From Ilyonectria destructans (Eukaryota; Ascomycota; Sordariomycetes; Hypocreales; Nectriaceae): 64,000 nucleotides of DNA. Positions 1 through 64,000 of the stretch are shown piece after piece; position 1 is the stretch's first letter, and each line of letters begins with the position of its first letter. The position numbers and the translations under genes were made by a program. Where the stretch lies: assembly GCA_020740775.1 (NCBI GenBank), contig JAHEWK010000003.1:1426001-1490000 (forward strand). Direction: 5' to 3'. Below the pieces are notes generated by a model, which saw only the letters and a list, made by a program, of their open reading frames with translations, did not search any database and was not told where the DNA came from.

Positions 1-117
1 GGTAACACTTGGCCGCTAATTCCACCCTGTGCAAACGCCCTGAAAGCAGTAGCATGACAAAACACGGCAATCAAAACGAAAGTCAATCATAGCCAGTTGA
101 CCGACTCATGCGACACG

Positions 118-1041
118 ATGAAATTTCTCTGCTTGCATGGTGCTGGGACCAACTCAAGTGTACGTCTTGCCTCTCGGGTTTTCTTGTAATTATGAGCCGG
201 TCTAATTGTTCCTAGGTCCTCGATATCCAAACTGGTTGGCAAAAGCATCCCACCATTATAACTCCTATTTAACTGAACAGCAGGTCCAATACGTGACGCA
301 ATCGGCACAAATGCCACTTTTGAGTTCTTCGATGGATTCTGTGAGGTAGAACCGGTAGAAGGTAACTCCTCCCTCTCACATCTCTTTACGTTTAGACACA
401 CTCAACTCCATTAACCAGAAATTAAGAACATCTTCGCCGGCCCCTTCTACACCTGGTACTCCCCCGGTTTGGGCGGGAAAACTTTGACGGAAGCCAAAGC
501 TGAGCTACTAGACCTTATCGCTGTTGAAGGGCCATTCGACGCCTGTCTGGGCTTCTCGCAAGGTGCCGCTATCCTAGCCGCCGTGATCATAGATCATCAG
601 GCGCAAAACCCATATGGGCCCAACTTATTTAGACTCGCCGTCTTCATCTGCGGCGGTAGTCCGCTCCTTGTCACCAAGACGCTAGAGAAGAAGGATTCGG
701 ACTATCAGCTTACTGTAGATAACATGGCTGCGTTGACGGAGCCGTGGTTGGGACCCTATGTACCTGGACATGAACCACACCCCGATGAGCAGTGGAATAT
801 TTTCAAGGCCCAGAAATTAAACGATGCCGGCTTAACGATCAGGATTCCTACGGCACATATTTATGGGGCAAAGGATCATACCGTCAAGGAGAGTTTGAAC
901 TTGAGGGATATGTGTGACCCGAGAAGGAGAGTCGAATTCGATCATGGCGGAAAGCACGAGGTACCTAGAGCGACGAGAATTGTGCAGCAGATGGCCATGA
1001 TGATCAGGAGAGCGGTAGATAAGGCGATGACAGCCCAATAA
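118..1041 (+). CDS. FSH-family serine hydrolase
   Basis: A small alpha/beta hydrolase of the fungal FSH1 (DUF341) family, which cleaves esters or thioesters and is often found beside biosynthetic genes. Four exons fit by phase: 118-159, 216-234, 284-361 and 419-1041, giving 253 residues, the usual family length. The start MKFLCLHGAGTNS is the family N-terminus. The nucleophile elbow GFSQG, an Asp in YGAKDH and a His in HGGKH form the catalytic triad, and GPFYTWY is another family signature. The second exon is only 19 nt and its donor (GTTGGC) is weak, so that join is the least certain. The gene converges with the FAD monooxygenase to its right. Substrate unknown. Confidence 0.85.
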
Positions 1042-1700
1042 GAAATTAGTTTTCCTTTTCTGAATTCGTTCTCTCGACATAATATGGTTCACGATTGATT
1101 AAACCCTCATGCCACAGCCAATTTTTTCTGAATGGTTCAGGGTTGGCCACTCAAATGTCCTTCTTTTAATGCATTTGGCTCTTTTTTCTTTGAGTATTGC
1201 TATTTGCACACATAACTATATCCTTAATCCTACTAATAATTATACAATATCCTCCTAGAGTAGTTTCAAACATAGGGGCACAAACTTAGCACTACACCGT
1301 ACCAGAAGATGCGGTAGCTCATACACTAAGGTTGTTGCACATTTACTTTTCATTCATCTATCACCCATTTATATAGGGAGGTTACCGTATGACAAGGCCG
1401 ATTTACACATTTAAGAACAACGCATTAACTACAGGATTATCAGTAGGGCGAAGGGTTTTAATTCGAACATGAAGAGTAACACAGCTATTTTCCTACTTTC
1501 TTCCATTCATACTAACCAAGCTTTTGAATATAATGATATCTAGTAGGGTGATAAACTAGAACTGGCCACTATAATAAGCATGAGATGTATCCCCTATCCG
1601 GACTCGCAACCACCAACATCATCGGTCACTCCCTCGCCCTACTTTCTCTTACTGTAGCTCACTACCATGCAGTTAGTATCACTCAAATAGTTCACAAGCT
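1042..1700. other. AT-rich intergenic region
   Basis: This lies between the ends of two convergent genes. It holds their 3' regions and no reading frame or RNA gene that I can support. Confidence 0.6.
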
Positions 1701-3114
1701 TTAAGAAGACGTACCCGGGAACTCTTCTGTTATCTTGGGGGGATGCACGATCCACCAGTCCAACGCCTTGAGGGCCAAATTTCGCCACCACGATTTCCAG
1801 GGAGTGTCTCCTGCGTTAAACGAGAACTTTTGCGCCATCATACTCTGCCTGGCAGCTTCGAAACCATGCTTCAGCATGTCTTTTTCGTAGGTTGATATTC
1901 GGGTTGTGAGAGAGATCTCCTGTTCTTGCTTGGATTGGGATTTCAGGGCATCGGCAAGAGACATGGCGTCGATAATGGCGCTGCTGGCACCTTTCCCCAG
2001 GTAGGGAGTCATACTGTTCGTTTCGTCAATTTTGCTGTCACCTTGATATTAAATAGTGTGAGGGACTCACCTGTGAGCAGCATCTCCTAAAAGAGTCACA
2101 CTTCCCGTCTCCCACGGATCGATCGGGTCCTGTGTCTTCACATGCGAAACAAACACGGAGTTCGGCACACTGAGGGCAATCAATGCGCGTAGAAGTGGGT
2201 TCCAATCTTTGGCTCTGGCGAGACATTCGTCTTTCAATTCCTCAGGCGTCATTTCGTCCGGGTGTTTGTTCTGGTTGACGAATTCATCGGTATAGCAGCC
2301 CATTCCGAACATGAGGAATGAGTCCGCAGGGTCGATGTTCTGCAAATCGTAGGGTCCGTAGGGTTTCTGGCGATCTTTATAGTACGCCACCACCATTGAG
2401 CGTCGAGGCGTCATTGCCTAGATGTGAGTCAGTTATCACATCCATAGTCTTAGGTTCATGGCGTAATCATACCACGCATCCAGACTTCCAAGGTATCATA
2501 GCCTCAGTTTCTGGCGTAAAAGGCGCTTTGAAGTAAATAACTGTGAGGCCGCTAGCAGTCCTGCTGCTACTCGGCAACAACTGCTTGCGCACTTTCGAAC
2601 CAGCTCCATCAGCTCCTACCAAGACATCACACTCAATCTCATCACCATCGTCAAACCGCACTCTAACACCGCCTTCCTCCTCCCTTATCTCCTTGTAAGA
2701 TGAAAACTCTTTGCCAAACTTGACAAACTCATCCGCGCCGTGCAACAGAGCCTCCCGCAATTTCCACCTTGAAATGGAACACATATCTCTCGACTGCTGC
2801 ACATCCATCCGACAGATGAGCCCGCACTTCTCATCCATGAGCCCCACACGGTTCCCCTGACTCTGCGGGACACCAACAGCGCTATCGATGAGAGCTGCAC
2901 AAGCCGCAGGAAGTTGGTCGCGTAGGCTATCAAGAATGGAGGGTGGGACGAGGATGCGGTAACCAACCAAGGTGCTGGTGTCACTGCCACCACGGGTGCC
3001 ACGCTCACAGACAGTCACACTAAATCGAGGGTCTTGGTGAAGTATCTGGGCAAGAACCAAGCCGCCTGGGCCGGCGCCTATGATGGCAACGCGCAAAGGC
3101 TTCTGCTGCGACAT
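1701..3114 (-). CDS. FAD-dependent monooxygenase (salicylate hydroxylase-like)
   Basis: A class A flavoprotein aromatic or polyketide hydroxylase that uses NAD(P)H and oxygen. Three exons read on the minus strand, 3114-2473, 2417-2071 and 2013-1701, give 433 residues, normal for the family. The N-terminal Rossmann motif is VAIIGAGPGGL (about residues 9-19), the DG motif region is VLVGADGAGSKVRK, and the second FAD motif GDAAHSMTPYLGKGA is restored exactly across the second intron. No membrane segment is evident. It is divergent from the MFS transporter, with 272 bp between the start codons, which suggests joint control. The substrate cannot be told from sequence. Confidence 0.88.
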
Positions 3115-3386
3115 AGTTGTTATCGTTCTAGGTATGTGGCAGAGTCCTTCCGCTTTTTTGAGTATTCATAGCTACTGAGTCAATATGAGTCTACTGTACA
3201 TGATCGTTCGACTTCGGAGGGAACGCACTGGGTATGAGAGGATTCTCGGCGGGTTTTGCTTACCACCGGTTGAATGAGGCCACCTGCTTGTGGACCCGGT
3301 TCGGACCCGGCGGAGCCCGGAATCCTTTTCAATGCCCCCTTTCCTAACATTGACAATGCTGTGATCTTACAATATTCACGGCGGCA
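3115..3386. promoter_or_regulatory. Divergent promoter of monooxygenase and MFS transporter
   Basis: A 272-bp space separates the two start codons. Positions 3247-3323 are rich in CGG and CCG triplets, the half-sites bound by Zn2Cys6 regulators, including ACCGGTT, CCCGGTTCGG and CCCGGCGG. The promoter role follows from gene orientation. Binding by any particular factor is inference. Confidence 0.5.
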
Positions 3387-5388
3387 ATGGCACGACTTTC
3401 AGAAACCGGTCAGGCTCCGACGCCAGAGCGACCGCCCCAGCTCGACAGCTCGAGCACTAGCTCCTCGCGCATGGCCTTGGGCGTCCTTGGGTACAACCCC
3501 TGTTACCCTACAATGTACTTGGTGCGACTTTTCTGATACACAACAGACTCTGGATATGCCTCTTTCTGTCCGCGCTGGAAACGACTATTGTCGCAACAGC
3601 ATTGCAGACCATTTCCGATGATCTCAACGGTTTGGCACAGTCAAACTGGGTGGTTGTGGCCTATCTTCTCACCTACAATGGTAGAACAGCCACGCGAGAC
3701 ACATACAGGCGAACACCGCTGACAGCCAACATTGAACTAAACAGGATTTCTTCTCCTATTCTCCAAATTGACCGACATCTTTGGACAGAAGGCCCTCCTC
3801 ATCGTGGCTCAAATCATCTTCTTGATATCTTCTCTGGCCTGCGGGGCAGCGCAGACGATGCCCCAACTGTAAAACTTCCCTTATACTTTTTCCATGTCAT
3901 CAAACATCGACCCGTCTCTGACTGTGGCTATGCCGACTAGTATCGTCTTTCGCGCCTTCCAAGGGCTTGGCGGCTCTGGTATATATTCCACTGTCTTTAT
4001 CATCATTGCCAAGATTGTCACGGTCGATAAAGTCGGCACGTACACGGGGATCCTCAGTTCGGTGTTTGCGTTGGCCAGTCTCCTGGGACCAATCCTGGGT
4101 GGTGCAATTGTTGACAATACGAATTGGCGATGGGTGTTCTTTATTAAGTGAGAAACAATCCACGTCTCATGCTGGCGTATCCAGCCGAGAAGAAAAGAGT
4201 GATAGACTGATGCTTATAGTGGTCCGGGTATCGTCATCTCACTCCTCCTCGTCATTTTCGCCATTCCCAACGCGACCCAAAAATTTCTCGGCAAAGACAC
4301 GATACAGCGCGTCGACTTCATTGGCGGTCTCCTCTCCCTGGCTTGGCCGATAATGCTAGTATTTGCGCTACAAGAGGCCGGCGACGGGTATTCGTGGGGC
4401 AGCAGCACCATCATCGGGACTCTCGTGGGCAGTGGTGTTGGGCTGGTCTCGTTCGTTACATATGAACTATGGGTCCAGCGCCAGCCAAAGACGGAGCCGA
4501 TATTTCCCATTGGATTATTAAGGAGCATAACCTTATCACTCAACTTGATGTGTGTTTTGTCTATCATCATATTTGAAGAACAATTGAAGCAGAGGGAAAA
4601 CCAGCTGATTCAATATTTACAGAACCATGTTCGCGATGGGTGCCTGCTTCTATGCCGCTATAATCCTCCTCCCCCAACGATTCCAATCCGTCAATGGCCT
4701 CTCAGCTTTAAACGCCGGTCTCAAGATGCTCGCTTTCACACTGGTCTCACCAGTCTTCTCCATGGCATGCGGTATAGCATTGTCCAAGAAGCCTCCAGCC
4801 GCCCTCGTTCTGTTGCTTGCCGGATCTGCTTTAACGACCGTCGGCATGGGCTTACTGAGTACTCTAGCAGACTCTAGACCTGTATCTGCTCCGGCATATG
4901 GATATGAAATTATTCTTGGAGTGGGTTTAGGTCTTATGATGCCGTCGTTGATCTTCCTGTTAAAAGTTGAGTTTGACGATGAGAACTTGGGTATGTCTTC
5001 TCCTTTTTCTCTTCAACTTTTGATTCATTGAATAACGATGCCAGCCGCCGTCATGGGCGCAAACAACACAACTCGTACTCTGGGGGGCTGCGTAGCTTTG
5101 GCTATGTGCTCGACTGTGCTACACACAGATCTCCACAGCAAGCTAGCCGCCTTTCTTACACCTGAACAGATTGCAGCGGTGCTCAGCTCCTCAGCCGCCT
5201 TCGGCAACCTCTCTGACTCTGAGGCACTCCGGGTACGACAGGCATATGGTGCAAGCTATGATACGCAGTGTCGAGCTCTGTTGGCGTTTGCTGGACTGGG
5301 TTTCGTATCGGCACTTTGCCTGGGATTGGCCAGTAAAAGGTTGAGAGACAGGATACAGGCTGTTGGTGCAGGGCAAGAACAGGGTTAG
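3387..5388 (+). CDS. MFS multidrug/metabolite transporter (DHA1/DHA2-like)
   Basis: A major facilitator exporter of the fungal drug or toxin-efflux type, placed in the plasma membrane. Seven exons fit by phase: 3387-3490, 3547-3680, 3745-3868, 3941-4147, 4220-4549, 4623-4990 and 5045-5388, giving about 536 residues. The first helix reads LWICLFLSALETTIVATAL, followed by the motif region LTDIFGQKALL, then LIVFRAFQGLGGSGIYS and the WRWVFFINGP segment, all conserved in these transporters. The first 34 residues are a Ser/Pro-rich cytosolic tail. It shares a promoter with the FAD monooxygenase and converges with the glycosyltransferase, so export of a modified small molecule is likely. Cargo unknown. 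Confidence 0.88.
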
Positions 5389-5633
5389 TGAGTAATTATT
5401 ATAGTGTAGTACAACATATAAATGCAGACGGCGAATGCTATGATTAGTCGAGATCCAGCTACTTATACAATGTTCCATTCATTTCTCTTATTACGTTCAA
5501 ATATACTACGACTTTGTAGTTTTCTATGAGTTGAGTAGATAGTGAGTAATAATACCTTAGCTATTGTGAGTCCAGTCTGGATACAAAACATCCATGGACC
5601 TCAACCAAAAATGAAAGCAGATCTACTCTAGAT

Positions 5634-7359
5634 CTACTTGACCAAATTCCTCAACCACTCTGAATTTCCAAGAAGGGCTTTGACTGACTCTATCAACCCA
5701 CCTCGATGGAACCACAACATCCGTCCGCCAATTCCCAATCCCCCGAAAACAGCACTCATACCTAGGAGGCCGACAGCCCAGAGATCCCAGTTCTTCGCCT
5801 TCCAAGCTGGCATCCGCATATCCGCTGTCTGCAAATGCATGGGCCTGAGTTCCTTTCCGTCCTTGAATCTCAGCTCGGTGTCATACATTAGCTCTTCAAT
5901 CAGGTCCGCGGCATGGTGCTTTCGTCGGGAAGCAACATGGGCAATGCGCATCAACCGCAGGGAATTCCGCTGGTAACTCCCGTCCTTGTCTGCAAGAATC
6001 TCCTTGCCTTTGGCGTAGAGCTCCTCTGAGGTAAACCGGAACTTATTCAACGGCTGAGCAACACCCCCCGCGACCAAGCGCGTTGTGTTGGAGATCTGAT
6101 CCATAAATACACCCATCGACAGCATGGGCACACCGTGGAAGAGACCCTCATTGGCGCTAGAGCCACCTCCATGTGTAAAGTAGATCTTTGTGGAAGGGTG
6201 GTCAAGGATAGAACGCTGGGGGACGAAGAAAGAGCAGAGCCAGTTCGCGTCCTTGCCAGAGAGAAGATCGCTTAGACGGATCGTCTTGTTGCCTCCAGAC
6301 GGCTTTTTCATGTTGTAGGTCGTATTGAGGTCGAAATCCTGCCGGCCACTCTTGCCAATGGACCAAATTACACCATCGATCAACCCTCCTTCCATAAGGC
6401 GCAGGAGACCGTTGATAATCTTAGCTGCATCGGCGTTGGTCAGAATAATATGCGTGCCCAAAGCGATGTAGATGACCTTGGTGTGCTGGGTCAGGAACTG
6501 ATCACACTCCTCATTCAGCGGGGGATAGGTATCACGGATCAAGGGTCCAATAGGGGCGCAGGTAGGAGGTAGGTCACGCGGGATTTCCAGGCCAAGGAAC
6601 GAGTTGATGAAGATAAGGTAGTCGGGCTTCTGAATTCGGTGAGTCGGGTATGTGACACCGTTCTTTAGGCGCATCTGCTTGGTCCACCGCATCCATTTCA
6701 TGATGACAGGCAAGTCAAAGTAGATGACAAGTTCATTCCTCATTCGCAACCACATGCTCGCATTCTCAGAGGTAAGGGTTCCCTCGAGCTGGAAACCTGG
6801 TTCGCCAGGAATGTAAGAGCAAGGCATCATCAAGAAGGGCATCTGCGGCCAAACCTGGGCGATGGGCAGATTATACTCGACGTGGATATCCTTGACAGCA
6901 TCGACGAAGAAGTCGGCGATCATCATGCTCGGCCTCGTGTCAGGGTCGTCCATGATGGCTTTCAGTCCCCGGTACGTCTGCGGCCAAAACGAGTCCCAAA
7001 GATATTTGCTGGGCATGGTTCCGCTGATGCCCTTGGAGATATCCCACGTTCGCATGCGCAGATAGTGGGCATTCATCTGCTCCGAGGTCGGGCCCGGACC
7101 AAGGGAGTGGACTTTCGTGATGAACTCATAGTCCTTAGTCCAGCCGTCTTGACCGTCGAGTGTAGCAAACTCGATGATATGGCCTCTTGCAGCGAGAACG
7201 CCGCCAATTTCAAAGACAGGGCCTGATTAGTGTTAGATTTAGGATAGTTCGTGTATCGAGACAACGCAGATGAGCTGACATACTAGCATGCGTGAATCCG
7301 CCCGTCGTCACCACCAGCAAGATCTTGCGCGATGGATGCGCCAACTCGAGATTAGCCAT
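5634..7359 (-). CDS. UDP-glycosyltransferase (GT1), C-terminal membrane anchor
   Basis: It transfers a sugar from a UDP-sugar to a small lipophilic acceptor. Two exons on the minus strand, 7359-7284 and 7222-5634, give 554 residues. The N-terminus RKILLVVTTGGFTHASP is the acceptor-side GT-B fold start. The donor-binding signature is FTHGGGSSANEGLFHGVP with MDQISNTTR, about residues 360-395. A hydrophobic stretch near the C-terminus, WAVGLLGMSAVFGGLG, followed by a basic tail, would anchor it in a membrane as in animal UGTs and some fungal detoxifying GTs. It converges with the MFS gene and is divergent from the GH3 beta-glucosidase, whose activity is chemically the reverse. Confidence 0.9.
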
Positions 7360-7490
7360 GGTGTCAATGCTGGGCTGAACGATTACCAGATGACGAGATG
7401 ACAGGCTCAGGTTCCCGTGAGTGAAATATTTTGTCCCGGATCGCCTGATCTTAATTACAGCATAGCCACGGAATTGACCGCACCCAACAG

Positions 7491-7534
7491 CGGCGGGTTT
7501 ATCAGTGTGTGATTGGCCATCTGATAACCCGCCG
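7491..7534. promoter_or_regulatory. Inverted repeat with paired GATA sites
   Basis: The left arm CGGCGGGTTTATCAG (7491-7505) and the right arm CTGATAACCCGCCG (7521-7534) are inverted copies differing by one T, separated by 15 nt. Each arm carries a GATA-type site (CTGATAA) and a CGG/CCG block. It lies about 130-175 bp upstream of the glycosyltransferase start, which suits an upstream activating site. Which protein binds is not known. Confidence 0.5.
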
Positions 7535-8136
7535 AGACCAAGGATGTTGGCTGCAAGTTGACCCACCTGGAACCAGGAAGTTCCCTCCAACAGGCAAAGG
7601 CAAAACAGGCTAATTGCTCTCAACTTCCCCCTGTAAAAATAAATAATTCCGCATCGCCGCCAGAAGTAGCCTATTGTGCTCATACCAACACGGAGGAAAT
7701 TTTAGAAGAGTTCATATTCCTTTCTGAAACTAAACTCAACACACTAGTTGGACCCCACAGCCTCCGTAAAACCAATGGACTCTAGTTATTAGATGGGCTG
7801 CACTCTCAGATAAGATTGGCTTCTCACCGGAGGTTTTGCTTCTTAAAAGCAGGGAGGTCAGGAAGTCTTGTACCTTCTGGGAAGTTTTATCTACTGGCTC
7901 CATTAAATCATTGCGAGTGCTTCACGAGGAAGTAACGCAATCTTAACCAGTTGAGAAAGTTGGATACACCAGCCCTATATCCCACTAAAAGGTCCACGCT
8001 CTTCGGCGACTTTTGCCTGAGTCCGCCCCCAACTCGCCGCTCAGCCAGGGCTTCCTCGGAAGGTTGTCAAGGTGAAATTTGCAGTTCGATCCCTAACAAG
8101 GGTTAGTTCTCTTGGCCTCATCAAAGTTTTGATACG

Positions 8137-8151
8137 GCGGCTCACAGCCGC
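8137..8151. promoter_or_regulatory. CGG-N7-CCG palindrome
   Basis: GCGGCT, a 3-nt spacer and AGCCGC form a perfect inverted repeat about 150 bp upstream of the beta-glucosidase start. Outer TCAAAG (8121-8126) and CTTTGA (8151-8156) extend the symmetry. Inverted CGG triplets with a fixed spacer are the normal target of dimeric Zn2Cys6 regulators. Confidence 0.4.
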
Positions 8152-8302
8152 TTTGATTACTTGCAAAATTCAATTCTAGACATCAAGTTTATTTTACCTG
8201 TAGATAAATATTCATTGCAATCCCACTGATGTGGAGCAACTCAGCAGTGTTTAGCTCCAGAAACCCATCTTCGCTGACACTTGTCGGCCGGTTTTAGCAA
8301 TC

Positions 8303-10769
8303 ATGCACGTTCAAGGTCTAGCTACCACGTTGGTGTGTGCCATCCACTGGGTTTCAGCACATGCATCCTCGGTTAGTATGTGACAGATAACCTGCTACTG
8401 TGTGATCGGATCGTTCTAATGCAACCATTCCAGAATACCCAGCAGGTCTCGGATTAGATGAGACGAAGTGGGGACAGGCCCGAGAGAAGGCAAACGACCT
8501 GATTGCCCGCATGAATCTCACGGAGAAGGCCATGATGGTGACAGGTACCTTGGACGGTACCTGCATTGAATATGTCGCCCCAATTACCCGTATCGGCTTC
8601 GGCGGTTTGTGTCTGCAGGATGGTCCCAATGCCCTACGAACGGCGGACAAGGCCAGTGTCTTCCCTGCTGGGCTGACTACCGCCGCAACCTGGGATAAGA
8701 AGCTCATGTACGCTCGGGGATCGGCATTGGCCCAAGAGTTCCGGGACAAGGGAGCCCACGTTGCACTCGGGTAAGTGGTCCCCATTTCATCTACTTACGT
8801 GCAACTAGGGATATTTGTAGCTAACCTGTGACATCCGTATAGCCCTGTGGCCGGGCCTTTGGGTCGGAGTCCGTGGGGCGGACGAAACTGGGAAGGCTTC
8901 TCCCCAGATCCGTATCTCACGGGCGTCGCTATTGATTTGACCATTCGAGCCACTCAAGAGATGGGCGTTCAAGCGACGGTTAAACACTTGATCGGTAATG
9001 AGCAAGAGACGCAGCGGAAGCCGAATTTAATTGACGGCGTTATGGTCGATGCTGTATCATCGAACATTGATGATCGCACCATGCACGAGCTATACCTCTG
9101 GCCTTTCGCGGACGCTGTTCACGCTGGGGTTTCTTCAGTCATGTGTTCATACAATCGAGTCAACGGTTCATATGGCTGCGAGAACTCAAAATTGGTCAAC
9201 GACCTCCTCAAGGGAGAACTCGGTTTCGAGGGCTATGTTAGTTCCGATTTCTTCGCCACCCGGTCTGGGGTAAAGTCGGCCAAAGCCGGTCTGGACCTCA
9301 ACGTCCCGGGGCCAATCGCCTATACTAATCTTGGAAATACCTACTTTGGGGCAAATCTTGTGACCGGGGTGCAGAATGGGACTTTGTCCTCGAGTCGACT
9401 GGATGACATGGTTCGCCGGGTCCTCATGCCATACTACTACCTGGGTCAAGATGAGGACTATCCAACTGTTGACCCATCGACCTATTATCTTGTGGCACAA
9501 TTCTTGGGTGTTTCGCCGCGCGACACACTCACACCAGCGGGACGTGACGTTAGAGCGGACCATGGTGAGTTGATCCGAGAAATAGCGGCTGCCGGTACCG
9601 TCTTGTTGAAGAATGACAACGGCATTCTCCCCCTAAAAAGCACTTCTAATCTTGCCGTGTTCGGCAACGACGCCGCTGATCCGACAAGCCTTGTTTATTC
9701 CGGCGGCGGCCCTAACCTCGGAACCGTTGTCATCGGTGGTGGAGCTGGAGGTGGCCGCAACTCCTATGTCGTGTCGCCGTTGGATGCCATCAAGTCTCGG
9801 GCCAAGAAACTGGACGTGGTTCAATTCATCACCGACAACACAGTCCTCGCTAAAGGAGACTTCTCTTCACTATACCCACAGCCTGCTGTCTGTTTGCTAT
9901 TCTTGAAAACCTGGGCAGAGGAGGGATACGATCGCACTACCCTGGAAGCAGACGATGACTCTAGCGCAGTTGTCGCAAAAGTGGCATCTTTTTGCCCGAA
10001 ACGAACTGTTGTCGTAACGCACTCTGGAGGTGTCAACATTATGCCCTGGGCATCGAACCCCAATATCTCAGCCATCCTCGCTGCTCACTATCCTGGGCAA
10101 GAAAGCGGGAACTCCATTGCCGATATCCTTCTTGGCGACGTTAACCCTTCGGGGAAGCTTCCCTACACCATAGCTAAGCAGGAATCAGACTACAATACTC
10201 CGGTCTTAAACTTAACGGGCCCCGATGCCACCAATTCTTCAGCATGGCAATCTGATTTCGTCGAAGGCTTGCTTATCGACTATCGTCACTTCGACGCCAT
10301 GAACATTACGCCACAGTATGAATTCGGCCATGGCCTGAGTTATACCACATTCGACATAAGTGATGCGTCAGTGGTAAAACAAAAGAAGGCAACAGCATTT
10401 CCGGCGGCTACAAAAAAGTCTACTATGTCTTTGGGGGGCAACGCCAACCTCTGGAACACACTATTGACTGTCTCCATAACGGTGTCAAACACGGGTTCCG
10501 TATCTGGCGCCGCAGTGCCTCAGATCTACGTGTCCTTACCTCAGGATGAGGTTCCCTCTGGAACCCCTGTCCAGGTCCTGAGAGGGTTTGACAAACTCTC
10601 GGTACGCCCTGGGAAGCAAAAGAGTGTTAAGTTTGCTCTAACTCGTCGAGATGTAAGTTTCTGGGACGTCGAGGCTCAAAACTGGCGCATTCCAAAGGGA
10701 AAGATTGAGTTGCATATCGGGTTTTCCTCTCGAGACATCAAGAAGACTTTGTCTGTAGAACTACTTTAG
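8303..10769 (+). CDS. Secreted GH3 beta-glucosidase
   Basis: A glycoside hydrolase family 3 enzyme that removes terminal beta-glucosyl residues. Three exons, 8303-8375, 8434-8770 and 8843-10769, give 778 residues. The first 20 or so residues (MHVQGLATTLVCAIHWVSAHA) form a signal peptide, so it should act outside the cell. Family marks in order are LCLQDGPNALR, KHLIGNEQETQR, the nucleophile Asp in YVSSDFFATRSG (normally SDW), the likely acid/base Glu in WAEEGYDR, then a C-terminal fibronectin-III-like domain starting near YEFGHGLSYTTF. Divergent from the glycosyltransferase. It could serve cellulose breakdown, but its neighbours suggest activation of a glucosylated metabolite. Confidence 0.9.
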
Positions 10770-11471
10770 ATTTAGTGTTACTACTATTCTATTTTGAAGA
10801 CTATTTTATATCTATCTTGCCCACAACCTTAGTCTTCCTTTCCGTTTTGCCATTTATGAAGTTTACACATGTTCTTTATTTCCTCTACTTACGAGATCAT
10901 GCCTTTGAGAATCATGCCGGTTCTGAATAAAAGCGTTAGACAGCAAATCATATCTGCTGGCGACTGGTCAAGCTCTTAGACTAAAGAGTAATGCATATAA
11001 TGTCAGGATGGGGGGAACTGATTTGCACAGCTCACATCTACCGTCATTACAGTTTCAAAAATCCAGGCTATGTATTATGACTCCAGCTCTGGAACAGACT
11101 TTTCTAGGCTTATGTTTCTGATATTCTTTGAACATTATGTCACGTCGCTCAACCGAGAAAATCGTGACTTTGTAAAGGTTCGGAGCAACTGTTTCCTCTA
11201 TCGAAGACTAAGAAAATTTGCATGAAAATTCAACTTGGCAAAATATCCAACTATCTTGGCAAACGAGGTGCTACTAGACGTGGACGAGCCAAAAGATTCA
11301 TGACTTGGCTTGCAGTATATGGAGATAGATTTCTGACTTACCAGTTAAATTGATATACAGTAATCTGGATCAAATAACCTAGCGAAGAGTCTTACTCCTA
11401 GCCCCGTCTTCGGATGCAAGAACCCTAATGTGCTGTAAATATTTTCCTTGTAGCCAACAATACGGTTGCTC
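10770..11471. other. Intergenic region, no gene seen
   Basis: AT-rich sequence between the 3' ends of two convergent genes. Reading of minus-strand sequence just beyond the GARS stop gives no AIRS-domain sequence. Confidence 0.55.
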
Positions 11472-12920
11472 TTACCTTGCAGCAATGTCTTTCCGATAGA
11501 ACATATTCTCAAAGGAGACGCACTCTACACCCTTGTAGGCGAGAGAGACAGCTTCCTCAAGTGTTGACCCATAGGCAGCAACAGACAACACCCTACCGCC
11601 AGCGGTTTTGAGGACACCATTGCTGCATTCAGTCCCGGCATGAAATATACACACGCCTAAATCAAGAATACTACGTCAGAAGAATTATCACAGCTGATAA
11701 AAAGACTCACCTTGGGGATAAGGTTTCACCTCAATGGCGTCTCCTTTTGAATATGACTCGGGGTAGCCCGCTGCTGCAATAACAACATTGCAAGCATACC
11801 CTGGACGAATTGGGATAGCAACAGTGTCCAGGATCCCAGTACAGCAGGCCAGTAGAATTTCCGCCAAGTCAGATTCTGATGACAGTAGCATCATCATAGT
11901 CTGAGTCTCTGGGTCTCCAAACCTGGCGTTGTACTCCAGGACTTTGGGGCCACTTGGTGTCATCATGATGCCGGTGAAGAGCAAGCCAACAAAAGGGCGG
12001 CCTAATGTCTACGTCAGAAAGCCTTTTGTCTTATTTGGCCAGACAAGGAACATTACCTTCATGCTTGAGCCCATCAAATGTAGGCTGGAGAATTGTCTCT
12101 TCGATCGTTGCCATTTGCGCTGGACTCACAAACGATACAGGTGCATAGACACCCATCCCCCCAGTATTTGGCCCCTTATTTCCCTCAAAGATCCGCTTGT
12201 GATCTTGCCCAGGTGGCAGTGACTTGAAGGTTTTCCCGTCACTAAATGTTAGGACGCTGATCTCGTCGCCTTCGAGGTACTCCTCGATGACAACGGATTG
12301 ACCAGCCGTCCCAAACTTTTCCTCAACCATCATCTCACGGAGTGCATCCTGGGCCTCGGTCTGGTTCGCTGGAAGTACCACGCCCTTCCCGGCGGCAAGA
12401 CCATCGACCTTAATGACCACTCGCCCCGCGTCGACTTGTTTGAGATAAAGGCTCGCTGCTTCGAAGGTGTTGAAGCTCTCGTAGCTGGCAGTCGGGATAT
12501 TGTATTTGCGCATAATGTCCTTGGCGAATTTCTTCGACCCTTCGATTTCAGCGGCCTCCTTGGTGGGGGCAAAACAAGGTATTCCGCCTAGGATAATTAG
12601 AAGGTTACGGAAGAGTTAGAGGTGATGCGCTCACTGCCGCGGAAATACCCCTCGATTCCATCGATGACAGCGTCGTCGGGTCCAGCCACGACGAGGCCAA
12701 TATGGAGCTCTTTCGCTAGAGCAACCAGGAATGGATAGTTATTGGCTTCGACATTGTCGATATTGGAGACTCGTGGAATCTTGGCCGTCCCTCCATTGCC
12801 GGGAACGACGTAAACATGGCAAACCGATGGACTCTGGGTCAGTTTCCAGGCCAGGGCGTGCTCGCGACCGCCTTTGCCCACCAACAGCACCTTGAGACCA
12901 GATGGCATCGTATCAGCCAT
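11472..12920 (-). CDS. Stand-alone phosphoribosylamine-glycine ligase (GARS)
   Basis: It catalyses the ATP-dependent joining of glycine to phosphoribosylamine, step 2 of purine synthesis. Four exons on the minus strand, 12920-12635, 12587-12057, 12001-11711 and 11656-11472, give 430 residues. GREHALAWKL, GPNTGGMGVYAPVSF and TGIMMTPSGPKVLEYNARFG are clear ATP-grasp GARS motifs. Fungal ADE5,7 proteins are normally bifunctional GARS-AIRS of nearly 800 residues. This one ends at FYRKDIAAR, just where the GARS half ends, so the AIRS half is missing. The stop overlaps a good donor (AG|GTAAGA). Splicing there to an acceptor near 11427 would only add about 27 unrelated residues. Probably a second, truncated paralog. 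It could be functional or in decay. Confidence 0.85.
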
Positions 12921-13985
12921 AGTGAAAGGAAGTGATGCTCTGTGTATAGGAAATTTTATGATGAGATTAATGCTTCAGGTTTTTTATTCCGCCGTGTTTA
13001 AATAGCATTCGCTTAGTCAACCCCTACCCTGATGCACGACGTTGATGTTGCCAGGCATATATAGTTCACTCGCACCACGGTTCTATGTGTAGGTTCATGA
13101 CAATTTGTGAAATTCCATTCGCGTCGTATGTCGATTAGGCTTATCCCTGGTTCAATCTATGTCATTAGCTTCGTCGCTATTTAGATTTCATTTTCGACCC
13201 AGTGACTAGGCGTTATAGTCATTACACGTAGAATAGCCCAGCATACACAAATAGCCATGGTGTTAACAATCAAGCACCCGGCTTGAAGGCATGAATATCA
13301 TCCAAATCCATTAGAGGAAACCCCTAGACATCGGGTCTCGGTCGCAGAGAAGGCCGATCTCAATGGAGCCAAACCCCACTTCAAAGGATTCAAGTTATAC
13401 AGCCGGACAAATCAATCGCGACCCGGGTCTCGAATTAAAACACAATGAATTGAATGTTTAGGGTCAATAAATGTCTCCTCATTCCCAAGGATTTATTCCA
13501 TGAACAGTTCTGGGAGGCCTGTGTGACTTTAGCTTTCAACGCGAAACCGTCCGTCGATACTCCGTGACTCCGCAGGCTTTCTCCACCGTCTTTAACGAAG
13601 ACCCTCGGGAACGATGGCGGCACAGCAATCGTATGTTTGCTCGCTCGGGATCTCGGGCGAAATAGCACAGCGAGTGAAGCTGGATAATACGCGCTTGGCA
13701 ACCCAGAACGAGATGCTAGTCGCACACCAGCTCGCAAACCAGGGCTCGATCGAGTTAGCTTTGTGTATGGTTTCGGGTATTTTTCACCTCAATCCCTGCC
13801 ATTCCTGCGCCATCCGAGGAAGCACAACCTGTCAAGCTCTTCCCCGCACATGTGATGGATGAGGCGACAGCCGTCAAACCTGGGGTGGTGGCAATCGGCT
13901 CCCAGGCTATTAGCTGCCAATCGTGCTTCATCAATTCCACTTTCAACTCCGAAACATTTTGCTTTTCTACGAGTGGTCGCTCACA
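12921..13985. other. Intergenic region between divergent genes
   Basis: It holds the promoters of the GARS gene and the alcohol oxidase. A short open frame at 13614-13862 begins with a good ATG context but has no recognisable product and is treated as a possible upstream frame only. Confidence 0.5.
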
Positions 13986-16376
13986 ATGCCTGCCCACGAC
14001 CCAGTCCCGCTCGACGCTCCGCTGGCGGCTATCTCGGCCGTGGACGACTTGAATCAAGCGCAATGGGAGATTATTCTTGCCATTTGCGATGCTATAATTC
14101 CAGCCATTCAGCCCGCTGCGTTCTCAAGCAACCATGGCCAATCAGCCAGTCATGCTCTGGATGAACAGCAACCCCTTATTGTCTCTGATTTCCAGTCATT
14201 TGAGGCTCAAAAAAATATCACTCAAGAATATCTTCAGGAGATCCCTTCGGCAATTCCAGAGTTCCGGGATCTTTTGCGCAGAACCTTGCTTGACGGTCTC
14301 TCGTCGACAGATAAGACACAGCTCCTCCGAGTGCTAAATCTCCTAAGGTAAGTTGATAATACCAGTACATCGTCCGCTGTCCCCATAAACCAGCTTTTTA
14401 TCGCAATCAAGTCCGAACAGTATCAGATGAGACTGACTACTTTCCCAGCTACACGGCCGTTTCAGCATTACTTACCGGTCGGACGACTATTATCTCAGAG
14501 CAGCCAATTCATATTCGCCAAGAAATCCTTCAAGGCTGGGCGACGTCTCGTTTTGGAATTTTACGTCTCTTTCAGCGTCAACTTGGTCTATTGGCAAAAG
14601 AGGTATGGGTCCGCACCACTCCAACCCTCCGCCCCATGCTGGGAATTCCCCGCGTGCCAGTCAATTGCACTTTGGGAGAAGGGCATCAATACAACTTCAT
14701 TCAAGTACCTCCCGGGGAAGGCGATGAAATTCTCGAGACGGATGTGGTGATTGTTGGAAGCGGTTGCGGCGGAGGCGTGTGCGCGAAAGAGTTCGCCGAG
14801 GCAGGTCTCAGAGTCATTGTGGTGGACAAAGGACACTACTGGTCGCCAGAGTACCTACCCATGACTGAGGAGCAAGGTCCAAGTCAGATGTTCATGAATG
14901 GAGGCCACTTAATATGTTTGTGAACCGCCGGTCTCTCTATCTGGTGCTCAGCCAACTAACTCAATTGCAGCGGACGACGGGTCAGTATGTGTCGTGGCGG
15001 GCGAGACCTGGGGCGGCGGCGGTGCCATCAATTGGTCCGCTTCGCTTCAACTCCAAGGATATGTCCGACGTCAATGGGCAGCCACAGGACTGCCGTTCTT
15101 CACATCAACGGCCTTCCAGCGATCCCTTGATCGGGTCTGCGAGACCATGGGGGTGTCTACCCAGCACATTCAGCACAGCAAACCCAACAAATCCCTCCTG
15201 GAAGGATCGCGAAAGTTGGGTTGGGTGCATAGCGAAGTGCCCCAAAATACTGGCGGCGCAGAACACAGTTGCGGCCACTGCAGCATGGGATGTCGATCTG
15301 CCGAGAAACAAGGGCCAGCCGTGGCGTGGCTCCCCAAGGCTGCCGCAGCCGGTGCCAGCTTTCTCGAAGGTTTCACTGTCAATAACATCCTGTTCGAAAA
15401 TGTCCGAGGCGAGAAAGTTGCCAAAGGAGTACGCGGTGTCTGGAGAGCACGAGACGAGCATGGAGGCGTGGCTGGTAAGCCCACAACGACACGCAAAGTA
15501 ACTATCCATGCAAAGAAGGTGATCGTATCCTGTGGCACATTGCAATCACCATTGCTATTGCTTCGATCTGGCCTCAACAACCAACACATCGGCCGCCACC
15601 TATATCTCCATCCTGTGTCCATGGTCGGAGCCATATACGATGAGGAGACACGGCCTTGGGAAGGCCCGATCTTGTCTTCGGTGTGCTCTGAGTTCGAGAA
15701 CCTCGACGGCCGCGGTCACGGTGTCAAGCTGGAGACCCTAAGCATGATACCTTGGTGCTGGCTACCATGGCTCCCGTGGACTGGGGGTAAGCAGTTCAAG
15801 CAGCTAGCTGCCAGACTAGGACACATGGCAGGTTATATCAGTGTTCCCAGAGATCGAGACACTGGTCGTGTATACGCTGATCCAGCGGATGGGCGATGCC
15901 GGATTCAATACCACCCGTCCAAGTTCGACAAAGACAACATCCTCGAAGGCCTGGCTGCACTGTCTCGAATCAGCTACGAGGCCGGGGCCCGTGAGATTTT
16001 CACAATTGTGCCAGGTATGGAGACATACTTGCGCCGCGACCAGGATGACTCGAGCGCTCCCACCGAAACCAAGGCCGAAGAAACGGTTGACGCAGAGTTT
16101 GAGCATTGGATGACGGGATTGCGTTCCCATGGCTTCCCTTCTCCTCAGTCTTTCTTTGTTTCGGCCCACCAAATGGGGACATGCCGGATGTCTGCTACGC
16201 CGAAGGCTGGTGTAGTGGGTGAAGATGGTCACGTCTGGGGAACCAAGGGTCTTCACGTGGTCGACGCAAGCGTGTTCCCCACGGCCAGTGGCGTAAATCC
16301 GGCTGTCACTGTGATGGCCATTGCAGATCACTTGAGTAAATCGATTGTGGCGAATTGGACAAGGGAAAGGCTGTAA
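13986..16376 (+). CDS. Long-chain fatty alcohol oxidase (GMC oxidoreductase)
   Basis: Oxidises long-chain alcohols to aldehydes with FAD and oxygen, typically in peroxisomes or membranes. Three exons, 13986-14347, 14449-14915 and 14971-16376, give 744 residues, the length of yeast and plant FAO proteins. The Rossmann motif VVIVGSGCGGGVCA lies near residue 220, the FAO-specific SDDGSVCVVAGETWGGGG crosses the second intron, INWSASLQ follows, and the GMC C-terminus shows HQMGTCRM (about 675) and VVDASVFPTASGVNPA (about 705). The ATG at 13986 starts a plausible N-terminus. An earlier in-frame start at 13923 is less likely. It converges with the APH-like gene. Confidence 0.87.
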
Positions 16377-16495
16377 GAGTATTGTTGCGTTCGAATCGGC
16401 GGTGTACCAAGTAATTTGTCTGTCTAGCTTCATAGCAGTGAGAGTAAGAGTCGACATGCAACAAGCCTAGTAACATATCCCAGATATTCTAGCAG

Positions 16496-17731
16496 TTATG
16501 GGTCGAATTGCTGGTCTTGAGCCTTCTTTCTTGCTTGACGAATGCCTATCCACTCTTGCAGCATAGCCTCAGCTTCCTCGAAGTCCTCGTTAGATCGCAT
16601 GCCATCGATGGCAAATCGAAGAAGTCGTCTTACCAACCTGTAAGCGGGCTTATAGGCGAATCGGACGTAGTCAGGTCCTGCAGCTTCCTCGAAAGTCAAC
16701 TTCAACTGAACACCTTCCTGGGTCGGTGGTTCGTCATTTGCCGTGCGCTCGTCTTCGTCTTCGTCATCATTCCAAGCCCAAATCCACATGGGAGGAGCAC
16801 ACGACATGAACATGGGGGCGAGGACAGCATTGTCACAATCAAGAACTGCAGAAATGATGGGAGTTTGCACATCGAGCGTCGGGTTGATCAGAATGTTGCG
16901 AGGAGCGAGATCCAGGTGAGCAAGTGAGTAATGCGTATCGGCAAACCACCCATCGGCCTCCAATTCGGAAGCCATTTCGCAAAACCGATCCAAGAACTTG
17001 GGCGTCAACAACTCCGTGGACCACCATTTAAGGCGGATAGCCTTCTGAGCTTGGAAGTTTGCTGTGAGAAGCTCGTGAACGGATTCAATCATGGGGGAGT
17101 CGGTATATGGAGTGGGAGGCTGAGCATCCATCAGTCTCAAAGGTGCGACGTAAAGTGGCGCACCGAGACATTTGTGTCCGGTCGAAAAGGCCAGCCTGCC
17201 GGCCATGCTGCTCCGTACAGCCAACATTTGGCGATATACGCTTCCGAGTTCTCGAGCGACTCTACATCGTTGAATGTGGCTCAACTTCGGGAATGCCGAG
17301 TGCAAGTCGGTTCCGTCGACGCGAATCTGAACTGCATACGGAGAGCCCAGGGCGTTCTGGTCCGTCTCGTCGAATGCCACGACCTCTGGGGCGGGGATAT
17401 TAGTGTGTTGACGGAGGAATTGAACGCTGGCAACTTCATTTTCAATGTGCGCCGCGTCGAACCGTGGTATGCGCAAGACGTACTGGGTCTTGGTGTCTGT
17501 CTGAGATGTCTGAGAATTGTGATGTTGTGTCAGGCCAATGATGCGGCTGAACCCGCCTCCTCGCATGCGCTCAATGGTGATTTCATCGGGGACGGAACCA
17601 GGCCAGATGCTAGTGACGGCAAGCGCCGAGACGCGGGAGCGAAAGGTGACAAACGGTTCATGTTTGTAAACGATAGAGGAAGAATCCGACTCGTCATCCG
17701 AAAATTCTCTTGGTGTTGAAGGAGAGGCCAT
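16496..17731 (-). CDS. Aminoglycoside phosphotransferase-like kinase (APH family)
   Basis: Single exon, 411 residues, protein-kinase-like fold. The nucleotide-binding N-lobe is seen around GGGFSRIIGLTQ and YVLRIPRF. The catalytic loop HLDLAPRNILIN has the HxDxxxxN pattern (about residues 271-282), and the metal site is VLDCDNA. These kinases phosphorylate small molecules (choline, homoserine, sugars, antibiotics). In fungi the family is large and mostly uncharacterised. The C-terminal third contains an acidic NDDEDEDERTAND stretch. The ATG is the first in the frame and is followed by a Ser/Asp-rich leader. Substrate unknown. Confidence 0.8.
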   Translation of the reverse strand: MASPSTPREFSDDESDSSSIVYKHEPFVTFRSRVSALAVTSIWPGSVPDEITIERMRGGGFSRIIGLTQHHNSQTSQTDTKTQYVLRIPRFDAAHIENEVASVQFLRQHTNIPAPEVVAFDETDQNALGSPYAVQIRVDGTDLHSAFPKLSHIQRCRVARELGSVYRQMLAVRSSMAGRLAFSTGHKCLGAPLYVAPLRLMDAQPPTPYTDSPMIESVHELLTANFQAQKAIRLKWWSTELLTPKFLDRFCEMASELEADGWFADTHYSLAHLDLAPRNILINPTLDVQTPIISAVLDCDNAVLAPMFMSCAPPMWIWAWNDDEDEDERTANDEPPTQEGVQLKLTFEEAAGPDYVRFAYKPAYRLVRRLLRFAIDGMRSNEDFEEAEAMLQEWIGIRQARKKAQDQQFDP

Positions 17732-18810
17732 TCTCTAGTGAACACATGTTGAAGCAACAAAGCAACAGGATACCCTACATCACAGTAAGGAGATCGGATA
17801 TCCTCCACAACATATTATTCACGTGATGTCCTCAGTCATGACGAACTAGAAGGTGGCTCTGAATCAGTTGGCATATTTTGAAGGCTACCTTGAATGGTAC
17901 CGCCCATCATTCTTTTCTTTGTGTATGTGAAGCAGCTCAAAGCCCAAACCCCATTAAAGACCAACAGGACGTGGTATTACCGAAAAGAAGCGGTCGCACT
18001 TAGAGGCGATTGGACGAGCCTTGCTGGAGTATTTCGGACACTTATCGGCATGTTTCAACGTTGTCCATGATTGCTTGGGAGTATGAGACGAGGTAACATT
18101 GGAGCCATTCTTGGCGAGGTTGAGTACAAGGCAGTTTAGGGGTGGGAGATGACTCTTTTGTACGCATCTAATGTGTTTGGCTCGATACGAAACTATGCAC
18201 AAGGCACAACGAGAAAGCACAGGGCACATCACTAGCTCATGATGAGCCATCAGTCTCACAGTGAGTCAGGAGTAGCCGTCAGCGGTCGAGGAAAGCAAGC
18301 GACACCAATCTCCCCGTCCCCCACAAACGACCGATGCGTCCTCGCCGATGACTCCTTTGCACACGCAGCCAATAGACGGGCCCAATTCCGCATGGCCAGC
18401 ACGGCCCGGAACCGCGGAGAACGGGTCAGCCATTACTCAGCCACGCCCCCGAGCCTCCCCACGCCCACGCCACAAAGCCACAACCCTGGAGGCGTCCGTG
18501 CCTGCCCTGTTCGCCTGCCTGCCATTCTGGGAATGGGAAAGTGCCCCGCCATATTTGGCTCAGCGAGCAAGCAGGCGACCCAAATAAAATCTGGCCGCCA
18601 TCACCAGCTTCCTCCTGCGGTTCTCCTTGGAAGCACCCATCTAGACCATCCTCACGTCGCTACAGCTCTCGAACCGCTTTGCGAAACACACTTTCATAAG
18701 GCCCCAGGCCCTAAAGCCCCCCCGTGAACACCATATCGACCAACAGCAAGCAAGCAACCACGGCCGAATCGACTCCCCGCAAGAACACCAGATCGGCACC
18801 GTCAACCATC
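17732..18810. other. Divergent intergenic region upstream of HEL2
   Basis: About 1.1 kb holding promoter and leader of the APH-like gene and HEL2. The part after 18,350 is C-rich. An open frame at 18239-18727 has low-complexity composition and no homology that I recognise, so it is not called. Confidence 0.5.
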
Positions 18811-21219
18811 ATGGCTCCAGACGGAGATACTGCCTCTGCGCCAGCTCCCGGCGACTCTCAAGCCCAACCTCGCGGCGGCGATGGTGCTCGAGGCCGTGGC
18901 CGCGGACGCGGCAAGGGGAACCAGAAAGGACGAGGAGGCGCCCGCCGTGGACGAGGTGGAAATAACAGCTCTGCCGATGTTCCAGCCAGCCCAGCTGCCC
19001 AGGATGTCGCTGCCGCCGCCTCACGAGCACACGCTCTCGGATCCGGGGCCACAGCCAAGGAACCTGCCGACGAGGACGACGATGCTGAGGTCTGCTTCAT
19101 CTGCGCAAACCCCGTCGCTCACCACTCGATTGCGCCTTGCAACCACACCACCTGCCACATCTGTGGGCTTCGCATGAGGGCCCTTTATAAGACAAAGGAC
19201 TGTGCTCACTGTCGTGTATGCCTCCTCCCCTGTTTCCCTCCCTTATTTTCAACTGACTGACAATACCCCTAGACCCCAGCAGACTTCGTCATCTTTACCG
19301 ACGACCCCGAGAAGCGTTTCGAGGACTACACGGACAAGGACTTTACCACTGCGGACAGCAACGTCGGAATCAAATACACCAACGAAGACATCGTCGGTGA
19401 CACTGTCCTCCTCCTACGCTACAACTGCCCCGACCCATCTTGCGACTTTGCTGGCCTAGGCTGGCCCGATCTGCACCGTCATGTCAAGTCTGCCCACCGC
19501 AAGCGCATGTGCGACCTCTGCACCCGCAACAAGAGGGTCTTTACCCACGAACACGAGCTCTTTGCCGACCGCGAGCTGGAGAAGCACATGCGACACGGCG
19601 ACGACAAGCCCGGCGCTGCCGACCAGACCGGCTTCAAGGGCCACCCGCTATGTGGTTTCTGCGGTGAGCGCTTCTACGACGACGACAAGCTATACGAGCA
19701 CTGCAGGATGAAGCATGAAAGATGTTTCATCTGTGATAGGAGAGATTCTAGGAAGCCTCACTATTACCTCGATTACAACGCCCTCGAGGGCCACTTCAAG
19801 AAGGATCATTATCTGTGCTCCGACCGAGAGTGCCTCGAGAAGAAGTTTGTCGTCTTTGACACCGAACTTGACCTCCAGGCCCACCAACTGAGCGAGCACG
19901 GAGGCAAGTCGACGGGACGAGACGCTCGAGTGGTGGACATTTCCGGATTCGACTTTAGGCAAACATACCAACAGGAGCAGAGGAGAGGAGGTGGCCGTGA
20001 TGGAGAGGGTCGCGGCGGCAGAGAAGGACGAGGCAGGGGCCGGGGCCGTGATCCAAACGCAGAGTCAGTACCGGTGAGCTCAGCTCAACCGCTACGCAGA
20101 GATGAGCTGGCTTTCCAGCGCCAGATGGCCATCCACTCGGCCCAGTCCGTGTCAAACCGCACCTTTGGCGGCCAACTGTCCGGTGCTCCCACAGCTTCAC
20201 CGCAGGCCCGAAGCGGAACCTCAACGCCGCGAGCAAGTCAAAATAACCTCAGCAATCCAGTAGAGTCCGCCACCGTCGCCGATACATCCAACATTTCTCC
20301 CGAAGAGCGAGCCCGCCTGGTTCGCCATGGCGCCGTTGTCGAACGGGCTTCAAACCTCCTCGGAAACGATACCCATAAGATGGACACCTTCCGCTCCCAC
20401 ATCACCTCCTATCGACAAGGCGCTTTCACTGGACCTCAGCTAGTCGACGCATTCTTTACCCTCTTTGCCGACACATCGTCCAATGCCCTGGGCACCTTGG
20501 TCCGCGAGGTTGCCGAGCTCTTTGATGACAAGAACAAGGCCGATGCGCTGCGCAAGGCGTGGCAGGACTGGCGCGCAATCAATGAGGACTACCCTAGCTT
20601 ACCAGGACTCAGTGGCATGCACGGTGCCACCTCCAGTTCAAGCGGCTGGGCCAGTGCCTCGGCGGCCAGCCCGGCCTTGCCGAATGCAGCGCCCTCTCAG
20701 AAGTACTCCAACCGTGTGCTCAAGCTCAAGAACAGCACTCGATTGGGTGGACCTGCTCCGGTCTCTTCGAAGGGGCCGTCTACCTGGATCGCTACCCCAG
20801 CCCTCCAACCTCCGCGAGCGGCCGGCTTCCCATCTCTCCCGTCCTCCAAACCTTCCAAATCCTCCGCTGGTCCTTCCTCCTCCGGGCCCTCCTCCTCCGG
20901 CCCATCGTGGAACACCGGCTCGGCTTCTCAGGGTAACCAGTCAGCCCCTCTCAACAACCGACCGCGCAACGGCCGCGGCGGTGAGGACGCTTTTCCCGCG
21001 CTCCCCGCCGCCCCGAAGCCCCAGACGACCATCTTCGGCTACGGCAGCGGCCGCCTCGTGCACCGTGACTACGGCCAACGCGAGAGCAACTTCCAATGGG
21101 GAGGCAGCGAATCTTCAACGCCCGCCGCCGAGGAGCCCACCCAGGAGACCGAGGAGGGTGCACCCAAGAAGAAGGGTGGCAAGGGAAAGAAGAAGCAGGT
21201 TTTGGTGCAATGGGGATAA
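18811..21219 (+). CDS. HEL2: E3 ubiquitin ligase HEL2/ZNF598 (ribosome quality control)
   Basis: It detects collided ribosomes and ubiquitinates 40S proteins to start ribosome-associated quality control. Two exons, 18811-19215 and 19273-21219, give 783 residues. An RG-rich, RNA-binding leader (GARGRGRGRGKGNQKGRGG) precedes a C-terminal-type RING at about residues 95-135 (CFICANP, CNHTTCHIC, CAHC). C2H2-like fingers follow, for example CPDPSCDFAGL with HVKSAH, CGFCGERF with HCRMKH, and CSDRECLEKKF. The C-terminal half is Ser/Pro-rich with a second RGG patch and a Lys-rich end. The intron falls between the RING and TPADFVIF. It converges with IRE1. Confidence 0.92.
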
Positions 21220-21813
21220 ACCAGATGTCAGGACTCATATGTTTCGAAGATTGTTCCATCTCCAGAATGTGTTGCTTAGGAGGACGGAGTATACCTGGGC
21301 GCAAAAAGCGAGCGAGCGAACGGAGAGGCAAGGCGTGACATTTTAGGCGTTGTAACGAAGAATATGGATGAAGATCGCATCGTAGCGATGGATAGCGAGA
21401 ACCAGATGTCAATTGAATATACCGGGCATGGCGTGGCCCTTTCATGACGCAGTCTTTTGTGAGTTGGGCATCCGTCCCAAAAGGTGAATTGTACCGCCCT
21501 GAGCACCATCCATATGTCATGATCAACGGACCGACTCGCTTGAGAGTTCATTGCAAATGAATACATAGAGGTAGAGGTGACTATTCGGTCTACCATAAAC
21601 CTCAAGAATAAACATTCACCAACCATCCAAGTCAAGCCCTTATCCAGTCTCTTAAGCACGTCGGGAATGTGCTTCGCTGCCCTTTCATGCCTCTTAGTTG
21701 AACGACGAAATGATTAAATTCTTTTCAGCCAATTTTCCGTGTTCCGCTACACTAAATCCTTGCATGCTAATCCATCAATCCATCACATTGCACCTTTTAA
21801 ACTACGATACAGA
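21220..21813. other. Convergent intergenic region
   Basis: 3' regions of HEL2 and IRE1. No gene seen. Confidence 0.6.
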
Positions 21814-24800
21814 TCAGATTGCCGCGGGCTCGTAGTACTCTCTGAATCGGTCCGTCTCTTCCCATTGCACGTTGTAAACCACGTTCCAACAGACCAACAG
21901 CAGCATCGGAAAGCGCACTGTCCAGAACCCCAGATAGCCATCCGGCAGGGGACCGACAGTCCGCTTCAAATTATCCGGCATATCCTCGTAGTGGTTCTTC
22001 TTGTTGCGCAGAGCTCGCAGCAAGTCCAAAAGCCGAGTGCCAGTGTACTTGCGCTGCTTGCCAAGAGAGTCGACAAAGTCCCTTGGCAGAGCTCGAAGGA
22101 AATCGCCCTTGGTAACCTCTGGTGCGTGCCTCTCCAACTCAGCGAGCGCTGACGATGGCGGATCTCGGGGTTCCTTTTCGAAGTGATCTGACACATCACA
22201 GAGGAAGGCCAATCTCTTCTTCGCTGACCAGAAGAATGGATGCGACATGACGTCCCTTGCTGTCGGCCTCCTCTTAGGGTCGGCCTGCAGCATTGACGCA
22301 ATGAGATCGTCCGCTTCATAGGCGAAATCACCGAGGGCATCAAGGGGGCTCAGATTATGCTTGCCCTTGCGAATATTGACTTCCCTCATGTATCTGTCGC
22401 CACAGTCGAAGGGATGGGAGCCATTCGTCAAGACGTAGAAGAAGACCAACCCAAGCGAGAAAATGTCAATAGCACGTGTAGCTCGACGGTTGTGGACCAT
22501 GCTGTCGTTGACGAGGACGGAATTGGAGCCACTTTGAGTGCTCATATCCATCAACCCAGAATCACGGGCGTCATCGTCAAGCAATAGCTCGGGAGCACGC
22601 CATCCAGAAGTTCCTGCTGCCCTGCCAGTGGTGGCGCCAAAGGAAGACTGGCCACCCTCAAGCTTCTTGCAAAGTCCAAAATCCGAAACCAACAATCGGG
22701 GCTTGCCGTCCTTGCCCATGTTGACGAGAATGTTCTGCGGTTTCAGATCTCGGTGGACGATGCGGAGACCATGGAGATGGCTGATTCCATTTGTGATCTG
22801 GTAAAGCACGTTTGGAAGATCATGTTTTCCAGCGTTGGCGAGGTCTCGGAAGAATTGGGGCTTCTCTACCACGTCGGCTAGCGAAGCAGCACAACGTTCC
22901 AGGGCGATGTAGAGGAAGCCGTCGCGCATCTGTTGCGAATGGTATCGAATAACTGTTCTTGTTAGCTTCAGCCGGTCAACAAAGGGTTGCGGTAGGACTA
23001 CCATTTGGATGATCATCACTCTCCCTGAGCAACCTAGTTTCCTGAGATGCGATATCGTAAAATTGAATCAACATCCGCTTGACAGCCACATCTCGGCCAT
23101 CAAACTTTCCAGCAAACACCAAGGTTCCGTTGCTGCCCGTTCCCAATTGCTCATCGGTGTTGACTTCAATGTTCCCCATGCGAATGATTGGACCGGTGAC
23201 AGACGACATGTCGTTGGCAACTGTCATGACATCAGGCTCCAGACTTGGTCGATCGCCAAGCTTCTTGGCGTTGTTGACGGCGTCCTCGACACTCTGGCCA
23301 GGATCATCGTCGCGAGATTGAGACAATTCCCGTGCCCGAGCCGCCTTGCGGTGTTTCTGGCCTCCTCGACGTCCCCTGTGCGCCTTCTTCTTCTTCTCGG
23401 GAGGTGCCGCTGTCTCAGCACCGTCCAAGGAATCGGCTGGGGAAGGGGAGTCAATGGAAACCTCCTCAGGTAACTTAGGTGGTGCTTCCCTGTCGGCAGT
23501 CTCCACCTTGTCACTTGTCTCTGGCGTCTCCTTGTCTGTAGGGGTAGGTCCAGGAGTCGTCCCATCAGGCTTCTCAGCCTTCTTTTCTTCAACAGGCTCC
23601 CTAAGCAGTGGGCCCAATATTTCCTCCCTGTCACTTTGATAGTCGTCCTCGATCAGCTGGGGATCCGGGTTTGCGGAGAGGTAATATTGAAGCTGATTGA
23701 TGAATCCTTTGCTCCGAGCCTGATGGTATGATCGTCGAAGCTTCTTCTCGTTGTAGATCAACGCCACAACGAAGAGGATGATGAGAATGGGGTTGCGAAT
23801 GAACTCGATGGCGCTATTTATGGCACTTTGAGGCAACAGCTTGACCTTGGTGATGATGGCTGGCTCCTCGTAAGGATCGGTAAGTGCCGGAAGTCCCGAC
23901 TCCTTATTCTTGTCCTTGTCCTTGTCATCATAGCCATCGTATGCATCGAAGCCGTCATTCGGGCCTGCATCTAGACTGGGCGGTTTCTGGTAACTACCTC
24001 GGACGCTCTCGAGGAAATGTGTCCCGACCAAGGCCCTGGACAACTGTTCCTGGTTGATGGTATCCCAGGCAGGTGCGATTTCCAACCAGTCAGGGCGAGA
24101 TATCTGGGCAATGGGGGCATTGATGATGAGAGGGTATGAACGGCCCGACAGGGCGTACCAGCTCCCAGTCCTGGTCTGGTTCAGGAAGATGCTGTTGCTA
24201 CGCATCCGGGTAATCGTTTTATCCTCGGATGGTATTGGTGGCTGGGGAAGAACAACCAGGTCTGGGTTGCTCTCCAGTGTAGCATCCCACGGTCGACAGA
24301 CATCAAAGACACGAGCGACGGGGGTCGAGAAGTCTTCACTAAAGAGCGGCTCGATCTTATCGGAGCGTGAGTAATCAAGTGCATACACTCTGCCGTCATG
24401 CTGGCTGGTGATATATCGGTTGTCGAGGGAGGAAATATGCTGCTGGTAGAGATCGTTGTCGAAGTTATTGGGGCTCCATTCCGAGTATTTGAGAGTTGCA
24501 ATTGCACGGCCGTCGACACGGCGCTGAATGCCGACAGTGTACTCGGTCCGTCCCAAAGTGATGGTACCTGTGGAGCTACACTCCTCATTGTCCTTGTCGT
24601 AGAGGGTATTGGGGCGAAGGCAACTTTCGGCTTCGTTGATATGAGACCCACTGGCGCCAAACCACTTCAGAACTCTGCCGGTGGCTGCATCAAGAGTAAT
24701 CATGGTGGTTTTCTTGTCGCCAGTATAAACCACTGCGGGGGTGTCATGGGCGTGGGGAGCTAGGTCTTCGACGAGCTTCTTCATAGTGTAGCCGGTCCAT

Positions 24801-25555
24801 ACAAGGCCGGCGTTGGAGTCGGGGATCCATACGTAAATTGCTCCATCGCGGTTGGGCTCGACAGCCCAGATGTAGTGATCGATGGGGTCGTAGTCGTCGT
24901 CGAGGAGGGACTGGTTAGATCGATGGTGGGTCGTCTCGACCATGGGCTGGTCGACTTCGAGATGCCAACGTTCCTTTCCGGTGCGTCGGTCATTGGCGTA
25001 TAGATCTCCATCGACGGTCGCCAGAAGAACAAAGTCTTCTACTTCCCAGTCCTCCAGACTCCGCGCATTCTGCGGCGAGGTCAACCCAGAGGCAGGGATG
25101 CTGCTGGGCCGTTGATGTCGTGAAGGGTGTGGTGCTCGTACGGACTGAGCCGGAGCCAAAGTTGCGAGGGCGCTCGCATCGTCAGGGATGATGATGTTTT
25201 GGTGGTCATTCTTTCGATTCTTTCGGTTGGTGATGTGCTTCAGTTGCTCTGGGAGATTCCCCGAGAGGTGAGGCGGCTGCTGTAGCTGGCGCTTCTTGAG
25301 GGCCTCGAGGGTCTCGCGAGAGGCGCCGGCGACGTCGATGGGCGTGGCAGCCCAGTGGTGGACGGTGTCATCGTCGGAGAGCTGCTGGCTACTGCCACCG
25401 GGGCGGTTTAGGTGCGGAAGGGGTTGTGCGGCGGGTCGGTGCTGCTGCTGAGCGTCGACGAGCTGGATCCAGGGCAGGAGTATGATGGCAAAGGCGAGGA
25501 GGAGTTTCTGTTGCTGAGAGGGCCGACGTCCCTCGCCAGGAGGTCGTCGCAGCAT
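21814..25555 (-). CDS. IRE1: ER stress sensor kinase/endoribonuclease IRE1
   Basis: Sensor of unfolded proteins in the ER that splices HAC1-type mRNA. Two exons on the minus strand, 25555-23002 and 22952-21814, give 1230 residues. In order: signal peptide (KLLLAFAIILLPWIQLVDA), luminal beta-propeller-like domain, one membrane helix (NPILIILFVVALIY, about residue 590), an acidic/basic linker, then the kinase with GTGSNGTLVFAG, the Lys in VAVKRML, HRDLKPQNILVN and SDFGLCKKL. The C-terminal KEN RNase keeps the catalytic set in YTGTRLLDLLRALRNKKNHY. The intron lies between HPN and VIRYH inside the kinase. Fungal length and order are normal. Confidence 0.95.
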
Positions 25556-27875
25556 GTCGGGGGAGGATGCAGGACCGGTTGGGCGATTACATGGAACCCG
25601 GGTGGTTTAAGGCGGAGGCGGTGGCCGTGGAGGAACAGAGGCCATGCCAGGAGGGACGGAGGCGAGAGAAGCGCGGTTCGGTGGGATGCAGGATGAAGTC
25701 ACACCACGGTCTGGGGCCGAGAGGAGAAAAACGGATACTGCGGAGGTCGGAGGTGTGGGGAGGGAGGAGGGAGGGGGGGGCGAGCGATGGACGGTGGGCG
25801 GTGGGTGGAGGGCGGCGGGCGGCAGGATGACGACGATGGTGATGGTTGGTGATGGCGATGGCGATGGCGATGTTGAGGTTGAGGATGCGGTGTGATGATG
25901 TTTGGAACAGTTGACGGTTGATTGACGCGACCGACGGATAATGTTGGATGGATATTGGATGGAGACGGACGGAGCGGGAGGGAAGGAGACGGCAGGGCAG
26001 GGAGACTTGCTCCTTCCATTTCCATGCCCTGCCCTGGCACAACGTGAAGTGACCTGTGCTGACGGAACACGCACGACTGCCACACACTGGGCACATACAC
26101 TGGGCAGACTCGGTCGGTGCAGCTCGTTTCTTTTGCCCTGTCTCTGTGTGCGTGGGGCTTCGTACTTTCGTGGCGTGCTTGCGTCGGGCCTGGGCGACTT
26201 GGGTGAGCACAGCGTGGCACGGACGCGGTAGAAAGTAGAAAAGGGAAGCAGGGAGACTGACGCCTAACTTGGTTGGTTGGATGGCTGCTCGATGGCTGCT
26301 CGATGGCTGCTCGATGGCTGCTCGATGGCTGGCTGACGGGCTGACGCGAGCCCCGTACACTGTGCGTCCACTCCCAAGGTTCGCACCGTCCGCTGATGCC
26401 CAGCTGAAGCTCGCTCGCAATTCTGGGCTCATCCAAAAAGGCGCTCAACATCCAATAGACCAAATGCTAAAATTACGTCAGACGTCAACAACGCCCAGCT
26501 TGCCGCGGCGAATTGGAAGCCTGCACTGTGCCGCAAAGTGTTGATCTGGCCTGGATCTCATGCACTCCCTGAAGCAAGAAGCAAAGCACGTCACACTTCC
26601 AGTGTGAGATCGGACGCGCCAGAAGAGGGGCAAAAAATAAAAAAAGGGGATTGCTTTCCGGGATTGCTTTTGGGCCTGCAACATGTCCCAGTCTCCACGC
26701 CTGCTGGTTGGCTCGGGGGTCTTCCCTTGCAGCCACCATGTCAGCCGTGGTTTCACACGCTGCCGAGAGTGCCAAAGTACGGCACAAAACCTCCGTCTGC
26801 GCAAGGAGCAGGGAGCAAGAAGCAAGGAGGCCGCGACTATCGTATCCTGACCGTTCCGTGCGTTGTTCACCTCGCACGGTGCTCAATACTAGCTGCTCAA
26901 GAGTCGAGCCCTCGTGTTTTGTGGGTTCGCTTGCGTTCGTTCATACCCGTGTGGCCCGTGCTCCATGACCCTCTGCTTCCCTTCCCGTCCCTCCCTTTCC
27001 AACGGCTTGCCGACTCGGGCCCATCCGTCGCTTTAGGGTAGCACGGCCAAACGGGCAATGAAACATGGACAAAGAATTGCCTTGCCAGACCTATTTATGA
27101 CGCAGCATCCAACCGTTGTTTCTCGAGGCTAAAAGCCAGAGCTTAAATATATGGGAAATCGGGCATAAACTCTTTTACTCCTTATCCTAGCGCAACGTGT
27201 CAACCCCTAGGGTCCTTGTTAACGTCAACCTTCCTCCCAACCCTGTGCCACCAAATACCACGCGTACATTCCATACACGTCACTTTCCACATGTCGCCAA
27301 ACCCTTTTGAAAAAGTGTCGCAAATGTTGCCCCAAGGGGAAGCCGATATAGCTCGATCTGGTCAACCGATTGGTATTAAACAATAAGAGGTTCCCTGACT
27401 TGACTAGGTTAAATAGCAACGTTAGCTGGTAAAAGTGACATACGACAGACAGCCAGCATGCTCCAGGCAAACTTATGTCGAGAGAAGATTAAAAATCCTC
27501 GACCCATCAGATCCCTATACGGGCTTGGGTTCTCTGTACTCCGTATCTTAGGCGCATATTTAATAGAAGGCAATACCCAAGCCCAATACAACATTTACGA
27601 TGCCTTAGATTGGCGTCCGTATAAGAATGCCCTTCCTGTTTCAGGCGGACCAACCGGGCGCTAAATCAATGACACAATAACCTAGCCCCGACATGAAATC
27701 TGCCGAATCCAACATGGAATGTGCGCTTGTTTCCCAGAAGGTTGGTAAGCTAAGTTAGTACATGGCAGCAGATTACGTTGGACAAGGGACACGAATCGTT
27801 GGGCAAAAGTATACACAGTCTATTATGAATGCACAGCTATATACACAATAAAGTTACGCGTTCGAGAATCAAAAT
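25556..27875. other. Long intergenic region upstream of IRE1
   Basis: About 2.3 kb. The IRE1-proximal half is G/C-rich with simple sequence such as GATGGC runs (25,850-25,880). Overlapping open frames on both strands there look like composition effects. The distal part (27.0-27.9 kb) is AT-richer and is the 3' flank of the berberine-bridge gene. No gene supported. Confidence 0.5.
26280..26334. repeat. 11-bp tandem repeat, five copies
   Basis: GATGGCTGCTC is repeated four times exactly, followed by a fifth diverged copy, about 0.7 kb upstream of the IRE1 start codon. Confidence 0.85.
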
Positions 27876-30123
27876 CTACTTGCGGCATAGACGACCAGTC
27901 TGGAGAGTAAGCCAGCTGCTCAGCGTCTCGAGAAGGTCGCTGTAGAGAAGACCATCCAAGAAGTCGGAGACCTGCGTAATCTCCCAGTCCTCGCTGCCGA
28001 CGCTGGTAGGCGCGTAGAAGACACCCCACGGATCGAGCTTCTTCTTGAGAGCGTAGAGGCGCTTGTAGTTGTCGGCGCCGTAAAAGGCCTGGCCGAAGTC
28101 GGGCTCCATCACGTCGCCCTCGTTGCCGTAGCCGCCCGAGCCGGGGCTCACGTCGCGCAGGCGCTGCATCCAGTCGTTGGTGATCTTCTTGTTGGTGGCC
28201 AGGATGGCCTCCGGGCTGCTGCCGGCCACGTCCCAGCCGGAGCCGATGATGGCGAACATGGACACGTCGCGCCACGCCGGGTTGAGCGCGCTGGCGGCGA
28301 CGCCCTTGGGCGCCGCGCCGTTGATGTTGTACGAGATCAGCACGGAGCCTTCCTCGACGATACTCTGGACCGCGTCGAACGTCTCCTCCCGCAGATCGGC
28401 GTCGTCCCAGTTCTTGCGGGGGATGAGACGCGAGGCGGTCCGGACGTTGGACGCACCGACCGACTCGGTGGGGAAGTGGTTCTTCCACGTGTCGTAGAAG
28501 TTGTCATGGGTGAAGAACTCGGGCTCGACGTTGAAGCCGATCGACTCCCACTCCTTGAGAAGGGGCGCCACCATGGACTTGAACGCAGGGAGCTCCATGC
28601 CGGGAACGAGCCAGGGGAGCATCGACCACGAGTAGGTGTCGTTGCCCGTGTTGAACATGACCGAGTAGCCGTAGGTGTTGTTGTCGTTGTACTCGGGGAA
28701 CTTGGCCCAGTAGGTGCGCATGCCCTTCCAGAAGACGTCCTTGGAGATGTTGGCATCGGCAGTAGCCAGGCTCCAGGTCACGCCCGAGAAGGTCATCTTC
28801 GGCCAGACACGGACAGTGAAGGAGATGACAACACCAAAGGTAGCTAAATGAGTTAGCACTTAGGGCCATCGATACGAGTCGTTGTAACTTACCGCCACCG
28901 CCGCCGCGGACAGCCCAGAAGAGCTCAGAGTTGTTCTTCTCATCGGCAGTGACAAGACGACCGTCAGGGGTCACAATCTCGAGGCTCAGGACTTGGTCAG
29001 ATCCTAGGCCAGCAATGGGAGACATGGGAGAGTGGCCGCCCATAGCAGTGTAGCCACCAGCAACACCAACAGTCTAACATGCAAAGGTCAGCACAGCACG
29101 TAATAGGAAACACTGCATCGTCGACTTACCCTGCACTCGCCGCCAACGGCAGTGTATCCATACTTGTTAGCAGCCTCATACAGCTCCACCACCTGGATAC
29201 CGGCGCCAATCTTGAACGCAGGGCCCTTGTATGAACCGGCGGACTTGTAGTTCTCCATGAACTGCATCTTCTTGAGGTTGTGGGTCCAGATGTTCAGGGC
29301 ACCGGCGCCGGTGGACTTTCCGAGGAAATCATGGCCGGTGTTGCGGATGACGAGGCGCAGGTTCAGGGTTCGCGCAAAGTTGACGGCGAGCTGGACCTGC
29401 GAGGCAGAGGTGGCGTTGACCGAGTAGACGGGAAGGCCGCCGAGCTGGCAGGTGGCGCCCTCCTTGCCGGCGTCCTGAGGAAGACAAGCATTGCCCTCGA
29501 AGAGGGGATACATGTTGGCGGTGGGATCCTCATCGCTGGGGTATACAAGTTAGTGCTACACTCGACGAGGTCAGGGTCTAAGGGGAAACGGGTCTACGAA
29601 CTGAGTATCGGAGTTGGTCCAGTTGTCAATAATGCGAGCGCAGGCGTCGGCATCGTAATGCTCGCCCTCGTAGCAGACGGCCCCAAAGGGAACAGTCTTG
29701 ATGAGAGCACCGCCGGTCAACAGGTTGAAGACCTTCCACACGACCTTGCCGGGCCACGTGAGATCCCCAGGCATGGTCTTGCAGGACGCAAAGCCCAGAC
29801 CTCGCTTGTAAGCGGACTCGCCATCGTCGCCGAACTTGAAGAAGTCAATATCGGTGAGATGGAGATCAGTCAGGTTTGCCAAGACGGCGTCCGTGAGCTC
29901 AAGGTTATCGCCAGCGGATTCCGCAGCTGCAGAAACGGTTCCCTCGTCGGCAACTAATATGCAGTTAGAACTGGGCCCAATACCAATGCGACGTGTGCCA
30001 GCAGGAGCTGAAACGTCAGATAGACGACTTACCGACCACACGGCCATCGATATTGATTGTCTGGGCGTTGGCAAGGCTGCTAATGCAGGCAGCCAGCACT
30101 ACGGCTCGAGCAAGAATGGCCAT
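27876..30123 (-). CDS. Berberine-bridge-type FAD oxidase, secreted
   Basis: FAD-linked oxidase (FAD_binding_4 plus BBE domain) that oxidises alkaloid, sugar or polyketide substrates. Five exons on the minus strand, 30123-30033, 29953-29602, 29535-29130, 29073-28893 and 28843-27876, give 665 residues. The first 20 residues ([18 protein letters not shown]) are a signal peptide. [15 protein letters not shown] supplies the His, and [13 protein letters not shown] the Cys, that in this family can hold FAD by two covalent bonds. GGGGATFGVV follows. The BBE C-terminus is seen at [15 protein letters not shown]. Other fungal copies act in toxin clusters or on oligosaccharides. No cluster partner is obvious here. 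Confidence 0.88.
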
Positions 30124-32854
30124 TTTGACGAGCTTGCCGATCAAGGAGTGCGGATGGGATGAGAAAGAGGCGTTGGGAGGCTCAGCCCGGCGATGATTGT
30201 TACTTTATGCCGCGTATTGGAACTCATGAGCGTGGGCCCCGAATCTCCGGATCCTTCTGCTGGAGCTGGGGGATCCGGTGACAGCGGATGGGCCGTTGGT
30301 CCTGCTATAGCAAGGCCCAGCAACTCATGTGGCATCCATGCCACCTCGAGAGAAGGACTGCCCGTTGGCCCCGGCTTCTACGGCGGGCTCCATGCCTTCG
30401 GTGCCATCGAGCAATCTTCTTTCCAAGCGCTTCCCTGGAGAATGCGTAGCCGAGCGGCCCACCGACCAGACGGCCGGAGGACCGACTCGCCGTGCTGGGC
30501 AAAGATCGGCATCGGCAGTGGATTTCCCAGGGACGGCGGGATGCTAAGCCATGCAAACCATGGCATTTGCCTCCGGATATTGTGAATCATCGGATGGTTG
30601 GCCAGGTACGAAGCTGGTGAACCATCCGCTTTCGATCAACGCCGATGCAGCAACGAGGATGTCGACAGAACTAGTGTAAGACATGGCCTGACGACTGAAG
30701 ATGGAGGGCATGGCATTGAGGGCAGAGATGAGTCCATGAGCCTGCCTCACAAAGGTTTAGCATGAACCTTGTAAGCGATCAGCATGTCCAGGTTGGTTGG
30801 CATTAATATTTCCTTGCTTGTGCAGAGGGCAGCTAACAGGAGGGGCTGCGTCGTTTCAGCTGCGGGATGATCAGCGAAGCGGAACCGCTCCCGAAGACTC
30901 CTACAGATGAGAATCGAGATTAACGAGATCACGGTCCACGAAGGCACAAAGAGGGGAAAAGAGCAAAAAGCGAGAACGAGCGAAACAGCGGCAAGTCATG
31001 GCCAGACATGGAAACAACGGAGACGTTGTTGAAACGGGCCCGTTCGTGGCCTAATGCTAGAATCCGGGCATGGACAATTTAGAACCCTTTCGCTGGGGGA
31101 ACGACTTAGACTTCGACCAAGGACCAACTGACGGGAATTGCCATGGTTCCCAAACCTTCATTGATTAATTGGTAAGGATCGAGGTGAGAATCCAGCATCG
31201 CGCCCATGGCCGCAATGGGGAAGGGTGTCCGCTCCAAGCTAAAGCAGGTTCCCGGCAGCAACAGGGGCGGCTAATATACAGCGTACACATTGAACAGTCA
31301 TAGGTTGCTCAAGGTTGCAGTCGTTGGTCGTCGATGTAAAGTTGGTCTGGGCTAGGTCAGCCCTTGGCGTGATGAGCGACCAGGCGATGGATGATGGAGT
31401 TGACCAGGGGCATGGACGGATGGAGGAGCCCGGCAGTAGCGTAACTCTACTAGGGTTTAACTTGGGGCTGTCGTGTCTAGTGCGACGGGGCCATCATGGA
31501 TCTCCAATTCTCCATGCCTTATTCGCACGTACCCCTGTGATTTTCCGGAGACGGCGGGGAGGGCCGTCAGCAACTGAGGAGTAGCAGGGAGAAGAAGGAA
31601 GGGAAGACTTGGATAGTTTGTCAGTCTGTCTGTGCCAAGAGAGTGCCGTCTAGTGTCGTAATGGCCCTGAAAGCTGGGCATTCAGCTACGGAGCGGGAGT
31701 GGTGGACGCGGGAAGCTTGACACGAGATACCCGACTCAGCTACGGAGCATTAATAGCGAAGCCTAAATGACGAGGAGGCGTCGACGGCTTTGCCACCTTC
31801 CCAGCTTTCGGGGTAATGGGCTGAATCTCTCCAATACACGTATCGAGGACAGCGCAGGCTGCGGCATTCGCGGTTTGGAGTGCGGCATATTCCCATCTAC
31901 CCCAGCTTCAACACGAAGGTTCTAGCGGAACACTGCCCGACAGGCCCTCGTCTGGCAGTCCCAGCCCAGCCCATTGGGGGAATAAATGAAAGGGGGGTCG
32001 CGTGGAGGGTGCGGCTGTTGGCTGTTGGCTGTGGGCTCAAACTGCCGATCTACTTCGTACTTGGTATGCAGGGTACGGCATTCTAGAAGCCAGCCCTGAA
32101 TACGTCCGTCCGCGCGCTCAGGCACAGATCGAGCTCCGTGCTGTGACGTGTAAGATCTAGTGGGAAGAAGCAATGCACCACGGACGTTTGCTGGGAAATC
32201 CACGTGGAAGTTGATGGCAACTCTCACGAGTTTTGACTCCCGTGCTACGGTCCCGATTGCTTCATGCGCGGGACAGCCGCACCGGATGGCCATCACTTAG
32301 TGCGACGACGAGAGGCCGATCACTGCCCGAACAGCATAACCGACCAAGACGCCCAAAAACCTTGACCTCGTCCATCCATTCATCTTGGATTTCTGCCTGT
32401 CGTTGGTTGGGCCCTGTCCCTGATGATCTACTAGGGTCCGGCCCAGCCGAATCCCAAACCCCGACATGAAGCGTCCCGTCCATCTTGCAGATGCTGTTTC
32501 TGGGCCAGCCCGCCAGGGATTTTGCGCTGGCCGTCGGCCGTTGTCCTCGCGTGCTTGCAGGAGTTCGTCTCGTCTCCAAAAGTAAATCTTGCGTAGACCT
32601 AATCGGGCTGGTGTCGAGTTGGGGCCGCAAGCTGGTGCCCTACTGTAGGTGCGACAACGCAAGTAAGCCAGAGGTTACAAATGTAGAAGGACTAGAGCCG
32701 TCTCCGTCTTTCGAGTAATCGTTTTGGGATATTGATGGCGATTCCTTCTGCGAGTTGAGGGTTGGTTCCTACAACTATCCTGCAGTTCCGCACCTCCAAG
32801 TCCATCCTCCTCCCCACAAAGTCATATTCTCGTGACATCTGGCGGCCCTTGTCG
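30124..32854. other. Long intergenic region, possible gene relic
   Basis: A 2.7-kb space between two divergent genes. Apart from the weak relic at 30544-30947, I see no supported gene. Several overlapping short frames at 31.3-32.7 kb look like chance. Confidence 0.45.
30544..30947 (-). pseudogene. Possible degraded coding remnant
   Basis: Two adjacent minus-strand frames (30947-30747 and 30750-30544) have protein-like composition, for example HPAAETTQPLLLAAL and SSVDILVAASALIESGW, and abut with a frame change. They loosely recall the C-terminal part of a fungal transcription factor, but I do not recognise a family. It could equally be chance. Confidence 0.2.
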
Positions 32855-34278
32855 ATGGAATCCGCTCTCTTGCCTCGGGTGCCTCCTCACGGCGATGTGA
32901 ACGAGCTGCCATCGACGTCTCGCCAACTGACCGTTGTTATCTTGACATTTTTCTTCCCCATCTTGTCTCTTTTCGTCTTCGCTTTGCGCGGATATGGCAG
33001 AATCAAGACTCACCAGTGGGGAATCGGTAAGTGAAGAATCTTCAAGGAACCCACCGAGGGGAGGAACTGATCGACGATGATTATAGATGATTACCTCTGT
33101 GGCCTTGCAACGGTACGTGCCAGATCGACACTGACATAGCCTGTTGTAACTAACATTGTGCCAGGTGTTGGCGTTGCTGATGATGGGACCGACCTTCATG
33201 TGTATGTTCAGCATCTCTGACTCTTGTTATGGCTTCGAGCCGACTTCCCAAGGTAGTTTCCCCTGAAATTGACTTCTTCTAGATGTGAGGTTGTCTTATG
33301 TCGGTTTCCACGACTTAGACGTCCCAGAGGACTACGACCCGACGGCAGCGCTTTGGTGGTTCTTCTTCGCCCAGATGGTGTACAACCCTATCCTGGCCCT
33401 CGTCAAAGCCTCGGTCTTGGTATTCCTCCTCCGCCTTGGTGGTCAAAAGCAGAAAGTCCGGTGGAGCATCCATGCCCTGAATGCCTTCAACGCCGCGCAT
33501 GCCGTTGCCGTCTTCTTCGTTGCCCTGCTCCAATGCCTGCCAATAGAGGCAAACTGGAATATGGAGGCCAGGGCGAATGCGTTTTGCGTGGAGAAGGAGT
33601 TTCACGTCATCGCCAGTTTCTTGGTGTTGTTGACTGACTTCCTGGTCTTGGCACTCCCGTTCTGGATTTTCCTCGGCTTGAAGATGCCCATGGGAACGAA
33701 ACTGGCCCTTATCGGCGTCTTCATGGTTGGTCTAATGTAGGTTTCCAATCTCCCTCAATGACTGTTTTTGTGATGCTGACAAGATGTCGATATTTAGTGT
33801 CCCAATCGTCTCCATCATCCGACTCGTCGAGATTATGAAGATCTACTACGAGCCAGGAGGCGCCAACGACTTTCATTACTCCATTACCATCGTCTACTCG
33901 ACCATCGAAGTCAACCTCGCCATCGTCTCCGCATCCGTCCCTGCTCTGCGATACCTTGTCCGAAACTGGTTCCCGAAACTCTTTGGAAGCACCGCCAAAG
34001 GCAAGTACAACACGAGTGGGAATGTGTACTACGGGCCGAATTCTCGTACGGCTCCTCGAACGACCGATGTCATCGGGCTCAAGGACATACGAAGCGGGCG
34101 CCATCACACAGAGATTCGAAGCGACTCCCCCACTGGTTCTGAGGAAGAGATCATGACATACAACGGAATCATTCGAACGATGGATGTTAGCCAGACATAT
34201 TCAACCGCTAGCGGTGCTGCGTCACGGGACTCGACAGATTTCAAGAATCACGCAACATCAAAGACAGATAGTTTATAA
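32855..34278 (+). CDS. Rhodopsin-domain (PTH11-like) seven-helix membrane protein
   Basis: Fungal integral membrane protein of the large rhodopsin-domain family related to PTH11-type receptors. Five exons, 32855-33026, 33087-33112, 33165-33201, 33283-33736 and 33798-34278, give 389 residues. Seven hydrophobic segments can be picked out, starting VVILTFFFPILSLFVFAL, then WGIDDYLCGLATVLALLMM (the conserved DD(Y/W) after the first loop), VYNPILALVKASVLVFLL, VAVFFVALLQCLPI, FLVLLTDFLVLALPFWIF, LALIGVFMVGLIVPI, and IEVNLAIVSASVPAL. The cytosolic tail is Ser/Thr-rich. Two exons are very small (26 and 37 nt), but phase and conserved residues support them. The CFEM domain of true PTH11 is absent. Ligand and role unknown. 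Confidence 0.82.
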
Positions 34279-34745
34279 TGGAGACCCGATAATTACTATA
34301 AGATAGCGAGATGCTTGGATTTGTTAAGGAATTATTCTACCGTGGGATGTACTTTTACAGGATTGGGGCAGACCTATGTACGGACATGTATATAGTAGGA
34401 CTATGGAATGCAAAGGCAGCTCTTCCCCTTGGCCTGGGGTTTTTGACATACGGATATACCCCTTTTCGCTTCAATCCAAATGTTCACGTGGCGAAATGAC
34501 GAGGCCCACCGCTAGACATGGTATTGGAAACATTCGGCAAACCCGAAAAGCAAATAAGTTCATCAAGTATTCATGAAGGGAGATGGCCATGGACCGTTAC
34601 GCGAAAAAGAATGCTTTTCGACCAAACTAGAACTGATGCCCGTCCTGATATGTAGAAGAATTTCATTATGTGACCCGTCGCCCTGACCAATTTTCTACCA
34701 GTACAAGCGAATCACTCCTTGCAAATGCAAGAAAAGGGAAGCCGT
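34279..34745. other. Convergent intergenic region
   Basis: 3' regions of the rhodopsin-domain gene and eIF3b. Nothing else seen. Confidence 0.6.
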
Positions 34746-37121
34746 CTAAACGATAACCTCCTCACTCTCCTCAAGAACATCTTCCACGATCTCCTCGATA
34801 ACCCGGTCCTCTTCTGACGTAACTCCCTCGATCGACCTCGTCTTGGCCTCCAGAAGAGCAGCGTGAGGATCGGCCGGAAGGCCAAGAGCTGCTCGGTCCT
34901 CCAAAGCATCCGCCTCGACCGACTCGCGCCACGAGACCCACTCCTCGAGCATGTTTCGGCGAGCTTCCACAACAGCCAAATCGGCTGAGGCACCACGGTC
35001 GGCATCTTCCTGCTCAAAGACACGGCTGTACTCTCGGAGGTTCTTGCGGATCTGCTTCTGCTCATCCTTGTTGAGCATGGTGGGCGGTCGTGGGCGCCAG
35101 GCGAACTGCTTGAACTTCTCCATAGGCTCCTCTCGCAGAGCCTCGCCGCGGAAATCGTAGATGTGGTAACCATTCTCCATCTGTCAAGGTATTAGCACAA
35201 AATTATCAAGTTGCAGGGATGGTGGTTATCTTACTGAGTGCTTCCACACTGAGGCCCAAGTGGCGACAAATCGGCCAGAGGGGTCCCACTCAACATCCGT
35301 CACGCCGTAGTGGTCAGCGACGTTCATGAGCTGAAGGTTGGCGGTGAGGTCCTTCTCAGCCTCGGGCTTCTCGCCCTCAAAGTCAAGGTCGAAGAAGTCC
35401 AAGTCAGAGCTCTGCTGGTTGTGGATGGTGGCAATCACCACGAACCGACCTCGAGGAGACCAGTAGATGGCGTTGCTGTTCTTCTTGTCCAGAGTTCGGA
35501 GGTGCTTGAAGTTTCCGACGACTTGACCCTTGGCCTTCTCGGGGCAGAAAAAGGCGACTGAGGTCTTGGGGGGAACAGCGGTAACGCCGACGGGCTCGGT
35601 GGTGGTGATGATGGCAAATCGGTCGCCCTTGGGCTCCCAAGCGAAGTTGATGACAGTGTCCTTGATGGTGTCGACAACTTCGACGGGGACACCCTTCTCC
35701 TTGACGCGGAAGATCTCCAGAGTGGTGGCCTGAGACTTCTTGGACTTGGAGTGACGGTCGACCTTGACACAGAGGTATGCGGCGTCGGATTGCCAGTGCA
35801 GCTTAGCGTCGCTGACACTGAAAAGGTTGAGAGATCTCACGACTTGTTTTGAGGGAATGCTCATCAATCCGACCTTGGCGGGGTTGCTGCCAATCTCAGG
35901 AGTCCAGTAGCAGAAAAGCTGCTCATACTCCTTGACACCGTCTCGGCGGGGGGTCGCGGGCGCCCAGTCAAAGTCCATCACGCCCTCAATCTTGATCGAG
36001 GTCTTGTCGAGAAGGTTCATGCGGGGGAGCTCGTAGACGGAGATGGAAGAGCCCTGGGTCAACCGAGCGACATACTTCTCATCAGCCGACCACTTGAAGG
36101 CGGGCCACTGCAGCTTAGGCGGGGGCTTGCCCTCCTCGGCCTTGGGGGGCTCGAGGTTGGCAAAAGATCGGAGGGGGGCGCCGGTGGCAACGTCCCAGAT
36201 GACATAGTTCTTGCCATCGTCGTCCATGGATAGAGCGGGGTGGCCCTCCTCAGGGATCGAGATCGGCCTGTTAGACCAGGTGACGAGGTACTTCTCACTG
36301 GGGGAAAAGGCGATGAGGTTGACGAAGGGGTGGGCGAATCGGGCCTGTCGCGACCACGAGGAGCCGCCCCAAAGCTGGACACCCTGGGCGTGGACAGAGG
36401 TCAGGTAGGTACCGAGGGGAGACCACTGGACGAACGTCTCGGTCCAGTGTAAGCGGTTGATAACACTCTCGGGCTGATCCTTCTCGTTGTTCCAGAAAAC
36501 ACCGACATCGTCGCCTCGGTACATGACGAACTGGTCGCGGCCACGCTCAGCGGGATCCCGGAGCCACCATCGCAAGTGCTCCTTCTCGACGAACTCGTCA
36601 ATGTGAGGGGGTTGGTAGGTCTCGTCGACTCGGCCTTCTCGTCCAAATCGCTCGATATCGGTGACCTTGTTGACACGGAGGATGTGCTTCTTGTCGAGGG
36701 GGACGAGGTCCAACTGGCGGGTGGCGGCAGCGGCCTCGGCGGGAGAGGAGTACTCAACAAAGGCGAAACTGAGGGCGTCAAAGTCAGCGAAATGCATGCG
36801 GCAAGAATGCGCCGATAGTGCACCAAAAGTGCAGCCAGATACGACTTACCGAAGAGACTTTCCGTTGTCGCCCATGGGCATGTATATCAACTCCTCCCGG
36901 GTCTTTCCAACAGTGTTGAGCTTCTTCAACAAGAACTTGACCAGCTTGGGCTTCTGCTCCTCCGTGACCTCGGGCAGGCCGTCGATGACGACAAAGCTGT
37001 CATAGCCCTGCTCCAGCTGGACCTCGAAGCGCTCTCGCAGGTCGGAAATATCAATATCATCCTCGTTGAACTCGTCGTCGTCGAGATCGGCCTCGCGCAG
37101 GTGGTCGAATGAGGGCGCCAT
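34746..37121 (-). CDS. PRT1: Translation initiation factor eIF3 subunit b (PRT1)
   Basis: Scaffold subunit of eIF3 on the 40S ribosome. Three exons on the minus strand, 37121-36850, 36768-35235 and 35180-34746, give 746 residues, normal for fungi. Order: acidic leader, RRM ([11 protein letters not shown] to [20 protein letters not shown], about residues 42-115), nine-bladed beta-propeller (repeats such as [39 protein letters not shown]), then a C-terminal helical tail for eIF3i/g ([10 protein letters not shown] to [11 protein letters not shown]). Intron 1 falls inside the RRM. Divergent from CCT2. Confidence 0.95.
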
Positions 37122-37603
37122 GATGGGCGATTTGTGGTTGTGGAGGGGTGCAGAAAAATTGCCCCGCTCTCTCTTCAGGCGAACAGCGCGTGTTTTTGGG
37201 GTATCGGCGTGCGAAGACGAAGCGTAGGGAGGGCTTCGGTCTGGGAGATGAGGCCTTCGGGACACGCAGGGGTTGACCGCAAGAGGCGAGCTCGGGGACG
37301 TACGGAGGCTCGAGTTGTTGCGGTGGCCGACCTGATGCAGCACAAATTTGGTGTTCTTCACTTTCCACTTTCCACAAAGTGTGCGCGACGGAGAAGCGAT
37401 CTTCCTCCGCCGACAATTTTTCCCGACCGCGGGGCAAGTCACGTGTGGCCCATGGTGCTGGCGGGGGGCCTGGTTTTGCTGATTGATGCTAGCTGGGAGC
37501 TCCCGAGAAAAAGGCTGCAACTTGTCCCAAGGCTGAAGCATTTCGACGACATACCTCCTCCGACTCGACCGGCTTGTCGTGTGAAACATTCAGATTGCCC
37601 GTC
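37122..37603. promoter_or_regulatory. Divergent promoter of eIF3b and CCT2
   Basis: A 482-bp space between the start codons of two strongly expressed housekeeping genes. No other gene. Co-expression is inferred from the arrangement. Confidence 0.5.
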
Positions 37604-39396
37604 ATGGTATGTCCCCCTGTGCATCCTGGAGCAACTGTTATGTGGTTGATTTGCCCAGAGGAACCAATACGCTAACATGTCTCGTCTTCTTCCACCCCGC
37701 CAGTCTTTCCAACCAACCCAGATTTTCGAAGAGGGCACCACCGAGGAGAAGGGTGAGAATGCCCGTCTCTCCGCCTTTGTTGGCGCCATCGCCGTGGGCG
37801 ATCTCGTCAAGAGCACCCTCGGTCCCAAGGGAATGGACAAGATCCTGCAGTCCGCGTATGTCCGCCGTATCCTAGCTCGCCGCGACCCCCCTTTTTGACA
37901 ACGTGCTAGCTCGACCGCCGAAATCATGGTAACAAACGATGGTGCCACCATCCTCAAATCGATCGCCCTCGACAACGCCGCCGCAAAGGTCCTGGTCAAC
38001 ATTTCCAAGGTTCAGGATGACGAAGTCGGTGACGGCACCACCTCCGTCACCGTTCTGGCCGCCGAGCTGCTGCGAGAGGCCGAGAAGCTGGTTGACAAGA
38101 AGATTCACCCCCAGACCATTATCGAGGGTTACAGAATAGCGAGCCGTGCTGCCCTGAAGGCGCTGGAAGAGACGGCGGTTGACCACAGCAAGAGCCCCGA
38201 GGCTTTCCGAAATGACCTCCTCGCCATTGCACGGACGACGCTCAGCTCCAAGGTCCTGGCCCAGGACCGAGACCAGTTTGCCGAGCTCGCTTGCGATGCC
38301 GTGCTTCGATTGAAGTCTTCCGATCTCACCCACATTCAGATTATCAAGAAGGCCGGAGGAAAGCTCAGCGACTCCTACCTCGACGAGGGATTCATCCTGG
38401 ACAAGAAGATCGGTGTGAACCAGCCCAAGCGGTTGGAGAAGGCAAAGATTCTGGTGGCCAACACTTCCATGGACACCGACAAGGTCAAGATTTTTGGAGC
38501 CCGAGTCAAGGTCACCGGCACAAGCAAGCTCGCAGATTTGGAGCGGGCGGAGAAGGATAAGATGAAGGCCAAGGTCGAGAAGATCAAGTCCCACGGCATC
38601 AACTGCTTCATTAACCGCCAGTTGATCTACAACTGGCCCGAGCAACTGTTCACCGATGCCGGCATCATGTCGATCGAGCACGCCGACTTCGATGGTATTG
38701 AGCGCCTGGCCCTTGTCACTGGCGGAGAGATTGCCTCGACGTTCGACCACCCCGACCAGGTCAAGCTGGGTCACTGTGATTTGATTGAGGAGGTTATCAT
38801 TGGTGAGGACACCCTTATCAAGTTCTCCGGTGTTTCTGGTGGTGAGGCTTGCACGATCGTGCTTCGTGGTGCTACCGAACAGCTTCTCGATGAGGCAGAG
38901 CGAAGCTTGCACGACGCTCTGGCTGTTCTGTCCCAGACTATCAAGGAGCCCCGTACCACCCTCGGCGGTGGCTGTGCTGAGATGGTCATGGCCAAGGCCG
39001 TGGAGGGAGCCGCCACTCGCGTGGAGGGCAAGAAGCAAATGGCTGTGTCTAGCTTCGCCATTGCTTTGAGGCAACTGCCTACCATTCTGGCCGACAACGC
39101 CGGCCTGGACTCTGGCGACCTTGTCGCCCGCTTGCGAAAAGCCATTTACGATGGCCTTACCACCTATGGCCTGGACCTGATGACCCCCGGCGGTGGCATC
39201 ACGGATATGCGGGACCTTGGTGTTATTGAGAGTTACAAGTTGAAGAAGGCTGTTGTTTCGTCCGCCAGCGAGGCCGCAGAGGTGAGAACCCATTCTATCG
39301 TCTTATGTTTATGAGAAACTGACTGACATTATCTAGCTCCTTCTTCGAGTCGATGACATCATCCGGGCAGCGCCTCGTAGACGGGAACGAATGTGA
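37604..39396 (+). CDS. CCT2: Chaperonin TCP-1 subunit beta (CCT2)
   Basis: Subunit of the cytosolic chaperonin that folds actin and tubulin. Four exons: 37604-37606 (only the start codon), 37704-37855, 37910-39281 and 39337-39396, giving 528 residues. I chose the ATG at 37604 because it is followed directly by GTATGT and the join yields [12 protein letters not shown], the family N-terminus. The ATG at 37677 would add an unrelated leader. ATP-site motifs [20 protein letters not shown] and [14 protein letters not shown] are present, and TLGGGCAEM and [10 protein letters not shown] flank the C-terminal equatorial domain. The last exon encodes [14 protein letters not shown]. Confidence 0.93.
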
Positions 39397-40139
39397 GGTA
39401 GAGGCTCTGGTAGCTGATGAGGATGTGTCGGATAGGCATAGACCATGATGATCTGTAATGATACCATAGATGTGGCGGCATGGAAATGCAAAAGGACCAT
39501 CGTGATCGAGCACCTCGCCTCGTTACGAACAATACGCTCCATCTCACCTGTGATTGCTTGGCTTTGTTTTGTTTTCCGTGCCAATAATCTGCTTGCGTCA
39601 GGCTGTTTGGGCCAACCAACTTTTGTGAACCACATCTCACTTTACATTCACTTTGCCATATCTGCAGCCACCCAACCCCGCCGTCGCCGTTTGCACCGAA
39701 ACAACAGTGGTTGAACACTGCTTTCATTTTCGCAACATGATCATTTAGAATCCTGCCTAATCTTGTGTCTTCTTCTCACCTTCCCTTGTCATACTTTGAG
39801 GCCGCGATCACTGCACCCGACACTATCTGTGCCTCGCCTTCATCGTCTTCGTTTTCACCTTCATTGTTAGGCGCACGCCTAGACATAACTTTCTACGAGT
39901 TTCGTTTTGCGTTTTGTTTCGTCGGTCTTCGAGATTTGCGTCCACCACACGCTGTCTTCTCTTGCGCTTGTCATCTCACTTTTTTCACTTTTGTTCCACC
40001 TTGCTACATCTACGTTACACTCTCTAGTACAGTCCCCTCATGCCGTGACATTCTTTGATATGATCATTTACTGATCTTGAAACATCAGAGTGCCTTACTG
40101 CAACTGCCCACAAGAAACTGCCCCGGCAACGCTGCAGCC
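39397..40139. other. Intergenic region with pyrimidine-rich leader
   Basis: It contains the CCT2 3' flank and, from about 39,760, CT-rich tracts typical of fungal promoters before the next gene. No gene seen. Confidence 0.55.
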
Positions 40140-43100
40140 ATGCCTCAACGCAAGATCTCCGACATGTTCGCCTCCCAGGGACCGTCGCCAAGGCGCTCTC
40201 AGCCCGATCTTCCGCCAAATACCAACAATCGCAAGGCCGGTGGCAGCCAAGTCATTGCTTCCAACGAGGATAAACAAGGTCCTGGGTCGAGTGACAAGAA
40301 TCCTTCACCACGGAAAAGACATCAGGGCAGCGGGCACGCAACTGCCGGGTCACCTCTGAACACACAAAACACACCATCTGCCGCTTCTTTCCTCTCGATT
40401 CCTTCGACGCCACCCTCCGAGGCTATTTCGTCGCAGAAAGGAGCTACGAAGAACATCAAGCGGGTCAACGAGAATGTGCCAGAAACACCTCAGCCGAATC
40501 GACGTGGAGGAAACCCTCGTGCCGCAAGTGGGAGAACACCAACAAAGCCCATCGAGCTCCCTCCAGGCACATCCCCCCACACCCCAATCGAGCTCTCGTC
40601 TGGGGATGACAGTTCAGACTCAGACTGCATGCTCCAGAGCGTCCAGCCAACTCCCACCAAGAAACGCAAGCGGAACACGGCCTCAACTCCAAAGGCCACA
40701 CCCACCAAGCGACCGAAGGCCAAGGAAGCTGTCCCCAAAACCCCGACACGCGCCGCAGCGAAGCAGAAGCCGACCAGCAAACAGAAACAAGCTGTCCAGA
40801 AACCAGCTGCCAAGAAACCAGTTGCGCAGACCCCAGTTGCGCAGACACCAAATACCCAAAAGCCGGCTGCCCAGACACCAACTACCCAGAAACAAGCTGT
40901 TCAAAAACCAGCTGCTAAGAAACCAACTACCCAGAAAACACCTGCCCGAAAACCGGCTTCGCAAGCACCAGCTACTCAGCCACCGGCGGCCCAAAAACCA
41001 GCTGCGCAGACACCAGCTACCCAGAAACCAACCGCCCAGAAGGCTCGGGCAGCATCCTTGCCCCCTCGTCCGAACCCACCTACTGGCTCTTCGACCCCTG
41101 CTGCTGCAAACACCATCGGCCCTCTGCTGAAGAATCGGTTTGCTATCAAAGCGAAATTTCTCAAAGGGACTAAACTTCAGGCCAGTTCGGCCCAAGTCAC
41201 ATCCAAGAAGGATGATCCCGATTGCTTCATCGAAAAGGTTCAGCCCTCCCCCGCCCCGAAGCGAAGTCTTCCAAGCAAGGCAAAGAAACCACCACCAAAG
41301 AAGAGACGAGTCGGTAATTCCAACGCTTCAGTTGCTGTCGCTGATAACCCGCCAAGAGAAGATGATGATTCGGATTGTGAGATCGTCAAGGTTATCAGGA
41401 CCCCCCAGAAACGAGCTTCATCCGTCACTTTTATCCACGACGAGAATGACGCGGATGGTGAAGATTCCGAAGAAGAGCCCAATGATCGCAAGAAGGCACT
41501 CTGCTCGAACAGAGCTGCACCTGCCCGATTGCAACAATCCTCATCCAACCGAGCGCCCGCTAAGGCCAACCCTGTCACACCCAGCCCTGTCAAACCTGTC
41601 CCTGCCAAGCCCGACTTCACAAACACACCCGCACCGGGCATCACTTGCGACAGACCCATGGCCGATATGGTCCATGGCATTTTGCCTGAATATTTGGCTG
41701 CACCAGCGGGTAATGTTGAGGGGAGAGATGTGTCCGTGGCCGTTGCTCCCGTGGCTTAGGACGCCAGGGATTCTTCGAGAAGCAACCGGACTGCCGCCCG
41801 CTCATACGTTGAAACTCGAGGCGACGACTCGGCCGGGGCCAACACCTCGTCGGGCAAAGCGAAGTTGTGCCAAGTAGGGGGATCGCCACCATCTGCTCTA
41901 GACAGCTCTATAAAATCACCCACATTTGATGATCGTCCCGCACCATGCAAGTTGCCTAGGGAAGAGCCATCAGACCTTGCCAAAGAGGACTTCTTTGCTA
42001 TTTTTGGGTTGACCAGCAAGCAGGAAGCGTTGAGCCAAGATGTGCCTGAATCTGAAGAGGAAGATTGCATTGTCAAGAAAGAACCATCGCCTGACCTGAG
42101 AGGAGCTAAGAGAGAACCAGCAACTGACATCAGCGATGAAGAATCCCTCCCTCTTTTCAACAGGATCTGGAAGAAAGAAGCTTTGAGCCAAGACGTGTCC
42201 GAACCCGAAGAGGAAAATCGGGAGATCAAGCCAGACCCAGATTCCTACTCGGATCATTCGTCCCCACTCTCCTATTGTGGCTCTGGTGAGAGCTCCGGTG
42301 ACGACTCCGACAACAGCTGTAATGTCAAATCGTCACCCCCGCCCTCTCACCAGCCTCCGACTTCGAGCGCAAGTTTCGGAAGCCCCTTTGGTTACATGAA
42401 TCGTTCCGAATCTCGGGTTGATTCTCACTTTGAGCTCTCGGACGACCTTGGTACCGAGGAGAATTGCTCAATGCCATCCCCCAAAAACCTGCCAAGCAGC
42501 CGAAGCATGGCGTCAAGTGGCTTGAAGAGTATCTTGAAAGCCCCAAAAACATGGCCTTGTCAGCCTCGAAAGTGGAAAAACGGCCGAGGCAACCCGTTTT
42601 CATCAATCAGTGTCTCGCCTTTGGCTGAACATGCTGTGTCTTCGCCCAGCGAGAGAATACAGCACACGAAGAAGCAAGCCAAGTCAATCAGAGCTTCAGC
42701 TTCCAAGAAGGTGGCCCTAGTGCCTGGGAAGAAGTTCACTACTACCCTGAAACGTCTTGCTTCAAACGTGAAGAAGAGCAAGCCCAAAGCGATGGGAACC
42801 TTTGACGCACTCTGGAGCCCTCGTCGCAAGCTCAGTGCCAAGAAGATACATTCTACTCCTGCCAACAGAGGATGGATCTACAAGAGTAAGTACTCACCAT
42901 GTTTGATCCGAGCAAGTTTTCCCACTGACTGCCCGGGTAGAGAACAGTTTGACACCATTGAAATCAGTCCCACACGACACAAATTCCGACGAGGCAGATG
43001 AAACGGATGGAGAGACCAGCAGTATGGACATGGACACCCCTTCGAAGATCAGGATCAAGGTCGACCCCACGGTTCCAGATCCAAAGGAGCAGACGAAGCT

Positions 43101-43749
43101 CACAGAGGCTACTAAGAGCCTTAATAGTCCCGGAGAACAACACAACCGGATGGTAGACAACATATCTGGTTTCGATGTCCGGGAGTTCAAGCCAGCCGTG
43201 ATTCGAGATGGAGTCTCAGAGCATGCGATCAAGCCTACAATTGCTCGCCTTGAGAAGAAGATAGCCTCTGGGGAAGTCTTTGCCAACCAAGGCCAGGACA
43301 GTGTGTCGCGATACAAATGGACGACGGATTAGAAACTCCCGGTTGCCCGTTCAGATGTGACCTCACGAGCGATGGAAGCAGAACTCCTGCACCGAGGCAT
43401 CAAGACGGACAGGCAGTACGGCAATTTTTGGTACAACCTCATGATGAGGTACTCTCATCTGGCGGGATCGACTGTGCCGTTGTTTACGATGAAGAAGCAG
43501 TCCCTGGATGACTTTGTCGAGGAGAGCATGACAAACCGACGAGACCTGGCGCCAAAGTCGAAGAACTGTGACGAAAACCCAGCCAAACCAGAAGGGGTTG
43601 AAGCACTCAAGCTCTGGGGCGCTGGGGAGACGGACAACGAGAGTTCTTCATCAGGGTCCGACAACGAGGAAGACCTGGTTGCGAAGATGCACGCCGTGAC
43701 GAAGAAGCAGAGGGTTCGGGACGGAGCGGGCAGCAGTCTTGGTAGATGA
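40140..43749 (+). CDS. Large low-complexity nuclear-type protein interrupted by two in-frame UAG codons
   Basis: Family not recognised. Exon 1 is 40140-42885 and exon 2 is 42941-43749, joined at a good GTAAGT intron. The frame is open for 1185 codons except for TAG at 41757-41759 (codon 540) and TAG at 43330-43332 (codon 1046). Without decoding of the first UAG the product is 539 residues. The N-terminus QRKISDMF faintly resembles a PCNA-binding motif. Residues 220-302 are a Pro/Thr/Gln/Lys 5-residue repeat. Lys/Arg nuclear signals (KKRKR, PPKKRRVG) occur. Short acidic-hydrophobic motifs recur (DCFIEKV, DCEIVKV, DCIVKKEP). A KxEALSQDV block is duplicated about 50 residues apart (about residues 624 and 680). 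The C-terminal part (RQYGNFWYNLMMRYSHLA) looks globular. It may be one gene with readthrough or RNA editing, a recent pseudogene, or a gene spliced in a way I do not see. Confidence 0.6.
40797..41045 (+). repeat. In-frame Pro/Thr/Gln/Lys minisatellite
   Basis: Imperfect 15-nt units encode variants of KPAAQ and TPTTQ, running through codons 220-302 of the large low-complexity gene. Confidence 0.75.
41748..41769 (+). other. Predicted hairpin around first in-frame UAG
   Basis: CCC (41748-41750) pairs with GGG (41767-41769), a single G is bulged, and TGGC (41752-41755) pairs with GCCA (41763-41766). The 7-nt loop TTAGGAC (41756-41762) holds the stop codon, with its A third in the loop and a T before it, as in tRNA anticodon loops. 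Pairing is read directly. Any function is inference. Confidence 0.5.
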
Positions 43750-45262
43750 CTGTGGATGGTGATAGGTGCTGATTGCTATGTCATTTCGATGTTGACATTG
43801 GGCTGATCCGACGCACGTGATTGTGTACTCTTTTGAGGATTGGTTGATGGCGGGGAACTTGTTAGTAATGCCGCCACGCCATGGCCAGGGTTTGCTTTGT
43901 CTTGTGAGACACAATTTTATTCAACAGCAAGGACGCAGGGAGCGTCCTCGGTAGTGGGACATCTTATGTAGAAGAAAGGAGGCGCCAGGCAAATCACACA
44001 TGGCGTTCAAGGCCGCTGCCCAGACCGACTTTAATATACCTCGGAACCCTGAAACGTGATTCGCTGTCGAGGTTGATTAGCCACGCATATGCGGCCGAGA
44101 TTACAGGCGACAGGGGTTCGACATTGACGTTGACAGCACGGGCACTGTACGGCGCCGCCCATTCTCAGGCACCATGCACCGTCTTGCCGTGGCCATGCAC
44201 TGTGCTCACCCCTCCATGTTCCCCTGTGCATGGCTTGACCCGATAAGGCCATGCCACCCGGCGGATGGCGGGCAAAATTGCGGGCAAAATTGTGCGCAAG
44301 TCCCCCTCCCGCGTGGGAGCGGTGCGCAGGTACGTACATACCCCGGCCCATCCTGGGTGGCGTGTGCGCGCCATGCCCTTTTCGGGACGTGGCTCCTCCC
44401 TGTCTGGGTCTGGACTACGTCGCTCCTTCCCGTTCGCTGGTCGCTGGTCGCCCGTTTTGCTGGGCGGCGCTGGTGGCGCTGGCGGCGCAGGAAGGTGCAT
44501 GGGACGGACATGGGACGGGCGTTGTGTGTGTGTGTTGGCGCTTTGGCGGTTTCTGCAGTGCTGCGGTTCTGCGGTTCTACGGTTCTGGTTTGCTGGCGCC
44601 TCCTTTGCCATCGTCATCAGGCGTTCTCACTCTCGCACTCTTCATCTTCCTTGTTTTTGCCCCCCGATTGAGTTGCTTACTCCCCGACCTGCTTGCTTTC
44701 CTACTGCGCTTGGATCCCAATTCTCTCGCTTCTTTGGGTCCTCGATTCTCTCGCTTGCTACAACGTGCATCTTTTAACCACAAAGACCCCATCTCTCGCT
44801 CGCTGCTGCGCCTCCCCGTCGTTCGTTAATGGGAGCAACAGCGTCAGCAACAACCGCCCGACTCCTCCGCCAGGCCATTCCATCGTTGATCGATCTCCCC
44901 ATCTTGCGCTTCCCTTACTACTTTCGCTATAATCACGATTTCATCTCGCTTCAATATCATTCCTATTACGGATCTCCCCTCCCTGACCAGCTCCCGCCCC
45001 GAGTCAGACCCTGGCAATCTTGAAACGACTCCTTCATCAACCAGCCCGAGCTCCAGCCCAGCAACAACCTCTGACCCTGCACAGCCCGCTTACGTCCCGC
45101 TGAACAAAACAAGACGACACCGCTCAAGACGACTTTACCGATAGACCAGACATATCGACGCACGAGACAACTGCAAACCAGACGACTCCAGACGATCCTT
45201 GGGCGAGACGACCACCATCTCTCGTCCTCCCGGCACCGCCATTGTCCTCCTGCCATGCGACA
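43750..45262. other. Intergenic region and long leader of TBC gene
   Basis: About 1.5 kb. It includes a short direct repeat of GCGGGCAAAATT (44,268-44,291) and a long CT-rich stretch from 44,600. Overlapping open frames of up to 192 codons at 44.2-44.8 kb occur in several frames at once, use repetitive codons and are not called. Confidence 0.5.
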
Positions 45263-47442
45263 ATGATCCGCGCTCACGACCTCGATATCGTCATCCCTAG
45301 CCCCGAGTCACCTCCAGGGATGACGGCCTCCAAGAGCTCAAAATCGTCTTCTTTCCAGTCCTTTAGTAGCGATGATGGCAGTGTCCTAGCCGATGTCGGC
45401 CACTTTGAAGACATTGGCCTGGATGACGACACCGATACTGTGACCCTCAAGAGCCCATCTGAGGTCAGCATCCGCTCCTTATCCGTCAAGGCGCCCACTG
45501 GACGAACCCTCGCAGCCGGCCGAACTGCTTCGAAAGCCCGTCCGCCTTTCCCGGCCCTCCAGACCAATGTCTACGCCTCAAACCCGCGCAGCACCAACCT
45601 AAGCGCCCTCACTGAGCCTCTCTCGGCCACTCGCCCCAAGCCCTTGACCAGTCCTTCTACTTCGTCCCTCCCATTTCCGCGGCGGCGAACCCCCAGCCCT
45701 GGATACTCGCTCAATCCGAGAGACCCGAGCCGTCCGGCCAAGCCTCGCCGTGGTAGCTGGCAGACGAATCGCGATCGCAAGTCCTTTACCGACCTGGAAC
45801 GCGAGTGTGACGAAGACGACGGCGATGACATCCCCGACGGTCTGGTCCTGGACAATGTTCCTATCTCTCCCCGCCCCCCGCAGGAGCGTTCGCCCAGCCG
45901 GACCAATTCCATATCGCCATCCCCCGACCGAGCCCCCAAAGAACGCGTCCGGAGCGTTGGCAACGGAACGCCGGCTATCGCCCAGGCTCAGGGATCTCTC
46001 CGGTCTCCTTCCTGGAAAAGCGATGCTCCCCCTCGCAGCCCTCTCAAGACTCGCGCACACAGCTGGAACGCGGCTCTGGCTGAACTCAATGCTGAAGCCA
46101 AAGCTCTGACTGAAAAGCTGGAAGAGCATGCGGATGAGATGGACGAGAGCCAGACCAAACGGCCCAATGGCACCCGACCCAATACTTGGGCCTCGACCCG
46201 TCGGAGATCAGTCGACAGCTCCTATGACAAGAGGGAGCGAATTAAGTCGACACCGGAACTTCCGCCTCTCCGAAAGACTAATATCATGATTGACCCTCTT
46301 CCCGTTTCAAAGGAGAAGGAGGCTGTCTTGAGCCGCACTCGACCATCCTGGCTTCCACCCAAGGATCCTGCTGAGGAGAAACGACATTTGAGGGAATACC
46401 AGAAGATGATGGCTGCTAGCGCCCGATCTGAAGAACGCCGAGAAGCCACCCGCAAAGCAAAGGTTGAGGGACGTGACGTTACCGCAGATAACCTGATGCA
46501 TATCTGGGAACGAGATGTGATCCCCCGCTGGAACGACGCCATCCGAGAGCGTAGGACGAGAGAGTTGTGGTGGAAGGGTGTTGCGCCTCGAAGCCGAGGA
46601 GTCGTATGGTCACGAGCGATTGGCAATGAGCTGGGCCTCAGCGAAACGTCATTTGAAGCAGCACTAGCAAGAGCGAGAGAGGTGGATGCTCGGGTCAAGG
46701 ACGACAAAGGCGACGCGGACGACGTCAGGAAGGCCAAGTGGTTCCAGGAAATTCGCAAGGATGCTTCCGAGCGGACCTGGAAAGACCTCCGCATCTTCGA
46801 GGTTAGCGGACCGCTGAACCAGAGCTTGATTGACGTGCTGAGCGCGTATGCTATGTACCGGAGCGATATTGGCTATGTGTCGGGTTGTAATGTGAGTGTG
46901 AACAAATCCTTGGTGATGCATGAAACTAACAATCTCAGACAATCGCTGCCTTGCTACTGCTGAACCTACCAAACCCCGCCGCAGCGTTCATTTCACTCTC
47001 CAACGTTCTCAATCGACCCCTACCACTGTCCTTTTATGCATCGGACCCGGGCGCTCAGTCATCGGCTTGCAACTTGGTGCTGCAAACCCTGGCCCTCAAA
47101 TCCCCCACGTTACACCACCACCTGACGATGAATGTCGACCCGGCAACACTGGAAGCCTACCTTCGCGACATTTTCACCAGCATGTTCACGGCACAGCTTG
47201 CCATCGACGAGGCCGCAAGGTTGTGGGATGTATATGTCTTCGAAGGAGACGGTCTCATGGTTCGCGCGGCTGTGGCCTTCTTATTGAGCAGAGAAATGAC
47301 TCTGCTCGGGACAAAGAACTCAGGGGAAGTGAAGGCGGTCCTCTCAGTGCAGAATGCTAGCGTGCCTTCTGCAAGACCCGCAGGCGAAGTCGGCGCGGAA
47401 GACCGATTTATGATCTCGGTCCGCGAGGCTGGCAAGGCCTAG
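45263..47442 (+). CDS. TBC-domain (Rab-GAP-like) protein
   Basis: Member of the TBC family that normally speeds GTP hydrolysis by Rab proteins in membrane traffic. Two exons, 45263-46891 and 46939-47442, give 710 residues. Residues 1-330 are disordered, rich in Ser, Pro and Arg. The TBC domain runs from about 415 (RWNDAIRERRTRELWWKG, VAPRSRGVVWSRAIG) to about 670, with GPLNQSLIDVLSAYAMYRSDIGYVSGCN and MFTAQLAIDEAARLWDVYVFEG. The canonical Arg finger IxxDxxR appears as IRKDASER, one residue shifted, and the Gln finger YxQ is YVS. The GAP mechanism may therefore be altered. A few such TBC proteins are pseudo-GAPs. Confidence 0.85.
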
Positions 47443-48288
47443 CCAAGTTATGTCTTGGGCAACGGCAGCAAATCTACGACGTTGATTACATAGGTGGACG
47501 GTATTTACACTCCTTTGGAGCTGACATGTATATTTTGGTATAGATGGGGACATACGCGACTCCATTTCTCGGCGTTTGATGCAGGGGCGACATCTTGGGA
47601 ACCTCAACCAGAGGGGCGGCTCTTTTGCGTAAAGGTGTTTGAATGGGAGGAGATGGAACTTAGTTACTTAACTTCGTAATCGTTATTACATCCAGAGAAT
47701 GGATGGTCACCTATTGAATCAAACTTTAGATTCTACACTCAAACGTGGATTTGAACTTTGAAGTTCTATCATAGACTCTCTCACACATGACAGTCTCAGA
47801 CGTGGTGGTTGCAGCTGGTAATTATAGACAGGGTGAAACCTTAGATGAGAGTGTCTCAGCCATGTGGCATCATGTCCATTTTGGCAAGGCTCGGTATACG
47901 TTAGCTTCGAAGCATGTGAGGGGTACAGGTACTTTGCACGGGTGCCCTGGCAATGGAACATTCCAATTTATGCATTTATTTTTTGTTGATGATGGCAACC
48001 AGCCTGTCTCAGACTCACAGTCAGGCGCAAGAAGAGCCCAAGTGCGTCACGTGAGGGACGGCCAGTCTGCACCCCGCCCACTCTTCGTATTGCTCTAGGT
48101 AGGCAAACAAGCAGACAAAAAGATCCAACCACCCACCACTCCGTCTTGAAGCATTCTCTCCACCGACTGGGTGAATACCCACCGAGACGGGACACGGGAG
48201 ACGGAGCCGGACACGGAGCCGGAACCGGTGTCGGAGTCGGAGTCGGAACCGGACACGGCAGACGGGAGACGGGAGAGGGGCCAGCAAA
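47443..48288. other. Intergenic region with G/A-rich minisatellite
   Basis: AT-rich at first. From about 48,190 to 48,275 it becomes a run of GGAGAC, GGAGCC and GGAGTC-like 6-nt units directly upstream of the transposase-like gene. No other gene. Confidence 0.55.
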
Positions 48289-49398
48289 ATGCCTTCGGGG
48301 TACAAACATGGCGACACCCCTAAAAAGGCCATGGTCCGGGGCACCATCTCCTACCTCGAGTCCCAGGGCCTGCCCGTCAACAAGTCGGCCATCTTCCGAC
48401 ACTTTGATCTGTCCCGCTCTCAGGGCTACGCTGCGCTGAACATCCCGGCCTCGAAACGCAATGATCCGGAGTGGGAGGAGACGCGCGGGAGGCCCAGCAA
48501 GATCTCCGAGGACGACCAGCAGAAGATGGAGAACATCCTGTGGGACGAGCGCTACGAGACGGTCAACCTGAACTGGAGCGGCCTGGCCAAGGAGGCCGGC
48601 GTCCAGATGGAGTGCAACCCGCGCACGCTGCACCGCACCATGGGCACCCTCAGCTACCGCAGATGCCTGGGCTGCGCGCGCTGCTGGGTGCACAAGAAGG
48701 CTCGCGAGAAGCGCACCGAGTACGCCCGCCGCATGCTCGACGCGTACCCGCAGCCGCAGGACTGGCGCTTCGTGCGCTTCAGCGGCGAGCTGCACTTCGG
48801 CTTCGGCCTGGACGGCAAGATGCGCCTCCTCCCCAGGGCCGGCGAGAAGTTCTGCGCTACCTGCGCGCCGCAGCCCGACGCCAACTGGCCGCGCGACGTG
48901 AAGAAGGCGCATGTCTGGGCGGCCGTGGGTTACGGCTTCAAGAGCGAACTGGTCTTCTACGACGAGACGACGAACCCCAACTGCATGGGCGTCATGACCA
49001 TGCCCGAGTACCGCGACAAGGTACTCGACAAGGTGGTCAAGCCGTGGATCGCCGACCTCGGGCCGCAGGCCTTCATCCTGGAGGAGGACGCCGACTCGTT
49101 CGCCCACGGCAGCGCCAGCAAGGTGAACCTGGCGCAGCAGTGGAAGGAGGACAACGCCCTGCGGTGCTACTTCAACTGCGGCGAGAGCCCGGACCTGAGC
49201 CCGCTCGACTCGCTCTGGCCGGCCAAGAAGCAGTGGACGGCCGACGCGCCCAAGGACTGGGAGGACGACACGCTGCGCCAGCTGGTGCGCGACGCCTGGG
49301 CCGGCATCGACCAGGAGCGCATCAACATGTGGGTGGACTTTATGCCCCAGCGCCTGAGGCAGGTTGTCGACACCGAGGGCAGGCTGGTGCCGTGGTGA
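48289..49398 (+). CDS. Tc1/mariner-derived transposase-like protein, probably inactive
   Basis: Single exon, 369 residues, G/C-rich with strong C/G third positions. The N-terminus is a helix-turn-helix-like region (KSAIFRHFDLSRSQGYAALN). The RNase-H-like core follows, with DWRFVRFSGELHFGFG, FILEEDADSFAHGS and SPDLSPLDSLW. Active relatives have SDE at the first site. Here it is SGE, so the first catalytic Asp is replaced, while the Asp in EEDAD and the acidic residue in SPLDSLW remain. I saw no terminal inverted repeats next to it. Full length, no frameshift or stop. The best reading is a domesticated or recently inactivated copy. Any DNA-binding role is inference. Confidence 0.8.
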   Translation: MPSGYKHGDTPKKAMVRGTISYLESQGLPVNKSAIFRHFDLSRSQGYAALNIPASKRNDPEWEETRGRPSKISEDDQQKMENILWDERYETVNLNWSGLAKEAGVQMECNPRTLHRTMGTLSYRRCLGCARCWVHKKAREKRTEYARRMLDAYPQPQDWRFVRFSGELHFGFGLDGKMRLLPRAGEKFCATCAPQPDANWPRDVKKAHVWAAVGYGFKSELVFYDETTNPNCMGVMTMPEYRDKVLDKVVKPWIADLGPQAFILEEDADSFAHGSASKVNLAQQWKEDNALRCYFNCGESPDLSPLDSLWPAKKQWTADAPKDWEDDTLRQLVRDAWAGIDQERINMWVDFMPQRLRQVVDTEGRLVPW

Positions 49399-50322
49399 GC
49401 CGATGGGGTTCGCTTCGCTATGATTGAATGAAGATTCGGGAGTCACGGACGTTCTGGGAGTTGTGGTTCCGGTTAGCTTTGGCGTTGAGGGTGGGAGCTT
49501 TCGTGTTGCAGGTGCGTGATTGATTTTTGGCTGTGTTGTTGTAGTATATCTTCTCTTCTTCCTCCAGACACTGGACTTGTTCACCTTGTTTACTTATTTT
49601 CATAGCAGCATACAATACTTTGACGGAGTCAGATTTTGATTCCGTATCTTGGCTCGGTTTCTACTGCAGTATGTGAACGGAGTTTGCGCTTATCTTGGTT
49701 GCTGTGTGTCTTCACATTGCCGTCTGACCTTCACTTCAAGGATTGATCACACTAGTACTCACCTTCTCAATTCTCAATACTCTCGAAGAGCCTCAGATAC
49801 TATTCCATCAGCTACAAATACCATCATCTCTCTTCTGTCTGAATAATTGGAGAATGCCTACCCCGTTCACTGACGCTGAGAATGAGCCGAGTTGACCCTT
49901 GATCTGCTCGCGCTACCATACCCGCAAAGTATAAGACCCTCATGATAAATATGTCACTTAGGTATATCCTCAATCTCACTGTAGTGGTCCCTAATAAACA
50001 CACCCTGTGCACGATTGAATTGAGGAGCGATACGAAAGAGTTGAGCGGCCTTATCATACAGCACACACTCAAACTTCACATAATTCTCACCTTCACCTCA
50101 GATGAACCAACTGTCAGACACGGAGAACTCATAACCAAGCTAGTGCAGCTAGCTGGCTGCAGCCGAGAGAAACGGTCCTTGATTCATTGCTCCAAAAAGC
50201 CGACGCGGCCCTACCCGTTTCTCTGCATCTCGAAATTCCTGCTTCTCACTCTTAGATTCACAGCTCGCTTCTGGCTTCGACCTTTTGCAGCGCAAGTCTA
50301 TGACTTGTTACGGTCGGACAGG
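49399..50322. other. Intergenic region
   Basis: AT-rich. An open frame extends upstream of 50323 to 49942, but its sequence lacks coding character, so it is treated as leader. Confidence 0.5.
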
Positions 50323-52953
50323 ATGAAGACTCCTCATCTATCTAGCAAGTCGAGACACGGACGCATACGGCAATCCTCGCACCATCATCGCTTTCAGGAT
50401 TCACTGAACTCGCCATCGCCAAGGCCCTCGACAAAGGACCGAGGGCCGTCCATCGTATCGTGGATTAATCGCCGCCGTGCTTTGACGAACAAGCACTATG
50501 AGATAGAACCGCTACGGCCGGTGGCTTCGAGCGTACCGCTTCGCGCCCATGTCTCGCCCAGCAAAACCGGAGAGGGTTCCATGACGCGTTTCGTCGAGGT
50601 TCCTGACGACTGTCTTCCGCACGCCCAGAGCAGACAAGCTCCATCCCAGAGCCAACATGGCACCAGAGGAACAGGAGCTCACGACGATTCTTTGACGCGT
50701 TCTCAGGGTAACTACCGAGCCCCTTCACTGAGACGCGGCAGCGGTATGGTTGTCGAAACCCCGAGAGCGATGCGAAAGGCCATTGGGGAAAAGAGGAAGA
50801 ATGGAGAATGGTCAGCGAACTCAACTCAGGCCCCAGCAATGGTCCCAACGCCTTCCAACTCCCGCGATGCCTCCAAGGAGTCGAAGGAACTTGAGAAAGA
50901 ACCCCTTGCAAAGATCACAGATGTACGTGCAATGTATAGACCTCCAAGCTTCAATCGCTAACAAGGCTCCTAGTGGGGAAACGCTCCGCATCGGCCTCAA
51001 CGAGGAGATGTCCCACCTTTAGTTGTGCACCAGCCGATATCTGTCGAGGGATCCCCAAAGTGTCAACTGTCGAATCTTGAACGAACTCGCATTCTCAACA
51101 TATGTGTAAGTTCACAGAAAGACTACCTCGGTCTGCAGCCGGTCATGAACCACACAGAGGAAGACTTCTGGCGAGCTATCATGCAACGGATCGAACCCAC
51201 TTCTCGGGACAAGTTCTCCGACTGGAAGCACCTGAGAACCAACACGAATTCATGGTGCGACGGACGCCGAAAAGAACTCAGAGAGGGCGCCCTACCTCCG
51301 CCACGCGACGTGCGCCGAGAGCTCGACATCGCCATTGATGGATGGAACAAGGTCTGGGTTCAGCGGTTCACTACCCTGCACAAGGGGTATTTCGAGGCTG
51401 CCATGTGGGCCGCAGTAGAAAGCAAGGTACTCTCGTTTGTGCAAGAGGAGCTCTACGACTGGATCAACAGGGTTTTGGCGGAGCGCAGGGATGCCATCGA
51501 AACGCGGAGCCGAACTCGACTGCTCCGGGAGAACAGTAGTCACGAGGACTACAAGAAGACATTTGGGCTCTTGCACGACAAGGTCAAGTCGGGCGGCCGC
51601 GCCGCCTTTGAGATCCGGGAGTCCGAGGCCATCATGTCCCTGATGGTTGACATCCAGCCAGGTTTGGAGAAGATCATTCGGAAGCACATGAAACACAACG
51701 ACATCAACAGCGAGGCTGCCCAAAAGTCCACCTCAGACTCAGATGACAATGAAAGCGAGGTTGGCCTAAACCGGGACGACGTGGTTTTGGCCTCCATCGA
51801 ATCTAGTACCCCGGAGCTATCTCCTCGAATCCTACAGCTGCTCCAGAGTTATAAGGGAAAGTATCGGGAAGCGCTACGAGAGAAGGAAGAAAAGAAGCAG
51901 GAGAAACTTCAAGTCGACGAGACACCCGATCGGCCAACCAAGAAACGAAAGATTGGCCGAGAGCCCAAGCAGACGCCTGCGGCCAGCAGCTCTCAGAAAC
52001 TTCATGCGGAAACCCAGGCAGCTAAGAGTCCTGAATCAACTTCGAGCTCGTTCTCATTCTTGCCATTGAGCGACCTTATGGACCGCGATCTAACCGTGAG
52101 AGGAGCAACGCTTAGTTCTCCCCTCAAAGGTCGATCCACGACAACTGCTATTGTGTCGAATGTCGAATCTCTGGCTCGTAAAGAGGGCGAACGCATGTCC
52201 CCGTCTGGAACGTCGAAGAAGTCGAAATCGAAGTCGGGAAAGTCGAGCTACGACGCCACAGTTGCTTTATCTCCGGCTGCCAATAAGGGCGAACGCATGT
52301 CACCGTCTGGAATGTCGAAGAAGTCGAAGTCTGGGAAGTCGAGCCATGGCACTGCAGTTGCTTCATTTCTGGTTGGCAATAAGGGCGAACGCACATCACC
52401 TTCTGAAACATCGAAGAAGTTGAGGTCGGGAAAATCGAGCCATGACACTGCAGTTGCTTCGTCTCTGGTTGGCAATGAGGGCGAGCCTAAAACATCTTCT
52501 GGAAAAGCGAAGACGTCGAGGCATGAAACGCCACTACCGGAACGGATGGTCTCAGCACCGACCCCGAGAGACTCTGGATTGACAGAGACACCAGCCCAGT
52601 CACATCAGCAGCATGTATTCGCGATTCCTCACCGTCCCAACCAAGGGAATCCAAGTGGACAAAGCGAATCCCCGCCCCTCTGGCACAAGAAGAGCAAGAG
52701 ACGGTATGGGAACAACAGCCCACAGAACCAACAAAATTGGACCGGCAGTTCGAGCTCGCGCAACTTACAGCCGGCACATCGGGGCGGGACGGGTCAGCCG
52801 GAGGATAGAAATACTGAATTCCGAACCCAGACCGAGTCTCCACTGCGGTTTCGGGAGAGCACAGCTGACTTTCAGGCCATGGCGCCGAGAGCACGCGAAG
52901 ACATGCTATTCCGAGCAATCAAGACGTTCATGCACGGAGAACGTCGCGAATAG
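50323..52953 (+). CDS. Hypothetical protein with Trp-rich helical core and C-terminal repeats
   Basis: Not recognised. Two exons, 50323-50922 and 50974-52953, give 859 residues. I chose the ATG at 50323 since what lies upstream in frame looks non-coding. Residues 1-245 are disordered and basic. About 250-445 is a compact, Trp- and charge-rich helical region (DFWRAIMQRIEP, WNKVWVQRF, FVQEELYDWINRVLAERRDAIE) that looks like a real domain. The rest is Ser/Lys-rich with a nuclear-type PTKKRKIG and four tandem repeats. Perhaps a chromatin or nuclear protein by composition only. The next gene is far away, so context gives no clue. Confidence 0.65.
52185..52530 (+). repeat. In-frame tandem repeat of 96-102 bp, about four copies
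   Basis: Units begin GGGCGA at 52185, 52287, 52383 and 52479, spaced 102, 96 and 96 nt, and encode variants of GERMSPSGxSKKSKSGKSS. The fourth copy is partial. Spacing in multiples of three keeps the frame. Confidence 0.8.
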
Positions 52954-55900
52954 AGCGGGGGTTTGGCTTGGGCGTGGGACGTTGTGGGATGTTGGCCGTT
53001 GCTGTTGCATCTACAGCAGGTTTGGGAGGACGGGAATGGGTGGATTGATGGATGCGTTTGCGGGAACATGGAACGATCTGCTCTCTGGGATTGTTTGAAG
53101 TACGAATACGGCTTGTTGGTTTGTCTCTCTTGGTTTCTAATGCTGCCTCGCTGGTTTGCCCCAACAAAAGGCTCTCGAGAAGTCCCGAGATGAGCAAGGA
53201 ATGTCGGTCCCGGCGGTTGAAGTCCCGAGATGAGCAGGGAAGGTCGGTCCCGGGCGGTTGACGAGGAACCTAGCATGACGTTGCGAGGAGTGGCTATTTT
53301 CTGAGATGTAAGATAATGGACCAATACGATAGAAGACAAAGTTCTAAAAGGGAGTGAAAACAATCACATTCTCTGTGTTGTTGGGAGTTGTCGAACCACC
53401 ATGACCTGACCCGGAAGGCGGCTCTGCGAGAGACGGCCGGACAGGGTGGATCACGGACCGCCGCAGCGGAGGCAGGAGGAGCAAGCAAGGCAGGAGCTGC
53501 CAGCGACCGGCTACTTATCGAGAGGGCTGCTGGGGGTTGGGAGCGGAGCTGTCTGGAGCTGTCTGAGCTGGGGCACACGTGGGGCCCAAAGAAGAAGCAG
53601 CACCTGGGGAGACGGCGCAGACAGGCTCGTGGCGGGACAGGAAGGAGACAGGGGAGGAACCAGGGAAGGAACCAGGGAAGGAACCTCTTGTGAGCACAGA
53701 CAGCTGAGGCGGACAAGACGACCCACGAAAGGGCCCGCCGATTCCCCATGGCCAACCAATACCTTAGCCAGTGCTTTTGAATGATAAGACTGATAAGACT
53801 GGTACGAACCTTCTCCGTAATAAGGTCCTCTTAGCTGACAGGCGTCGCAACTCTGTTCCACCCGCCGTGTCGCCTGGAGAATTAGGAGACAGTGTCCTGA
53901 GTAGTGTGCGCGGCTGGCGTACTGTGCAGCCGGAAGCGCCTTGACACGATGCGGGACGGCTCTGAATAGTCGGGAAGCGGTATGCAACACAGTGCATGCA
54001 GCGGCCTAGACTGTATCAGACGCCCATCTTGCCATCGAAAGGCCAAAAGTCGGAAGCGCTGAAAGGGACCCCCACCAAGGAGCCGCCAGCCAGCTTTCGA
54101 ACCCTTGGGCCGTGGACGCCAAGCCCAGGGCAGGGGGCCCCGCTCAACAAAATTCCCAACAGAAAAAAAAAAAAAAAAAAAGTCGGAGGAACTGCAGGCG
54201 AATCTCTGGACCCTGACGGAAGGTCCCCGATCTGGACTGCCCTGGAGGTAGGTACGTACCCGCCTATTCCCCCCTCCCCCTCGCCCCCCACATTGGCCAA
54301 GTCCCCAAACTTCCGTGGTTTTTGTAGAGAGAGCCGACGCGGTACCAAGATATCATTGCACGCTTGTGTTGACCACCCAGAACAGGTAAGTTAGAGATCA
54401 GGCACCGGGTCCCTCCAATTGATGGAAAAGCGAAAAATGCGCCTCGGCATTTCCGTTCTTTGACATGTGGTCGCATTGCTGCAGCACCCCCTCCCTCCTT
54501 GATCGACTGTGCTTGCTGTCCCGCATTTTGCCTGTGCTTCAATGGCCGTCATGATACCACATCCTCGCTGCTGGGAGGCAGCCATGTGGCCATGGAAGTG
54601 CAACCTCATCCTCCAACGAGAGGACCGCATGACGGAGGGATGCAACGACGGGCGCCTCACAGTAATGTTATCACAGGCTCCAGCGGCATTTTCAACCCGA
54701 GGTTCGTCGCCTTCGCCGTCGCCTGCGCCTCTGATGATTCAATGCCCGCCCACATGGGATTGTGATGCGTGCGCCTTGTGGAATCTTATCCATCAGCCAT
54801 CCCTTGCTTATCAGAGGACGGCGAACCACCAGCTCCAACCTACAGGACGCCACAAGAGCACAGACGGCTTCATCACGAGGCCCCCTCGCTGTGTCTCGGT
54901 CGTCCAAGTCGAATTGCCCGGTGAGCCAATCGACACAGGTGCAATTCGCCTCTGTCATGAAGACCGATGAAGGACCCCGTCCCCCTCACTTCCATGGCTT
55001 GGGGCTTGCAAGTTGGGGCCTTCGGACATGGGGCCTGGATGGGCTTGGGCCTCTCGTCCCGCATGGCCCACGTCTCCGATTTGCCCCGTGGCTGTCGAAC
55101 GAGGTGATTCACATGTCGATGATCTCCAGCCCTAGCCCAGCAAGCAGGCGACTCAGGACCACTTGGCAGCCAGGCCCAAGCCAACTGGAGCCGCCCCCGC
55201 CCAAGACACGCAGACCGGCCGCCCTCTAGCTGAAGGCACGTCGTAGTAAGGGGTTGGTGCCGGCCCAATCTCGTACGCTACCGCCATCCCGCCTGGCCAT
55301 TGCTCTGCCGCTGTGGCATACTATGTACCCAGTTATCCACACGGGAAGTGTAAGAGAGCAGGCGGTGAGGCCTCTGGGGGTGGTTGTTGAAAGCTGACGG
55401 GACGGAATGCAGCTGATGAGCGCCATGTTTGCGAGAGGGGGACGTGATGTGCAAGTACAGTACTGGATAGTACATGAGCCACAACGATGCATCACAGACG
55501 CCCAGCCAGCCAAGGCAGTGCCGTGCAGGATCGAGGTCCCTAGACTTCCCTGGTCGGTTGTTCTTGTTGGCGCCGTGGCGGGGAACTCCTCGACAATGTG
55601 CTTGAGCATCGTGCCACTTGCGACCTGTTTGTTGGTGCTGTCCAGGGAGCGAAGAGGGGTGTAAGCCGTGCCCGCGCTCGGCATCTACACGGGTCGGGGG
55701 TGGGAAAGAAGCGGTGCCGCGAACAACGAACGACTGAGCGAGAATACGAATACTGGCATTGGACAGACGGGGGCGGTACCCGTACATGTAGAAGCAAACC
55801 CGGGATCCTATCTGGGTCCCGGGGATTCATCATTCCTGGCATCAAGACGTTGAGTGGGGCGGCGAGAGAGGCAACTTTGGCGAGTCGAGTAGAGCACGGT

Positions 55901-56817
55901 ACGAATACCTACCTCTCATGTAAAAGCCTTTCGTTGTTTGTCCCGTCTCCGCCACTCCGCAGGGCTCATCGTCCTTGCTGTGAGACATCCCCGGCCTCCC
56001 CGTCAGCGGGCTTGGTCACGTACTGGCCGGATAGCATTACCGGTGCGATGCAGCAGCAAGCCAGAGCGAGCAGCTGTAAATCCCATTGCCACCCTCCCAG
56101 GACCCAGGCCAAGACCAAGGCCAAGGGAATCCGTTTTCTAGCGCCGCGTCGGGGTTTTTTCCCTTCCTTTGCGGGTGGTGGTGGTGGTGGCACATCGTTA
56201 GGTGGTTCCGGAAGGTGTCTTCCTTTCGAGCGGCGTGTACTTCGCAGTGGTGGATACACCCCCCTGGCGATTTTGATGCGTGTCGGCCTCCCAGAAAGAA
56301 GACAGAACATCAAGGTTGATCATCAACCACTTCCGGCGCATGGTTCTCTCCCTGGCCAATTCGAAACCTGCAGCGTCCTGCTGGGTTGCTTGGTCCCTTG
56401 TCTCGGTCTCGGGTCGCTGGGGGTGTGGTTTTCGTACCTGGAGGTGTCGATTGTGCAGCGTGCACTGTTGCGTCGTCCCACACCTGCTGCCGGCTGGCTG
56501 CTGGGCGTCCGCTGTGCCCGCTGTCGCCGCAGTGGCCGCTGTCCACTGTCCTGTTCCCCGGCGCCCTGGCCTGGGCTCCCTGGCTCCACGGCCACCCCCA
56601 ACAAAACATTGCCGAGCGAAATCCCATAATAGCTCCCGCACTCCACCTCAAACAAGTTAAACAGCCTCCCCTTCCCCTTCCACCTCCCACCCCGTTGTCG
56701 CTCTCCTTTCTTCTCTCCTCTGCTTGACCTCTCTCCCCAAGGACCAATTGGCTCGAGTCCGCGTCTCATCGGTCAATACTCGCCGCAACTCTCCTCCTCC
56801 CCCTTCCCCCCACCATA
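52954..56817. other. 3.9-kb intergenic region upstream of desaturase
   Basis: No gene can be supported. Landmarks are a 40-bp duplication (53181-53261), GGAACCAGGGAA repeats (about 53,650-53,690) and a 19-nt A tract (54,163-54,181). An open frame at 55598-56629 has no recognisable domain and random-looking composition. The last 200 bp are CT-rich and are the likely leader of the desaturase. Confidence 0.45.
53181..53261. repeat. 40-bp direct tandem duplication
   Basis: Two adjacent copies begin AGTCCCGAGATGAGCA at 53181 and 53221 and differ at a few positions. Confidence 0.8.
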
Positions 56818-58342
56818 ATGGCCTCCGTCTCGACCTCGGCCGCGCCCCGGCAGAAGCCTGCCCAGCGCCGGAACGCTCCCACGGCCTCTGCCACCGACTC
56901 CGAGGCCTCGGCTGCCGTTTCTCCTTCGGAGTCTCCCCAGCACTCGGCCTCGTCCACCTCGCTCTCCTCGCTCGCCTCCGAGGCCGAGGCCGCCCCCAAG
57001 AAGGCCGACAGCAACTACGGCCGTCTGTTCGACACGTACGGCAACGAGTTCACTCCCCCCGACTTCACCATCAAGGACATCTACGATGCCATCCCCAAGC
57101 ACTGCTTCAAGCGCTCCGCCTTCAAGGGCTACCTCTACATCCTCCGCGACGCCATCCTCCTGGCCACCACCTTCACCATCTACTACAACTTCGTCACCCC
57201 CGAGTACATCCCCTCTAAGCCCGTCCGCGCCGGCCTCTGGGCCCTGTACACGGTCCTCCAGGGTCTCTTCGGCACCGGTCTGTGGGTCATTGCCCACGAG
57301 TGCGGCCACGGCGCCTTCTCCGACTCCACCCTCGTCAACGATGTGACCGGCTGGGTCCTGCACTCGTCGCTCCTCGTCCCCTACTTCAGCTGGCAAATCT
57401 CCCACCGCAAGCACCACAAGGCCACTGGCAACATGGAGCGCGACATGGTCTTCGTTCCCCGAACCCGCGAGCAGCAGGCCTCCCGCCTCGGCAAGTTCGT
57501 CCACGAGCTGTCTGAGCTGACCGAGGAGACCCCCCTCTTCACCCTCCTGATGCTCGTCATGCAGCAGCTCGTCGGCTGGCCCAACTACCTCATGACCAAC
57601 GTCACCGGCCACAACTACCATGAGCGTCAGCGCGAGGGCCGTGGCAAGGGCAAGAAGAACGGTCTCGGCGGTGGTGTCAACCACTTCGATCCCCGCAGCC
57701 CCCTGTATGAGAACCGCGATGCCAAGCTCATTGTCTTGAGCGACATCGGTATCGGTATCACCATTGCCGGCCTTGTCTACCTCACCAAGACCTTCGGCCT
57801 GAACAACATGCTCGTCTGGTACTTCCTTCCCTACCTCTGGGTCAACCACTGGCTCGGTAAGTTTGAATCTGTTCCACTGGGATCATCCTCAATATGAAAT
57901 GTGCGTCCTTGCTGACTTGTGCAACCTAGTTGCCATCACCTTCCTTCAGCACACCGACCCTACCCTGCCTCACTACACCGGTGACGAGTGGAACTTCGTC
58001 CGTGGCGCCGCTGCCACCATCGACCGCGAGATGGGTTTCATCGGCCGACACCTTCTCCACGGCATCATCGAGACCCACGTCCTGCACCACTACGTCAGCT
58101 CCATTCCCTTCTACAACGCCGACGAGGCCACCGACGCCATCCGTCCCGTTATGGGCAAGCACTACCGTGCTGACGTCAAGGACGGCCCCGTTGGCTTCAT
58201 CCGGGCCATGTTCAACAGCGCCCGCATGTGCCAGTGGGTCGAGCCCAGCGCCGAGGCCGAGGGCGCCGGCAAGGGCATTCTCTTCTTCCGCAACCGCAAC
58301 GGCCTGGGCACCAAGCCCGCCGTCTTGAAGAAGGTGGAGTAA
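56818..58342 (+). CDS. FAD2: Oleate delta-12 fatty acid desaturase
   Basis: ER membrane di-iron enzyme that converts oleate to linoleate. Two exons, 56818-57856 and 57930-58342, give 483 residues. The three His boxes are HECGH, HRKHH and HVLHH, the spacing is normal for membrane acyl desaturases, and hydrophobic segments lie between them. The N-terminal 60 residues are Ser/Ala-rich. The intron joins NHWL to VAITFLQHTDP at phase 1. Codon use is strongly C-ending, typical of a highly expressed gene. A delta-12 role is favoured over omega-3 by overall resemblance, though paralogs exist in fungi. Confidence 0.93.
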
Positions 58343-59678
58343 ACACCCTCACTAGAGGTGATGAATGAGTGGACGGTATTTTGCAGTGTTGTCAGCGTTG
58401 ATTGTTCCGTTTGGTCAAGGGAATCGGTTGGGTCAAGCGAGGCCGGTCTCGCCATCGTGAATGCACACGGCGAATGCATGCGATGATCTTCTGCCAGGAT
58501 CCCGCGGGACAAGGGGAGAGAAAGAATCAAAGAGAGAACAGGATGGATGAAAATCTCGACAAGAATCAAGACACGATTAGATGATAGAGCAGATAGATGG
58601 ACCTGACGGAATCCAAACTTCTTCGACCAACAATCGCGTCCTTACGCGCTTGCGCTCTTGTCTAGTGGTGCCTGAGAATGTTGATGTCTGAGGGAAAGAG
58701 GGGATCGTGAAAAATGGTGCGAGGATCGAGTCTCTGTATTAGCCCGCCCACGGAAGATCCGGAGCTAGAAATATCGGATCGGCTCCTAATGCGGGGAACA
58801 TGGCCGTGCGTCTCCACGCCGTGTCCCACCAACCACCCGCCAAGACTTTTGTGTAACACGGAGCATTTCTTCTTCGTTGTCGACAACGTCGCTAACATGT
58901 ATCGGTAATGAGAGGATGACGCCTCAATGAGACCTACGTCATAATGACTATATGTATTAATTGGTGGCATTCTTCAGATTTGTGGCTGTACTTGGACGGC
59001 GGAATTATCAGCCCACCCGGGTTCCGAAAATTGCACCTCTTGAACCACAGATAACAAGAACCCCTCGCCCGACCATTACTCTCGAAATGAGTGGTGACGA
59101 TGTTGTTAGTGCTGCGTAACCATGCTGATATGATTCGGCATGATGAAAATGAGACTGGAGTTCACGGGGGCTAATTGCAAGACACTCTCTGTGATTTCCT
59201 GTCCCATTCCGCTTCCATTTATGCTCTTCTCCTTATTTCACCAACGCGTGAGACCAAATGTGGTAGGGAAACACGGTCAGGAAGAATTTGACCTGATGGC
59301 TTTATCCGCAGTCCAAGTGTATGCCAAGCTGACCCTCTCCACAGAGTCAAGCTGACCCTCTCCACAGAGTCAAGCTGACCCTCTCCACAGAGTTAAGCTG
59401 ACCCTCTCTATAGAGTTAAGCTGACCCTCTCTATAGAGTCAAGTTGACCTCCCCCCCGGTTAAACTAGACACTGCCCCACAATATTGAAGACCTGACCTA
59501 TGATGTTACGATCCGCCTCGCCAACGGGACCCACTAGTAGGTGGTAATATCTTCGCTTGATGAGCACACGCTCTTGAAAACCCAGTCCTCTACACCTCAC
59601 TCTCTAATGCATTGTTAATGTATTAATAATCGATTCTGAATCGATTCCGAATCATTTCTCACCAACCATGGATTTTCA
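58343..59678. other. Intergenic region and composition boundary
   Basis: The sequence changes from the G/C-rich desaturase to a more AT-rich segment that continues to the window end. A 23-bp tandem repeat lies at 59326-59450. No gene supported. Confidence 0.5.
59326..59450. repeat. 23-bp tandem repeat, five copies plus part
   Basis: Unit AAGCTGACCCTCTCCACAGA plus GTC. Copies 1-3 carry CCACAGAG and copies 4-5 carry CTATAGAG, showing two sub-types. It marks the edge of the AT-rich segment. Confidence 0.9.
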
Positions 59679-61383
59679 ATGGGGAGATTCCCCCCGGTGC
59701 ATTCAACTCCACAGTATAGAGGTGGTAATCCCGAGCGAATTCTTGAGCAATTGGAATTCACACCACTTCCACCTATTTGGGGCAACTCTGACACAGCCGA
59801 TGTCAATACAGAGCAAGATTTTGAAGAGCTCGATGGAAAAGTGAATTCAGTTTCAGTAAGTGGTCATTTCTGTGAAGTGATTCTGAATCGATTCTAACCT
59901 ATTCAGCTTACAGGTGATGTAACTGTTGATACTGAAGTACGTGATACCCGAACTGGGTGGACTCTAGTATCAGCACCCCTCCCATCAGTCCCAACAAAGA
60001 ACTTTTCAATGGAGAATGTGTTATTCGTAGATACCCTTCTCTACGCCCCGCAGATACCCGAATATCCAAAAAGCTCGATGAAAGGGATCGCTTATATCAT
60101 TCCTGTTGAAGCACTTAATGCTGATGAGGTGAAAAGGCCATGGAACTCGGTAAGTTTATTTCGAAACCCCCATAATTTATTCAGGATTGATCCGGAATCG
60201 ATTTAGGTTCAATATTGCCTTTCTCGTAAACACCCTCCTTCGGTAACATCTACTGCGTTACTTCATGACGTGCGTTGTCATCGCACAATATTTACCTGCA
60301 CCGGAGGGAAAGGTTGCGAATTTGTTCGAGATCGATGGCACCATTTCGAGGCAACAGAAGATATCTTCAATGAGATGGCTGCAATTCGCAAGGACCTCTC
60401 TGAACCAACTCTGCAGCGACAAGCCCACAGGTATGAAGCGGTTCAGCATTTACGAATCGATGACTGATCCGTCCTTCAGTTTCTTTCAAGCCTGCTTGGA
60501 GAGATTCCGGTCATATTCCTGTACTCACAAGCGACCAACGTGCAAATTGGAGGTATTCTCTAGCGACAGTGAGGTAAGAGTCAGCCAATTTTAATCTGTC
60601 TCAAAGTTAATCGGCTTTATATTAGGATTCCACCGACAAGCCGTGGTTCATCCAATGTGTCAATTTCCAAGAACCGAATGAGAACCACCTCGGCTCTCTT
60701 GTTCCAACTGAATTCAACCCTTTCAAATCTGAAATTGAAAGGATTATTCAGGGGCTTGGTTCAGTGTCCACACAGAGTTGCCATTTGATGGATTCGAACC
60801 GACGGAAAACAAAGATTTGTGGTAAGTATTCACCCATTCAGAGCCAACCCAGAGTAGAGTTGCAGCTAAACCCTAACTTACTGCCCAGGTGAAAACCACC
60901 TTGGCAAAGCCGGTAACATCATCCAGTTCAAATGTGATGTTACTTGGGTTTTCTATACTCCAATGGATGGTCAATTGAGCCCGATTATCATGGTTTCTCA
61001 TGGAAAGCACACGCACCCGCCAATTCCTCCAACAAAGACCCCTGTTGCAGTTGGGAATCAGTTGATTAAGCTTATCAACCAATCTCAGAAGGGGTTGAGA
61101 TATCTAGGTAAACAACCCACTGTTCATTGCAAATTAATGGCTAATTTCAAAAGTACCACATCTTGCTTCTCCTGGCCTCCAAGCATTTTGTCAGATGTAC
61201 AATCACCAGCGGACTAATCAGGTTTACAAAAGCCTAACTCGTATGGATCGAATCCAGGCTGTTTTCCAGAAAAAGCGAGCGCTTGCCTTTCCTAATGCCA
61301 TCAGTCAAATGTCGATACTTCTTGAACATCGAGACAAGATGATAGATGAGGTAAGCAATAACACATTAATTCTGAATCGATTA
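59628..61383. repeat. Dispersed palindrome GAATCGATTC in leader and introns
   Basis: Exact at 59638-59647 and 59885-59894. Near-exact at 59628-59636, 60195-60204, 60454-60463 and 61374-61383. Four lie in introns 1, 2, 3 and 7 of the transposase-like gene, and two lie just before its start. Confidence 0.75.
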
Positions 61384-63317
61384 AATACTAAGTAAAAAGT
61401 ATATCCAATATGCCGATGATGATGGCAAGCGCTTTATTGCTATTTGTTTTCACAACGAGCAAGTAAAGCTATTTCGCCACTCCGAGTTTCATTCGTTTGA
61501 GATTACTACCAATTACAATCCTCGTCCTGGTGCAAAGGACGTGGAAGTAATCTGGAGCTGGTACAGCCGAGTTACCAAACGAGGTAAGATCTTCTATTCG
61601 ATGCTACTTCGGAGTCCGACCTAATATAATTTCAGCGCTCCCTCTTGTTCGAGTCATCTCGAACAATACATCACCTGAGATGTATACCTTCATGTATGAA
61701 AAGGTATTTGAGATCTGTAAATCAGATTTTAATATCGAGCTCCAATGGAAGCATCTGCAGAAGACTGGTCTAGTTGGAATAACTATCAATCAAGATTGGA
61801 AGAATTTGGTTGGTAAGTAATGTTGTTTTGCAGGGGATAGACTAGTTACTAATTTCTTAGGGTTTGGCAACTATCTGTCAAAATTTGTTGATCCTGAGCA
61901 TCACGACTGGATCTGGCAAGTGGAGCGGTGTGTGCGATTTTGCAACGTTTTCTTCCAGCTTGAAGTAGAGTCTTATTGCACCTCCGATCGTAGCGAGGGC
62001 TCCAGGTATGCAACAATGCTCTCTATCTTGGATGCTCAGTCACAGGCAGACTATCTTGATCTGGTCACCCTCCTGGAAGGTAAGTAAGCTTAAACAACCT
62101 AGTGAAGTCAATACTGACAAGCATAGACGAGCCTGACCTTTACGACTGGGCCCTACATAAGTGTCATAGCGCAATTCGGTCTGGCTTGAACCAAGCTTGT
62201 AGCAGTATAAGCGCAGAGGATTGGGAATTATTCTGTGGGCATACTAACACCGTTGAAATGCTGCACGAAAGCGTTTACAAGTGGACTGGGAGCATGGATC
62301 CACTTGAGGTCTGCATCAACTGGTAAGTGATTCAGAGGCATTCTTATTAGAGTCTAACATCTATTAGGGGCAGAAATCATGATAGGACATGCCTATTAAC
62401 CGACCAAACCTACAAGGACCCAAGTATCCTAGCGTATAATGGCAATCGGTCGCTTCCAATCCGAGATGCAGGTCATAATGATGGAATTCATCATCATCGG
62501 AGCGAGGCATCTCAGGATCGATCCTGGCCTAATCCACCTAATCCGATGCAACATCAAGCTGATACTCTTGGTACACCTTTTCAAGCATCGTCCGACATAA
62601 GAGGGGGACCAAGTCGGTCACAGAGCCAGGGTGTCAAGCGAACCCGAACGGGAAATCAAACTAAGTACGCATTCTGTATCAACCCAGGAGTAATCCCTAA
62701 TATATTACAGTCAACCAACATTACGACATCAAACTGCCCAACAAGCCATCGATGCCGCAATGCGAGCGGAAGAAGAAGCGACGAGACACCGTACAAGAAT
62801 GCAAATGAATACGGAGACGCCGCTAATACCTCCGATTGAGTTAGATGATGTGATGAGAGAGCTTGCCGGGGCGGAAAGAGACATGGAGCTGGAACGAATA
62901 GATCACCAGTTTCGGGGAGATGAAACGGGTAGGCACCTTGCAAGGTTGCACGTGTATATGGACATGGAGAGAAAGGGGCTTCCGTTTGACTCAGATGAAG
63001 CGGAGAGAGAGTTGGCAAGAGTGGAAAGCGATATGGAGATGAGGCCAATGGAGTTTGCAAGAGCGCAAAGAGATGTGGAGATAAGGCCAATGGAGCGTCG
63101 GGTTGAGGAAGACGAGGGAGTCCTTGCAAGACGGCAAAGGCGGGTAGATTTGGAGCGAATGGAGCTTGAGCTTGAGCAAGAGAAGTTTGAGCTTGAGGAG
63201 GCGAGGCTTGAGATTGAGAAAGAGAGGCTTGATATTGAGAAAGAGAGGCTTGACATCGAGAGAAGGATCTCGGAAATAGAAAAAAGGCGGGATTTACTGC
63301 GGGAGCGACGGGCGTGA
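59679..63317 (+). CDS. Thirteen-exon transposase-like protein with Cys/His module and coiled coil
   Basis: Exons 59679-59855, 59907-60149, 60207-60430, 60480-60573, 60626-60821, 60889-61107, 61154-61350, 61400-61583, 61636-61812, 61861-62079, 62127-62322, 62368-62664 and 62711-63317 join in phase to 1009 residues without a stop. The N-terminal third is Cys/His-rich (CLSRKHPP, CHRTIFTC). IIQFKCDVTWVFYTP with SHGKHTHPPIPP (about residues 318-350) recalls WRKY/GCM1-type zinc modules of transposases. The middle (PLVRVISNNTSPEMYTFMYE, GITINQDWKNLVGFGNYL, CVRFCNVFF) resembles a MULE/KDZ-like DDE core, but the first Asp position reads FEITTNYN. The last 200 residues are a long charged coiled coil. 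A Kozak-like ATG at 59668 is out of frame. Probably a domesticated or old element gene. Family assignment is moderate. Confidence 0.62.
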
Positions 63318-64000
63318 ACTTTGTTGTAGGTTGGGAATAATGGATATCAGCTAGACACCGTGTGTAATTTGAACCGATGCGGAATGTCTCCAGAAGTAAT
63401 CCCCTTCGTGGGTTCACGGCGGGAAACAGAAGACCGATTTACGAGGAGAGTGATGTTTTTTTCCAGTACAGAAACTGATTTCTTTCAGGAGTACCAATTG
63501 TTGGGCCGATGTACCTTTTTTCACTCTGGATCTATTCAATCCACGATATGAAACGTACAAAACCACCTTGCCTTATAATCCATAACAGCGAGGAGCCGGT
63601 GCAGTATGGGAAGCAACTTTGTTGGAATGGTGAGCATTCTGGAGTATCTGAATTAAACAGAAATTGTCGAGCCATTGGGAAAATTGCTTGGCCTCCATTC
63701 GTCGAAAAACAAATCCCAAACCTTCTCATCTGTTGCTCGCAGCAGTTCCACAAGGAAAACTAGTCCCTTTGCTTGCCCAAGAAGGAACTAGAAAGCCAGA
63801 GACAATCAGTTTTGATCAAAACTGAGCCCGACGCGGGAGTCGTTAGACTAGTCATTACAATAAACCTCTTAAACTTGCAAGCGCGGCTCTTAGGATAGAT
63901 AATGGGTATATTGAGCCGGCGTTCCGTCTCAAGTCCGTGAACTTGGATTTTCGGCCACCTATGAGACTGAACCTTTAGCATCTGTAATTCTGAGCGGGAT
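63318..64000. other. Right-end AT-rich sequence
   Basis: 3' flank of the transposase-like gene. Short open frames on both strands (63.5-63.8 kb) have no recognisable product. Confidence 0.5.

Follow-up and report, generated by a model that had tools for sequence, protein, structure and literature searches.

We propose that a gene of Ilyonectria destructans depends on A-to-I editing of its mRNA at two premature UAG codons, each of which would be converted into UGG (Trp), for the synthesis of its full protein. On comparative grounds we consider this explanation probable, because it accounts together for the stops shared with relatives, the frames kept after them, the Trp found at the second site and the context of both codons. 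The first stop is probably the older of the two, being present in Ilyonectria and probably also in Neonectria and Dactylonectria. The second appears to be younger and to belong to Ilyonectria.

Gene structure and protein features

Analysis of open reading frames in the window, namely the whole stretch of 64,000 nucleotides under study, places 1184 codons, one intron of 55 nt and two in-frame UAG codons in a single gene on the forward strand, which has no other internal stop. From the ATG at 40140, the first coding piece (40140-41756, 539 codons) is present in the protein database as P0025, a protein of 539 aa from the same genome, and leads to stop 1, a TAG at codon 540 (41757-41759). A second piece (41760-42885) is followed by the intron (42886-42940), and a third (42941-43329) encodes the first part of a conserved C-terminal domain (RDGVSEHAIKPT). 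Stop 2, a TAG at codon 1046 where orthologs have Trp (43330-43332), lies 506 codons from stop 1, and after it the fourth piece (43333-43746) encodes the second part of the domain (HRGIKTDRQYGNFWYNL...), up to the final TGA at 43747-43749. The intron reads GTAAGT...TAG, with a CTGAC branch-like site 16 nt before its end, and its splice junction, between YK and KNSLTPLK, agrees with that of an independent protein model, P0035. The ORF check and this splice site confirm the gene as the earlier note had drawn it, that is, with two in-frame UAG codons, an in-phase intron and a continuous frame. Its assignment to a 'stop-loss' class was mistaken, since the stops are internal and the class would be premature-stop correction (PSC).

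In the six frames of the window, a single stop separates two open stretches, each 110 codons long or longer, at 22 places (9 TGA, 9 TAA and 4 TAG), and among these the TAG at 41757 has the longest shorter side, of 413 codons. The gene is located on contig C23 of a genome of 71.67 Mb in 74 contigs, in which the sole match of piece 2, and likewise of piece 4, is the piece itself. A TCP-1 chaperonin gene adjoins it upstream (37911-39281, forward strand), and the Fusarium models P0004 and P0016 join the chaperonin domain, PF00118, and the present protein in one model, so that this neighbourhood is conserved. Parts of the gene are covered by the public models P0032, P0034, P0035, P0028, P0029 and P0042, whose termini fall at the stops or beyond them.

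Residues 3-10 of the protein, QRKISDMF (40146-40169, forward strand), correspond to QPKISDFF and QSKIVDFF in Fusarium orthologs, and 19 of the 50 fetched proteins, the remainder of which includes partial models, begin with the pattern MxQxxI..(M/F)F. We take this start to resemble a PIP box, and we assume that the acidic SDCxI motifs that follow it are perhaps SUMO-binding. The C-terminal domain is helical by prediction and gave no clear match; a zinc finger, also looked for in this protein, was not found. A function close to PCNA or chromatin can only be guessed at. Repeats of the KPAAQTP type, at about 40790-41040, vary in copy number between close relatives, namely P0026 (509 aa) and P0027 (614 aa), as compared with 539 aa here.

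Relatives on either side of the stops

Relatives were recovered with three protein searches, each scoring about 8000 candidates that share most words, with 13, 21 and 21 matches listed; they were seen as proteins (cluster representatives), and the sharing of stops was judged at the protein level. The names among the matches listed are Fusarium or Neocosmospora, Neonectria, Dactylonectria, Ilyonectria and one Stachybotrys, all of which belong to the Hypocreales. The closest named protein among them is P0035, from Ilyonectria sp. MPI-CAGE-AT-0026, with 93% identity.

With respect to stop 2, P0035 (360 aa) and P0050 (102 aa) terminate exactly at this codon, with the residues ...SRYKWTTD, and P0042 (125 aa) starts shortly past it and reaches the end of the gene with the frame kept and 119 of 125 residues identical. 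The Dactylonectria proteins P0032 and P0034 cross the site with Trp. The ortholog comparison at 43330 that the earlier note had suggested gives Trp in 30 of 34 orthologs, those of Dactylonectria and Fusarium included, and gaps in four (P0013, P0047, P0048 and P0049). For this count 36 of the 50 fetched proteins were tried, two of which (P0019 and P0040) lack the anchor motif; P0035, P0042 and P0050 were aligned beside the set, and the 11 proteins outside it are N-terminal or shorter models, or end differently (P0030 and P0031). Since TGG to TAG already represents 8 of the 41 G:C-to-A:T changes that could create a nonsense codon downstream of stop 1, Trp alone is weak evidence.

As for stop 1, the search with the N-terminal piece recovered P0026 and P0027, which terminate at the same residue as the window gene (...VAPVA) and are 87% identical to piece 1 (436 of 499 and 465 of 534 aligned residues, respectively). 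Two Neonectria proteins, from N. punicea (598 aa) and N. magnoliae (579 aa), with 46% identity, end in the alignment column of stop 1, in a first alignment that used bare protein ends, a setup favouring a shared end column; the column was still shared when the row of the window gene ran on past stop 1. Because the flanks of stop 1 are poorly conserved, it is possible that the truncations of Neonectria and Ilyonectria are separate. Fusarium orthologs continue through this region, where a residue-by-residue alignment was not achievable.

The presence of stop 1 in Dactylonectria is suggested by where its models start, given that P0032 (D. macrodidyma, 630 aa) and P0034 (D. estremocensis, 639 aa) both begin after it. 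Their initial Met occupies the same alignment column, which is Gly in the window gene, and the initial Met of P0035 aligns to Val. Among the matches listed, absence from which says little, there is no downstream half from Neonectria and no N-terminal half from Dactylonectria. The first in-frame ATG after stop 1 is at 42396, and the sequence ahead of it, at 41925-42392, has 42-45% identity to Dactylonectria. BLAST of the region from stop 1 to 42396 against the two Dactylonectria proteins gave 159 and 163 columns, with 45% and 42% identity and E values of 3e-31 and 3e-27. Conservation ahead of 42396 is more readily explained by translation that continues past stop 1 than by initiation at a new AUG.

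Constraint after the stops

Differences between the window gene and its relatives after stop 2 tend to avoid conserved sites. They affect 5 of 56 conserved and 23 of 82 variable sites with respect to P0032 (p 0.005), and 6 of 56 and 23 of 82 with respect to P0034 (p 0.011); the comparison with P0042, with 1 of 53 and 5 of 72, was not significant (p 0.19). The same avoidance is seen before stop 2 (p 0.0003 against P0032 and 0.004 against P0034). Relative rates after stop 2 were obtained from ten comparisons, using five outgroups, two Dactylonectria proteins and 127-138 sites: changes unique to the window gene range from 1 to 8 and those unique to Dactylonectria from 5 to 14, and the former exceed the latter in none of the ten. 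Over the 44-47 sites immediately ahead of stop 2, the window gene has more unique changes in three of ten comparisons, none of them significant. Identity to relatives reaches 93-97% in the later pieces, as against 87% for piece 1, these figures coming from different rows and perhaps from different species. As judged from these protein comparisons, the frame after both stops is still constrained as protein.

Sequence and hairpin context

In both UAG codons the A is preceded by U (-1) and followed by G at +1, with A at +3 (UUAGGA and UUAGAA). In F. graminearum the bases described as favoured around the edited A are U at -1 and a purine at +1 and +3, and the preferences of A34 editing are reported to hold for fungal mRNA editing as well (PMC11156358).

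Stop 1 is predicted to lie in a possible hairpin (41747-41770, forward strand) in which UCCC-G-UGGC and GCCA-GGGA enclose a 7-nt loop, UUAGGAC. The A of the UAG is the third base of this loop, after U, an arrangement that presumably places it where position 34 sits in the anticodon loop of a tRNA. The probability of this A being in a loop is 1.00 with flanks of 15 and 20 nt and 0.10 with 30 nt, and the minimum-energy fold has the 7-nt loop at flanks of 12, 15, 20, 25 and 60 nt, being absent at 30 and 40; 30 nt is the flank length given for the F. graminearum study (PMC4817773). For stop 2, a possible hairpin (43322-43345, forward strand) has an 8-nt loop, UUAGAAAC, closed by GGA/UCC, with the A again as third loop base. 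Its probability of being in the loop is 0.92-0.95 with flanks of 15, 20 and 30 nt, and the loop is predicted at flanks of 12 to 40 nt (larger at 12) and lost at 60.

Loops of this sort are common. In the control on both strands, the A falls in a hairpin loop in 587 of 1029, 481 of 1028 and 352 of 1027 TAGs at 15, 20 and 30 nt, respectively, so that the loop alone says little. The mean loop probability at 30 nt is 0.34 for 250 sampled TAGs of the forward strand, 32% of which exceed 0.5, and 0.27 for the seven other TAGs inside the gene. The geometry is rarer. At 15 nt, stop 1 is one of 5 TAGs out of 1029 that have the A in third place of a 7-nt loop closed by a stem of at least 4, and both stops belong to the 17 of 1029 with the A in third place of a 7-8-nt loop and a stem of at least 3, both classes having been picked after the two loops were seen. 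At 30 nt the two classes hold 3 and 9 of 1027 TAGs. These controls weaken the structural argument for editing a little.

A PUK1-like gene and the editing machinery

The same genome yielded 137 kinase matches, of which three places were fetched, selected for UAG. One of them, on contig C1 near 2897369, is a PUK1-like kinase whose frame has TAGTAG in place of the expected DWWS and reads YDGRCD, two stops and then SIGIILYECLYG. We take DWWS to be the motif of kinase subdomain IX. A third in-frame TAG lies 36 codons upstream, between DLVG and RNQHGNRMA, and an intron scan gave no candidate there; these stops lie in L013:2762-2875 (about 2897261-2897374 of C1 in G000). Over 270 codons of this frame (L013:2261 to 3070) there are three UAG and zero TAA or TGA, and the loop probabilities of the two A of TAGTAG are 1.00 and 0.59-0.63. 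PUK1 of F. graminearum has been reported to carry tandem UAG codons in kinase subdomain IX that are edited in perithecia, and its orthologs in N. crassa and F. verticillioides to have one or the other UAG (PMC4817773). By sequence, then, this genome contains a counterpart resembling a gene whose dependence on editing is known, a positive control that the third UAG strengthens a little.

Ame1 is described as a member of the DUF726 family (PMC11087585), genes of which were found at three loci (C3:2269130, C1:3838609 and C34:1653109). Two of six DUF726 matches contain one UAG, which may fall within an intron. Ten matches to OTT_1508-type deaminases (OLD family) occur in the genome, the best at C56:1354361, and none of the ten is on the contig of the window.

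Alternative explanations

The gene could have split at stop 1 in the lineage of Neonectria, Ilyonectria and Dactylonectria, stop 2 being a separate case of editing or of loss of the last 138 codons. Such a fission is in line with the D. macrodidyma and D. estremocensis models, whose initial Met, past stop 1, falls in one alignment column, and with the two Neonectria N-terminal models, which stand alone. However, starts are not shared when the window gene is considered, where the Met of Dactylonectria is replaced by Gly and that of P0035 by Val, and the frame lacks an ATG until 42396, yet is conserved with Dactylonectria before it. Fission would also leave unexplained a second stop inside a conserved domain, and we regard it as unlikely. 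Decay, in which the downstream part is functionless and the stops are plain nonsense mutations, has in its favour that the stops exist and that the known models are truncated. Against it, the stops are shared between species, the 644 codons after stop 1 contain no frameshift and no further stop save stop 2, the later pieces are more similar to their relatives than piece 1 is, with the reservation about different rows given above, and there is no acceleration past stop 2. We find decay improbable, and for the same reasons, namely stops common to relatives and a frame constrained after them, the two recent nonsense mutations entertained by the earlier note are disfavoured.

Programmed translational readthrough of UAG would likewise leave conserved frames after conserved stops. 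Leaky contexts are of the kind UGA CUA and UAG CAR YYA, which the present ones, UAG-GAC and UAG-AAA, do not resemble, so that they lend no support to readthrough, an option of the earlier note; nor does readthrough predict a UAG at a Trp site, and we give it very little credence. Removal of the stops by alternative introns, finally, has a precedent in FgBUD14 (PMC11156358), and GCUUAG and GAUUAG look like 3' splice sites. Nonetheless, a scan for in-phase introns with a full donor score found none over stop 1 and two candidates over stop 2, both of which lack a branch-like site, and an intron at stop 2 would delete residues conserved in orthologs, which makes this the explanation that we are least inclined to accept. 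The editing idea itself, as it stood in the earlier note, is stripped of its 'stop-loss' label and of readthrough, and draws strong indirect support from the shared stops, the Trp at site 2, the constraint, the context and the PUK1-like TAGTAG.

A proposed role for editing and its implications

Under premature-stop correction, mRNA without editing would give the N-terminal protein of 539 residues, with the PIP-box-like start and the acidic SDC motifs and lacking the C-terminal domain. If stop 1 alone were edited, the product would have 1045 residues, including part of this domain, and with both stops edited it would have 1184. The enzyme would most likely be the tRNA deaminase Tad2-Tad3 with its cofactor Ame1, as in F. 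graminearum. The stops, the frame, the sharing with relatives at the protein level, the Trp at site 2, the constraint and the context are observed; the editing, its enzyme, the stage at which it would occur and what each of the three products would do are inferred. It is tempting to speculate, although we lean against relying on it, that the two codons form a two-step gate, with an old UAG, kept across genera, in a mimic of an anticodon loop and a young UAG in the C-terminal domain, where the extent of editing would set the ratio of short, middle and full forms of a PCNA-binding-like protein.

This gene may be compared with PUK1 and about 70 other PSC-edited genes reported from F. graminearum (PMC4817773; PMC11156358). 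Like them, it has an internal UAG followed by a conserved frame, U at -1 and a possible hairpin loop, would have Trp after editing, as proposed here, and is cut by gene finders; unlike them, it is so far a candidate, has two stops of apparently different age and encodes a different protein. With CHE1 of F. graminearum, as portrayed in PMC11169179, it shares a premature stop common to related species, a short product without C-terminal domain, and models from relatives with the same kinds of annotation error, namely truncations and downstream starts; CHE1, however, is a zinc-finger factor edited in hyphae, and the present protein has no zinc finger that we could find. In zao-1 and zao-2 of Neurospora crassa, described together with OLD deaminases, a UAG gate is corrected by A-to-I editing (PMC12754623), and the gate and the preference for a hairpin loop and U at -1 are similar to what we propose. 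The OLD and ZAO genes are neighbours in that account (PMC12754623), in contrast with the contig of the window, on which none of the ten OTT_1508-type deaminase matches lies.

The public models from Ilyonectria, Dactylonectria and Neonectria, which split this gene into pieces, should be taken as a warning. In the literature considered here, restorative editing of stops has been described mainly from Fusarium and Neurospora, and the present gene lies outside both genera. If our explanation is true, two stops of different age that are shared with relatives would point to a long persistence of such stops and to the possibility of adding them one at a time.
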